Below, one piece after another: positions 1-48,888 of a stretch of 48,888 nucleotides of DNA (position 1 is the first letter of the stretch; every line of letters begins with the position of its first letter). The translations under genes were made by a program, and so were the position numbers. Origin of the DNA: a bacterium (GTDB taxonomy: Bacteria > Actinomycetota > Acidimicrobiia > Spongiisociales > JAENVV01); assembly GCA_024641305.1 (NCBI GenBank), contig JAHEDI010000003.1, positions 1-48,888 of the forward strand. The letters run 5' to 3'. Under the pieces are notes generated by a model. It was not told the DNA's origin, searched no databases, and worked only from the letters and a program-made list of their open reading frames with translations.

Positions 1-41
1 CTCTCAAGCCGGTAACGCCAGTTCGAATCTGGTCGGGGCTA
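1..41 (+). tRNA. tRNA-Glu (CTC), 3' part only
   Basis: The window opens inside the anticodon loop of a tRNA. Positions 1-7 form the loop with anticodon CTC at 3-5, 8-12 are the 3' half of the anticodon stem, 13-16 the variable loop, 17-33 a perfect T arm (stem gccag/ctggt, loop ttcgaat), 34-40 the acceptor strand and 41 the discriminator base. CCA is not encoded. Anticodon CTC, and the GGTAAC junction before the T arm, fit tRNA-Glu. The 5' half lies outside the window, so the identity rests on this half alone. Confidence 0.82.
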
Positions 42-49
42 CAACGCAG

Positions 50-75
50 AAAGTCCGCCGTTGGGCGGACTTTTC
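50..75 (+). terminator. rho-independent terminator after tRNA-Glu
   Basis: A perfect hairpin, AAAGTCCGCC / GGCGGACTTT with a GTTG loop (stem arms 50-59 and 64-73), ends in a TTTT run nine bases after the tRNA. It terminates the tRNA transcript. The A-run before the stem would also let it work weakly on the other strand. The stretch from 76 to 315 shows no convincing gene; a weaker stem (CGCT-GTTG-AGCG, 152-163) followed by seven Ts may be a second terminator. Confidence 0.85.
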
Positions 76-315
76 GCGTTTGGCCTCGCGGTGTAGGTTC
101 GAAGCGATCTTGGGGTGGGGGCGAATCGGCTTGGCGTCAACGCGGACGGTTCGCTGTTGAGCGGGTTTTTTTGCGTTGTGCTAACACGCGATCGGACCGG
201 TGATCGGTGGGGCCGACAGACGACTTCTCCTTTGGTGACTCCGCTTTCGCCGCACCTCTCGGAGTGTTGCGTTAGGTCTGACGTTGGCTCTCCGGCGTAA
301 CTACATCGCTGTCTG

Positions 316-321
316 TACGAT
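316..321 (+). promoter_or_regulatory. -10 box upstream of the sthA-like gene
   Basis: TACGAT lies 17 bases before the ATG, placing a start site near 328 and leaving a short leader that holds the ribosome site CTGGAGGAA. No good -35 hexamer is visible. Confidence 0.4.
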
Positions 322-338
322 TTGTCCTGGAGGAACAC

Positions 339-1739
339 ATGACTGACGGATATGATTTTGTGGTTATCGGGTCGGGACCGGCCGGCGAGAAGGCTGCGGC
401 GATGGCGGCGTACTTTGGAAAGTCTGTGGCGATTGTCGAACGTGACACCCGACCCGGCGGCACGGTCGTTTCGAGGGGCGGTATCCCAACCAAAACGCTG
501 CGAGAAGCGGCCATGTATCTATCGGGTTTCCACCGGCGCGAAGTCTACGGCGTAGGCCTTGATCTCTCCTCGGCCGAAGTGCTTGACGTTCTCCGAGCGA
601 GAGCCCACGACGTGTCAGAACTTGTGGCGGACGGGGTCACCCGCAATCTCGAGCGCCATCGTATCGACCACCTCCACGGTTCTGCCTCGCTGACCGCCTC
701 TGGTCGGGTCTCGGTGACTGACGCTACCGGGGCTGTTCGCGAGTTGGAATCCGACAAGATCCTCATCGCCACCGGATCACGACCGTTTCGACCCGAGTCG
801 GTTCCGTTTGACGATCCTGCCGTCGACGACTCCGATTCGATTCTGGCGCTCGAGTCGATCCCCCGATCGCTGGTCGTCATTGGGGGCGGTCCGGTTGGTA
901 CCGAGTACGCCTCCATCATCACAGCTCTCGGGGCCGAAGTGACGCTGATCGATGGCGGACCACGTCTCATTCCGTTTGCAGATGAGGAGATTTCTGAGCG
1001 GCTCGCCCAGGCGCTAACCGCAGACGGGGCGCGGTTCGTATTCGACGCGCCAGGGTCGACGATCAAGCGAACCGATCGGGGACTCGAAGTGGGCCTTCCA
1101 GATGGAGAAACCCTCTATCCCGACAAGGTCCTGTTTGCGGCTGGCCGGGCGGGCAATGTCGAGGGCCTTGGACTCGCTGAAGCAGGTATCGACGTCGATA
1201 ATCGCAGTCACATTATCGTCGACAAACACTTCCAAACGACCCGTCCCGGTGTGTACGCGGCGGGTGACGTTGTCGGACCCCCCGCATTGGCTTCGGTATC
1301 GGCCGAGCAGGGGAGGATTGCGGCTTCCCACGCCTTCGACCTTCACGCAGTCGATCGGCTGGATGCGCTTCCCACCTTTGGGGTTTACTCGATGCCAGAG
1401 GTCGGAATGGTTGGCATGACTGAGCAGGCGGCGAGAGAAGGCGGCGAGCCTTATGCCATAGGGCGGGCATTCTTCGCTGACAATGGTCGCAGCCGTATTG
1501 CCGGAACCACGGTTGGCCTGATCAAACTGATCGTCAGACGCGACGATCATCGACTGCTCGGTGTGCACATTCTTGGTGAGGACGCAGCCGAACTCGTCCA
1601 CATCGGGCAGGCAGCCATTCATGCCCGGGATCTGGTTGACCGATTCATCCACACCACCTTCAATACTCCCACCAGGTCCGAGGTCTACAAGTACGCGGCC
1701 TACGACGCCTTGCAGGACATATCGGGTCGTCGGTTGTAG
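339..1739 (+). CDS. sthA: SthA-like soluble pyridine nucleotide transhydrogenase, cysteine-free flavoprotein
   Basis: This 466-residue protein belongs to the class I pyridine nucleotide-disulfide oxidoreductases. It has the FAD motif GSGPAG at residues 11-16, a second nucleotide motif VVIGGGPVG near residue 180, the FAD motif YAAGDVVG near 310 and a C-terminal dimerisation domain ending in FNTPTRSE. The FNxPT sequence replaces the HAHPT active-site segment of lipoamide dehydrogenases and matches SthA. Where lipoamide dehydrogenases have the redox CxxxxC pair, this protein has Val43 and Gly48, and I find no cysteine anywhere in it. A disulfide chemistry is therefore excluded; NADH/NADPH hydride transfer through FAD is the likely role. 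The start is set by the ribosome site GGAGG eight bases upstream. The next gene follows after 18 bases. Confidence 0.8.
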   Translation: MTDGYDFVVIGSGPAGEKAAAMAAYFGKSVAIVERDTRPGGTVVSRGGIPTKTLREAAMYLSGFHRREVYGVGLDLSSAEVLDVLRARAHDVSELVADGVTRNLERHRIDHLHGSASLTASGRVSVTDATGAVRELESDKILIATGSRPFRPESVPFDDPAVDDSDSILALESIPRSLVVIGGGPVGTEYASIITALGAEVTLIDGGPRLIPFADEEISERLAQALTADGARFVFDAPGSTIKRTDRGLEVGLPDGETLYPDKVLFAAGRAGNVEGLGLAEAGIDVDNRSHIIVDKHFQTTRPGVYAAGDVVGPPALASVSAEQGRIAASHAFDLHAVDRLDALPTFGVYSMPEVGMVGMTEQAAREGGEPYAIGRAFFADNGRSRIAGTTVGLIKLIVRRDDHRLLGVHILGEDAAELVHIGQAAIHARDLVDRFIHTTFNTPTRSEVYKYAAYDALQDISGRRL

Positions 1740-1757
1740 CCGTACTACCGTGGGATG

Positions 1758-2885
1758 ATGCGGTTCGGTTCCGGGGTATCGATCTCCCAAGACACTGGTG
1801 ATGCGCTCAATGAGGCGATTCGTCTAGCCCTCAGCGGGATCACCCGGGCTCCGGACCTGGTATTTGGATTCGCATCCTTTCACCACGGTCACGCGACTCC
1901 CCTTATCGCTGGCAGGTTGGCGTCGTTGGTGTCGATGAGCGGAGTCAGCCTCGGGGCCATCTCGAGTGGGCTGGTGGCCGGTTCCGAGGAGTTCGAATCG
2001 GGCGCCTCCCTCGTGGTGTGGGCGGCATGGCTTGACGATGCCAGGGCGACGGCCCTGCGAATGGTCGCTCATCGCACCGGCCAGGGGATGGGTATCGCCG
2101 GAGCAGATATCCCGGAGGATGCCAGGGGGGTGATTCTCCTTGCCGATCCGTACAGTTTTCCGGCCGGTCAGTTTGCAGAGTCGCTTGGCATAATCCCGGT
2201 CGCCGGGGGGATGCCCGCTTCTCTGGACGACGAGCCGTCTCTCTTCGTCAACGGTCAGGTATTCACCAATGGAGCGGTGGCGGCGGTGTTATCGGGGAAC
2301 ATTGAGTTTCGGGCCGTTGCTTCACAAGGCTGTGAACCAGTAGGGACCCCGGCGGTGGTAACCAGGGCGGCCGGTCGGGTTATTGAGGAAATCGGTGGGG
2401 TGCCGGCCGTGACATTTGTAGAGAGGATCATCGAGGGTCTTGATGAAAGTGCCCAGCATCAGTTGCGCTACGGGATTCAGCTGGGGATTGCGTTCGACGA
2501 ATACGCCTCCTCTTATGGGAGAGGAGATTTTCTCATTCGAACCGTGACCGGAGCCGACCGGAGAACCCTATCGATCCTGATCGCCGATGAGGTGCCGGTC
2601 GGATCAACCGTTCAGTTCCACGTTCGCGACTCGACGAGGGCCGGAATGGATCTCAACGATGTAATCGTCGAGCTTGGCTCGGGCGGGATGCTGATGTTCA
2701 CTGACCGCGGTCGGGGGGAGGCCTTCTTCGGACACGCGCACCATGATGCAGCTCTCGTGGATCTGGCCCGTCAACCGGCCGCGTTGGCTGGCATGATCGG
2801 AACCGCGCAAATCGGGCCAGTGGCCGGCGCATCCCGCATGCTTGGCTTTGGCGTCGTGACTGTGGAGCTTTCCGAGCGGCTCTAG
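1758..2885 (+). CDS. FIST domain protein (FIST_N plus FIST_C)
   Basis: The protein resembles the FIST family: an N-terminal sensory half with alternating small residues and strands (FGFASFHHGH, GAISSGLVAG) and a C-terminal FIST_C half with GGMLMFTDRGRG and FFGHAHHDA. FIST proteins are soluble, probably small-ligand sensors, often linked to signal transduction; no output domain is fused here. Two adjacent ATGs exist at 1755 and 1758. I choose 1758 because TACCGT (1746-1751) lies exactly six bases before it, the leaderless arrangement seen repeatedly in this window. The stop overlaps the convergent SDR gene by four bases. No histidine kinase or cyclase is nearby, so the partner is unknown. Confidence 0.75.
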   Translation: MRFGSGVSISQDTGDALNEAIRLALSGITRAPDLVFGFASFHHGHATPLIAGRLASLVSMSGVSLGAISSGLVAGSEEFESGASLVVWAAWLDDARATALRMVAHRTGQGMGIAGADIPEDARGVILLADPYSFPAGQFAESLGIIPVAGGMPASLDDEPSLFVNGQVFTNGAVAAVLSGNIEFRAVASQGCEPVGTPAVVTRAAGRVIEEIGGVPAVTFVERIIEGLDESAQHQLRYGIQLGIAFDEYASSYGRGDFLIRTVTGADRRTLSILIADEVPVGSTVQFHVRDSTRAGMDLNDVIVELGSGGMLMFTDRGRGEAFFGHAHHDAALVDLARQPAALAGMIGTAQIGPVAGASRMLGFGVVTVELSERL

Positions 2886-3589
2886 GTGTTGCCGTACACC
2901 GGCAGGGTGGCGCCCGACATGACGCTCGACGCATCGGACAACAAGAACTCGATCACGGCTGCGATTTCGTCGGGGGTTGGCCAACTCACATAGTCGGCGA
3001 AGGGTACCGCCCGACGGGTTGCTGGCGTATCGATCACCGATGGCTGGACCACGTTGGTCGTGATGCCGAAGTCACTCAGCTCCGAAGCGGCTGACCGACC
3101 CAGTGCACCTACCCCGGCTTTGGCGATGTTGAACGCTGCCTGTCCCGAGGGTCCGTCATCAGCACCGCGACTGCCAACTAGAACAATCCGACCAGAACCG
3201 TTTGCCTTGAGATGCGGCGTGATGGCCCGGACGGCATAAAACGCCGAACGAAGGTTGAGGTCGAGCATTCGTTCGAGTCGAACGTCGTCGGTTTCGTCAA
3301 TGTCGCGACCGCCGGCCCAGCCGCCCACCAGAGCAGCCAATCCGTTCACACTGCCAAATCTGGTGACAGCCTGATTCATGAATTCGTTCAGGCTGCTTGC
3401 CGATGTCGAATCCACCCGCTTGAGGAGTAGCCGGGTCTCATCGAGGTGTAATTCTGCCTCGAACTTTTCGGCTTCCTCCGGGATGAGGTAGGTAACTGCC
3501 AGCGCAGCACCAGACGCCGCTAGCCGTTTGGCGAGGGCTGTTCCGAGGCTTCCGGTACCTCCGGTTATGACGACGACATTTCGATTCAC
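2882..3589 (-). CDS. SDR family protein with Phe in place of the catalytic Tyr
   Basis: The 235-residue product is a short-chain dehydrogenase/reductase by its length, the cofactor motif GGTGSLG (10-16) and the strand IVLVGS that carries the catalytic serine (Ser140). The YxxxK motif reads FNIAK (Phe153, Lys157), so the catalytic tyrosine is missing. The family normally uses this tyrosine as the general acid, so the protein may be catalytically inactive, bind nucleotide for another purpose, or use a different proton donor. The start is GTG, preceded by GAAGGGTGAG. It is transcribed towards the FIST gene and overlaps its stop by four bases. The substrate cannot be read from sequence. Confidence 0.75.
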   Translation of the reverse strand: MNRNVVVITGGTGSLGTALAKRLAASGAALAVTYLIPEEAEKFEAELHLDETRLLLKRVDSTSASSLNEFMNQAVTRFGSVNGLAALVGGWAGGRDIDETDDVRLERMLDLNLRSAFYAVRAITPHLKANGSGRIVLVGSRGADDGPSGQAAFNIAKAGVGALGRSAASELSDFGITTNVVQPSVIDTPATRRAVPFADYVSWPTPDEIAAVIEFLLSDASSVMSGATLPVYGNT

Positions 3590-3662
3590 GTGAGCTCACC
3601 CTTCAAGCCGGTTGCCGACATGGTAATTTGTTAACCGACCGGTCGCAGTTATTGGAGGAATC

Positions 3663-4841
3663 ATGGCATCCATCAGTCTTGATGGCATTGGCAAGATCTA
3701 CGAGGGTGGTACCCGTGCTCTGACGGATATCAATCTCGAGATCAACGACGGCGAGTTCATGGTACTCGTCGGCCCGTCTGGCTGTGGCAAGTCGACGCTG
3801 CTTCGAATGATTGCCGGTCTCGAAGACATCACCGAAGGCACCATGAAAATTGGCGAGACAGTTGTTAACGATATTCCGCCCAAAGATCGCAACATTGCGA
3901 TGGTCTTCCAAAACTATGCCCTGTACCCGCATATGACTGTTTTCGACAATATGGCGTTCGGTCTGAAGCTCCGCAAGATGCCCAAAGACGAAGTCAACCG
4001 GCGAGTCGATGAGGCCGCTCGTATCCTTGAGATCACCGAGTATCTCGATCGTAAGCCGAAAGCCCTCTCCGGAGGTCAACGCCAGCGGGTTGCCATGGGT
4101 CGAGCCATCGTCCGAGAGCCGGCTGCGTTCCTCATGGATGAGCCCCTCTCCAACCTCGATGCGAAGCTGCGTGTCCAGATGCGGTCTGAGCTTGGTCAGC
4201 TCCATGCCCGTCTGAAGACAACGACTGTGTATGTCACCCATGATCAGGTTGAAGCCATGACGATGGGCGATAGGGTGGCCGTCATGCGAAAAGGCATCAT
4301 GCAGCAGGCGGCGACTCCCCGTGAGTTGTACGACCGACCACTGAACCTGTTTGTGGCCGGGTTTATTGGCTCGCCGTCCATGAACTTTGTCTATGCCGAC
4401 CTGGCTCAGGCGGGTGACGGTATGACGGCAACGTTCGGGGCGACAACCCTTACGCTTGATCCGAATAACCTGGCTGCCCGTCCTGGTCTGTCTGCATACG
4501 CCGGGAAACGTGTGGTGCTTGGAATTCGACCGGAGGCGTTCGAGGTAGCGGCGGCGGTTGGCACACCTGGAGATTTGCCCGTTGAGGTCGGCCTGGTTGA
4601 GCAACTTGGCTCAGAAGCGTTTATTCACTTCGTGATTGACTTTCCACCAGTCGTCACCGAGGACATTCGCGAACTGCTTGCCGATGAGGGCACCGACGAA
4701 GCGATGTTGGGTGCGACGACCAAGTTCGTTGCCCGGATCAATCCGGATTTTGCTCCGACGCTGGGTGACAACATCGGTCTGGCAATCGACAAGGCAAAGT
4801 TGCACTTCTTCGACGTCGATAGCTCGCAGGCGATCTACTAG
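3663..4841 (+). CDS. ugpC: sugar ABC transporter ATP-binding protein (UgpC/MsmK/MalK type)
   Basis: This is a CUT1-type carbohydrate transporter ATPase. It shows Walker [10 protein letters not shown] (37-45), Q-loop VFQNYALYP (81-89), signature LSGGQ (135-139), Walker B FLMDEP (156-161), an H-loop in VTHDQVEAM and a C-terminal regulatory TOBE/OB region after about residue 240. Length 392 is a little above the usual 360-370. No permease or binding protein is in the window, so it probably serves several distant sugar transporters, as MsmK and MsiK do. TTGGAGGAATC gives a strong ribosome site. The substrate (glycerol phosphate, maltose, trehalose or other) cannot be decided. Confidence 0.88.
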
Positions 4842-4856
4842 ATCACCGCCGGGCCG

Positions 4857-5621
4857 TTACGGGAAGAGGCGCTTAAACCCTTCCGCGGCCTCCAGGCCGA
4901 CCGGTTCGCCCATTGTGGCGGACCATGCCCGCAACCTGGCCTCGAACTCCTGTCGGCCGTCCTGGTTCGCCTGGGCGCTCGCCATCGTCGTTGGGCCTTG
5001 CGTCGAGTGCTCGAGAAGCGCGGCGATCTTGACGTCAAACGTGGCTGCGATGTCCTCCCAGTAGTCGATTTCGTCCGCTGACCACAGCAGGATCGAGCCG
5101 GGACGATGTTTTGTCACCTGCTCGGATAGCTGTTCCGGGAAGAAGAGGTGATCGCGGGCCGCCACGATGGAGTCGATTGCGGCCATTCCGGTGGCTCGAT
5201 GGTCTGGATGCAACATGTAGCGTTTCCAGGGGTCATGTGAAAGCACGACGTCGGGTCGGGTGGTCCGGATCCAAAAACTCAGCTCCTGTCGCAGGGTAAC
5301 CGTGTTTTCGATCTCCCCGTCTACATGGTCGAGCATCACGACGTCCCGGGCACCGAGCCGATCGGCTGCTCTGCGCTGTTCTGCCTGGCGAGCGGCGATA
5401 AGCGCTTCAGGATCCAGGTCGGGATCCCAGGTTCCCTTGGAACCGTCAGAAACAATCAGCATCGTGATGTGGCAACCCTCGGACGCCCATTTGGCGAGCG
5501 TCCCACCTGCGCCGAACTCCGCATCGTCCGGATGGGCACCGATTGTCAGCGCCCGGTCCGGAGTTGGCAACCGATCGTTCGGATCTGAGGATCTTGCCGG
5601 GGAGAAGATGTTGGTGGTCAT
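4857..5621 (-). CDS. PIG-L (LmbE) family N-acyl-sugar deacetylase
   Basis: The protein carries the zinc motif AHPDDAEF (His30, Asp32, Asp33) and the distal HPDH (138-141), the hallmarks of PIG-L/LmbE deacetylases such as MshB and BshB. Such enzymes remove N-acetyl groups from GlcNAc-containing substrates using a divalent metal. Length 254 is typical. Its ATG overlaps the cofC stop by four bases, so it is translated as the second gene of that operon. The role in this context is open; a mycothiol, bacillithiol or natural product substrate is possible, and nothing adjacent decides. Confidence 0.85.
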   Translation of the reverse strand: MTTNIFSPARSSDPNDRLPTPDRALTIGAHPDDAEFGAGGTLAKWASEGCHITMLIVSDGSKGTWDPDLDPEALIAARQAEQRRAADRLGARDVVMLDHVDGEIENTVTLRQELSFWIRTTRPDVVLSHDPWKRYMLHPDHRATGMAAIDSIVAARDHLFFPEQLSEQVTKHRPGSILLWSADEIDYWEDIAATFDVKIAALLEHSTQGPTTMASAQANQDGRQEFEARLRAWSATMGEPVGLEAAEGFKRLFP

Positions 5622-6169
5622 GCTCCGAGCCTACCGCGCACTATCGAGGCGAGGTGTTCAGGCTCGTCGACATCGAGCGCCAATCCCGGGCGGATGATGA
5701 TGGCTGATTCTGGTCGGTGGGCGAGGTGGCGGTGGAAGCTTCCCGGGCCGTAGCTGAATGGGAAACGTCCGCTCGACATGATGAGGCTGGTGCCGCCGTC
5801 CCAGGAGGGGGCAATGGCGGTGCCCCCTTCGGCGAACCCGATCAGTGCGGCTTCGATGTCCTGGTGGGTCAGGGTTGGCAAGTCTGCGTGGAGGACCCCC
5901 CACGGTGCAGCTCCAGCCCGAATAGAAACCGCCGTCGCAGCACCATTGAGGGACCCGTCGTCGTCGATGGCTTCGACGGACCTCTCCTCCGCCCATCGGC
6001 GTACGCCTGCGTCGCCGGTGACAATCACGACGTCGGTCAACGCCGCTGCGGTGACGAGAGCATGCCCGGCGAGCAGTTCGGCCACCCTCCGGCGTTCCTC
6101 AGGAGTGAGGTGGCGGGCCAGGCGTTGTTTGGCCGTTTCGAAACTGCGGATGGGTATGCCGATGATCAT
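5618..6169 (-). CDS. cofC: 2-phospho-L-lactate / phosphoenolpyruvate guanylyltransferase (F420 biosynthesis)
   Basis: The 183-residue product matches CofC/FbiD: an N-terminal IPIRSFETAKQRLA nucleotide-binding segment, a Rossmann-like strand VVIVTGD, the HADLPTL segment typical of the catalytic centre, and DVDEPEHL near the end. It activates 2-phospholactate or phosphoenolpyruvate with GTP, the first committed step towards the side chain of coenzyme F420. An F420-type oxidoreductase lies close by at 6541-7512. A -10 box TAGCGT (6176-6181) stands six bases before the ATG, so the mRNA is probably leaderless. The other F420 genes (fbiA, fbiB, fbiC) are not in the window. Confidence 0.85.
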   Translation of the reverse strand: MIIGIPIRSFETAKQRLARHLTPEERRRVAELLAGHALVTAAALTDVVIVTGDAGVRRWAEERSVEAIDDDGSLNGAATAVSIRAGAAPWGVLHADLPTLTHQDIEAALIGFAEGGTAIAPSWDGGTSLIMSSGRFPFSYGPGSFHRHLAHRPESAIIIRPGLALDVDEPEHLASIVRGRLGA

Positions 6170-6241
6170 GGTGAAACGCTAGCGGGAATAGGCAGGGGCC
6201 AATCGGGCGTTCCCCAAAGATCGCAACCGGAAAGAACGTTC

Positions 6242-6526
6242 ATGGCTAGTGCCACGCTTAACGGAGTCGTTATTGCTGAGAGTGCCGACACAGTGATGGT
6301 GGAAGGCAATCATTACTTCCCTCCCGCTTCGGTCAAGCTGGAGTATTTTACAGAAGTTGCCAAAACGACCGGATGCCCCTGGAAGGGTACTGCCAACTAT
6401 TACGACGTTGCAGTCGAAGGCGCTCAGGCGTCCGCCGCCGCCTGGGTGTATCACGATCCGAAGGAAGCGGCGGCCAGCATCAAAAACCATATAGCTTTTT
6501 GGGGTCAGGTCGTCGTCACGGACTGA
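6242..6526 (+). CDS. DUF427 domain protein
   Basis: This 94-residue protein fits the DUF427 family, with the conserved core TGCPWKGTANYYDV at residues 43-56 and a C-terminal AFWGQVVV strand. The fold is a small all-beta cupin-like domain; no biochemical role is established for the family. The open frame runs much further upstream, but the long version crosses cofC on the opposite strand. The ATG at 6242 is preceded by GGAAAG and begins where the family's homology begins. It is convergent with the LLM oxidoreductase gene, whose stop is 14 bases away. Confidence 0.82.
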   Translation: MASATLNGVVIAESADTVMVEGNHYFPPASVKLEYFTEVAKTTGCPWKGTANYYDVAVEGAQASAAAWVYHDPKEAAASIKNHIAFWGQVVVTD

Positions 6527-6540
6527 TCAGCCGTCGAGCG

Positions 6541-7512
6541 TCAGTCGGCTACTTCTTTCGCAAACAACTCAAGACCGCCGGTGTCATAGGCGGCGTCGGG
6601 AAAGTTGATGATGAAGTATTCAACCCCGGCATCAACCCAGGGCCTCAGTTTTTCGCTGATCTGTTCGGGGGTTCCTGACATGGGAGTGACCAGGCGTCTG
6701 AGGGACGCGCCAGCTTCGTCGCCAATGAGAGGAGCCAGTCGTGACACGGTCTCGTCGATTCGGTCGCTCACCTCTGCCTCGGTGGGCGCACAGATCATGG
6801 TGAGATTTGTCGAACGAACGATCGCTGAGAAATCGGTGCCCACATCGGTGCAATGCGCGGCGAGGATGTCTGACTTATGAATGAACTCCTCCGGCGTACT
6901 GGCAAAGTTCGTGTAGTTGGCGTATTTGGCGGCAACCCGAAGAGTCAGCTTTTCGCCACCTCCGGCGATCCACAGCGGAATGTGTGGTTCCTGGACGGGC
7001 TTCGGTGAGCAGATTGCCCCATCCAACTTGTAAAACTCGCCGTCGTAGTCGACTTCATCTTCGGTCCACAACGCCCGCATGATTTCGACGGCTTCGCGCA
7101 GTTGCCCGATCCGCACAGACGGCTTCGGGAAGGGATAGCCATACCCGGTGTATTCATGCTCGTACCAGCCGGCGCCGATGCCCATTTCGAGCCGTCCATT
7201 GGTGATCACGTCGATCGAGGCAGCCACTTTGGCGAGGTAGGCAGGTGGTCGATACGAGTTACAGGTGCACATCTGGCCCAGTCGCACCGATGACGTGGTG
7301 GCGCCCAGGGCCGCCATAAGTGTCCAGGCCTCATAGGTGACTTCCTGGGTGGGGACTGGAACGGTGTGGAAATGGTCATAAACCCACAGCGACTCGTAGC
7401 CGGCAGCTTCGATTGTATCGGCCACCCTGCTCATGGTCGGCCAGTGGTCCGATCGATCAATCCCGACCAAATCGAGACGCCATCCTTGCGGTAAAAATGC
7501 TCCGTATCTCAT
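6541..7512 (-). CDS. LLM class F420-dependent oxidoreductase
   Basis: The product (323 residues) is a luciferase-like monooxygenase superfamily TIM-barrel protein: an N-terminal YGAFLPQGW strand, ESLWVYDHF, RLGQMCTCNSYRPP, the GRLEMGIGAGWYEHEY segment and PKPVQEPHIPLWIAGGG, all typical of the F420-binding branch. It would transfer hydride between reduced F420 and an unknown substrate. The nearby cofC supports F420 over FMN. The frame continues upstream, but ATG 7512 is favoured because TAGTGT (7520-7525) lies seven bases before it, predicting a leaderless mRNA. The gene diverges from pyk. Confidence 0.85.
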   Translation of the reverse strand: MRYGAFLPQGWRLDLVGIDRSDHWPTMSRVADTIEAAGYESLWVYDHFHTVPVPTQEVTYEAWTLMAALGATTSSVRLGQMCTCNSYRPPAYLAKVAASIDVITNGRLEMGIGAGWYEHEYTGYGYPFPKPSVRIGQLREAVEIMRALWTEDEVDYDGEFYKLDGAICSPKPVQEPHIPLWIAGGGEKLTLRVAAKYANYTNFASTPEEFIHKSDILAAHCTDVGTDFSAIVRSTNLTMICAPTEAEVSDRIDETVSRLAPLIGDEAGASLRRLVTPMSGTPEQISEKLRPWVDAGVEYFIINFPDAAYDTGGLELFAKEVAD

Positions 7513-7519
7513 GATGTCG

Positions 7520-7562
7520 ACACTAACCGAGAATCGAATCAGAGGAGAACCTCGGGTAGGGT
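7520..7562. promoter_or_regulatory. back-to-back -10 boxes of the divergent LLM and pyk genes
   Basis: Only 56 bases separate the two start codons. On the minus strand TAGTGT (7520-7525) sits seven bases before the LLM ATG; on the plus strand TAGGGT (7557-7562) sits six bases before the pyk ATG. Both transcripts should begin at or next to their start codons. The two RNA polymerase footprints would overlap, so the two genes may compete for transcription. Confidence 0.55.
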
Positions 7563-7568
7563 GTCGCA

Positions 7569-8990
7569 ATGCGCAGAACAAAAATCGTGGCCACGATGGG
7601 CCCCGCGGTGGCGAGCCAGGAAAAGATTTCAGAGCTGGTCGCGGCCGGCCTCGACGTCGCCCGACTCAACTTCTCCCACGGCAATCATGACACCCACACG
7701 CAGATGGCTGCTTGGGTGCGTCGGGCCTCCGAGCAGCACAAGCGACCGATCGCTTTGCTCCAAGACATCCAGGGTCCCAAAGTCCGGGTGGGGGTGTTTG
7801 GCGACGGACCGATCGAACTGGTTGCGGGTGAATCCGTCCGGCTCGTGCCGGGATCCCAGCCGGGCATTGCGGGCGTTGTACCAATCGACTATGAGTTCCT
7901 CCTGGAGGACGTTGGGGTTGGCGATGACGTCCTGCTCTCCGATGGTCTCATCCGGTTGGTGGTTGAGAAGGTTCACGACGACTCGCTGACGGCCCTTGTA
8001 ACTGTCGGCGGACAGTTGTCCGACCACAAAGGGGCCGCCTTTCCCGATACTTCGCTGCGGGTGCCGTCGGTCACCCCGAAAGACGCAGCTGATCTGGAAT
8101 TCGGTCGTTCCCTTGAGGTTGATTATGTAGCCGCTTCTTTTGTGCGAACTGGCGCCGATATCGATCAGGTTCGCGAGCTAGCAGGCGGAGTCCCGGTTAT
8201 CGCCAAGATTGAACTGGCTCGAGCCTACGCGAATCTCGATGACATCCTGAGCGAGGCTTCCGGGGCGATGGTCGCCAGGGGAGACCTGGGCGTTCAGCTG
8301 CCTTTGGAGACGATCCCCAGGGTTCAGTTGGACATTTTGAATCGTACGAATGCTGCCGGCCGGATCTCAATAACGGCCACGGAAATGCTCGAATCGATGA
8401 TCAATTCACCACGGCCCACTCGGGCAGAGGTGACCGACGTTGCCAATGCCGTCATGAGCGGTACCGACGCGGTCATGCTGTCGGGTGAAACGGCGATCGG
8501 TAAGTATCCGGTCCAAACGATCGAATTCATGGCCAGGATTTGCCTGGAGGCCGAGCGAAGCGCCACCAAGCCCGTTGACTTTCTCGAGTCACATCGAACG
8601 TTTGCCTCTGCCACAGCCAAGGCTGCGGTTGAAGCTGCCGTCAACCTGGACCTGCATGTCATCGCGGCCTTCACGGAGTCTGGAAGCACCGCCCGTCTCT
8701 TGTCGAAGTATCGGCCGTCGGCCGAGATCATCGCGTTCACTCCGGATCGGGCCACCTATCGCCGGATGGCGGCGTACTGGGGTGTAAGCCCCCAGATGCT
8801 CGAACGGCGAGAGTCAACCGATCTCATGTTGGCGAGTGCCGAGAAGTACCTTGAAAAGACCGGGATTTGCGAAGCCGGCGAGGGCGTGGTCATGGTGGCC
8901 GGCACCCCCCCGAACCAACAAGCCTCGACGAACCTCATGAAGTTGCATCGAATCGGCGAGCGGGGCCGAGGCTCGGCGTCGCGACGCTAA
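7569..8990 (+). CDS. pyk: pyruvate kinase
   Basis: Pyruvate kinase transfers phosphate from phosphoenolpyruvate to ADP in the last step of glycolysis. The start RRTKIVATMGPA, the ARLNFSHG motif, the B domain after residue 70, the active-site segment IAKIELARA (where most enzymes have KIE followed by a different sequence), MVARGDLGVQ and TATEMLESM identify it securely. At 473 residues it has the full A, B and C domains, the last carrying the usual allosteric site. TAGGGT six bases before the ATG suggests a leaderless message. A small unknown gene follows after 24 bases. Confidence 0.95.
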   Translation: MRRTKIVATMGPAVASQEKISELVAAGLDVARLNFSHGNHDTHTQMAAWVRRASEQHKRPIALLQDIQGPKVRVGVFGDGPIELVAGESVRLVPGSQPGIAGVVPIDYEFLLEDVGVGDDVLLSDGLIRLVVEKVHDDSLTALVTVGGQLSDHKGAAFPDTSLRVPSVTPKDAADLEFGRSLEVDYVAASFVRTGADIDQVRELAGGVPVIAKIELARAYANLDDILSEASGAMVARGDLGVQLPLETIPRVQLDILNRTNAAGRISITATEMLESMINSPRPTRAEVTDVANAVMSGTDAVMLSGETAIGKYPVQTIEFMARICLEAERSATKPVDFLESHRTFASATAKAAVEAAVNLDLHVIAAFTESGSTARLLSKYRPSAEIIAFTPDRATYRRMAAYWGVSPQMLERRESTDLMLASAEKYLEKTGICEAGEGVVMVAGTPPNQQASTNLMKLHRIGERGRGSASRR

Positions 8991-9014
8991 AGTGCGCAGG
9001 CGCAAAGGAGAATC

Positions 9015-9326
9015 ATGGGCCAGACCATCAATGTTTCAAAACCGACCGTAATCGGAAGGGTTGCCCTGTTTGATACGGACCGGAGCCTAAGCGGTCAGGA
9101 CGGAGAAGCCTATCCGTCGCTGGCCTCTGCCGAAGCCGGATCCACCTTCCCGGCCGGTCTGGCGCATCGCTTGTTCACCGTTGATCGGATGCTGTCGAAC
9201 GTCTTTGTGTATTCCAATGTCGTATCCGTTGAGCGGCCGGCCGCATGGGATGAAGATTCGCTCTCGGTCGTATCGGCCGCCATACGGGACTTTTTCATCA
9301 TCTACGACGAAAACAAAGGCGCCTGA
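9015..9326 (+). CDS. unknown small protein downstream of pyk
   Basis: I do not recognise this 103-residue protein. It has no signal peptide, transmembrane segment or cysteine. The first half is polar with SLSGQDGEAYPSL, the second half has a mixed pattern (AHRLFTVDRMLSNVFVYSN) and a helical hydrophobic end (VVSAAIRDFFIIYDEN) that suggests a small globular fold. The ribosome site AAAGGAG, six bases before the ATG, and the 24-base gap to pyk indicate a genuine gene in the same operon. Codon use matches its neighbours. Confidence 0.7.
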   Translation: MGQTINVSKPTVIGRVALFDTDRSLSGQDGEAYPSLASAEAGSTFPAGLAHRLFTVDRMLSNVFVYSNVVSVERPAAWDEDSLSVVSAAIRDFFIIYDENKGA

Positions 9327-9342
9327 CCCCACGGCTTCGAGG

Positions 9343-11250
9343 CTAAGGCACCGTCGTCGAACTAACCGAAGTCGTTGTGGTGGTTTCGACTGGAATCGAG
9401 TTCGTGGTGGTCGTAGGGCAAGGCTCGCCAGTGTATCCCTGGTCGCCCTTGGGTATGTCACATGGATGAACTTCGATGATGAAGGGTCGGGAGCGATACC
9501 GGGCCACCCATTCACGAGATTCGCTGGTCCCGTCTGGCCTGGAGAGGGTGCGGGTTACGGTCACAGACCACCCCTCGAGGCCTGATTGAATGGACTCCGT
9601 CGTACCGGGTACTAGATCCACGTTCGCCTGATAGACGGTATCGGGATCCGTAAATCCGAATCTTTCCGATACCGTCGCGGACACGACGACCGCGCTCGCG
9701 GGGTCGCCTTCGGCAGCGACTGTGATATCGGTCGACCCGTTTCGTTGTTTGCCGATTACCGTGCGGCCGCCATTGCTTCCCAACAGCTTCACCGTCAGCG
9801 ATGTGTCCGTGTACTCGGTCTTTATGTAAATGGCGCCGTCGGTGTCGTTCCGGAAAGCCAGGTCGATACTTGGATAGTCGAGCGTGGCTTCGATTCCCTC
9901 GGGGTACCGCGAGAAATACAAGCTATGGGGTTTGTGGGTGATATCGGTGTAGCCACCCCAGAAGATGGCGTTGTACATCGTGGTCGCAAACTGGGACACG
10001 CCACCCCCGAACGTGTCCTCAAGTTCGCCATTGACGATTGTGCCGGCCGGCAGATAACCCTTCTCCTGTGTGCGCTCGCCCACGGTTTCGTTGATCGAAA
10101 AGGTCTCTCCCGGCATCACGATGGTTCCGTTGATCGTATCCGCCATTAAATGGATGTTGATGACCCGATTGGCGCAGCAGTCGTGATACGTCGTGAACGA
10201 GCTGACGAGATGTTCGATCTTGAGGGCTTCGAGGTCAGCGACGGTTACGTCGGGTTCGGCGCCTTCGATGACCGGAAGTTGACCGCTTCGGTCCGGTGTC
10301 AGGGCGGCGGTCAGGATCGCATCGACGATACGGTCACTATCGACCCTCAGACCGGTCTCGCCAGGGATGATGCTGACGGTGTCATCCTCGCCGACGACCA
10401 GTTCGGCGTTTTTGAATGTTGCGGCGAAGACCGCACGCAAGTCCTCGAACCGGGTTTCGAGGACGGCGGCGTCGAGGGTAGGAGTGATCGTCGTGGCTTC
10501 CGTTACTGTCACAAATGCCGAGGTAAGTTCCCCAGCGGTAAGACGTAACGACGCCAGCGGGTTCGCCATGGTGAGTGTCACCGGTGCGGAAACGAGTTGC
10601 CTGGCAACCGCCAATGCATCGTCGACGGCGGCGTCCGTAATCCCAGCAGGGGTGGTGGTCGTATCGAGTGACCCGATCGGCCGGTCTGGATCGAGGACCA
10701 ATGACAGGAGGATGTCCGATGCCCCTGGCCGGACAATGAGTTCCGTAGGCGAAGCGTAGGTGGCGACCAGGGTCCCGTTTTCGACAGCGATGTCGGCTTT
10801 GGTGGATAGGTTGGCCGCTTCGTTGTCCCAGCCGTCGAGGACCGCGTCGACAGAAGTGGGGTCGAGGTTGGCGGTAAGTTCGATCCGGGACCCACCGAAA
10901 ATACCCTTGATCCAGGAACCGAACTGGCCAACCACTGAAGGTTCGTGACCGACTGACAACGCTTGTTGTACGGCCGTTTCCGTATCGAATGAGAACCCCA
11001 GCTGATCGGGGAGGGCGGAGCGCTCTGCGCCGCCGGTGGCGACGACCACGGGCAGGGCGGCCAGGGCATCCTCCCGGGCGATGATGACTTCAGTAGCTTC
11101 GGATTCGGTCAGGCTCCCGACCGCCAGATCGCCAACCGATACCCAGCGGGCGATCTCCCCGTCGGCCGGGCGCGTAAGAAAAAAGGCGAGTACGAGGATT
11201 GCGAGAAATCCTCCGATCGCAGTTATGGCAATACGTTGATTACGGCTCAT
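9343..11250 (-). CDS. VanW family membrane-anchored cell-wall protein with YabE-like repeats
   Basis: The 635-residue protein has a short cytoplasmic start, one membrane helix (about residues 5-25, AITAIGGFLAILVLAFFLT) and a long extracellular part. Residues of about 40-330 look like two peptidoglycan-binding type 4 domains of the kind found before VanW and L,D-transpeptidase domains. The VanW domain follows (about 345-480), with the motifs MPGETFSINETVGERT and GGGVSQFATTMYNAIFWGG. The C-terminus is a Thr/Ser-rich tail. VanW proteins are associated with the cell envelope, but their reaction is unknown. The frame extends upstream of 11250; the chosen ATG has CCGGAG seven bases before it and leads directly into the membrane helix. 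Confidence 0.85.
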   Translation of the reverse strand: MSRNQRIAITAIGGFLAILVLAFFLTRPADGEIARWVSVGDLAVGSLTESEATEVIIAREDALAALPVVVATGGAERSALPDQLGFSFDTETAVQQALSVGHEPSVVGQFGSWIKGIFGGSRIELTANLDPTSVDAVLDGWDNEAANLSTKADIAVENGTLVATYASPTELIVRPGASDILLSLVLDPDRPIGSLDTTTTPAGITDAAVDDALAVARQLVSAPVTLTMANPLASLRLTAGELTSAFVTVTEATTITPTLDAAVLETRFEDLRAVFAATFKNAELVVGEDDTVSIIPGETGLRVDSDRIVDAILTAALTPDRSGQLPVIEGAEPDVTVADLEALKIEHLVSSFTTYHDCCANRVINIHLMADTINGTIVMPGETFSINETVGERTQEKGYLPAGTIVNGELEDTFGGGVSQFATTMYNAIFWGGYTDITHKPHSLYFSRYPEGIEATLDYPSIDLAFRNDTDGAIYIKTEYTDTSLTVKLLGSNGGRTVIGKQRNGSTDITVAAEGDPASAVVVSATVSERFGFTDPDTVYQANVDLVPGTTESIQSGLEGWSVTVTRTLSRPDGTSESREWVARYRSRPFIIEVHPCDIPKGDQGYTGEPCPTTTTNSIPVETTTTTSVSSTTVP

Positions 11251-11303
11251 GCAATCTCCGGGCGAACCCGTGAGTGTAGTAATCATCCAGCCAACGCAAT
11301 ACC

Positions 11304-12083
11304 ATGGCAGTTGTGCGTATCCCTGATCTTCCCGCCGGAGAACCGCTGCGGATTTCGGCGTCCGGATTCATAGCGTTTGGCAACTGTCCGTCGCTGTTTG
11401 GAGCCCGACTGGACGGAAAGTATGGGCCAGACTCAGTGGCATCTTTCAAGGGAGCCTTGGCCCATGCGGTGTTCGCCCGGCACCTCGAAGGGGGCGAGAT
11501 CCCCGACCGCGACTTCGATGGCGTGTGTCGGATGGCTATTGGCAGTTCGAACATGAATTACAAAATGGCCAACCTTGGATTGGGAATCACCTCCATTCGT
11601 GAGACGATCGCTGAGGTTGGTGAGATGTATCAGCGATTCAAGAAGATGCCCGTCGACGGCTTCCGTTCCTCCGAGATCCACCTGGAAGCCGAGTTCGCCC
11701 CCGATGTCACGCTGCTCGGACGTATTGATGCGGTCTACGACGACGACGGGGGAGTTCGGCTGGTTGATTGGAAGTCCGGGGATCTCGGCGAAGTGGCCCA
11801 ACAGCTGCGTTTCTACGCTTTGCTCTGGTCGCTGTCGGAAGGTTCGCTTCCCGGCATCATCGAGGCCTTCTCAGTCCAATCAGGCGAGCAGTACCGGGAA
11901 TCACCAACGGAGGCCATGGCCCAAGATCTGGCTAACCAAATCGGCGAACTCGTGCGTACGGTTCGTGAGGCGACCACTGTCGATACGCGGCTCGCCAGAG
12001 TGCCAGGAATGTACTGTAGGTACTGTCCTATCCTGAGCGAGTGCTCAGATGGGCAGGCGGCCGCCCGGGTAGCCTCTGCCTAG
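11304..12083 (+). CDS. PD-(D/E)xK nuclease with a four-cysteine Fe-S motif (Cas4/RecB-like)
   Basis: The product (259 residues) contains a RecB/Cas4-type nuclease core: His54, Asp142 (GRIDAVYDDD), Asp155-x-Lys157 (VDWKSG) and Gln167 (QQLRFYALLW). Cys28 near the start and Cys238, Cys241 and Cys247 near the end (CRYCPILSEC) match the split four-cysteine iron-sulfur cluster of Cas4 and AddB nucleases. A 5'-3' or single-strand DNA exonuclease role in repair is likely. No cas genes are present, so it is not a CRISPR Cas4 by context. Twenty-one bases separate it from the TIGR01777 gene. The ATG lacks a good ribosome site. Confidence 0.83.
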   Translation: MAVVRIPDLPAGEPLRISASGFIAFGNCPSLFGARLDGKYGPDSVASFKGALAHAVFARHLEGGEIPDRDFDGVCRMAIGSSNMNYKMANLGLGITSIRETIAEVGEMYQRFKKMPVDGFRSSEIHLEAEFAPDVTLLGRIDAVYDDDGGVRLVDWKSGDLGEVAQQLRFYALLWSLSEGSLPGIIEAFSVQSGEQYRESPTEAMAQDLANQIGELVRTVREATTVDTRLARVPGMYCRYCPILSECSDGQAAARVASA

Positions 12084-12104
12084 AGATTCGCTTAGGGGAA
12101 CGCC

Positions 12105-12980
12105 ATGAGGATTGTCATAAGTGGGGCAACCGGCTTTATCGGTTCTGCCCTGTTGTCCGCTCTCGAGACGGCCGGCCACGACGTGGTTGCGCTGTCGCGA
12201 TCAGGGCGACCAGGTACGGTCCGTTGGGACCCGGTCGCTCGGACCACAGAGATCGATGGGCACGTCGACGCCATCATCCATCTGGCTGGCGAAACCATCG
12301 GCGGGCGATGGTCTGTGCGTAAGAAGCGCGAACTCATCGACAGCCGAGTTGCCGGAACCGCCACCATGGCGCAGGTCGCCATTGAGAAACAAGTCACTCA
12401 CTTTCTCTCAGGGTCAGCCATTGGCTACTACGGATCCCGAGCCGATACCGTTCTTCCTGAGACTGCCGTGCCAGGGGACGGCTTCCTCGCAGATCTGACA
12501 GGAATGTGGGAAGGGGCCGCCCAGCCGGCCATCGAGGCAGGGATTCCCACCGCGTTTGGTCGGACCGCGCTCGTCCTAGATGGCGTGGGCGGTTCGTTCC
12601 CGAGGATGCTGCTGCCCTACAGATTCGGCGCGGGCGGTCCGATCGGTTCAGGGAAACAATGGTGGAGCTGGATCACCTTGCGCGACGAGGTCAGGGCCAT
12701 TATGCATGTCGTCGACCGAGGGATCACTGGACCGGTGAACCTCAGTGCTCCCGATCCGATCCGAAATGCGGACTTTGCCAAAGCGCTCGGTCGGGCGATG
12801 CACCGCCCGGCTGTGATCCCCGCTCCGGGATTCGGCCTGAAGCTGTTACTTGGATCGGAGTTCGCCGATGAAGTCCTGCTGGCGAGTCAGCGGGTCCTTC
12901 CCCAGGTCCTTACCGAAACCGGATTTGAATACCTCGACCCTGACCTACCCGCTGCCCTGAGCCGCATTCTTGATTCGTAA
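12105..12980 (+). CDS. TIGR01777 family epimerase/oxidoreductase (SDR39U1, YfcH-like)
   Basis: This 291-residue protein is an extended SDR. It starts with the NADP motif GATGFIG (8-14), continues with HLAGETIGGRW, GSAIGYYGS (with the catalytic Tyr region) and a C-terminal DUF1731-like helix pair ending in PQVLTETGFEYLDPDL. These match TIGR01777, an SDR family of unknown substrate conserved in bacteria and in human SDR39U1. The start has AGGGGAACGCC upstream. It lies in one direction with the preceding nuclease gene and is convergent with the coiled-coil gene, whose stop is five bases away. Confidence 0.88.
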   Translation: MRIVISGATGFIGSALLSALETAGHDVVALSRSGRPGTVRWDPVARTTEIDGHVDAIIHLAGETIGGRWSVRKKRELIDSRVAGTATMAQVAIEKQVTHFLSGSAIGYYGSRADTVLPETAVPGDGFLADLTGMWEGAAQPAIEAGIPTAFGRTALVLDGVGGSFPRMLLPYRFGAGGPIGSGKQWWSWITLRDEVRAIMHVVDRGITGPVNLSAPDPIRNADFAKALGRAMHRPAVIPAPGFGLKLLLGSEFADEVLLASQRVLPQVLTETGFEYLDPDLPAALSRILDS

Positions 12981-12985
12981 CGGCG

Positions 12986-14239
12986 TCAAGCCGAGTGAAG
13001 TTCGACAACCCGCCGGTCGGATTGGGCGTCTTGTCGGTTGAGTTCGCGGGCAATGTCGTCGACGTGGGCGAGAAGATCTGAACGCATTTCGTCGAGCGTG
13101 CCTTTCATGCTGTTTACCGATGTGACGACCTGCGTGAGCGACCGGCGCACGTTCGAAACCTGGGACGCCAAGGTCCTCAAAGACTGCAGGCGATCCTCGA
13201 TGGCCTTCACGTCGATGCCTTCTGCCCGATTGGCAGCGACCGCGATGGACGCTTCCGCCCACGCCAGGGCAGCAGACAGCATGGTCCCGTCTCCATCATC
13301 GACAACACAGACCCGGTTGCCGAACACACCGAATGCTCCTACCTCCTGGGGGAAGACCGGGTGGGCCGACACGCAGATCGAAAATCCGGCCTGCCGGTTG
13401 GCGGCAGCACGATCGAGTTCGGCGAGTATCCCGCCTTTGCCTCCGAGTGAAATGGTCGATGTCGTATTCTTGGCCTCGATGACCACTCGATCGCCCGAGT
13501 CGAGGGTCACGACAAAATCCCCGACTTTGCCGTCGAGAGAACCGCGCTCCATCGATGTTCGCTCGACATAGGCGCCTCTGGTCCCGTACATCAACGAGCG
13601 CAGGGTGGCTTCGATGGTGTCTTCGAAATCAAACCCTTTCTGGGTCCCCCTGGTCGCTTCGCTCTCGGCGCCCTGTTTTTGCATGAGAATGTCCCGGAGT
13701 TCGCCGAACCTGGCGTCGATTGAATCTGCGAGAACTGACAGGGCGTTCCCGTCCGAGTTGGGATCCAGCAGGGCCTGGAGCCGCGTTTCGAGGGCACCTT
13801 CAGGTCCTAGTAGGTCATTGAGTGAGGTCACGAGCCGGGCGGTGTGGGAATCCACCACGGACGGATCCATGGTTCTCATGAAGTCATCCCGCCAGGCAGT
13901 GAATTCGTCAATGGTCCTTGAGACTATGGACGATCGGTGTTCGGGATCAAGCTGTTCGGCCATGGCGCGCTGCGCGGCCTCCAGCGTGGAAGCCACGTGA
14001 CGTTCGGCTTCGGACGTAACCACCAGTACCGAACGTTTGACGCGTTCGTCCACCTCGGTCAGGTCGACTCCGAGGCCCATCGTGATAAGTCCGCGTGCTC
14101 CAACGGCCAACGCTCGTTCGACGAGCTCGGACCAATGCGCCTCGGGCTGTGTGGCCAGCATCTCGGCCAAAGTGGGGTCGGCCGACTCCAGATGTCGGAT
14201 CACAACCGTTGTGCCATCGAGGCTGACTTTTGGCTCCAT
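12986..14239 (-). CDS. coiled-coil protein with a PD-(D/E)xK-like nuclease core (DUF2130-like), function unknown
   Basis: I do not recognise this 417-residue protein as a named family. Residues 60-190 are mostly helical and charged, and about 330-410 form a second helical, coiled-coil region (IEDRLQSLRTLASQVSNVRR). Between them is an alpha/beta domain with Glu206 (FEDTIEATL), Asp241 (KVGDFVV), Glu255-x-Lys257 (VVIEAKN) and a following ANRQAGFSICVS strand. That order is the PD-(D/E)xK restriction-endonuclease pattern and resembles DUF2130 or RmuC-type proteins. It is divergent from two dynamin-like GTPase genes, with 23 bases between starts. TAGGTT (14247-14252) lies seven bases before the ATG, predicting a leaderless mRNA. 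Confidence 0.7.
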   Translation of the reverse strand: MEPKVSLDGTTVVIRHLESADPTLAEMLATQPEAHWSELVERALAVGARGLITMGLGVDLTEVDERVKRSVLVVTSEAERHVASTLEAAQRAMAEQLDPEHRSSIVSRTIDEFTAWRDDFMRTMDPSVVDSHTARLVTSLNDLLGPEGALETRLQALLDPNSDGNALSVLADSIDARFGELRDILMQKQGAESEATRGTQKGFDFEDTIEATLRSLMYGTRGAYVERTSMERGSLDGKVGDFVVTLDSGDRVVIEAKNTTSTISLGGKGGILAELDRAAANRQAGFSICVSAHPVFPQEVGAFGVFGNRVCVVDDGDGTMLSAALAWAEASIAVAANRAEGIDVKAIEDRLQSLRTLASQVSNVRRSLTQVVTSVNSMKGTLDEMRSDLLAHVDDIARELNRQDAQSDRRVVELHSA

Positions 14240-14262
14240 GGCACTAAACCTATCCAGAAGGT

Positions 14263-15993
14263 GTGACAGATTCGCGCATTATGCGAGAATCGGACCGAAT
14301 GTCTCCTGAGCTGGCTGAAACCACACGACTACGCGCTGCGCTGCATCATCTGTCGGAAGTCGTGGTCCCCATCGATCTTGGATTGGACCCAAGCCGCCGT
14401 GCTGCGGCTGGCGAACTGCGCCACGACATCGTCTGGTCGATCAACGAATACGCCATCGCCCGGCTGGGCGATCTTGACGCTCCGGTTGTTGCGGTGCTGA
14501 TCGGATCTACCGGCGCCGGGAAGTCAACCCTGATGAATAGCCTGGCCGGCACCAGAGTGAGTGCTCCGGGAGCAGTACGACCGACCACCCGTCACCCGGT
14601 CGTATGGTGTCATCAGCGCAATGTCGATCGGTATCAGACCGGTTTTCTGACCGGCTACGGCGCCGATGCCGCCAGGGAACTCGACATTGTGGCAATGCTG
14701 GATCCGATGCTCGAAGGACTCACGCTTATCGACGCACCTGACATCGACTCTGTCGAAGAGGTCCATCGCGACATTGCCGAGGAACTCCTGGCGGCGGCCG
14801 ACCTGTGTGTATTCGTTACGAGTGCTCAGCGGTACGCAGATTCGGTGCCGTGGCAGATCCTCAAGGCCGCGGCGAGGCGGAACCTTCCCTTGCTGTTCGT
14901 TCTCAATCGAGTCCCGCCAGGAGCTGAGGACGAACTGGTACCGGATTTCTCCCGGAGGCTCCGGTCGGCCGGGGTCATGAACGAGGCGGATTCGATTCTC
15001 ATCGTCGCCGAGCAGCCGGTGGACACCGACTGGGGTGGTTTGCCTACCCCGGCGGTCTCCGAGCTCCGCAGCCGGCTGACCAACTCCGGCAGTGGCGACC
15101 GGCGCGCGACGGCAGAACAGGCTGTCAGAGGCGCCGTCGGTAGCCTGCTCCAGAAGGCAGGAATGCTTTCCGACCTCGTTGACGACGAGAACCAGGAGCT
15201 TGCCAAATTAGAAGAAGTAACCCGCCTCGCCTACGCGGGCCAGGCAACCGAGATCGAGTCGGCCCTGCGCGAGGGCACGTTGATTCGAGGTGAGGTGGTG
15301 GCGCGTTGGCAGACTTTCATTGGAACCGGCGAGTTGACCAAGGCTCTGGCCGATGGAGCAACCCGGCTTCGGGGGTGGGCGACTCGGGTGTTCGGTGGGG
15401 TAGGTGAAAAGTCGGAAAGGGTCGGGTTTGAAGCCGAACACGAACTGGTAGCGCTGGTCACCCGGCGCGCCGACCTGGCAGCCAATGCGGTCGCCGGCGC
15501 CTGGGAACTCCATGAAGGAACTGCGGGCTACGTCAGGAGCGCCAATTTGTGGCGACATGCTCCCGAAACCCCGGAACGAGTTCAACAAGTGGTTGAGGAT
15601 TGGATTGCGGGTCTCACTCGGATGATCGAAGAGACGGGCCTTGGCCGTAAGCGTTGGGCTCAGATCGCCTCAGTCGGGGTGAACGCCGTTGCCGTAAGTC
15701 TCATGGTCACCGTCTTTGCCTACACGAGTGGAATCACGGGTACGGAAGTGGGGATCGCCGCCGGCGCTGCTGCCGCCCAACAAAAGCTTCTTGAGCATCT
15801 CTTCGGGTCGGCTGCCGCTAAGGGTCTCGCTGATGAAGCCAGGAAAGACCTTATCGATTCGATCACCGGGGTGCTCGAAGCTGACGCACAACGTTTTCTG
15901 GGGTTCCTTGTGGGTCTGAGAACCTCCGGGCGCTTCGAACTCGACGATGTGGCGGCGTCGGTTGACCGGGCCTTGCGAGCATGGCATGTCTGA
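14263..15993 (+). CDS. dynamin-like GTPase A
   Basis: The protein (576 residues from GTG 14263) is a large membrane GTPase of the bacterial dynamin-like or YfjP type. It has G1 GSTGAGKST (81-89), a switch threonine in RPTTRHP, G3 DAPDIDS and G4 VLNR in place of NKxD. A helical stalk follows, then a hydrophobic segment (SVGVNAVAVSLMVTVFAYTSG plus a glycine/alanine-rich stretch) near residue 470-500 that probably inserts into membrane. The start is uncertain: GTG 14263, ATG 14281 and ATG 14299 are in frame, and none has an ideal ribosome site. It overlaps the next GTPase gene by eight bases. Such paired GTPases in actinobacteria are linked to membrane remodelling or repair. Confidence 0.85.
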   Translation: MTDSRIMRESDRMSPELAETTRLRAALHHLSEVVVPIDLGLDPSRRAAAGELRHDIVWSINEYAIARLGDLDAPVVAVLIGSTGAGKSTLMNSLAGTRVSAPGAVRPTTRHPVVWCHQRNVDRYQTGFLTGYGADAARELDIVAMLDPMLEGLTLIDAPDIDSVEEVHRDIAEELLAAADLCVFVTSAQRYADSVPWQILKAAARRNLPLLFVLNRVPPGAEDELVPDFSRRLRSAGVMNEADSILIVAEQPVDTDWGGLPTPAVSELRSRLTNSGSGDRRATAEQAVRGAVGSLLQKAGMLSDLVDDENQELAKLEEVTRLAYAGQATEIESALREGTLIRGEVVARWQTFIGTGELTKALADGATRLRGWATRVFGGVGEKSERVGFEAEHELVALVTRRADLAANAVAGAWELHEGTAGYVRSANLWRHAPETPERVQQVVEDWIAGLTRMIEETGLGRKRWAQIASVGVNAVAVSLMVTVFAYTSGITGTEVGIAAGAAAAQQKLLEHLFGSAAAKGLADEARKDLIDSITGVLEADAQRFLGFLVGLRTSGRFELDDVAASVDRALRAWHV

Positions 15994-17578
15994 TTTAGGA
16001 CGACTCATGGATCTGCTCGACACGGCAGTCGCCCAAGCAGTCGCTTCGGTCGGCGATGAACCGCTGTCAGAGGCGATCGAATTGGCCAACACGGCCCGGC
16101 GTCGGGTTGGGTTCCTTGGCCGATCCGTGGTGGTCGCCCTGGCGGGCGGTACCGGATCGGGCAAGTCGTCATTGTTGAACGCGGTAGCGGGCGAGACGGT
16201 GGCCGAGGTGGCCGCCATCCGACCGACCACGTCGGAGCCCCTGGCCTGGATGCCGCAAGTGCCCGAACCAGGCATCGTGCGACTTCTCGACGACATGGGG
16301 GTGGACAAGCGGGTAGGACATTTGAACGATCTGCCGGTCGTACTCATCGATATGCCAGATACCGACTCGGTAGTCGGAGCCCATCGGGCAATCTTTGAAC
16401 GCCTCCTCCCTCGCGTTGATGTCGTCTGGTGGGTGGTCGATCCCGAGAAATACTCCGACCGCCTTTTGCATCGTGATTTCCTAGGACCGCTGGCGGATTA
16501 TCAGGGGCAATTCCGCTTTGTGTTCAATCAGATCGATCGGCTTTCATCCGGCGAGTTGCGGGAGGTTCTCCAAGACTTCGAGACCAGGCTGAAGGAGATC
16601 GGGATTTCGGCCCCGATCATTATCCCGGTGGCAGCCAGCCCACCGAACGGGCTCCCGGTTGGGATTGATCGCCTGGTTGATGGGCTCGTCGAGCTTGGAG
16701 ACGCCAAACGGGCCGTGACCGCCAAAACCATTGTCGATATCCGAAGGGCTGGCACCGCCATCGCCGCCGTAACCGGGGTGACCGGTGAAGGAATCGGATT
16801 TGAAGCCCAGTGGGAGACGGCAAGTTCTGAGGTTGTCGCTGGTCTGGTTGACATGGTGGTGGCAGCCGACGTGGCTGAAAAGGCCGAGGCCGAGGGCGCC
16901 GCGGTGGCGCTGCGCACCGGAGTGGGACCAATCGGTCTGGTGATCACCCGACTTCGGGACACCAGATTGGCGAGAGCGCTTGGGTTGTCGCTGCGCGACG
17001 GGCTCGCCAATGAAGCTGCCAGGGAGTGGGCATCGCGGCCAGGGCGCGATACGGCACTCGGGACGATGGAATCTCTCGTGTCACAGGTCGCCTTGGGGGC
17101 TGGCGGACCCTATGCCAGGGCCATTCGATCACAATTCGATACCGAGCGCCTCACGGATGCGGTTGACAAGACGGTCGATCTGGCACTGCATCGAGCCAGC
17201 CACGCCAAGCTCGCCGGTCGACCCTGGTGGGCGGCAGTGGCGGCTATAAAGTGGCTTTTGACGATTGCGGTTATTTGGGGAAGCGTGTGGTGGTACGCGA
17301 CGCCACCGGTTCGCGGTTCAGTCCCGTGGTCGGTGGTCCTCGTCGTGGGCGGGTTGGTGGTTGGTCTCGCTTTGAGTCGGCTGCTTGATGCCTCCGGTCG
17401 CTCGCTCGGCAGAGCTCGAGTCGTTGAGTTTCGCCAGCAGATGGTCACTGATCTGGACTTGCAGCTTGAGCGCGTGCTGGGGCAACCCCTGCGTGCTGCG
17501 GTGCGGGAACGAGCCGAACTGGGAGCCACACTCGCTCAAATCTCCGTCGAGGCTGAGCGCGCCCAACAATCTGCCTAG
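15986..17578 (+). CDS. dynamin-like GTPase B
   Basis: This second large GTPase (530 residues) has G1 GGTGSGKSS (54-62), switch threonine in RPTTSEP, G3 DMPDTDS and G4 NQID. Two adjacent membrane helices (about 420-475, around WLLTIAVIWGSVWWYA and VVLVVGGLVVGLALS) lie near the C-terminus, followed by a helical tail. It shares the G-domain layout of GTPase A, so the two are paralogues that may form a heteromeric pair. The frame extends upstream, but ATG 15986 overlaps the previous stop in ATGTCTGA and begins with the expected helix. MscS follows 11 bases later. Confidence 0.87.
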   Translation: MSDLGRLMDLLDTAVAQAVASVGDEPLSEAIELANTARRRVGFLGRSVVVALAGGTGSGKSSLLNAVAGETVAEVAAIRPTTSEPLAWMPQVPEPGIVRLLDDMGVDKRVGHLNDLPVVLIDMPDTDSVVGAHRAIFERLLPRVDVVWWVVDPEKYSDRLLHRDFLGPLADYQGQFRFVFNQIDRLSSGELREVLQDFETRLKEIGISAPIIIPVAASPPNGLPVGIDRLVDGLVELGDAKRAVTAKTIVDIRRAGTAIAAVTGVTGEGIGFEAQWETASSEVVAGLVDMVVAADVAEKAEAEGAAVALRTGVGPIGLVITRLRDTRLARALGLSLRDGLANEAAREWASRPGRDTALGTMESLVSQVALGAGGPYARAIRSQFDTERLTDAVDKTVDLALHRASHAKLAGRPWWAAVAAIKWLLTIAVIWGSVWWYATPPVRGSVPWSVVLVVGGLVVGLALSRLLDASGRSLGRARVVEFRQQMVTDLDLQLERVLGQPLRAAVRERAELGATLAQISVEAERAQQSA

Positions 17579-17589
17579 GATCGTTGGAC

Positions 17590-18408
17590 ATGAATGATCT
17601 GTGGTCGAACGTCAGCCCGCAAGTAGGCCAGACCCTGGGCGTGCTCGGAGCGGTTCTGGTGTCTGGCTGGCTCGTGGCTCGACTCGCTCGTCGGACGGCC
17701 GAAAGGCCAACCCCGGATGATCCTGAGCGTCAGCAGCGGGTGACGACACTGTGGGCGGCCGGCCGTCGCATCTCGTTCGTCTTGCTTGGTGTGGTTGCGG
17801 TGCTGATGCTGCTCAGTGTCTGGGACATCCCGATAACGCCTCTTTTGGCCGTTGGGTCAGCAGTCGGCTTGGCGGTTGGATTTGGAGCTCAAGACGCCGT
17901 GAAGGACGTCATTGCCGGGTTTATGATCCTCGCCGAAGGTCAATTCGATATCGGTGATACCGTTGCGGTGGCCGGGGTAACCGGCGCCGTTACGGATATA
18001 CGCCTACGAGTAACGGTTCTCCGAGACGTGAATGGCGCCGTTCATTTTGTACCGAATGGACAGATCAATGTGGCGTCCAACTTCACAAAGGAGTTCTCGA
18101 AGGCTGTGGTTGATGTCGGCGTCGCCTACGGCTCAGACCTCGCAAAGGTTAAAGCTGTACTTGAGGATGAGATCCGCGCTATTGAGGTCGATTATTCGGA
18201 CTTGTTCACCGAACCAGGGGAAGTGCAAGGAGTCAACGAGTTGGCCGATTCGTCAGTTGTCGTGCGGGCTGTCCTCGTAACCAGGGCTGACGCCCGTTGG
18301 CAGGTGAAGCGTATCGCGCTGGAGCGAATCGTCACCCGGTTTGGCAACGAAGGAATCGAGATCGCTTTCCCGACGATCAAGGTGTTGGGATCGGGGGATC
18401 CTGGTTGA
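17590..18408 (+). CDS. MscS-type small-conductance mechanosensitive channel
   Basis: The 272-residue protein has an N-terminal helix (LGVLGAVLVSGWLVARLA), a second helix (RISFVLLGVVAVLMLLSV) and the glycine/alanine-rich pore helix TM3 (LLAVGSAVGLAVGFGAQDAV), then the MscS beta domain (FDIGDTVAVAGVTGAV, FVPNGQINVASNF) and an alpha/beta end. It opens on membrane tension and releases solutes. AGGA sits nine bases before ATG 17590, which I prefer to the in-frame TTG at 17584. It is the third gene of the dynamin operon, which points to a joint role at the membrane under osmotic or envelope stress. Confidence 0.9.
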   Translation: MNDLWSNVSPQVGQTLGVLGAVLVSGWLVARLARRTAERPTPDDPERQQRVTTLWAAGRRISFVLLGVVAVLMLLSVWDIPITPLLAVGSAVGLAVGFGAQDAVKDVIAGFMILAEGQFDIGDTVAVAGVTGAVTDIRLRVTVLRDVNGAVHFVPNGQINVASNFTKEFSKAVVDVGVAYGSDLAKVKAVLEDEIRAIEVDYSDLFTEPGEVQGVNELADSSVVVRAVLVTRADARWQVKRIALERIVTRFGNEGIEIAFPTIKVLGSGDPG

Positions 18409-18494
18409 CCTTTCCCTCAGGTTCTGGAAGATTTCTCACAGATACCGGCAATCAGGTACGTCAGTACTATCACGTAAGTATTGTTCGATGTGCA

Positions 18495-18500
18495 TATACT
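18495..18500 (+). promoter_or_regulatory. -10 box of the leader RNA before the eIF2B-like gene
   Basis: TATACT is the best -10 box in the 261-base gap between mscS and the eIF2B-like gene and would start transcription near 18507. The region 17-18 bases upstream (around CACGTA) is a poor -35. Confidence 0.4.
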
Positions 18501-18506
18501 CGGCAG

Positions 18507-18624
18507 AGTTCTGCGGGTAGGAGGTCGCGTCTCGAGACTTTCCCTGGCATCGATTCTGCTGAAAGCCTTCTACGTCCCGCAACAAAGGCTCCGGTTACCC
18601 CCCTTACCGGAGCCTTTGTTTATG
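18507..18624 (+). ncRNA. structured leader RNA or small RNA ending in a C6-loop hairpin
   Basis: Two long-range pairings close a roughly 40-base central loop: TGCGG (18512-18516) with CCGCA (18577-18581), and GTAGGAGG (18517-18524) with CCTTCTAC (18566-18573), separated by a GTC bulge. A small palindrome TCTCGAGA sits in the centre. The element ends in a perfect 15-pair hairpin with a C6 loop. The RNA would either be an independent small RNA or an attenuator leader for the gene that starts at 18670. I cannot match it to a riboswitch family from memory. Confidence 0.5.
18581..18624 (+). terminator. strong hairpin with CCCCCC loop
   Basis: The arms AACAAAGGCTCCGGT (18581-18595) and ACCGGAGCCTTTGTT (18606-18620) pair perfectly over 15 bases; the loop holds six cytosines at 18598-18603. 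The following run is short (TTTGTTTA), so termination may be partial, as expected of an attenuator. The core GGCTCCGG / CCGGAGCC recurs in the minus-strand terminator at 41599-41634. Confidence 0.65.
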
Positions 18625-18669
18625 GGGCGTCGAAACGGGCACCGGGCGCCACATGATGAGGAGGACCTG

Positions 18670-19518
18670 TTGACGATCTGGATGTCTTGGCCGGTGTGGC
18701 GCCGCCTGACCGGTATTGCCGTCGACCAGGTGTCTGGCTCGACCAATGTGGCGATTCAAACTGCCTCAGCACTGCGATCTCTCGGGGAGGCTGCCGGGAG
18801 CGCCCACATCGACGACCCGTGTCTTCCGGTCCGCGAAGGTATCGATGTGGTCTTTAGGGCTCAACCGACGGCGGCGGCCATTGCGAACCTGCGCAATCTC
18901 GTCTACGACGCTCCCGACCTTCAGCTGCTCCTCAAAACGCTCGATGCCGAGGTTGAGCGACTCGGCCAGGTTCCGCTGCGGCTTGCCGAACAGGGGTCGG
19001 CCCTCATTCGTGATGGCGATAGTGTTCTCGTGCATTCTTCTTCTTCTTCGGTTCGAGCCGTTCTCGACCTGGCGAGACGTTCAACCTCGTTTTCGGTGAC
19101 GTGCACGGTCGAAGAAGGTTCCGGCGAAGGACGCCAGATGGCCGCCGAGTTGGCCTCAGCCGGATACTCGATCGAAATGTTGTCCGTGGGTCAGGCGGCG
19201 GCCTATGTTGCCGGGGTCGATTTGATTCTGGTTGGCGCCGATGCGATCGGACCAGGTCGGATGATCAACAAAGAAGGTACGGCTCGCATCACCGCGGCCG
19301 GGCTGGATGCGGAAGTCCCTCGCTACGTCATCGCGGCGACCGACAAGATCCTGGCCGAGGAGCTCTTTGTCACGGCCGCCAGTCGGGCCGAGGCAATGGA
19401 CATGGAACTCGTTCCGCTGTCGTGGTTCACCGCGGTCATCAGCGAGGCTGGTCCCCTGACGCCTGGTGGCGTCTCGCGGTTGGCCACCGAGCGTCGGGTT
19501 TCTCCGAAACTCCGCTAG
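18670..19518 (+). CDS. eIF2B-like protein (IF-2B alpha/beta/delta family), probably not an isomerase
   Basis: The 282-residue product has the N-terminal helical bundle and C-terminal Rossmann-like domain of the eIF2B/MtnA/ribose-1,5-bisphosphate isomerase superfamily. VLVHSSSSSVR corresponds to the catalytic THCN segment of the isomerases, but with serines in place of the cysteine; later motifs are EEGSGEGRQMA, VDLILVGADAI and NKEGTARIT, which retain the conserved Asp and Asn-Lys. Missing the cysteine, it resembles the regulatory eIF2B subunits more than the enzymes. A perfect AGGAGG (18659-18664) five bases upstream decides for TTG 18670 over the ATG at 18682. It overlaps the convergent lipid kinase gene by four bases. 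Confidence 0.75.
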   Translation: MTIWMSWPVWRRLTGIAVDQVSGSTNVAIQTASALRSLGEAAGSAHIDDPCLPVREGIDVVFRAQPTAAAIANLRNLVYDAPDLQLLLKTLDAEVERLGQVPLRLAEQGSALIRDGDSVLVHSSSSSVRAVLDLARRSTSFSVTCTVEEGSGEGRQMAAELASAGYSIEMLSVGQAAAYVAGVDLILVGADAIGPGRMINKEGTARITAAGLDAEVPRYVIAATDKILAEELFVTAASRAEAMDMELVPLSWFTAVISEAGPLTPGGVSRLATERRVSPKLR

Positions 19519-20432
19519 GCGAGGATGAGTACGCCGTCGGGGACCGATTCGATTTCGATTCGGCTGGCCAGGCCAAGTACGTCCCCATCAGCCTGGACGT
19601 AGGCGGGAGGGTCGGCTTCAACCAGAACCGAATCTTTGTTGAGCGCTTGAAATCCTCCCCGCACTCCATCCCACGAGGATCCGCGTAGCGCCGCCCAGGC
19701 GATCGATGGCACGCGGCGAATCGGCAGTTGATCAAGGCCGGCCACGTGAAAGCCATGGGCGGGTGCATCCTTGGCGAGGCTAAGGGGTACCCGGCCGAAG
19801 TAGGTATACGGCCAATGAACTTCGATCATGGCAACCACGGCGTCGTGGCTCCCGTCGTCGAGCGTGACCCGCAACGTCGGAAGGCGATGGCGAAACTGTG
19901 ACCAGAGCACGTTGGCCGATGTCTTGGCATAGTGAAACCCGCCCATAAAAAGCTTCTTATTGGGGGTCTGTTCGGCCCGACGCACCACCTCGGCATCAAA
20001 TCCGACGCCGGCGGCAAACGTTGCATAGACGGAATCCCCATCGTCGAGCGTGATTTTGGCGAGATTGATGGGCTTTGAAATCGGGTGTGAGACGATCTGG
20101 GCCGTGGCTTTGATGGGATCCGGATCGATGCCCATGATTGCAGCCAACACGTTCGTTGTTCCGACCGGGATGATGCCCAGCGCGGTCGCGCTTCCGGCAA
20201 TCCCGTTCACAACCTTGTTGACCACTCCGTCGCCCCCCATCGCCACCACCACGTCGACGTGGTCGTTGGTAGCCTTGGTGGCGACCTCAATGACAGCTTC
20301 GGCTGTCTCGGGCCATTGCGCATCGACCTCGAATTCTGCACGAAGTCGGGCCAGAACCTCCCGGTGCGTGCCGCCCGTGAACTGCGATGCCGCCGGGTTG
20401 GCTATCAAAACCAGGCGTCGCCTTTCGAGCAT
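19515..20432 (-). CDS. diacylglycerol kinase family lipid kinase (DagK/YegS type)
   Basis: The start LVLIANPAA, the ATP-binding GGDGVVNKVVNG (about residues 66-77), the PVGTTNVLA segment and the late VQADGDVL motif place it in the DAGK-catalytic family, which phosphorylates diacylglycerol or related lipids and long-chain bases. Length 305 is usual. The ATG shares its A with the stop of the dehydrogenase gene upstream (TGATG), so the two are translationally coupled. Recycling of diacylglycerol into phosphatidic acid is a plausible role; the substrate is not certain. Confidence 0.87.
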   Translation of the reverse strand: MLERRRLVLIANPAASQFTGGTHREVLARLRAEFEVDAQWPETAEAVIEVATKATNDHVDVVVAMGGDGVVNKVVNGIAGSATALGIIPVGTTNVLAAIMGIDPDPIKATAQIVSHPISKPINLAKITLDDGDSVYATFAAGVGFDAEVVRRAEQTPNKKLFMGGFHYAKTSANVLWSQFRHRLPTLRVTLDDGSHDAVVAMIEVHWPYTYFGRVPLSLAKDAPAHGFHVAGLDQLPIRRVPSIAWAALRGSSWDGVRGGFQALNKDSVLVEADPPAYVQADGDVLGLASRIEIESVPDGVLILA

Positions 20433-21487
20433 CAGGAGACGGCCAGAGCAACCGAGATTAGGTCCTCGCGGCCAAAATGACCCGCAGAAGCCTGAATTGC
20501 CTTGTCGGCTTCTTCGAGTGGAAACTCGTGAGAGACCATGTGGTCGAGCCGACTGTCTTGTGCCAACTGCCGGGTGGCCCAGTGGTAGCCGGCCGACGAG
20601 GCGCCGAACGCACCTCGAACGCTGAGCTCCTTGACGACGATGATATCCGAGAACAGCTGGTTAACCGGTGCGGTGCCTTTGGTTGATGCCAGAACGAGAC
20701 GGCCGCCAACCCGGACCAGGTCAAGACCGAGCAGGATCGCCTCGGTATCGTTTGAGGTCACATCGATGACGATATCGGGACGGGAACCAAGACTGTCGGC
20801 CACGGCGCTGGCAGGATCGTCGACATCGGAGAACACGATCATGTCGGCGCCTAGTTCCTTGGCGAGGCGTAGTCGGTCGGCGTCATGGGAGAGCCCGGTG
20901 ATGCCCACCCATCCAGCTCCGGCGGCCTTGGCCGCCACGAGGGCAGAAAGACCACGCGGGCCGGGTCCCATGATGAGAACGTTCTCGCCGGCTCTGAGAT
21001 CGGGAACCTCCACCGCCCAGGTGAATCCCGCCGCAAGCGGGTGGGCGAAAGCAGACACCACTGCCGGTACGTCGTCAGAAACGACATGTAAGCGGGAACC
21101 AGGGTCGAGGTACATGAGTTCGGCAAACCCACCCCAAAGAGCTGGGCTTTCGGTTGACGGCAGCTGCCCATAGGCGTTGATTGGCTTGCGGAGGTTGCAG
21201 GAGGACACGTTGTTCATGCAACGACGGCAGGATCCGCACCTGATCGAGCTCTCCACGACCACCCGGGTGCCAACCGGAATGCCGAAGTCGGTCATGGCCT
21301 CGGCTATGCGACCGACTACCTCGTGTCCCGGGATTAGCGGGTACTTCACGAATCGGCTGGTGCCTTCCCAGGCCTGTACGTCGACGCCGGAAAGTCCTGT
21401 CGCCTCGACGGCCAGCCACCCGCCAACTTCCATCTCCCCGACGGGGAGTCGAGTCGGTGTAAACCGGCGCGGCTCGACCAGGATCAT
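20432..21487 (-). CDS. MDR (zinc alcohol dehydrogenase family) protein with altered catalytic zinc ligands
   Basis: The 351-residue product is a medium-chain dehydrogenase/reductase: GHE motif in LIPGHEVVG, the four-cysteine structural zinc lobe CGSCRRCMNNVSSC and nucleotide motif GPGPRGLSAL. The usual catalytic cysteine is serine (ATGLSGVD where CGxD is normal), and the third ligand region reads HPLAAG with no Cys or Glu. The catalytic zinc may be absent or bound unusually. GTG 21517 is in frame, but it lies inside the -10 box TAGTGT (21514-21519), so ATG 21487 is the better start. It is followed by the lipid kinase with a one-base overlap. Confidence 0.82.
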   Translation of the reverse strand: MILVEPRRFTPTRLPVGEMEVGGWLAVEATGLSGVDVQAWEGTSRFVKYPLIPGHEVVGRIAEAMTDFGIPVGTRVVVESSIRCGSCRRCMNNVSSCNLRKPINAYGQLPSTESPALWGGFAELMYLDPGSRLHVVSDDVPAVVSAFAHPLAAGFTWAVEVPDLRAGENVLIMGPGPRGLSALVAAKAAGAGWVGITGLSHDADRLRLAKELGADMIVFSDVDDPASAVADSLGSRPDIVIDVTSNDTEAILLGLDLVRVGGRLVLASTKGTAPVNQLFSDIIVVKELSVRGAFGASSAGYHWATRQLAQDSRLDHMVSHEFPLEEADKAIQASAGHFGREDLISVALAVS

Positions 21488-21581
21488 GGCCCGTGCACTG
21501 TTCCCTGCTACCGACACTATTTCGACCTCGCCTTGCGCACGCGGATTGTAGTGGCGGTCTGGTTCGCCGAAACCGACCAGA

Positions 21582-22772
21582 TCAAGCGAGGAGCTGGGCT
21601 ATCCGGTCGATGCCTTCGATGAGGTCCTCGTCGCTGAGGGCGTATGACATCCGGGCGTAGCCCGGTGCCCCGAAGGCCTCGCCGGGGACGATTGCCACCT
21701 GAGCGAACTCGAGGATGTCTGCTGCGAGATCCAACGTCGTGGTGGGCGTGTGACCCTTGATGGACCTCCCGAGAATGCCCTCGAGATTCGGAAAGGCGTA
21801 GAAGGCTCCTTCCGGCTCGATGCACTCGACGCCGTCAATCGCGTTGAGCATGGAAACCATCGTTTGGCGGCGCCGATCAAAAGCGGCTCGCATGGTGGCC
21901 ACTGCGTCGAGCGGGCCGCTGACTGCTGCCAATGCCGCCCGTTGGGCAATGTTATCAACGTTGCTTGTTGTGTGTGACTGCATGTTTGATGCCGCCTGGA
22001 TGATGTCAGGTGGGCCGGCCATCCAGCCAACTCGCCATCCGGTCATCGAATACGTTTTGGCGACGCCGTTCACGATGACACATCGATCCCTGATCTCGGG
22101 CACCAGCGTCGGCATTGACGCAAAGACGGCATCGCCATAAACGAGGTGTTCGTAGATCTCGTCTGTCAGGACCCACAAGCCTTTTTCGGCTGCCCAAGCA
22201 CCGAGAGCAGAGATCTCTTCTCTGGTGTATACCGCCCCGGTCGGGTTTGACGGAGACACGAACAATAGGATCTTTGTCGCAGGAGTGAGATGCATTTCGA
22301 GCATGTCGACGGTCGCTTTGAAGCCCGTCGATGCGTCGGTCATCACATTCACCGGAACCCCGCCTGCCATTCTGATCGCCTCGGGGTAGGTGACCCAGTA
22401 AGGCGTGGGCAGGAGCACTTCGTCGCCCGGATCGAGCAGCGTTGCGAAGGCCTCGAACACGGCCATCTTTCCGCCATCGGTGACGAGGAACTGGGAAGCT
22501 TCGAGGTCGAGTCCCGAGTCCCGTTTGGTCTTGTCGGCGAGCGCCTGGCGCAACTCGGGCAAGCCCGAGGATGCGGTGTATTTGTGGTTCCTCGGGTCGC
22601 GGCAGGCGGCCACGGCGGCCTCGACGATGTAATCAGGAGTCGGGAAGTCCGGTTCTCCGGCGCCGAAGCCAATGACCGGGATACCGGCAGCCTTCATCGC
22701 CTTGGCTTTGGCGGTGATTGAAACCGTAGCCGACGGTTCAATTGAAGCAATGCGTTCTGATACCCGGCCCAT
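21582..22772 (-). CDS. aspC: aspartate aminotransferase, class I pyridoxal phosphate enzyme
   Basis: This 396-residue protein is a fold-type I aminotransferase of the AspB/AspC branch: [10 protein letters not shown] (substrate binding), [21 protein letters not shown], the aspartate of [11 protein letters not shown], the PLP lysine Lys239 in [16 protein letters not shown] and a C-terminal arginine in ARMSYALS. It interconverts aspartate and 2-oxoglutarate with oxaloacetate and glutamate; prephenate activity is also known in this branch. The ribosome site GAGAGGAAAAC lies before the ATG, and TAATGT further upstream could be the -10 box. Confidence 0.9.
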
Positions 22773-22837
22773 GTTTTCCTCTCAAGGTGAGCTGTCCCTT
22801 GACACATTAGTGGCGCCCTAGAACGGCTTGGTCAGCC

Positions 22838-23503
22838 CTACCCGGCCGGTTGGACGACGAGGTCGATAATGTGGGCTGCCGGGCGGAACACCTGCCGGCT
22901 GAGTGGAGACAGTTCGGAAACGGGATGCGCCACCGGCAGGATGGCCCGCCCGGCGGTCAAGGCGGCCTGCGCCGCACGGGCGCAGGCTACCGTTGTCCAC
23001 AGCCGTTGATTGTTGCGTGCGACGACTGGTAGCAATACGCACTCTGCGGTCTCGGCCGGCATCAGGGATACGGGCGCCACATACTCGAGAAGCCCTCTTC
23101 GAAACGCCCGGCTACTGGTGCGCAACTCGGGGCTGGCCGCCTCGGTTACGGCCTGCAACACGGCCCGAGTTCCGGATCCCAGCGACAGGATTCCGAGGCT
23201 CGAGAAGCGGGCCGCCTCATAGGCTAGGTCCATCGACCAACGCGGATCTTCGAGTCGCCCAATCATCGCGTGCAGGGCCGCGGCAGTTCGGCCGGCATTC
23301 AAATCCATCGCCGCTTCGGTGACCGCCAGGAGGAGGGCCTGGTCGGACCGCCGCTTCCGGAGTGCTTGCGCAGCGGCAACGCCAGCCTCTGCCCACGAGA
23401 CTTCAGTAAGTTCGAGTAATGCCTTGGCAGCCTTGATGGCTGCTGGGACTGGATCTGCCCATTCGTCGCGGGCTACGTCGTTGAGCGTCTCACCGGGAGT
23501 CAA
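22838..23503 (-). CDS. unknown helical protein, possibly a degenerate eIF2B-like domain
   Basis: The 221-residue product is rich in alanine and helices and has no signal peptide. I see a distant resemblance to the eIF2B fold: an N-terminal helical bundle, then GILSLGSGTRAVLQAV where the family has a THSxSST loop, and a final strand-helix-strand (VVARNNQRLW, AQAALTAGRAILPVAHP). None of the VGAD, NKxGT or catalytic cysteine residues is kept. The start TTG 23503 overlaps the OsmC stop as TTGA, a four-base coupling that supports it, so the gene belongs to the selenoprotein operon. The function is unknown. Confidence 0.6.
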   Translation of the reverse strand: MTPGETLNDVARDEWADPVPAAIKAAKALLELTEVSWAEAGVAAAQALRKRRSDQALLLAVTEAAMDLNAGRTAAALHAMIGRLEDPRWSMDLAYEAARFSSLGILSLGSGTRAVLQAVTEAASPELRTSSRAFRRGLLEYVAPVSLMPAETAECVLLPVVARNNQRLWTTVACARAAQAALTAGRAILPVAHPVSELSPLSRQVFRPAAHIIDLVVQPAG

Positions 23504-23970
23504 GGGGCTAATTGCAGTTCGGTCGTGATCTTGATGGAGTCGCGAATCGAGCGGGCCACCGGACAGAAATCGGCATGGAAGCCGTGGACTCTTTTCGCGG
23601 TGTCGCGTTGGTCGCCTTGTACGCCTTTGAGCATGTATGTGACATGGATACGTTTGATTATCAAGACTTTGCCCTCTTTTTCGACCTCGCCGGTCGTTTC
23701 AGAGATCAGGTGCCCGTGAGATGCGTTGATGCCGCGCGCCTCCAGCGCGCCCCCGAAGGTTCCCGTCAGTCAACCGCCGGCGGCGGCGATGACGTAGTCA
23801 ATCGTCGTGGCGTCCGGCGGGTATTCCTCAGGGTCGACACCGTAATGCTCGGCGATGGCTCCGTGCACTCCGAAGCTGATTGGCTCATCCAGGGACGGCA
23901 TCCATACTTTGCGAATCGGACCTCGAACCCGTTCGATCTTGACTTTTGAGGTGTAAGCAACGTCGCTCAT
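23500..23970 (-). CDS. OsmC family protein with an in-frame TGA at the catalytic Cys: probable selenoprotein
   Basis: The reading frame is 156 residues long with one internal TGA at codon 67 (23772-23770). Before it stands DYVIAAAGG and after it LTGTFGGALEARG; in OsmC-family peroxidases this position is the peroxidatic cysteine (GGCLTGTF). The second conserved cysteine, Cys136 in DFCPVARSI, is present, and the downstream codons keep the family's pattern (IIKRIHVTYML). I read TGA as selenocysteine. A hairpin with the geometry of a bacterial SECIS lies 20-36 bases downstream. OsmC proteins reduce organic hydroperoxides with the two thiols, and selenocysteine would raise reactivity. TAACGT (23978-23983) seven bases before ATG 23970 implies a leaderless mRNA. 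SelA, SelB and SelC are outside the window. Confidence 0.78.
23734..23750 (-). promoter_or_regulatory. candidate bacterial SECIS hairpin of the OsmC selenoprotein
   Basis: On the mRNA the arms GCGCGC (23750-23745) and GCGCGC (23739-23734) close a five-base loop UGGAG (23744-23740). The loop begins 26 bases after the UGA, within the 16-37 base window established for bacterial SECIS elements, and has a guanine at its second position, as the model requires. All six pairs are G-C. Confidence 0.6.
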
Positions 23971-24050
23971 GCGATTGACGTTAGCGCCCCATCAATACCA
24001 GCGGGGGACGTACTGGCCGCCCCCCGCCGATGATTCCAACCGATTACTGA

Positions 24051-24437
24051 TTACTCGTCTTGGCTCTTGGCCTCGTCCACGGCATCGCTCACGACCTCGG
24101 TTGCGTCGTCCACTGCGTCGCTGGCCGCATCGGCCACATCGCTGGTCGTGTCGCTGGCCGCATCGGTGGCGGCTGCCGCGCCACCCTTGACCTTTTCGAC
24201 CACGTCGCCAGCCGAGTCCTTGGCCTTCTCGACCAGATCGCCCGCGACGCCTTTGGCCTTGCCGAGGGCTCCTTCAGCTTTGTCCATAGCGCCTTCGACC
24301 ATGTCGCCTACGCCTTCACCCAAATGCTCGGCCATGTCTTTGGCCTTTTCCACGGCGTCGCCGGCGCTCTCGGCAGCCTCGGCTGCAACATTTTTGGCTT
24401 TTCCAAACATATTCTTGATCGTATCCATGAATGCCAT
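24051..24437 (-). CDS. LEA-like low-complexity amphipathic helix protein
   Basis: This 128-residue product consists of alanine-, aspartate- and lysine-rich 11-residue-like repeats (AEAAESAGDAVEKAKDMAEH and so on) changing into a DAASDAVDDA tail. It has no aromatic core beyond the first ten residues and would be mostly disordered or long amphipathic helix. Such sequences resemble LEA, CsbD or Rv0909-like stress proteins, and a protective or membrane-coating role is plausible. The ATG has GAAGGGACG upstream. The composition is strongly biased but the codons match neighbouring genes. Confidence 0.65.
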   Translation of the reverse strand: MAFMDTIKNMFGKAKNVAAEAAESAGDAVEKAKDMAEHLGEGVGDMVEGAMDKAEGALGKAKGVAGDLVEKAKDSAGDVVEKVKGGAAAATDAASDTTSDVADAASDAVDDATEVVSDAVDEAKSQDE

Positions 24438-24530
24438 GGGTGGTTCGTCCCTTCATTGTTGGTAGTACGGCGTATGTATAACAGCTCACCCCTACCTGAT
24501 GTCCGGTATACGTCCGCTACCCGGCGAGAA

Positions 24531-25391
24531 TCAATATCCATACTGAGCGACAATCGATCCGTTGGTATCCAAAAGGAAGCCGGTATCGCCTGCGTTATCC
24601 CATACCGGAGTGTTGCTACACCAATGGAACTCGGGTGACCGATCCGACCCGCAGCCTGTATAGAGAACCAATGACTCTCCCGGGGCTATTCGAACTCCGG
24701 AACCGAACGTGTAGCGATGCACGGACGATTCGTCTCTTACGGTCCACTTGGACAGGTCGATAACGGTTGGGTGATTGGATTCGATGGTGACCCACTCACC
24801 ATTCAGATTCTCGTTGTCCCGTCCGATGGCGTCGGCGTTGATTCCAGTGATGGTCACCTCATAGCGCTCGGTTGACCCGCAGGCTGTCGAAGACCACATG
24901 CCGATCTCTTCTTCCTGGGCAATCTGTTCTGCCCTATCGAGTACCGCCTGCAACGTCGTGTTTGGCTCGTAACCTCTCGCCAGGGCAGCGCCCTGCCGGA
25001 TCAGTTCGGCATTCACGAAGACGTCACCCAACCACACGTACCCCAGAATGCGGCCGTATTGGTCGAATTCCTCGACATCTGTACCCACCAAAACGGGTTG
25101 GCCCCCGATCAAGTCGTCGAGCAATGCGCGAGCTTCCTGATCGAAGCATTCGCCTTTTTCGGGGGAGTTGATCCCGATCAGGCGTACCCGTTCCTCCTGG
25201 CCGTCAATCTCGACCCTGAAGGAATCACCATCCTGGACATACAGCACGGTGGCGGTTCTGGCATCGGCCGGCGCCGAGGGACTCTCGAACGTGGTGGCCT
25301 GCGGATTTTCCGAAGTAGCCGACGGTCGGGCCTGGGGGGATACGCACGCGCCGGCGATGGTGGCGGCGAGGAGGAATCCCGCCGCTCTCAC
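24531..25391 (-). CDS. secreted thermonuclease (SNase) lipoprotein with C-terminal lamin-tail domain
   Basis: The 286-residue protein starts with a lipoprotein signal (helix then IAGAC, Cys16). Residues of about 45-175 form a staphylococcal nuclease-like domain (VLYVQDGDSFRVEI, RVRLIGINSPEKGECF, DQYGRILGYVWLGDVFVNAELI). The rest forms a lamin-tail (LTD) beta domain (NLNGEWVTIESN, SKWTVRD, GESLVLYTGCGS). Such proteins degrade or bind extracellular DNA. The long frame begins inside the upstream gene; the start GTG 25391 overlaps that gene's stop as GTGA, and AAAGGG stands seven bases upstream. It is the last gene of the lapA-CoADR operon. Confidence 0.85.
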   Translation of the reverse strand: MRAAGFLLAATIAGACVSPQARPSATSENPQATTFESPSAPADARTATVLYVQDGDSFRVEIDGQEERVRLIGINSPEKGECFDQEARALLDDLIGGQPVLVGTDVEEFDQYGRILGYVWLGDVFVNAELIRQGAALARGYEPNTTLQAVLDRAEQIAQEEEIGMWSSTACGSTERYEVTITGINADAIGRDNENLNGEWVTIESNHPTVIDLSKWTVRDESSVHRYTFGSGVRIAPGESLVLYTGCGSDRSPEFHWCSNTPVWDNAGDTGFLLDTNGSIVAQYGY

Positions 25392-26737
25392 ATGGCCCTT
25401 TCGTAGGCGCGGCGGGCGGCGATCAGCACCGGATCCCAGGTCCCCGAGAAGGGCGGCGCATATGAGAGGTCCATCATCGAGAAGGCGAGGCCATCCATTT
25501 CGTTCCATATCCCGGTTGCGAAGGTGTCGATACGTTTGCCGGCCGACCGGCCACCGACGATCTGCGCTCCAAGCAGCCGACCAGTCCGTCGTTCAGCAGT
25601 GACCTTGAGGGTCATGTTGGTTGACTCCGGCCAGTATCCGGCCATGGTGGTGGATTCAGTGATGGCGGTGACCGCTTCGATTCCGGCACTGTCGGCCTCC
25701 GCCTGGCTCAATCCAGTGCGGGCGATTTCGATGTCGAGAACTTTCGTGATAGCCGTTCCGAGGATTCCAGGGAACGTGGCGTCGTCTCCACCAATGTTGA
25801 TGCCGGCGACCCGTCCTTGTTTGTTCGCAACCGTTCCCAGGTGGACGTTGGCGGGTCGGCCGGTGATTCGATGGAGGGCTTCGGCACAGTCGCCCGCTGA
25901 CCAGATACCTTCAACGGACGTACGTTGTCGGTTGTCCACCGCCACCGCTCCGGTCGGGCCGATCCGAATGCCTGCCTCGGCTGCGAGTTCGGACACCGGT
26001 CTCGTTCCAAGCGCCAGGATGACGATGTCGGCCTCGAGGACGCCACCGTCGAGTTGAATTCCCCGGACGTGACCCTGCTCGTCTGCCAGACAGTTGACCC
26101 GGTGACCGGGTCGGACCGCTATACCTCGTTCCCGCATGCCTGCGGTTACGATCGCTCCCAGATCTTCATCGATTGATCGGTTCATCACGACCGCCCCCGA
26201 CGTGACCAATGTGGTGGTGATCCCGCGCACATGAAACGCTTCTGCCATTTCCAAACCGATATACCCGCCCCCGACCACGACGGCGTTCTTGGCATGGGCG
26301 GCGGCCGCCTTGATTGCCTCTGCGTCGTCGAGGGTCTTGAGATGAAACACACCGGTCAGGTCGATGCCTTCGATTGGTGGCCGAACTGGTCTGGCGCCCG
26401 TGGCATAAACGAGCTGGTCGAAGGGGACGACCCGGGACTCCCGACCATTCAGTACGGTGATCGTCCGGCTATCCGTGTCGATCTCAGTGACGGTGTTTCC
26501 AAGGTGGACGCTGATGCCTTGCTGGCTGAACTGGGCGGGGGTGCGAGCGATGAGCTGTTCTAGGTTGGGGACATCACCAGAGATGTAATACGGTTCGCCG
26601 CACGCCGAATAGCTCACCCGCTGAGTCATTTCGAATACGTCGATGATCAGGTCGTCTGAGCTTCGACGACGCCTGGCCTGAGACGCGGCTGACATGCCGG
26701 CGGCGTCGCCGCCGATCACCACGAGGCGTTCGGTCAC
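25388..26737 (-). CDS. CoA-disulfide reductase-type FAD oxidoreductase
   Basis: The 449-residue product has the FAD motif VIGGDAAG (7-14), the active-site cysteine Cys46 in SYSACGEPYY, an NAD motif VVVGGGYIG and the FAD segment GIWSAGDCAEA. The single-Cys SxxxCGxPYY pattern marks the CoA-disulfide reductase and NADH oxidase/persulfide reductase group. It would reduce CoA disulfide or persulfide with NAD(P)H. It overlaps lapA by four bases upstream and the secreted nuclease by four bases downstream, an odd combination with no obvious shared pathway. Confidence 0.86.
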   Translation of the reverse strand: MTERLVVIGGDAAGMSAASQARRRRSSDDLIIDVFEMTQRVSYSACGEPYYISGDVPNLEQLIARTPAQFSQQGISVHLGNTVTEIDTDSRTITVLNGRESRVVPFDQLVYATGARPVRPPIEGIDLTGVFHLKTLDDAEAIKAAAAHAKNAVVVGGGYIGLEMAEAFHVRGITTTLVTSGAVVMNRSIDEDLGAIVTAGMRERGIAVRPGHRVNCLADEQGHVRGIQLDGGVLEADIVILALGTRPVSELAAEAGIRIGPTGAVAVDNRQRTSVEGIWSAGDCAEALHRITGRPANVHLGTVANKQGRVAGINIGGDDATFPGILGTAITKVLDIEIARTGLSQAEADSAGIEAVTAITESTTMAGYWPESTNMTLKVTAERRTGRLLGAQIVGGRSAGKRIDTFATGIWNEMDGLAFSMMDLSYAPPFSGTWDPVLIAARRAYERAM

Positions 26738-27219
26738 GAGCTCTTTTTGCCGAACCGGCGTCGTTCAACTGGAGGGTTGAGCTGGGCTTTGAGTTCTTTA
26801 AGTTCTGCCAATTGCTGCTTCACCTTGCGGCGTCGGATCCGGATCACATACCCAACGATTTCGTCGATGATCACCGCAACCAACGTGGTTCCGAGAAGGA
26901 TTCCGGCCAGCGGGGCACTAACCCTCCATTGCAGAAACTTGAATTCGACGGTTCCGGTGTTTTGGACGACCAGGATGATGACGACCGCCAGAAGAATGGC
27001 TCCGAAGAGCATCGACCATCGAAAGCCCGAGCCTTTGTAGATCGTGGTTGGGGTCGCCGGGGCGGCAGGGGCCGGCTCGTCCGCGGGAGATGTCTCCATC
27101 CTGACGGTTTCGTCGAGGGAGGCTGGAAGCATCTCTCCGTCCGTAAGGTCGATACCTTCGGTCGGTTCGAGGCCGAGTTCGTCGGGGCCGTCAGCGTCGG
27201 GTGTGGGTTCGTCGTTCAT
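26734..27219 (-). CDS. LapA-like (DUF1049) membrane protein
   Basis: The 161-residue protein has an acidic, proline-rich N-terminal tail (1-60), two membrane helices (about 68-85 and 100-120) around the DUF1049 core NTGTVEFKFLQWRVSAPLAG and a basic C-terminal coiled coil (RRRKVKQQLAELKELKAQ). DUF1049/LapA proteins help in envelope assembly and stress. TACGAT (27226-27231) lies six bases before the ATG, which suggests a leaderless mRNA. It heads an operon with CoA-disulfide reductase and the nuclease. Confidence 0.85.
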   Translation of the reverse strand: MNDEPTPDADGPDELGLEPTEGIDLTDGEMLPASLDETVRMETSPADEPAPAAPATPTTIYKGSGFRWSMLFGAILLAVVIILVVQNTGTVEFKFLQWRVSAPLAGILLGTTLVAVIIDEIVGYVIRIRRRKVKQQLAELKELKAQLNPPVERRRFGKKSS

Positions 27220-27273
27220 GACAGCATCGTAGCGACCATTGCCCGACGTGCCACTAGATCTACACTGTGCCGG

Positions 27274-28404
27274 ATGTGGGGATCACGCATGGTGATGGGT
27301 TTGGTGCTGGTTATCGGCACCGTGGCTTGTGGGGGAGAGGTTGCCCTCGAACGCACCGCGCCGACCCTCCCGCCCCTACAGCTCCCAGCCGTTACGCCGA
27401 CCGTGCCGGCGACTGTTGGATCACCCTCTACTACGTTGGCGGCGGCTCCGGCAGTTGACCTGCCCGAAGTGCTCGACATCTCCGCTTTTGATCTATTCGG
27501 GCGCCTCAACATCGATCGGTACGAGGTGGCGTTTCGAATCGCCGGGAACGGAATCAATCAAGAGGCTGTCTATACCTATCAACGCGACCCGGAGGCCGGA
27601 CGTATCTTCGGTATGGCCGACGGTGACGAGATCGAAGTGGTCCTCATCGATGGTTCGGTTTGGGCCAGATTCGGCCCGACTCCCGGAGGGGCGTTGGTTG
27701 AGGCCAGTGCTACCTTCGCGGAACTGGCCAACGACTTCTTTGAGCCAGGAGCCATTGCTGCTCAGAACCTTGAGCCGTTCGACTTCCGGCTCGGTGATTT
27801 TGTGCTTGTCGGTCCTGGAGAGTTCGACGGTCGGGCGGGTTTCGAGTACGCCGCCGCCCCACCCCGCGTCTTCTCATGGTGGGTGAACGGTGACGGACTC
27901 ATAATTGGAGGAAGCGGCGTGCTGGGCGATGCTCCGGACGGGAGGGAGCTGTTCTTCTCGTACAACTGGGAGGGGGACATCGGGCCGATAGACCGCCCTC
28001 AGAACACGGTAACTCAGGAGGAGTATTTTGCGTTCCTGAATGGGGTTGACCCGTCGGATCCGTCACAGCTGCAAGGCGACCTGCAGGACGTTCAGGCGTC
28101 TCTGCAACGAGTTCGCGCCGGCGAAGGTTCCTTCGGAACCGATGAACTTGATGGCATGGTGCAACTCGGCTTGATCGATGGGTGGCAAGCCGGCCTGTCG
28201 AACCTGACTCCCGGTGTGATCGGGATTGAGTTCGACGGAGACTCAGCACTGCTGGTCGGGGTGTTGGCCGACGGGCGGCATTACTGCATTGGCTTGGTCG
28301 GTGAGGCGGTCTCATTTGGTGGCGGTTATCGACTCGACGAGGTGAACTCGCTGGCTGGATGCTCTGACCCAGCAGGGTTTCCCACCCTCGACGCGCCCGG
28401 CTGA
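27274..28404 (+). CDS. secreted lipoprotein-like protein of unknown function
   Basis: I do not recognise this 376-residue protein. It begins with a signal peptide (VMGLVLVIGTVACGG; the cysteine is a plausible lipid-attachment residue, though the box is not perfect) and a Thr/Pro-rich linker. The mature part alternates acidic loops and beta strands (VVLIDGSVWARFGPT, FDFRLGDFVLVGPGEF, LIDGWQAGLSNLTPG) with two late cysteines (HYCIGLVGE and LAGCSDP). A substrate-binding or wall role is possible. TACACT (27261-27266) lies seven bases before ATG 27274, and it diverges from lapA, whose -10 box is 29 bases away. Confidence 0.65.
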   Translation: MWGSRMVMGLVLVIGTVACGGEVALERTAPTLPPLQLPAVTPTVPATVGSPSTTLAAAPAVDLPEVLDISAFDLFGRLNIDRYEVAFRIAGNGINQEAVYTYQRDPEAGRIFGMADGDEIEVVLIDGSVWARFGPTPGGALVEASATFAELANDFFEPGAIAAQNLEPFDFRLGDFVLVGPGEFDGRAGFEYAAAPPRVFSWWVNGDGLIIGGSGVLGDAPDGRELFFSYNWEGDIGPIDRPQNTVTQEEYFAFLNGVDPSDPSQLQGDLQDVQASLQRVRAGEGSFGTDELDGMVQLGLIDGWQAGLSNLTPGVIGIEFDGDSALLVGVLADGRHYCIGLVGEAVSFGGGYRLDEVNSLAGCSDPAGFPTLDAPG

Positions 28405-28439
28405 ATGAAACGTTCTGGACCGCGCTGACTCCGACGAGA

Positions 28440-29786
28440 TCAGGCGTCGACGTCGGCTCCTTCGAAGCGCCAGCGCTCCTTGCTGGCCCTGGCCTCATCG
28501 ACATCGACTCTCGTGAGCAGGAACCCGCCGATGATGAAGAACGCCGCGACCGAGATGATGCCGTTGCGGCCACTACCGGTTTGGGCGGTGACGATGCCGA
28601 ACAGAAGCGGTCCCCATATCGCCGAGAACTTCGAAAAGACCGAGAAGAATCCGTAGAACTCGGCGGCGGCCTCTTCGGGAATCATCGTTCCGTACAAACT
28701 GCGGGACAGGGCCTGGACGCCGCCAAGCACAAAACCGACGACCGCAGCGAGCAGATAGAACGGTAGTGCTTCGCCTTCCGGCAGGAAGAAGGCGCTGACC
28801 GCCAGCCCTACCCAGACGACGAGGTTAAGGAGAATCGCCCGCTTCGGATTGATCTTTCCTGAGATCCAGCCGAATGCGTACGCCCCACCGAAGGCAATGA
28901 ATTGCACGATGAGGAACGCAATGATGACTTCCTGCAATTCCAGGTTGAGGGTGTCCTCGGCGTAAGCGCCGGAGATGTTGATGACGGTTTGGGTGCCGTC
29001 GTTGTAGAACATGAACGCCAGGATGAACAGCAAGAGCTGAGGGAATTGGCGCAAACGCGCTCCGGTCTTAAGGGTGCGGCGCAGGCCGATGCGGGCATAG
29101 GCCACGACGTCTGGCTGGCCGTCATATTCGGCAGGGATGGGCTGAGAGACTCCGTCTTTGGGGAATCGCCTGAGGGCATAGAGCGTGAACAGGACCCACC
29201 AGACGCCTGCCCCGGCGATGCCAATCCGGGTAGCCGTTTCGACTCCCAGGCCGATGGCGTCCTGATCGGCCAGGACGATGAGCGCAAACGCCAGCAGAAC
29301 GTACAGGCCCCCTCCGATGTACCCGAGGGCGTACCCTTTCGATGACACCCGGTCGATGGTTTCGTCGGTGGCGATGATCGGGAGATAGCCGTCGTAGAAC
29401 ACGTTGGCGGCGACGAACCCGACCTGGGAGACGATAAATACGAGCAGGAACAGTGGAACCGCGCCTGAGGGGACAAAGAAGATGCCAAACGTGAACGCGG
29501 CGCCGAGAAACGCAAAGAACTGCAGGAAGGCTTTCTTGGCAGAAGAAAAGTCGGCCATGGCCCCCAGTATCGGCATGATCAGGAACAATACGAAGGCGCC
29601 GCCCGCCACGAGGAACGACCAGATCGCACCGCCCGACATTCCCCAATACCCGTCTTCTGGGACGATGGATCCCGTGAAGAAGGGGGCCACAATGGCGCCA
29701 GAAGTCGTCGCATACGCCGAGTTGGCCCAGTCATACATGGCCCATCCGAAAATGGTTTTCTTGTCGTTTTTGGCGATCTCGCTCAA
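28440..29786 (-). CDS. UMF1/Atg22-family MFS transporter
   Basis: The protein (448 residues) has about twelve membrane helices and the family signature GWAMYDWANSAYATT near the start; a charged loop RRTLKTGARLRQFP separates the two halves. UMF1 proteins are related to fungal Atg22 amino-acid effluxers; the bacterial substrate is unknown. ATG 29822 is in frame, but TTG 29786 is preceded by AGAGGAG at five-base spacing and by the -10 box TACGCT, and it starts close to the signature as in relatives. I therefore favour the TTG. The gene is convergent with the lipoprotein gene. Confidence 0.83.
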   Translation of the reverse strand: MSEIAKNDKKTIFGWAMYDWANSAYATTSGAIVAPFFTGSIVPEDGYWGMSGGAIWSFLVAGGAFVLFLIMPILGAMADFSSAKKAFLQFFAFLGAAFTFGIFFVPSGAVPLFLLVFIVSQVGFVAANVFYDGYLPIIATDETIDRVSSKGYALGYIGGGLYVLLAFALIVLADQDAIGLGVETATRIGIAGAGVWWVLFTLYALRRFPKDGVSQPIPAEYDGQPDVVAYARIGLRRTLKTGARLRQFPQLLLFILAFMFYNDGTQTVINISGAYAEDTLNLELQEVIIAFLIVQFIAFGGAYAFGWISGKINPKRAILLNLVVWVGLAVSAFFLPEGEALPFYLLAAVVGFVLGGVQALSRSLYGTMIPEEAAAEFYGFFSVFSKFSAIWGPLLFGIVTAQTGSGRNGIISVAAFFIIGGFLLTRVDVDEARASKERWRFEGADVDA

Positions 29787-29895
29787 TCCGGCTCCTCTTC
29801 GGCCGACAGCGTAGGGGTTCATCTGCCGCCCGTCCCGGAGATTCGGGCTTTTCCTTTCTCCGAATTAGCCGGCCCGCCTAAGTAGGCTCTGAGAT

Positions 29896-32259
29896 ATGAC
29901 CATGGCCAAACGTATTTTCGCAATCGTTTTCCTCCTCGCGCCAGCACTTTCAATGGCGGCCGTGGTCGGAGCTCAAACGGTCGACTGTCCAGCGGTCGCC
30001 GGGATCGAATGCGACGGTTGGATGACCGACACCGCAGGGGTCATCCGTGACGACGCCAACCTTGAGCGGCTCATCGACGGGATCGTCAACCAGTACGGAC
30101 ACGAAATAGCGGTCGTCATCGTCCAGTCGGCTGACGACCCGAACGGACTCGCCCAGGAGATTGGCAATACCTGGGGGGTCGGCAAGGTCGGCCTTGATGA
30201 TGGCATTGTCGTGCTTGTTGCGCTCGACGAGCGGACGACTGCGATTGAAACCGGTCCCGGTATCAGCCTGTCTGATCCAGACTTCCTTGCTGGACTCGGG
30301 AACAGCTCATTCGCGTCCGGGGACTTTGATGGCGGTATTTCGGCCATCATCGCCGGCCTGGTTGCCACATTCAACGACAGTGGTGCCTTTCCTGACACGA
30401 GCGAACCGTCAACGGATCAGCCGGACGTTTTCGTGCCCCAGGATCAGTTCACGCCCACGCCCAGCCTGCCGAATCCGACTTCGGGTCTCGGCGGATTGAG
30501 TCCGATCCTGGGACTCGTTCTCATCGCGGGCGGGTTCTTCGTGACGAGCGAATTTCGTAAGAAGAACCTGTTGGTTTTTTCGGCGCGCAAACGAACCCAG
30601 GAAGCCGATGTCGACCTCATTCTTGAGGGGCTGACACCCGGTGGCCATGAATTGGCGCTGCGCGACGAACTCTTCGAGCCGCGGCCGGTCGAGGCTCCCC
30701 GATCCGAAACCCTTCCGGTGGTGATGGCTCTCGAAGCCGTCATGGACGGCGAGCCCCAGGACGTCGGAGCTCTGACCGCCGCCTGGTCGGCCGGGTTACT
30801 TGAGGTGCTCCGGGAAGATCGGGTCAACGCAGAACGGGAAATGCCGCTTGAACTGGCGATCACCGGTGAGCAGCAGTTGCTTGAGGACGCTGTTCAGGCG
30901 GCCGCGACCGAGGCCATCGCGACCACCCATGACGATCAGTTCTCGCTGAAGTCGGAGGAACTGAAGAGTCTGGTTGCCTCGTTGCGACCGTATCGGGTTG
31001 CCCAGGAACGGACCCGGACTGCCCGCCGGCTCATCCATCGGGCGGTGCCTACTCCCATCGGGCCGGTCATCGTCAATGATCTAGGAGAGCGTCTGGTTCA
31101 GGCTTCCCCGGTTCTAGTACCGGGGGCCTCGATTCTCGATTCGGTCAATGAGGTTGATTCGGCCTACGTGACGGCTGCGGACAAGACGAACCGACTCCGA
31201 CTGATTCGTGACCGCCTCGCCGACAATGAGGCCCGGCCGGCTGTCACGGCCGCCCTGGTCGACCTTGAGGACGATCCGGAAGAAGCCCTCAGCCGGTATG
31301 AGACGTTGCTCGTCAAACTTGAGGCATCAGCGCTCAAACAAGATGGGTTGTCGGTGCCCGCCGTGGCGGCTTTCATTCTTATGAACAACGACTCAGTAGA
31401 CGATTTCCTGGCCGCCTATGGCGAAGCCAAACGACTCGGGAACGACCCGGAGATGAGTGTTGAATTCGCCATGGCCGGTCTGCGCTCGGAGTCCGAGATT
31501 GCCGAGGTGAGGGCCCAGGCCGACTCGCTCGGCTTGCCGGTAGCCATTGCCGCCGCCCTGCTTGACCGGGGAGATCGGGCCGTTGAGGCATATCACCAGC
31601 TTTCAGATGGGTTGGCATCGCAGGGACTCGACAGTGACACCCGCAAAACGGTGGCTGCGTTGTTGGCGATTTCGCTTGAGTCGAGTGTGGCATTACGTAG
31701 GTGGACCGAAGCCCGTGAGGCGCTCGCCAAGTTGGGCTTGTCAGGGTCCTATGCAGACGTAGCGGCCGCCTTCGGGGCTTCGGATCCTCGTGGCCCTCGA
31801 GAATTTGCCGTGGCATACGCGGCCCAGCGCCAGGCGCTGGCTCGGGGTGGAATCGAAGACGTCGATCGGTATGCCCCCGAACTGGCTCATGGTGGCACCC
31901 GGCGCGGTCGTGACAGCTGGACCGGCGAGGTCATCCCAAGCTCGCTGCGTACGTTCGATCCGTTTACGTTGCTCTATTACCGTTGGATCATCACCGGTGG
32001 AACCGGGCACGGGCACGGTTGGGAACCCATCTATCAGGACCAGTCGTGGTCGAGGGATACCAACTCGTGGTTTGGTGGTTTTGGTGGTGGCGGGGGCTTC
32101 GGTGGTGGCGGTAGCTCGTCGGGATCGTCGTCCTGGGGTTCGTCGTGGGGTGGTTCATCCGGCGGCTTTGGTGGTTTTGGTGGTGGCGGGGGCTTCGGTG
32201 GTGGCGGAGGTGGTTTTGGTGGCGGTGGTGGCGGCGGCGGCGGGTCAAGCGGTTGGTAG
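29896..32259 (+). CDS. TPM-domain (TLP18.3/Psb32/MOLO-1) secreted membrane protein with glycine-rich tail
   Basis: The 787-residue protein has a signal peptide (IFAIVFLLAPALSMAAVVGA), a TPM domain at about residues 40-160 (DTAGVIRD, LDDGIVVLVALDERTTAIETG), a Thr/Pro linker, one membrane helix (about 202-220), and a large helical cytosolic part of roughly 500 residues. It ends in a tail of GGFGGGGG repeats with tryptophans. TPM proteins act in envelope quality control and PSII repair. TAGGCT (29883-29888) lies seven bases before the ATG, so the message is probably leaderless. The gene is far longer than simple TPM proteins. Confidence 0.8.
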   Translation: MTMAKRIFAIVFLLAPALSMAAVVGAQTVDCPAVAGIECDGWMTDTAGVIRDDANLERLIDGIVNQYGHEIAVVIVQSADDPNGLAQEIGNTWGVGKVGLDDGIVVLVALDERTTAIETGPGISLSDPDFLAGLGNSSFASGDFDGGISAIIAGLVATFNDSGAFPDTSEPSTDQPDVFVPQDQFTPTPSLPNPTSGLGGLSPILGLVLIAGGFFVTSEFRKKNLLVFSARKRTQEADVDLILEGLTPGGHELALRDELFEPRPVEAPRSETLPVVMALEAVMDGEPQDVGALTAAWSAGLLEVLREDRVNAEREMPLELAITGEQQLLEDAVQAAATEAIATTHDDQFSLKSEELKSLVASLRPYRVAQERTRTARRLIHRAVPTPIGPVIVNDLGERLVQASPVLVPGASILDSVNEVDSAYVTAADKTNRLRLIRDRLADNEARPAVTAALVDLEDDPEEALSRYETLLVKLEASALKQDGLSVPAVAAFILMNNDSVDDFLAAYGEAKRLGNDPEMSVEFAMAGLRSESEIAEVRAQADSLGLPVAIAAALLDRGDRAVEAYHQLSDGLASQGLDSDTRKTVAALLAISLESSVALRRWTEAREALAKLGLSGSYADVAAAFGASDPRGPREFAVAYAAQRQALARGGIEDVDRYAPELAHGGTRRGRDSWTGEVIPSSLRTFDPFTLLYYRWIITGGTGHGHGWEPIYQDQSWSRDTNSWFGGFGGGGGFGGGGSSSGSSSWGSSWGGSSGGFGGFGGGGGFGGGGGGFGGGGGGGGGSSGW

Positions 32260-32285
32260 CGCCCGCCACCGGGTAGCGTTGAATC

Positions 32286-33521
32286 GTGCGGTACATGTTG
32301 CTCGCTCTGGCTGTGGTGCTCTCGGCGTGTGCCACCGGCGAACTCGCACCGATCCCGGTTACCGAGCAAGGTGGGACTCCGCCAGACGAAGCAACATCAA
32401 CAATTCCTTTGTCGACGTTGCCTTTGCCGACGACCACGGACTCGGAAACATCGACGCCCGTTACGACGGTGGCACCATTGTTGGGCCTGGCGCTTAAGCC
32501 TGTTGACGTTGACGTGGTCTTCCCGGTACTGGTTTTCTCATCGGGTCCTGATACCTACGTGGCCGACAAAGCCGGGAGGATCGTCTCGATTGCGGGAGGC
32601 CCACCTGTGCTCGACATTCGTGACAGAGTGCTCAACGACGGAGAGCGGGGCCTCCTCGGGGCGGCGTTCCACCCGTTGTATGCCCCGGGTTCGCTGCTCG
32701 TTGTCCACTACACCGACCGGGATGGCAACACCGTGGTGTCGACCTTCACCGTGGACGAGATGATCGCCAACCCCGATAGCGAACAGATGGTTCTCCGGGT
32801 CGAGCAACCTGCCGGCAACCACAACGGCGGCATGATCCAATTCGACGTCGATGGGCATCTCTTTGTCGGGCTGGGAGACGGTGGCGGAGCCAACGACCGA
32901 TTCGGGAACGGCCAGAACCGTGAGTCGTTACTTGGCTCGATCCTGCGGTTGTCGCTCACCGACGGGGCCGGTTACACGATTCCTTCCGACAATCCGTTCG
33001 TCGACCTGGCCGGTGCCCGGCCAGAGATCTGGGCATGGGGACTCCGAAATCCGTGGCGCTTTTGGATTGACAACCAGAGCGGGTTGATGGTTATCGCAGA
33101 CGTCGGTCAAAACACGTACGAAGAAATCGACGTCATTCCGATGGGTTCCGGAGGTGCCAACCTTGGGTGGCCCATCACGGAAGGTCTCCATTGTTTTTCC
33201 CCTTCGTCGGGATGTGACACCGTTGGCTTGACGCTCCCGGTCATCGAGATTTCTCATGGGGACTCCGGTTCGTGTTCGATAACCGGTGGCATCGTGTATC
33301 GGGGCGAAGCCATTCCGGAGCTGGTTGGAACGTATCTCTACTCGGACTACTGCGGTGGGTATCTCCGTGGTTTTCCGGTTGATGATCCCACGGCCGTCGC
33401 TCAGTATGGCGACCAGATGGAGGGCCGGATCGGCCTCGTCACGTCGTTCGGTCAGGGAGCCGATGGCGAAATGTACATCACTACTTCTGATGCGATCCTG
33501 AAGGTCGTACCGACTCGATAG
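32286..33521 (+). CDS. PQQ-dependent sugar dehydrogenase lipoprotein (GSDH family)
   Basis: The 411-residue product has a lipoprotein signal (LSAC, Cys15), a Thr/Pro-rich linker (to about residue 65) and a six-bladed beta-propeller of the glucose/sorbosone dehydrogenase family. Diagnostic segments are GERGLLGAAFHP, AGNHNGGMIQFD, VGLGDGGGANDR, WAWGLRNPWRF, DVGQNTYEEID and SITGGIVYRGE. It oxidises aldoses at the outer membrane surface using PQQ and Ca2+. TAGCGT (32274-32279) stands six bases before the GTG, a clear leaderless arrangement. PQQ synthesis genes are not in the window. Confidence 0.9.
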   Translation: MRYMLLALAVVLSACATGELAPIPVTEQGGTPPDEATSTIPLSTLPLPTTTDSETSTPVTTVAPLLGLALKPVDVDVVFPVLVFSSGPDTYVADKAGRIVSIAGGPPVLDIRDRVLNDGERGLLGAAFHPLYAPGSLLVVHYTDRDGNTVVSTFTVDEMIANPDSEQMVLRVEQPAGNHNGGMIQFDVDGHLFVGLGDGGGANDRFGNGQNRESLLGSILRLSLTDGAGYTIPSDNPFVDLAGARPEIWAWGLRNPWRFWIDNQSGLMVIADVGQNTYEEIDVIPMGSGGANLGWPITEGLHCFSPSSGCDTVGLTLPVIEISHGDSGSCSITGGIVYRGEAIPELVGTYLYSDYCGGYLRGFPVDDPTAVAQYGDQMEGRIGLVTSFGQGADGEMYITTSDAILKVVPTR

Positions 33522-33590
33522 AGAGTCAATTCACCCGTTGGGAGCGACCCCGCGCCGAAAGTGTCACAGGCGCACAGTACGATCGGCGCC

Positions 33591-34541
33591 ATGTTGTACG
33601 TTGAAAGTTGGGCCCCCGAATATGGAGCACCGATCGAGCACGATCCTTCGCTTGCTCCGAGCGAGTCGGTCATAGATCCGACTGTTGAAAGAACCGACTG
33701 GCGGCCGATCACCCCGGAGTCATCCGTCGCCGATGGGGTCGAGGCGGTGTGTTTTGTCGATGGAGTCCGACGCGTCGATGCTCGCTTGACGCTTGACGAG
33801 CCGGAAGGACCAATTCCGGGACTGTGTGGTTCGCTCGGGGTGGGTGCGACGCACTGGGATCGAAACGTCCCAAGGGCGACGTTTGGGGACATCATGATTG
33901 AGCGATTGGCCGTCATCGGGTCGGGTCGGGTCGTCGACGTTCCTCCCGTCGGAAACTTGAAGTATGAGGCAGTGTCGGTGGCGGGTACCGACCCCGCCGA
34001 GTTGGTTCGGCATTTCCATAATCGGATGCGGAAAGCCGAAGCTGTGCTGTCTTCCCGTTTGGCGGCCGAAGGGCATCTGGTGATCGCCGACGGTCCAATC
34101 AACGAGCTGAAGCCCCAATCCGTCATCGGGTACATCAAAACCCACCGCGTCAATTACCTGGGCCCTGAAGAGACCGTGGCGGTGCGGGACCTGCTGGCCG
34201 GGGACCGGACCCCGATGTTCCTGATGGATGGCCACATTTATGCGAGGTATTCCTGGTATCTCAAGCTGGCCGATATCCCTGGTGGCCATACGTGGTCCGG
34301 GGTGGTGCGGTGCGAGGTTCCCGCCTCGTTGGGAATTGAACAGGCGGCAATCTATGCCGACATCGCGGCCGTCCTGCTTCCGCAGACCGCCCCGCCGTTG
34401 CACGCCGATCCGCGAGCTCCACAGAATCTCGTGCCGATCGGTGCGCTCGAGCGTGAACTGCGGCGCAACCTGGGCGACCCCGGACTGGTCTATCGTGCCC
34501 TGCGGGAGAGTATTGGTCAGTCGACAAACGGAGCCGCATGA
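33591..34541 (+). CDS. nurA: NurA 5'-3' nuclease
   Basis: The 316-residue protein fits the NurA domain: the metal-binding aspartate in CFVDGVRRVD (Asp57), a hydrophobic strand LVIADGPI with a second aspartate, VNYLGPEET and the C-terminal RYSWYLKL and PIGALERELR segments. NurA is a manganese-dependent nuclease that works with the HerA translocase to resect DNA ends. TACGAT (33578-33583) seven bases before ATG 33591 favours this start over the upstream in-frame GTG at 33561. The stop overlaps the herA start as ATGA, making the pair translationally coupled. Confidence 0.83.
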   Translation: MLYVESWAPEYGAPIEHDPSLAPSESVIDPTVERTDWRPITPESSVADGVEAVCFVDGVRRVDARLTLDEPEGPIPGLCGSLGVGATHWDRNVPRATFGDIMIERLAVIGSGRVVDVPPVGNLKYEAVSVAGTDPAELVRHFHNRMRKAEAVLSSRLAAEGHLVIADGPINELKPQSVIGYIKTHRVNYLGPEETVAVRDLLAGDRTPMFLMDGHIYARYSWYLKLADIPGGHTWSGVVRCEVPASLGIEQAAIYADIAAVLLPQTAPPLHADPRAPQNLVPIGALERELRRNLGDPGLVYRALRESIGQSTNGAA

Positions 34542-36253
34542 GCGTCGGGCGAGTCATTGGAACGGAAAAGACATCAACCCAGGTCTTCCGGGTAGTCCTC
34601 GATGACGACCAGTACCTGCAACTCGATGATTTGGTCGTCGTGAGAACCCAGGTGCCCCAGGCCGGTGAGATCGCCACGTATGGCATCGTGACTGAGTCCG
34701 AGGCGGTTTATGAAGGAGCGTCATACGAATCCGATACGTTCCGGATTGCCGAGCACGGGATCTTGCCGGCTCAGAAAGTTCGGTCCGCCCAGGTCCAGGT
34801 AACCCGGGTCGACCCGGAAGTCTGGGTCTCTCCCGATCCTGGCGAACTCGTCGAGCGAGCCAGTGGTGAGGCAAGAGACAAGGCTTTGTACGCCGACGAA
34901 ATGGGCCGCCCGCTGCCGGTTGGGATCGGCCGGGATGGCCAGCCCCTATACGTAGATCTTGACTTCTTCGATGGTCGCAAAGGCGGGCACATGTCGATAT
35001 CGGGGATCTCGGGAGTTGCCACCAAGACCTCCTTCGCGCTGTTTTTCCTTCGAATGCTGACCGGACGGCGGGACATCGTCGGCGAGAGCGGCGCCAACAT
35101 GCGGGTGCTCGTGTTCAACGTCAAGGGGGAAGACCTGTTGTGGCTCGACAAACCGAACCTGCTCTTTGACGATGATGCTCGAACCAAGTGGGAAGCCCTC
35201 GGAGTCGCCCCGACCCCCTTTCCGTCGGTCGGATTTTGGGCGCCTCCCCGCAAGAAGTCCGGGGACGTACTCCTGGCCGATGTGGCGGGTCGACAAGAAG
35301 GGGTGCAACCGTTCGCATGGACGCCCCGCGAGTTCATTGACGAAGGATTACTGCGCTTCCTGTTTACCGACGCCGGCGACAGTCGTAATCAGTTGTCCTT
35401 CGTAGAGGAACGGGTCAGATCCCAGCTGCAGCGCTGGGCGGTTGACGTGGTCGGCCGGCCAGGAGCCGTCGTCATCCGTCAACCACCCGTCGGGGGCTGG
35501 CGGCGCGGCGCCGAGGTCAAGTTGGAGCCAGGGGAGCGGATTATCGAAGATCTGCCGAGTCTTGTGGAGTCCCTCGAAGAATTTCTCGATCCCCCCGACG
35601 GCGAAGAACCGGACCGAACCTGGTCGGGAAGAGTTCAGGGCGGAACCGTCTCGGCATTCATGCGTCGGTTGTATGCCGCGCAGTCGCGACTGGGCGAACT
35701 CATCCGGGCTGGTGATTCGCATCGGATTGATCGGGCTACGGCCCAGGTGACGGTGGTGGCGATCCAATCGCTTCACGACCTGGCCCAGCGATTCGTCGTG
35801 GGCGCCTTGCTCCAGGAAACGTTTGCCGAGAAAGAACAGACTGGCCAGCGCCTCCCGCTCTCGGTGGTGGTCCTTGATGAACTGAACAAATACGCACCCA
35901 GAGAGGGCAACTCGCCGCTCAAAGATATGCTGATCGATATTGCTCAGCGCGGTCGGTCGCTCGGGGTGCTCCTGGTAGGCGCCCAACAGACGGCTTCACG
36001 GATTGCCCAGGAGGTCATGGAGAATGCCGCAATCCGGGTGGCGGGTCGGCTCGATGCCGCCGAAGCCGAACGCTCGGAGTACGGCTGGATGCTTCCGTCG
36101 ACCAGGGCGAGGGCGCGCCTGCTGAAACCAGGCACCATGGTCGTTTCGCAACCAGCCATACCGGTTCCGCTGGTTGTCAACTTCCCGTTCCCGCCATGGG
36201 CAACCCGTAGGGAAGAGGTCAGCGAGGACGTTGATCCTTTCGTGGGTCTCTAG
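34538..36253 (+). CDS. herA: HerA DNA translocase/helicase
   Basis: The protein (571 residues) has an N-terminal HAS-barrel-like beta region (to about 130) and a RecA-like ATPase core: Walker A region GISGVATKTS (156-165, Lys163) with T-K-T in place of the common G-K-T/S, a Walker B aspartate-glutamate in LSVVVLDELN (about 440-450), a sensor stretch RSLGVLLVGAQQTAS and a C-terminal segment with NFPFPPW. HerA forms hexamers that pump DNA and load NurA. Overlap with nurA and the 3-base gap to sbcD indicate one operon. The atypical Walker A is known in actinobacterial members of this family. Confidence 0.85.
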   Translation: MSVGRVIGTEKTSTQVFRVVLDDDQYLQLDDLVVVRTQVPQAGEIATYGIVTESEAVYEGASYESDTFRIAEHGILPAQKVRSAQVQVTRVDPEVWVSPDPGELVERASGEARDKALYADEMGRPLPVGIGRDGQPLYVDLDFFDGRKGGHMSISGISGVATKTSFALFFLRMLTGRRDIVGESGANMRVLVFNVKGEDLLWLDKPNLLFDDDARTKWEALGVAPTPFPSVGFWAPPRKKSGDVLLADVAGRQEGVQPFAWTPREFIDEGLLRFLFTDAGDSRNQLSFVEERVRSQLQRWAVDVVGRPGAVVIRQPPVGGWRRGAEVKLEPGERIIEDLPSLVESLEEFLDPPDGEEPDRTWSGRVQGGTVSAFMRRLYAAQSRLGELIRAGDSHRIDRATAQVTVVAIQSLHDLAQRFVVGALLQETFAEKEQTGQRLPLSVVVLDELNKYAPREGNSPLKDMLIDIAQRGRSLGVLLVGAQQTASRIAQEVMENAAIRVAGRLDAAEAERSEYGWMLPSTRARARLLKPGTMVVSQPAIPVPLVVNFPFPPWATRREEVSEDVDPFVGL

Positions 36254-36256
36254 GCG

Positions 36257-37423
36257 GTGAAAATTCTCCATACCTCCGACTGGCATGTCGGCAAGAAGCT
36301 GGGCCGATATGACCGTATGGCTGAATACCGCGATGTGCTTGGTGAAGTCGTCCGGGTAGCCGATGCCGAAGACGTGGATTTGGTACTCGTTTCAGGTGAT
36401 TTGTTCGACCGTGCGGCGCCGCCGATCGAAGCGCTTGCGCTGGTCGTCGAGACGCTGACCGACCTGTCGGGCGATGGGACCCGTCCGGTGGTGGCGGTGG
36501 CTGGTAACCACGATTCGGGTCCTTTGTTTGAAGTACTCGATCCGTTGCTGGCTCCGCTCGGAGTCAGGCTGGTTGGGGACGTCAAGCGACCCGAGGAAGG
36601 CGGAGTCCTTGCCGTTGCGACTCGCAATGGTGACGCCGCGATTGGCTGCTTTCCATTCCTGCGTGAAGGGAGAGTCGTCGACTTCATGGAGGAAATGGGT
36701 TCTTGGTACGGGTCGTATGCTGACCGGGTCCGCCAGATTACGACGGCCTATGCCGCCAGGGCATCGGAGTTGGCCGGACCTGATGGGGTGGCGTTGTTGG
36801 TCGCTCACTTCATGGTGACTGGTGTGCGAGTGGGCGGGCACGGACGGCCCAGAGGGGAACGGGCATTGCACATGGGTGAGACCTATTCAGCGACTTCCCA
36901 AGCGGTGCCGACCTCGCTGAGCTATGTGGCGATGGGTCACATCCACGCACCGCAGCCGATCCCGGGGGCCCAGGTTCCAGCCGAGTACGCCGGGTCCCTC
37001 CTCGAACTCGACTTTGGCGAGGCAGGAGAACGCAAGAGAGTCGTCGTCGTCGAAGCCGAACCTGGCTTGCCGGCCTCGGTCCGTTCGGTCCCGTTGTCCG
37101 GGGGGCGGCGCCTGATACGGGCTACCGGCCGATGGGAAGAACTCATCGAACGGCCCGATCTCGTCGATGCCTTCGTCGATCTCACCGTCGAAACCAACGG
37201 TCCTGACCAGGGCTTGGCCGATCGGGCCCGTCAGCAGTTTCCATTTCTTGTGAAGGTGGCGGCTTCATATGTTCGAGCCGAAGTCGATCGACCGGCGCGT
37301 TCGGGACTGGCCTGGGATGAGTTGTATCGAGACTTCGTGACCAAACGGACTGGGGCTGAGCCGTCCGATGAACTTTTGACGGCATTCCGAACCGTTCTTG
37401 ACGAAGCCGGGCGCCAGGAGTGA
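36257..37423 (+). CDS. sbcD: SbcD exonuclease (Mre11 family)
   Basis: All five phosphodiesterase motifs of Mre11 are visible: DWHVG (8-12), GDLFD (about 47-51), GNHDS, AHFMV and GHIHAPQ. At 388 residues it has the nuclease domain, capping domain and C-terminal helix that binds the Rad50 coiled coil. The complex trims and opens DNA ends and hairpins. The start is GTG 36257, three bases after the herA stop. Its end overlaps the sbcC start by four bases (GTGA), the usual coupling of this pair. Confidence 0.92.
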   Translation: MKILHTSDWHVGKKLGRYDRMAEYRDVLGEVVRVADAEDVDLVLVSGDLFDRAAPPIEALALVVETLTDLSGDGTRPVVAVAGNHDSGPLFEVLDPLLAPLGVRLVGDVKRPEEGGVLAVATRNGDAAIGCFPFLREGRVVDFMEEMGSWYGSYADRVRQITTAYAARASELAGPDGVALLVAHFMVTGVRVGGHGRPRGERALHMGETYSATSQAVPTSLSYVAMGHIHAPQPIPGAQVPAEYAGSLLELDFGEAGERKRVVVVEAEPGLPASVRSVPLSGGRRLIRATGRWEELIERPDLVDAFVDLTVETNGPDQGLADRARQQFPFLVKVAASYVRAEVDRPARSGLAWDELYRDFVTKRTGAEPSDELLTAFRTVLDEAGRQE

Positions 37424-39939
37424 GACCGGTCACGCTCACGCTTGACGGCTTTCGCTCTTATGCGAGCGAAGTCGAGATCGACTGGACCGGGCGCCACCTC
37501 GTCGGAATCGTCGGCCCCATTGGCTCGGGCAAATCGACCATTCTCGACGCAGTCTGTTTTGCCCTCTATGGCAAAACCCCTACTGAGAAGTCCAATCAGC
37601 GTTCGCTCATTCACCAGCGCGCCGATGTGGGCAAGGTCGAATTGGTGTTCGATGTCGAGGGAATCCGATGGAAATCGGTCCGGGCGCTCCGGCGCAGGGG
37701 GCAGAGTCCCCATGCCCTCTATCGCATCGATCCGAATGATCCCGATGGCGACCCACTGGAGACGATTCTCGGAAAAGGAGACGTCGACGCCCGCATCGAG
37801 GAGATTCTTGGTGTCGATTTCGATGGGTTCAACCGATCGGTCATGCTTGCCCAGGGTCGCTTCTCCGACTTCTTGAAAGCGGGGAACGCCGATCGGGACA
37901 AGACCCTCAAAGGGGTATTTGGGCTCGACAAGATCGATGTCATGGAGGCGTTCGCCAAACGAATTCGAGACGAGGCCAAACGTGACCTCGACGAGTTCGG
38001 TCGCCGAAAAGCGGACCTTGACAACGTTCGCGCATTGGCCGTTCAAGCCGAGGAGGCACTTGAAAACGCCATGAGGCGCTTAGAAGCGTTGCGTCTCGTG
38101 GAAGCTGGTCTTGCCGAATCCGACCAGCAACGCCAGGTGGAACAGGCGAAAATCGAGAAGGCCGATGAACGTACGGCCGCCCTGAAGGCCATTGCCAGCC
38201 GGATGCCCGACCCCGGGAGAAGCAGGGAGATTCTCGGCGAACATGCCGCCCGGCAAGCCGAGCTGGCGCTCGCCAAAAAGCACCTGGAAGAACTTGCGGC
38301 CTCAAGTGTGACCGCCAGACAGAAGCGCACGCAGGCCCTGGAATCGGTCGGGGGTGAAACCCAACTCGCGGTGGTTCGCCAACAAGCGGCGCGGTACGAC
38401 GATGCCCAGGCCGCACGCGAGCGCGAGGTTGAACGCCTGACCATGGCCGAATCGAACCTTGAGAAGGCTGAGAGTCTGGTAACTCAGACCCGGGCCGAGG
38501 CGGAACATGCAGTCACGGGCGCTCAGACGGCGGCGGCGGTGACGCTGACCGCGGCGGATGGGTTGCGGGCCGCCGAAGACGCTGTCCACGAGGGCCAGCA
38601 TGCTGACATGGCCGCGACGCTCCGGGCCGACCTGGCTGTCGGTCATGAATGCCCGGTCTGTGCCCAGCCGGTCGCCGAGTTACCCAAAGCCGGTCGACAG
38701 CGGGTCGCCCTCGACAAACTAGAAGCAGCTCGAGACGAGGCGCGCCGCGTCCACGAGGAAGCGGTCAGCTCTGAGAAGGTTGCCCTGGCGGGCGCAGCTC
38801 GCTCGACAGAGACGGTTACCAATGCTGCAACCAAATTGGAGGAGGCCAAGGCGTTGGTAGCGGCCGCCACCGAATCGAACGAGGTGGCCGCCGCCAGGGT
38901 GGCCGGGATTGAATCGGCATTGTCCGGGGTCCTCGGCGAGGAGCCAATCTCCCGGTTGGCGACGGTCGAAGCGATCCTCAAGTCGGCAACGAACGAGATA
39001 GATGAGCTCGAAGCAGCCCTGACCCGAGCGCGAGGCGATGTTGACCAGAGCGCCGGATCGGTGGAAAAGGCACAAACCGATCTCCGTGCCCTCACCTCGG
39101 TCGTCGCCACCTTGGCTTCCCAGCTTCGGGTCGACCATGACGACGTCGGTGACGCCGACGAAACCGAGAAGCTCCTCACGTCGGTTCGTGACATCTGGGT
39201 GCGAAACCAACAAGAGGCTTCGAAAGAGCGTGAGCTGGCCGTCGCCGGTCTGGCAGCCGCCACCCGAAGGCGTGCCGAAGCCATGGAATCTGTCGGGCTG
39301 TCGCCCGACGACGACTTCGGGAAGGCACTCGCCAATGCAGTGGCAGCTGTGGCCGCCACCCAGCGGGAACTGGAGCTTCGCAGAGAACGGCTCGCCCAGT
39401 CGGCCGACCTTGACGAGCAGATCACGGCGCGAGAGTCGGTGGTCGGCATTTACGACGATCTCGCGAAGGATCTGCGGCCAGGGGGGTTTCTCGGTTACCT
39501 GCTAGAGGAAGAGCGGGCCGAGCTGGCCACCGTGGCTTCCGAACAATTTGAGCAGCTATCCGGTGGGCGATACCGGTTCTCCGATGGAGGAGAATTCAAC
39601 ATTCTTGACCTCAACGCGGCCGAACAGGTCCGCAAGGCGTCGTCGCTGTCTGGCGGTGAGACGTTCCTGGCGTCACTCGCCTTGGCACTGGCGTTGGCCG
39701 AGATGGTTGCCAGGGGAAGCGGCCGGCTCGATGCCTTCTTTCTCGATGAAGGTTTTGGATCCCTGGATGCGGAGCATCTCGACCTGGCGATGGCAGGCAT
39801 CGAGTTGCTGGTAGCCGGCCATGACGAGCGCCTGGTTGTGATCGTCAGTCACGTCCCAGACATGAAAGACCGTATCGAAGACCTCATAGTCCTCGACAAG
39901 GACCCTGCCACCGGTGCCACGATCGTGGTTGGCGGCTGA
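37420..39939 (+). CDS. sbcC: SbcC ATPase (Rad50 family)
   Basis: The 839-residue protein is an SMC-like ATPase: N-terminal Walker A GPIGSGKST (32-40), Q-loop VMLAQGRFSDFLKAG, two long coiled coils (about 190-405 and 430-715) flanking the zinc hook CPVC (Cys411, Cys414), then the signature SLSGGETFLAS (about 742) and Walker B FFLDEGFGSLD. It tethers and processes DNA ends with SbcD. At 839 residues it is shorter than E. coli SbcC. The start GTG 37420 overlaps sbcD. gpsA on the opposite strand ends directly at its stop. Confidence 0.93.
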   Translation: MRPVTLTLDGFRSYASEVEIDWTGRHLVGIVGPIGSGKSTILDAVCFALYGKTPTEKSNQRSLIHQRADVGKVELVFDVEGIRWKSVRALRRRGQSPHALYRIDPNDPDGDPLETILGKGDVDARIEEILGVDFDGFNRSVMLAQGRFSDFLKAGNADRDKTLKGVFGLDKIDVMEAFAKRIRDEAKRDLDEFGRRKADLDNVRALAVQAEEALENAMRRLEALRLVEAGLAESDQQRQVEQAKIEKADERTAALKAIASRMPDPGRSREILGEHAARQAELALAKKHLEELAASSVTARQKRTQALESVGGETQLAVVRQQAARYDDAQAAREREVERLTMAESNLEKAESLVTQTRAEAEHAVTGAQTAAAVTLTAADGLRAAEDAVHEGQHADMAATLRADLAVGHECPVCAQPVAELPKAGRQRVALDKLEAARDEARRVHEEAVSSEKVALAGAARSTETVTNAATKLEEAKALVAAATESNEVAAARVAGIESALSGVLGEEPISRLATVEAILKSATNEIDELEAALTRARGDVDQSAGSVEKAQTDLRALTSVVATLASQLRVDHDDVGDADETEKLLTSVRDIWVRNQQEASKERELAVAGLAAATRRRAEAMESVGLSPDDDFGKALANAVAAVAATQRELELRRERLAQSADLDEQITARESVVGIYDDLAKDLRPGGFLGYLLEEERAELATVASEQFEQLSGGRYRFSDGGEFNILDLNAAEQVRKASSLSGGETFLASLALALALAEMVARGSGRLDAFFLDEGFGSLDAEHLDLAMAGIELLVAGHDERLVVIVSHVPDMKDRIEDLIVLDKDPATGATIVVGG

Positions 39940-40947
39940 TCAGAAGATGCCGTGTCCTTCGGACTTGGCCGTTCTACCCATCAGGGCAATCATCGAGTCT
40001 TTCGGATCGGCACCCTCGTAAAGCACCCGGCCCACTTCGGCAGCGATGGGCATCTCGACGTTCTCGCGCTCGGCTAGCGACAGAACACCCGACGTCGACT
40101 TCACCCCTTCGGCAACCATATTCATCTCGTCGATGATGTCCTGGAGGGCTTTGCCTTCGCCAAGACCATGCCCGACGGTGTAGTTGCGGCTCTGCGATGA
40201 GTAGCAGGTCGCCACGAGGTCACCGATTCCGGCCAGCCCCCCGAACGTCAATGGATTTCCGCCAACGGCGATGCCGAGGCGAACCAACTCAGCGAGGGCT
40301 CGAGTGATGAGTGCTGCCCGGGTGTTATCGCCAAAGCCAAGGCCCGAGACCATGCCCGAGGCTATCGCCATGACGTTCTTGCAGGCACCGGCTATTTCAC
40401 AACCAACCACGTCAGGGTTCGTGTAGACGCGAAAGGTTGGGGTCATGAACCGGGTCTGGATTTCTTCGGCCAGAGCTGCGTCTGGGAGCGCGATGACTGT
40501 GGCGGCCGGCTGGCCCGCCATGATTTCCTTCGCCAGGTTGGGACCTGAAAGTACCCCGATATGGCTCCGCGGATGGTTGGGCAGCACATCGGCAATGATC
40601 TCGGTCATTCGCATCAGGGTGCCGGCTTCAATGCCCTTGGTGAGGGACAAGATGGGGATCGAGTCGGGAATCGACGCGGCGGTCTGCTCCAGGATGTCAC
40701 GGAATCCGTGCGAGGGAATTCCGATAATGAGAATCTCACAATTGGTCGCGACGTGCTTGATGTCGGCGCTCGCCACCAGGGATTCGGGCAGGGAGAATTC
40801 GCTCATGTAGTCCGGATTGAAGTGGACGCGGTTGATTGTTTCAGCAACCTCGGGGCGCCGGGCCCACAACAGTGTGTCGTTTTTGGCGGCGGCCAGGGCG
40901 GCCACGGCCGTGCCCCAGGATCCTGCACCAAGTACTCCAACGGTCAT
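39940..40947 (-). CDS. gpsA: glycerol-3-phosphate dehydrogenase [NAD(P)+]
   Basis: The NAD motif VGVLGAGSWGTAVA (3-16), LSLTKGIEAGT, GVLSGPNLAKEI, the catalytic lysine in AGACKNVMAIASG and GIGDLVATC identify GpsA, which makes glycerol-3-phosphate from dihydroxyacetone phosphate for phospholipid synthesis. The length of 335 is normal. TAGCCT (40954-40959) lies six bases before the ATG, giving a leaderless message. The gene is convergent with the nurA operon; the two stops share TGATCA. Confidence 0.94.
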   Translation of the reverse strand: MTVGVLGAGSWGTAVAALAAAKNDTLLWARRPEVAETINRVHFNPDYMSEFSLPESLVASADIKHVATNCEILIIGIPSHGFRDILEQTAASIPDSIPILSLTKGIEAGTLMRMTEIIADVLPNHPRSHIGVLSGPNLAKEIMAGQPAATVIALPDAALAEEIQTRFMTPTFRVYTNPDVVGCEIAGACKNVMAIASGMVSGLGFGDNTRAALITRALAELVRLGIAVGGNPLTFGGLAGIGDLVATCYSSQSRNYTVGHGLGEGKALQDIIDEMNMVAEGVKSTSGVLSLAERENVEMPIAAEVGRVLYEGADPKDSMIALMGRTAKSEGHGIF

Positions 40948-41094
40948 TGGTTCAGGCTACTGCCAATCGGCCCGAGGGGTGGGAGGTGACGCGGGTTACC
41001 CGAATCGTGGGAAGTGACGGACCCGAGCGGCGTGAGGCGCCGGGTGGGATTCCTCCTAGGCGATTGGAGCGGTCTCGGGTAGGATATCGGGAGT

Positions 41095-41307
41095 ATGGGG
41101 GCTTCAGGTGACATGTTGGGCGCGGATCCGTTCTCGGACGCCGATCCGTTTGAAGGTGGCCCCCACCTGTCTCCGATGGCGACTCCCGCCGAACGCAAGG
41201 CTCTGATAGGCGAGTTGCGTGGCCTTATCCAGACCGGCGACTACAAGGTTGACGCGGAAGTCGTCGCGTTCGCCGTGATGCGCGAAGGCCGCTGGGAAAC
41301 TCTCTAA
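41095..41307 (+). CDS. FlgM-like small anti-sigma-28-type protein 1
   Basis: The 70-residue product has a disordered acidic start (DPFSDADPFEGG) and a C-terminal helix pair ERKALIGELRGLIQTGDYKVDAEVVAFAVM, which matches the anti-sigma-28 factor FlgM core (xIxxLRxxIxxGxYxVDxxxVAxx). No flagellar or sigma-28 gene is in the window. TAGGAT (41080-41085) nine bases before the ATG gives a very short leader. A second, diverged copy follows 50 bases downstream. Confidence 0.6.
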   Translation: MGASGDMLGADPFSDADPFEGGPHLSPMATPAERKALIGELRGLIQTGDYKVDAEVVAFAVMREGRWETL

Positions 41308-41357
41308 TTCGCCAGGGTTTTCCTTAATTACCCGCGATCGCCTGCCGATGGTATTGA

Positions 41358-41564
41358 GTGCACAAGAAAGACTCGACCACGTGGTGGACCCGGCGACTGA
41401 GCGAACTGGCTGACCGGATCGCCGCCGACGATTACTGGATACCCGCTGAAGACATCGCTCATGCGATTCTGTTCGGGCGTCCAAAATGGGGCGACAACCC
41501 GATCCCGGTTGGGTCGATTCGTGACGAGGAACTTTCCAACGCCGGACGTCGACCTGCCCGATAA
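41358..41564 (+). CDS. FlgM-like small protein 2
   Basis: This 68-residue product shares the core of its neighbour: TRRLSELADRIAADDYWIPAEDIAHAILFGRPKWG parallels the copy-1 segment LRGLIQTGDYKVDAEVVAFAVM, with YxxPAEDIA in place of YKVDAEVVA. The repeat suggests tandem duplication and divergence. The start is GTG 41358 and has no strong ribosome site. Both may bind sigma factors or another helical partner. Confidence 0.5.
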   Translation: MHKKDSTTWWTRRLSELADRIAADDYWIPAEDIAHAILFGRPKWGDNPIPVGSIRDEELSNAGRRPAR

Positions 41565-41598
41565 GGCCTCGACCTTGGGGGCAAGACAGAGCGGCATT

Positions 41599-41634
41599 AA
41601 AAAACGAGGCTCCGGTTGGGGGTTCCGGAGCCTC
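41599..41634 (-). terminator. rho-independent terminator of the minus-strand small RNA
   Basis: Arms GAGGCTCCGG and CCGGAGCCTC pair perfectly (ten pairs) around AACCCCCAA, and the minus strand then reads G followed by six Ts (41604-41599). The C5 loop and the core GGCTCCGG recall the hairpin at 18581-18624. Confidence 0.85.
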
Positions 41635-41740
41635 TACTCCCGAAGGAGCCAAGCGAGAGTCGTAGCGAGTACGGCGCCAGGGTAAGACCGTGCTCAACTG
41701 CTCGCCCTTTTTGGGGGTTGCACCGGATTTCTCCGGTACC
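41600..41740 (-). ncRNA. candidate small RNA of about 140 bases
   Basis: A near-consensus promoter and a strong terminator flank a 140-base minus-strand transcript in the gap between convergent genes. It opens with ACCGGA-GAAA-TCCGGT (a GNRA-capped hairpin), includes GAGCACGG pairing with CCGTACTC (one mismatch) and CTCC-TTCG-GGAG, then ends with the terminator. Runs of five cytosines occur twice, once early and once in the terminator loop. It resembles no small RNA family I know for certain; the actinobacterial 6C RNA is the nearest comparison. It contains no convincing coding frame. Confidence 0.6.
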
Positions 41741-41745
41741 TGATC

Positions 41746-41775
41746 ATCGTATCGGCATCGATCGCGCAGTGTCAA
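41746..41775 (-). promoter_or_regulatory. sigma-70 promoter of the small RNA
   Basis: On the minus strand TTGACA (41775-41770) and TACGAT (41751-41746) are separated by 18 bases, predicting a start at a G near 41740. The -35 box overlaps the stop codon of the DUF368 gene. This is the best promoter in the window. Confidence 0.7.
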
Positions 41776-42683
41776 GCGGTTCTATTTGGTGCGCGCACAG
41801 CGTGGTCGACTGACACCACAACTGCCGCACCGACCAGAGCCAACCCGGCTGCCAAAAAGGCCCGCTGATTGAGGATTGGGCTCGTCAAGGAGTCGGTAAG
41901 ACAGTGTCCATTTGCGCCGATGGTCTGGCAGATTCGCCAGGGCCAAATCTTCCAGAGTGAGCCCGCCATGAACCCGGCAAGGATGGCCAGGGTTAGGTCC
42001 GGCTGAGTATTCAGTAGCCTTCGCAACAGCCGGGCGAATAGGCCGAGTCCGATCACGATTCCGGTTACAAAGATCAACAATGTACCGAGGTCCCTGGTTC
42101 GCACCGCGTCTAGCACGTTGTCGTACTGGCCAAGTATGACGAGGATGAATGAGCCGGAAATGCCAGGGAGCACCATGGCGCAAATGGCGATGGCTCCAGC
42201 GGCGAACGTCGCGAACGCCGCCTTGGAACCGGTCGTCGGGGTCAACTGGACCACTACGAGTCCGATGATGGCGCCCGCGATGAAGATGGCGGCAGTGGGT
42301 GGTCTCCAGGCGACCCTTCGCCCGATCACATAGACGCTGGCGACAACCAGGCCGAAGAAGAAACCAAATAGGACAATGCGACCATCGGGATCGTCGAGGA
42401 GTCGGCCGAGTGGTTCCGACAGAGCGAGAATGGCCGTGGCCATACCGGCCGCCAGGGCGAGTAGGAACGGAAGGCTGATGGTGCGGGCGAATTCGCGAAA
42501 CTGGCGCTTGACGATGAGACGACCGCTGGTCACCCCGATAGAGGTGATGGCGTTGAGTAGGCGATCGTAGATTCCAAACACGAGTGCGATGGTTCCGCCC
42601 GATACTCCCGGAACGAGATCGGCGGCGCCCATCACGAATCCGGTCACGATAACGGGGATCTTGGACTGTTGAGGGTCGGACAT
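41772..42683 (-). CDS. DUF368 membrane protein (PopT-type undecaprenyl phosphate transporter family)
   Basis: The 303-residue product has about nine membrane helices and the DUF368 hallmarks: an early GAADLVPGVSGGTIALVFGIYDRLL and a repeat AMVLPGISGSFILVILGQYD in the second half. DUF368 proteins (PopT) recycle undecaprenyl phosphate across the membrane, supporting peptidoglycan synthesis. The long frame to 42998 crosses the cytochrome c gene on the other strand, so ATG 42683, next to TAGAGT (42694-42699), is the real start. murI lies on the same strand upstream, also a wall gene. Confidence 0.87.
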   Translation of the reverse strand: MSDPQQSKIPVIVTGFVMGAADLVPGVSGGTIALVFGIYDRLLNAITSIGVTSGRLIVKRQFREFARTISLPFLLALAAGMATAILALSEPLGRLLDDPDGRIVLFGFFFGLVVASVYVIGRRVAWRPPTAAIFIAGAIIGLVVVQLTPTTGSKAAFATFAAGAIAICAMVLPGISGSFILVILGQYDNVLDAVRTRDLGTLLIFVTGIVIGLGLFARLLRRLLNTQPDLTLAILAGFMAGSLWKIWPWRICQTIGANGHCLTDSLTSPILNQRAFLAAGLALVGAAVVVSVDHAVRAPNRTA

Positions 42684-42750
42684 GCGATCAGTGACTCTAG
42701 AACGTTTCGATGTCTCGCCTGTCAAACGGCCCGAACTAGACTTCTTGACG

Positions 42751-43056
42751 ATGCGCCTCGGTCTCCTGCTCGCCGCCTTGCTACTGGTTGTCTTTGCTTG
42801 TACGTCGGTTGATCCAAACGCGGCCGGTCCAGAGGTGTTTGAGCAGGTGTGTGCACGGTGCCACGGGATCAATCTTGACGGCGGAGTTGGCCCATCGCTG
42901 GGTCCTGGCTCGGAAGCGGCGTCCAAGCCGGACGAATCATTGCTCATGACGATCACCACAGGCCGGGCCAGGATGCCGTCCTTTCGCAACCAGCTCACTG
43001 AGGATCAGATCCGCGGGTTGGTTGAGTACATCCGGACGGTTCAGGGGGCCGGGTAG
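42751..43056 (+). CDS. small c-type cytochrome lipoprotein
   Basis: The 101-residue protein has a lipoprotein signal ending VVFAC (Cys17), the heme motif CARCH (34-38) and a distal methionine in ARMPSF (Met75), so it is a class I monoheme cytochrome attached to the outer face of the membrane. It could carry electrons to a terminal oxidase; no oxidase gene is near. The frame opens further upstream, but ATG 42751 begins the signal peptide and has TAGACT (42737-42742) eight bases before it. Its end overlaps murI by 16 bases on the opposite strand. Confidence 0.88.
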   Translation: MRLGLLLAALLLVVFACTSVDPNAAGPEVFEQVCARCHGINLDGGVGPSLGPGSEAASKPDESLLMTITTGRARMPSFRNQLTEDQIRGLVEYIRTVQGAG

Positions 43057-43811
43057 ACCGCCGCGTCTTCGCTAAACATTTCGCTGAGTTGGCGTCGCAT
43101 ACGGACTGCATCGCCTGACGTCTCATATCGAACCCCGCCCTGAGCTCCATCAAGTCGTATCGTTCGTCCGATCTGACGGGCGACGGCGTCGGCGGGGTCG
43201 ATGATCGCCACCCCCGGCCCGGCGACCTTGGCCACATGGTCGGTGATGAACGAGTAGTGAGTACAGCCGAGGACCAGGGTGTCCGCACCTGCCGTGACGA
43301 GGGGAGTCACGTACTCGGCCAGCAAGGCTTCAGTTTGTCGGCTATCTCCCAGACCATCCTCGATCAATTCGACGAGTCCAGGGCAAGCCTGGGTCAGGAT
43401 GGTGCTCGTTCCGGCGTATTTGCTGATAAGGGAGCGGAGCCGCTCACCATTCACGGTGCCGCTCGTGGCGAGAACCCCGATGATGCCGGTCCGGGATGTC
43501 GCAACGGCCGGCTTCACGGCCGGCTCGATACCAACGAACGGCGTGGCCGGATGTCGTTCCCGCATTCGATCGAGAGCCACATCGCTGGCGGTATTGCAGG
43601 CGATGACCACGCCCTTGACGCCGGCCGCCAGCAACCGGTCAACGGCCATGACGGTGTAGTCGAAGACCTCTTCACGAGTGCGATCGCCATATGGGGCGCG
43701 GCGCTGGTCGGCGAGATAGATGAACTGTTCGTTGGCGAACAGATGCCTCGCATGGTTGAGGACCGATAGCCCTCCGAGACCGGAGTCGAAAATACCGATC
43801 GGTTGGCTCAT
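43041..43811 (-). CDS. murI: glutamate racemase
   Basis: The motifs GIFDSGLGG (6-14), VIACNTASD with Cys72, and LGCTHYSFI with the second cysteine near residue 182 identify MurI, which makes D-glutamate for peptidoglycan from L-glutamate by a two-base, cofactor-free mechanism. The 256-residue length is typical. It is the third gene of a sufE-SDR-murI operon, with a 3-base gap to the SDR stop. Confidence 0.94.
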   Translation of the reverse strand: MSQPIGIFDSGLGGLSVLNHARHLFANEQFIYLADQRRAPYGDRTREEVFDYTVMAVDRLLAAGVKGVVIACNTASDVALDRMRERHPATPFVGIEPAVKPAVATSRTGIIGVLATSGTVNGERLRSLISKYAGTSTILTQACPGLVELIEDGLGDSRQTEALLAEYVTPLVTAGADTLVLGCTHYSFITDHVAKVAGPGVAIIDPADAVARQIGRTIRLDGAQGGVRYETSGDAVRMRRQLSEMFSEDAAVYPAP

Positions 43812-43814
43812 GGC

Positions 43815-44576
43815 CTACTTCGGAGCCATCCGGATGCCGCCATCCATGCGGATCGATTCACCGTTCATGTAAGAGTGATTCAGCAGAAACAGGGCGAGGT
43901 CGGCATACTCCGAAGGGAAGCCAAGCCTCTTTGGGTGCAGGACTTGTTCTGCCAGCGACAGGCGGGCTGGTTCGGGCAAGCCCGCCAGGAGGGGAGTGTC
44001 GATAATGCCGGGAGCGATGGTGTTGACTCGCACGCCTATCGTGGAAAGATCTCTGGCGATGGGCAAGGTCATGCCCACAATGCCGCCTTTGGAAGCCGAG
44101 TATGCGGCCTGCCCGACCTGACCGTCAAACGCCGCAACGGAGGCGGTGTTGACGATGGCTCCCCGCTCATTTGAATCCTGAGGCAGATTTTTTGCCATGG
44201 CGGCGGCCACCAATCGGATCGTGTTGAAGGTGCCGATCAGGTTTATTTCGACGACTTTCCGGAACAGGTCGAGATCGTGGGGGACACCATCCCGATTTAG
44301 CGTTCGCGCCGGGGGTCCGATGCCGGCACAGTTGACGAGACCAAAGAGTGGGGCCATCTCGACGGCCGCATCGACCGCAACTTTCACCTGGTCTTCCTGG
44401 GTGACGTCAGCGTGCACGTAGGTGCCACCAAGATCCTTGGCCAGGGCGTCTCCCAATTCGTCCTGGAGGTCGATGATGACGACCTTCGCACCGCTACCGG
44501 CCACCCGCCGGGCGGTAGCGGCTCCGAGGCCGGATGCTCCACCGGTAACGATGACCGAACTGCCAGAAAGATTCAT
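43815..44576 (-). CDS. SDR family 3-hydroxyacyl-CoA dehydrogenase-like enzyme
   Basis: The 253-residue classical SDR has NAD motif GGASGLG (12-18), NCAG (82-85), Ser146 in NTASVAA, Tyr159 and Lys163 (YSASK) and the PGIIDTPLL strand. The close fit of the start and the DVTQEDQV segment is reminiscent of type II 3-hydroxyacyl-CoA dehydrogenase (HSD17B10-like) used in fatty acid or branched-chain degradation. It overlaps sufE by four bases and precedes murI by three. The substrate is inferred only from the family. Confidence 0.85.
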   Translation of the reverse strand: MNLSGSSVIVTGGASGLGAATARRVAGSGAKVVIIDLQDELGDALAKDLGGTYVHADVTQEDQVKVAVDAAVEMAPLFGLVNCAGIGPPARTLNRDGVPHDLDLFRKVVEINLIGTFNTIRLVAAAMAKNLPQDSNERGAIVNTASVAAFDGQVGQAAYSASKGGIVGMTLPIARDLSTIGVRVNTIAPGIIDTPLLAGLPEPARLSLAEQVLHPKRLGFPSEYADLALFLLNHSYMNGESIRMDGGIRMAPK

Positions 44577-45046
44577 TCGGCTTCCTCGCTCTGCCGGGAA
44601 GGTGCGGTCCTGGTTGCCATCTCAAGCTGATCGGAGATCTGGCGCTTCAATCGGGCGACGATTGCCCCCATGCCTCGCAGTCGCTGAGGCGTGACGATGT
44701 CCTCCAGTCCGATGCCGTAGTAGAAATCGTTCGGCAGTTCGAGGATGGTGGTTGCCTGCTCGCCATTGAGTCCCTCGGCAAGGATGCCCGCGTACCCGCG
44801 TACCGTTGGGGCTTCGAGCGGAGATTCGAAAAACATGGTGACAGATCCGTCCTTATCGACCTCGGTCGCGAGAAAGAAAGGGCTCTGGCATTCATGGACC
44901 TGTTCAAGGCTGTCGCGGTTTTCGGCATAACGCGGCGGTAACGGCGGAACCCGATTCGAATAGTCCAGAAGCGCCTGGATCCGAATCTCTTTGGGAGCAC
45001 TTGCGAATAAGTCGACGATGCGTTGCAGCTTGGCTGGATAACTCAT
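44573..45046 (-). CDS. sufE: SufE-family sulfur acceptor
   Basis: The 157-residue protein has the SufE fold and the acceptor cysteine Cys53 in VHECQSPFF, with GYAGILAEGLNG and FYYGIGLEDIVTPQRLRG in the second half. It would accept persulfide from a cysteine desulfurase for iron-sulfur cluster assembly. TAAACT (45053-45058) stands six bases before the ATG (leaderless). A rhodanese gene 0.8 kb away on the other strand recalls the SufE-SseA pairing of mycobacteria. Confidence 0.88.
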   Translation of the reverse strand: MSYPAKLQRIVDLFASAPKEIRIQALLDYSNRVPPLPPRYAENRDSLEQVHECQSPFFLATEVDKDGSVTMFFESPLEAPTVRGYAGILAEGLNGEQATTILELPNDFYYGIGLEDIVTPQRLRGMGAIVARLKRQISDQLEMATRTAPSRQSEEAE

Positions 45047-45131
45047 GAAACCAGTTTACGACGAGTCAGTCGGTTTTGATTCCTTGGCCGCTTCGTCTCC
45101 GATCGAGCGATCGGGCTGGTTGACTGGCGGC

Positions 45132-45761
45132 ATGGAGCTCTATCGAGATCGTCGCCAGGCTGGCCGGGTGTTGGCCGCCCACCTGGTATCGGCGGGACTG
45201 CCTGCCGATACCGTCGTCCTTGGTTTGCCACGAGGTGGCGTGATTTGTGCGAGGGAAGTCGCCGTGTCGTTCGGGGTTCGACCTGGCGCGCTCCTTGTTC
45301 GCAAGCTCGGCGTGCCGGCCCAACCGGAGTTGGCCTTCGGGGCCATCGCCTCTGGTACCTTCATGGTGCTCAATCCGGAAATCGCCTCAAGGCTGTCGGA
45401 AGGAGAGATGGATCGCGTCGCGACTCGAGAGCGTAGGGAGCTCGAAAGACGGGCGACGGCATACGGTGCCAAGCAACTCGACCTGGAGGGACGAGTCGTT
45501 GTTCTGGTCGACGATGGATTGGCGACCGGGGCCACGATGCGGGTCGCTGTACAGGCCTCCAGATCCGAATCTCCCGCCCGGGTTGTCGTCGCAGTTCCCG
45601 TCGCTGCCGGCGACGCCCTCGCCCTGGTGGCCGACCTCGCCGACCAGGTGGTTTGTCCACGTGTCCCGGTCCGGTTCCGATCGGTTGGGGAGTGGTACCA
45701 GGAGTTCGCCGAGGTGACCGACGCCCAGGTGATCAAAGTTCTGGCCGAGCCGCCTGGATGA
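45132..45761 (+). CDS. phosphoribosyltransferase domain protein
   Basis: The 209-residue product starts MELYRDRRQAGRVLA, keeps LGLPRGGVICAREVA and the PRPP loop VVLVDDGLATGAT (Asp127-Asp128), the signature of the actinobacterial PRTase family with an N-terminal DRRxAGxxLA sequence. The frame extends back to an ATG at 45045, but that would overlap sufE's own start; ATG 45132 begins at the family start. Members of this family are linked to nucleotide salvage or to stress operons; the substrate base is unknown. Confidence 0.8.
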   Translation: MELYRDRRQAGRVLAAHLVSAGLPADTVVLGLPRGGVICAREVAVSFGVRPGALLVRKLGVPAQPELAFGAIASGTFMVLNPEIASRLSEGEMDRVATRERRELERRATAYGAKQLDLEGRVVVLVDDGLATGATMRVAVQASRSESPARVVVAVPVAAGDALALVADLADQVVCPRVPVRFRSVGEWYQEFAEVTDAQVIKVLAEPPG

Positions 45762-45777
45762 ATTTGTCCTATCGGGG

Positions 45778-45783
45778 TAGTGT
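45778..45783 (+). promoter_or_regulatory. -10 box of the sulfurtransferase gene
   Basis: TAGTGT predicts transcription from about 45790, giving a 23-base leader that contains GAGGATCG before ATG 45813. This argues against the in-frame ATG 45780, which would fall inside the box. Confidence 0.5.
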
Positions 45784-45812
45784 TAATGGAGAACCCACTA
45801 CGAGGATCGACT

Positions 45813-46688
45813 ATGACCGTTTCTGCCGACAGCGCCACCGAACACGCTCAGTATTTCAACCCCAGCAAACTTGTGTCGACCCAGTGGGTGGCTGACCACC
45901 TTGACGATCCCAACGTGGTGATTGTTGAAACCGACGAAGATGTCCTGCTCTACCTCACCGGCCATATCCCGGGATCGGTTAAGATTGACTGGCACGATGA
46001 CTTGAACGATCCACTGGTTCGGGACTACCTCGATGCCGATCGATTTGCCGAAATGGTCGGACGTAAAGGCATTGGCCGCGAGACCACTGTTGTCTTCTAC
46101 GGCGACAACTTCAACTGGTGGGCCGCGTATGCCCTGTGGGTGTTCAGTTTGTTTGGTCACCCTGATACGCGGTTGATGAACGGCGGTCGGATGAAGTGGA
46201 TCGCCGAAGGCCGCCCTATGACGACGGATGGGTCGCCGGTGAATCCGGTCCATTACCCGGTTCCGGTCAGGAATGATGCGCCAATCCGGGCCTTCCGTGA
46301 TGACGTCCTGGCCCACCTCGCCATGTCGGGACCGCTCGTCGACGTCCGATCACCCGAGGAGTTCTCAGGTGAGAAGCTGCACATGCCGGACTATCCGCAG
46401 GAAGGTGCCATGCGGGGTGGCCACATACCGGGAGCGGTGTCAAAACCGTGGAAGGCGGCGGCCAACGACGACGGGACGTTCAAGTCGGCGGACGAACTGA
46501 GGGCCATTTACCAGGGCGAACTTGGACTTGGACTTGACGACGACATCGTCGCCTATTGCCGGATCGGGGAGCGGTCGTCGCATACCTGGTTTGTGCTCAC
46601 TCAACTCCTAGGGCACACGAACGTTCGTAACTATGACGGCTCCTGGACCGAGTGGGGGAACCTCGTTGGTGCACCAATCGAGAAGTAG
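45813..46688 (+). CDS. sseA: thiosulfate/3-mercaptopyruvate sulfurtransferase (two rhodanese domains)
   Basis: The 291-residue protein has an inactive-looking first rhodanese domain ([18 protein letters not shown]) and a catalytic second one ([23 protein letters not shown]) with the active-site loop [12 protein letters not shown], Cys249. This CRIGERS loop is typical of SseA/thiosulfate sulfurtransferases of actinobacteria. It donates sulfane sulfur, plausibly to the SufE protein encoded 0.8 kb away. The leader carries GAGGATCG eight bases before the ATG. Confidence 0.9.
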
Positions 46689-46746
46689 TCGGCCGGTTCA
46701 GGACGCGCTTTCGTCGAGTGATCTTGTCGTTGGCTAGGGTTCTGAT

Positions 46747-47928
46747 GTGGAAAACGGTGTAGAGGACACTCTGGGATCGGGGGCCGAACGCGGCCGCCTC
46801 CACGACATGCCCGGATGGGTACCTCGAGCAGCGGCCGTGGCCGTCTTCACGGTTTTGGCGATCGCTGCCGCGCTGTGGATGCTCGTCCAGATTCGCTCGA
46901 TCATCCTGGCGTTGTTCGTGGCGTTGTTTCTGAGCTTCGCTCTGGAGCCGGCCGTGGTTCGTTTGGTTCGAAGGGGATGGAAACGTCCACTCGCGACGTT
47001 CGCCGTCTTTATGGTGCTCGTCGGTTTCCTGTTCGGGTTTGTGGCCATCATGATTCCTCCGGTAGCCACCCAGATCGGGGTGGTTTCCGAACGACTTCCG
47101 ACGTTTGTCGAGTCGGCGATTGACTTCGCCGACAAGCAATTTGGAGTCGCGCTCACCGGCGACACGATCCTCAGTTGGGCGACCGGTCTGGCAGACAATG
47201 CGAGCCTGTACGTCGACGACGTGTTGTTCCGGGTCGTGGGCGCAGGGTCGTTCATCGGCAACTTCATCGTGCAGTTGTTGTCGGTGCTTCTGTTCACCTA
47301 CTACCTGCTGGCTGATGGACCGAATATCCGTCGGTCATTGTTCGCTCGCTTCGAAGGTGCGCGACAGGCCGAGGTCATGCGTATTTGGGAGTTGGCCATC
47401 GACAAGACGGGTGGCTACGTCTACAGCCGTCTGCTGCTGGCATTGGTGAGTTCGGTCTTTACCTGGATTGCTCTGGCGATTATCGGTCTCCCCAACCCGC
47501 TGTCGCTCGGAATCTGGGTCGGGGTGATCTCACAGTTCATTCCTGCTGTTGGAGCGTTTGTTGCGGCATCCCTTCCCGTAGCGATTGGGCTGCTCACTGA
47601 CTGGCGTCAAGCGGTGGCCGTGCTCATCGTGCTTGTGCTCTATCAGCAGTTTGAAAACTTGATTCTCGCGCCACGCATCACGGCTTCGACCATGTCACTC
47701 CATCCGGCGGTCGGATTTGCGGCCGTCCTGGCGGGCATCTCGTTGATGGGAGCGCTCGGGGCGATCGTGGCCCTGCCGCTCGTTGCCATCATGCAGGCCT
47801 TTGTCTCTGCCTATTTTCAGGAGCACGAAGTGGTCGCCTCGCGTCTGACCGATGACGGCCTGACCCCTCGACGGAAACCGAAGCCATCCAGCCGTCAAAC
47901 GCCAGCCGATGGTGTGAGCGAATCTTAG
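46747..47928 (+). CDS. AI-2E family (YhhQ/TqsA-like) membrane transporter
   Basis: The 393-residue protein has about eight membrane helices in the AI-2E (UPF0118) arrangement: two helices near residues 30-90, a long loop with ATQIGVVSERLPTF, then LLSVLLFTYYLLADGP, a helical hairpin GGYVYSRLLLALVSS, and PNPLSLGIWVGVISQFIPAVGAFVA. It ends in a basic, Pro/Ser-rich tail. Members export diverse small molecules, and only a few have a tested substrate. TAGGGT (46735-46740) stands six bases before GTG 46747, matching leaderless pyk. Confidence 0.88.
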   Translation: MENGVEDTLGSGAERGRLHDMPGWVPRAAAVAVFTVLAIAAALWMLVQIRSIILALFVALFLSFALEPAVVRLVRRGWKRPLATFAVFMVLVGFLFGFVAIMIPPVATQIGVVSERLPTFVESAIDFADKQFGVALTGDTILSWATGLADNASLYVDDVLFRVVGAGSFIGNFIVQLLSVLLFTYYLLADGPNIRRSLFARFEGARQAEVMRIWELAIDKTGGYVYSRLLLALVSSVFTWIALAIIGLPNPLSLGIWVGVISQFIPAVGAFVAASLPVAIGLLTDWRQAVAVLIVLVLYQQFENLILAPRITASTMSLHPAVGFAAVLAGISLMGALGAIVALPLVAIMQAFVSAYFQEHEVVASRLTDDGLTPRRKPKPSSRQTPADGVSES

Positions 47929-47985
47929 GGTCCGATCTCGGGACGGCGGACAGATCCGGCGAAGCAATCATCTGACCTCCCGCAA

Positions 47986-48888
47986 CTATCGACCGGGGGT
48001 TACTCGAAGCCATGTGAACTCGTACGGTCCCAACCGCACCCCAGCGTCGAGTTGCCGCGGCTTGCCGGAGATCAGGTCGAGTGCGTCCGGTGCGAATCCG
48101 GCCAGGGTTTCGGCGCTCACCAGGTGGTCGGCTTCATCGAAATTAGCCAGGACCAACACGACCGACGACTCGCCCGGCCGCTGATAGCCGAGGATGTGCT
48201 GATTGTTCGTGTGGAAGCCTATGAGTCGTCCGCCGGCGAACTCCGGCGTGGCGCGCCGCAGCTCGATCAGTCGGTGGAGGCCCGCGTAGGTCATGCCGGC
48301 CGACGTGGAGAGATCGTGTCGGTCGGCGTATCGTTGTGCGGGGAGGGGCGGTCGGTTGACCCACCGGCTGTCCTTGGCGTGTTTCGGGTCGTCGATGTAG
48401 CCGTAATCGTTTAGTTGACCGACCTCATCCCCGAGGTAGATCAGTGGTATTCCGCCGGTGCTGAGCGCGATCGAATGCGTCAGGAGGATCCGATGGATTG
48501 CAAACGGAGCGTCTTGTTCGAGTCCGCAGAGGGATGCAGTCGTGCCAGCCACCCGTGCGTCACCGGTCCGCGGGTTTTCCTGGAACGGGACGCCGCGGGC
48601 GAAGCTCCCATCGAACCGGTTCACATAGAAAGCGTTGAGGAAACGACGGTGATCATATCCGTTGATCCCGACAGCGGCGGCGTCTTCGTCGGAGAACGTC
48701 CACCCGATGTCGTCGTGACTTCGTACGTAATTCACCCAGGTCGTGCCCTCCGGGATCGTGTGGCGCCGGTCGAGTGCCTGGGTCAGCAGGCTGACCTGCC
48801 TCGTGGCGAGCGACTCCCAGATCAACGCCATTTGAAGCGGGTTGTACGAGAGTTGGCACTCGGCCGGGTCGATGTACTGCATGACTTC
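47986..48888 (-). CDS. GH13 glucan/sucrose hydrolase, amylosucrase-like, partial (3' end of gene)
   Basis: The reading frame of 300 codons runs off the window end, so the N-terminus is missing. YNPLQMALIWESLATR, the catalytic-site SHDDIGWTF, LIYLGDEVGQLNDYGY and AKDSRWVNRP belong to GH13 enzymes of the amylosucrase/sucrose hydrolase branch, with a C-terminal beta domain (GYQRPGESSVVLVLANF). Substrates are sucrose or alpha-glucans. The remaining catalytic residues lie upstream of the window. The first visible ATG (48882) is internal. Confidence 0.85.
   Translation of the reverse strand, partial: EVMQYIDPAECQLSYNPLQMALIWESLATRQVSLLTQALDRRHTIPEGTTWVNYVRSHDDIGWTFSDEDAAAVGINGYDHRRFLNAFYVNRFDGSFARGVPFQENPRTGDARVAGTTASLCGLEQDAPFAIHRILLTHSIALSTGGIPLIYLGDEVGQLNDYGYIDDPKHAKDSRWVNRPPLPAQRYADRHDLSTSAGMTYAGLHRLIELRRATPEFAGGRLIGFHTNNQHILGYQRPGESSVVLVLANFDEADHLVSAETLAGFAPDALDLISGKPRQLDAGVRLGPYEFTWLRVTPGR

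Follow-up and report, generated by a model that had tools for sequence, protein, structure and literature searches.

Does the TGA that interrupts an OsmC-domain gene in a genome of the class Acidimicrobiia specify selenocysteine (Sec), and what would the resulting protein do? The gene lies on the minus strand of the window analyzed here, a stretch of DNA of 48,888 nucleotides, at positions 23500–23970. It begins with the ATG at 23970, ends with the TGA at 23502–23500, and would encode 156 amino acids. The single stop within this frame is the TGA at codon 67 (23770–23772, minus strand). This codon occupies the proposed column of the peroxidatic Cys, where most homologues have TGA and some have Cys. 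Cys136 (23563–23565, minus strand), the proposed resolving Cys in an FCPVARS motif, is invariant in all 33 nonredundant homologues. Re-reading of the sequence gave the same frame, internal TGA, second Cys, and terminal TGA as the initial annotation, and the read-through product scored 44.5 bits against PF02566 (Pfam cut-off, 27.5). Judged from the sequence evidence presented below, the gene almost certainly encodes a selenoprotein with Sec at codon 67.

The TGA is the usual state among the relatives of this gene. The first 40 homologues whose sequence was read through codon 67 all have it. In Acidimicrobiia, an OsmC relative was found in 23 of 395 sampled genomes, and the 22 copies that are full-length or nearly so contain one stop only, the TGA at codon 67; the remaining relative is a fragment without this codon and was left out of the count. 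A scan of genome contigs yielded 18 relatives, all with TGA at codon 67 and with frames free of further stops, whose records name organisms from Acidimicrobiia, Desulfobacterales, Myxococcota, Acidobacteriota, Chloroflexota, KSB1, and Spirochaetota. In the actinobacterial phylum, a profile run against 396 genomes recovered about 40 copies with TGA, two of them divergent and with the motif U-M-M-G-T. In the Chloroflexota, the phylum of locus L053, 37 of 400 genomes had a relative, with a single TGA in nearly every case, and a divergent TGA type with U-M-Y-G-T also occurs there. The loci with these divergent motifs are L125 and L127 (genomes G435 and G565) and L156–L159. No relatives were found on the plasmids and viral contigs searched. 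Comparison of the homologues confirmed that coding is kept on either side of the TGA, and disruption elsewhere in the frames of close relatives, which would have pointed to a pseudogene, was looked for and not found. Genome G668 carries a decayed second copy (L129; contig C346, 2700–4500) with an additional TAA and a frame break, beside an intact copy on contig C51.

The Cys counterparts predicted for a Sec codon are also present. Copies of the actinobacterial family f74 have no stop, and seven of them (L119–L124 and L126) have TGC or TGT at the UGA column; among the Chloroflexota loci read, one copy (L154) has Cys there. These proteins are homologous to the UGA form over most of their length (36–45% identity to L046) and retain the second Cys, whereas they lack the UGA and have mostly lost the hairpin described below. 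Both U67 and C136 also align with Cys residues of paralogues in the same genome. Two copies have other residues at this column. In L128 (G694, contig C43), the Sec/Cys column is occupied by Asp and the second Cys column by Ser (HSPCARS), and this copy is perhaps a redox-dead paralogue; its genome has selA and another copy of the Cys type. In L153 (G1072, contig C49), from the Chloroflexota, TGG (Trp) is found instead of UGA and the hairpin is largely retained, which we read as a recent mutation or a sequencing error.

A SECIS-like hairpin, GCGCGC-UGGAG-GCGCGC, follows the UGA at +20 to +36 (23734–23750, minus strand). Its apical loop (UGGAG; 23740–23744, minus strand) contains UGG in most homologues and UCG or UGC in a few. 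The geometry is as described earlier, with the stem starting 20 bases past the UGA and the loop at +26. The region does not fold with unusual stability for its high GC content (z of about −0.7), and conservation was therefore used as the test of the hairpin; an Rfam scan of the region matched no family. In the 33 nonredundant homologues, codon 75 is always GCG, codon 76 always CTG, and codon 78 always GCG, despite the four to six synonymous codons available for Ala and Leu. Leu68 is CTG in all 32 of these homologues that have Leu at this position, and Chloroflexota copies read later use other Leu codons there. At comparable conserved sites outside codons 68–79, the third-position entropy averages 1.54 bits and is never below 0.95 bits, and the freeze in the hairpin codons differs from these sites with a Mann–Whitney P of 2 × 10−4. 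Because synonymous third positions are conserved, the hairpin is more than a chance pairing.

The hairpin also tracks the UGA. Among distinct downstream sequences, 61 of 65 with the UGA retain at least five pairs in either of two neighboring registers, versus one of eight without it; the Fisher P of 1.5 × 10−6 is only indicative because the sequences are related. Five actinobacterial sequences (L091, L093, L096, L098, and L100) show compensatory stem changes, from C–G to U–A at +21/+33, with a U–A pair at +24/+30 in L093. The four UGA exceptions are two U-M-M-G-T copies, the pseudogene L129, and L052, which retains four pairs. L125 and L127, when checked, did not keep the main-type hairpin, and the stem-loops that the U-M-M-G-T copies have of their own were seen by eye only. 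The frozen synonymous sites and the association with the UGA support the proposal of the initial annotation that this hairpin is a SECIS-like element, here one under purifying selection. That TGA67 arose as an artefact or by nonsense mutation of a Cys codon would suit the draft, metagenome-type character of the genomes and the existence of degraded copies such as L129 with its second stop and frame break, but the identical TGA in dozens of separate assemblies from several phyla, in frames otherwise intact, with conserved coding on both flanks and a frozen hairpin, refutes the reading as a sequencing error or pseudogene and leaves it a negligible probability.

The genome of the window contains the complete machinery for Sec incorporation. 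As the initial annotation had proposed to check, selA, selB, selD, and the tRNA-Sec (selC) were all found: the tRNA-Sec scored 76.3 bits and has the anticodon UCA, selA adjoins selB, and selD is also present. This selD (L018; G000, contig C60, 41802–42731) itself has an in-frame UGA (HGAG-U-ACKLS). The gene for the formate dehydrogenase alpha subunit (L084; contig C93, minus strand) has TGA at the usual Sec position (NRT-U-HAPSVAG), with a strong stem-loop 3′ of it. With the UGAs of OsmC, selD, and formate dehydrogenase, the genome has at least three selenoprotein genes. The distribution of selA agrees with that of the UGA. In Acidimicrobiia, where 256 of the 395 sampled genomes have selA, it was detected in 21 of the 23 OsmC carriers versus 235 of the 372 other genomes (P of 0.003). 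Among the genomes tested in the phylum, selA accompanies 21 of 22 UGA-form genomes versus one of five Cys-form f74 genomes (Fisher P of 0.001), and it was found in 16 of the 17 genomes behind the contig matches, three of these 17 being already counted in the Acidimicrobiia set. It was not detected in two UGA-form Acidimicrobiia genomes, both of which are 60–68% complete, in the UGA-form genome G640 of the phylum survey, or in one KSB1 genome.

These data also bear on the reading that UGA67 is read through or reassigned to another residue, as Trp or by a near-cognate tRNA. The TGG of L153, one step from TGA, counts in favor of this reading. Global reassignment of UGA is rejected because the OsmC gene itself terminates with UGA, as do many of its relatives. 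Moreover, the equivalent column holds Cys in homologues and in same-genome paralogues, the Sec machinery is complete, and the hairpin follows the UGA. Decoding as an amino acid other than Sec is thus very improbable, if marginally less so than an error or pseudogene. Taken together, the conservation of the UGA, its Cys equivalents, the conserved hairpin, and the Sec machinery uphold the initial assignment as a probable selenoprotein.

Similarity to solved OsmC and Ohr proteins is very weak in sequence: a single-sequence phmmer search of PDB sequences gave no match at an E value of 1, and a profile search reached a best E value of only 0.05. Since these searches were too weak, the fold was compared. 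A structure model built from 19 sequences (pLDDT 90) was used, and the best 33 matches of the fold search were all OsmC/Ohr entries (Z scores 14.9–8.8), including Ta0195 (Protein Data Bank [PDB] ID: 2onf; Z = 14.9), Escherichia coli OsmC (PDB ID: 1nye; Z = 13.0), and Pseudomonas aeruginosa Ohr (PDB ID: 1n2f; Z = 12.5). The predicted fold matches these three thiol peroxidases over the full length, with Z scores of 12–15 and rmsd values of 2–3 Å, whereas sequence identity is about 10–17%. In the model, U67 is located in the helix of residues 56–77, and the long helix that follows has Cys136 at its end. The peroxidatic Cys of Ohr/OsmC proteins is located in the central helix (PMC5962072), and their second Cys is near the C terminus, as here; the first Cys is replaced by Sec in the present protein as predicted. 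In the Ohr subfamily, catalytic Arg and Glu residues surround the peroxidatic Cys (PMC5962072). U67 and C136 align with the Cys residues of the solved members, in alignments that are weak. Based on this helix placement, Sec67 is suggested to be the attacking residue and Cys136 the resolving residue.

Here, we propose a mechanism for the synthesis and action of this protein. SelB and Sec-tRNA(UCA) would recode UGA67 as Sec, steered by the hairpin 20–36 bases downstream, and the product would fold as an OsmC-type subunit. The selenolate of Sec67 may then attack a peroxide or a related electrophile. In the next step, Cys136 would resolve the selenenic acid of Sec67 to form an Se–S bond, and a dithiol, either a small molecule or a protein, would finally reduce this bond. 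Because similarity to the solved OsmC/Ohr proteins is very weak, the peroxidase chemistry is drawn by analogy. On this basis, peroxidase-type activity is somewhat favored, and the best reading of the protein is a Sec-dependent OsmC/Ohr-like peroxidase or a related reductase.

The alternative that survives best is a selenoprotein that does not reduce hydroperoxides, for example, a reductase or transferase acting on other oxidized or reactive sulfur or selenium species, comparable to superfamily members such as the YhfA type, whose activity is not known. The protein scored far under the curated cut-offs of the two NCBIfam peroxiredoxin subfamilies, with 15.4 bits for TIGR03562 (OsmC; cut-off, 85.8) and 14.3 bits for TIGR03563 (SACOL1771; cut-off, 166.15). 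The distinct conserved motif FGVHSEIAEHYGV also points this way, and the OsmC superfamily includes members of unknown activity (PMC5962072). On the other hand, Sec67 and Cys136 are arranged as in OsmC/Ohr peroxidases, and the predicted fold matches those enzymes over its full length. We regard a nonperoxidase function as a real but minority possibility beside the peroxidase-type activity. The gene neighborhood does not help in this respect: across 33 loci, no neighbor is conserved that would point to a reductant or substrate, and the operon context therefore yields no reductant. The recurrent items near these loci are antisense ghosts and fragments of the OsmC gene itself, and one unrelated gene cluster recurs in four of the 33. 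A pyridine nucleotide–disulphide oxidoreductase is encoded upstream on the same strand in the window (25388–26737), and nothing similar is found at the other loci. Elsewhere on the minus strand of the window, at 24531–25508, is a protein that combines a staphylococcal-nuclease domain with a lamin-tail domain.

Lists of selenoproteins have included OsmC-like members, with the motif UxxT, since 2005 (PMC1088965, PMC2398784, PMC9312934, and PMC13188914), under COG1765 in one of these reports (PMC9312934). Like the present protein, the family from the Sargasso Sea and GOS data belongs to PF02566, has Sec at a redox site, and has a bacterial SECIS element after the UGA. Its published records include AACY01145085, MBR72571.1, and MCS5647933.1. 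It differs in motif, UxxT versus U-L-T-G-T or U-L-L-G-T here, as far as the published motif alone allows comparison; in the U-L-T-G-T of the window protein, T is at +2 and +4 and G at +3. It also differs in source: the earlier family is known from metagenome fragments, whereas the present genes come from genomes containing Sec machinery. The use of Sec in Actinobacteria was already known (PMC1794560), and a search of the open-licence literature for selenoproteins in Acidimicrobiia found nothing relevant. The initial annotation was correct in citing OsmC-like selenoproteins from marine metagenomes (PMC1088965), but its description of them as rare in actinobacteria is misleading, given selA in 256 and the OsmC gene in 23 of the 395 Acidimicrobiia genomes. 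The Acidimicrobiia gene is thus very likely a real and well-supported genomic example of a kind of selenoprotein already published. Across the genomes sampled, the gene and its relatives are widely distributed, with Sec as their usual predicted state.

In a quick tree of 71 sequences, which is unrooted as to the direction of change between Sec and Cys, the sequences of the main UGA type, 61 in all and from several phyla, group in a single clade (SH-aLRT 92). The f74 copies fall outside this clade, and the divergent f85 UGA pair lies beyond them. The tree needs only two state changes, and the Cys copies lie between two UGA types, a position that would fit replacement of Sec by Cys in f74. Desulfobacterales, Chloroflexota, and Spirochaetota are intermixed in one part of the tree, which suggests interphylum transfer with modest tree support. 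By these sequence assignments, the UGA-type OsmC is also present in at least six bacterial phyla other than Actinomycetota. As a tentative extension, these proteins might constitute a distinct OsmC subfamily (U-x-x-G-T, the FGVHSEIAEHYGV motif, and FCPVARS) in which Sec is usual in at least seven phyla and Cys replaces it where the machinery is lost. Its chemistry might be ill served by sulfur and possibly differ from classical hydroperoxide reduction.

For the family, the present analysis anchors in genomes with Sec machinery a selenoprotein family previously listed mainly from a few ocean metagenome sequences. It also provides a clean case in which exchange between Sec and Cys goes along with whether selA and the SECIS hairpin are present. 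If every UGA were annotated as a stop, such genes would be truncated at the active site. The protein is a small, testable enzyme for what selenium may contribute to OsmC chemistry.
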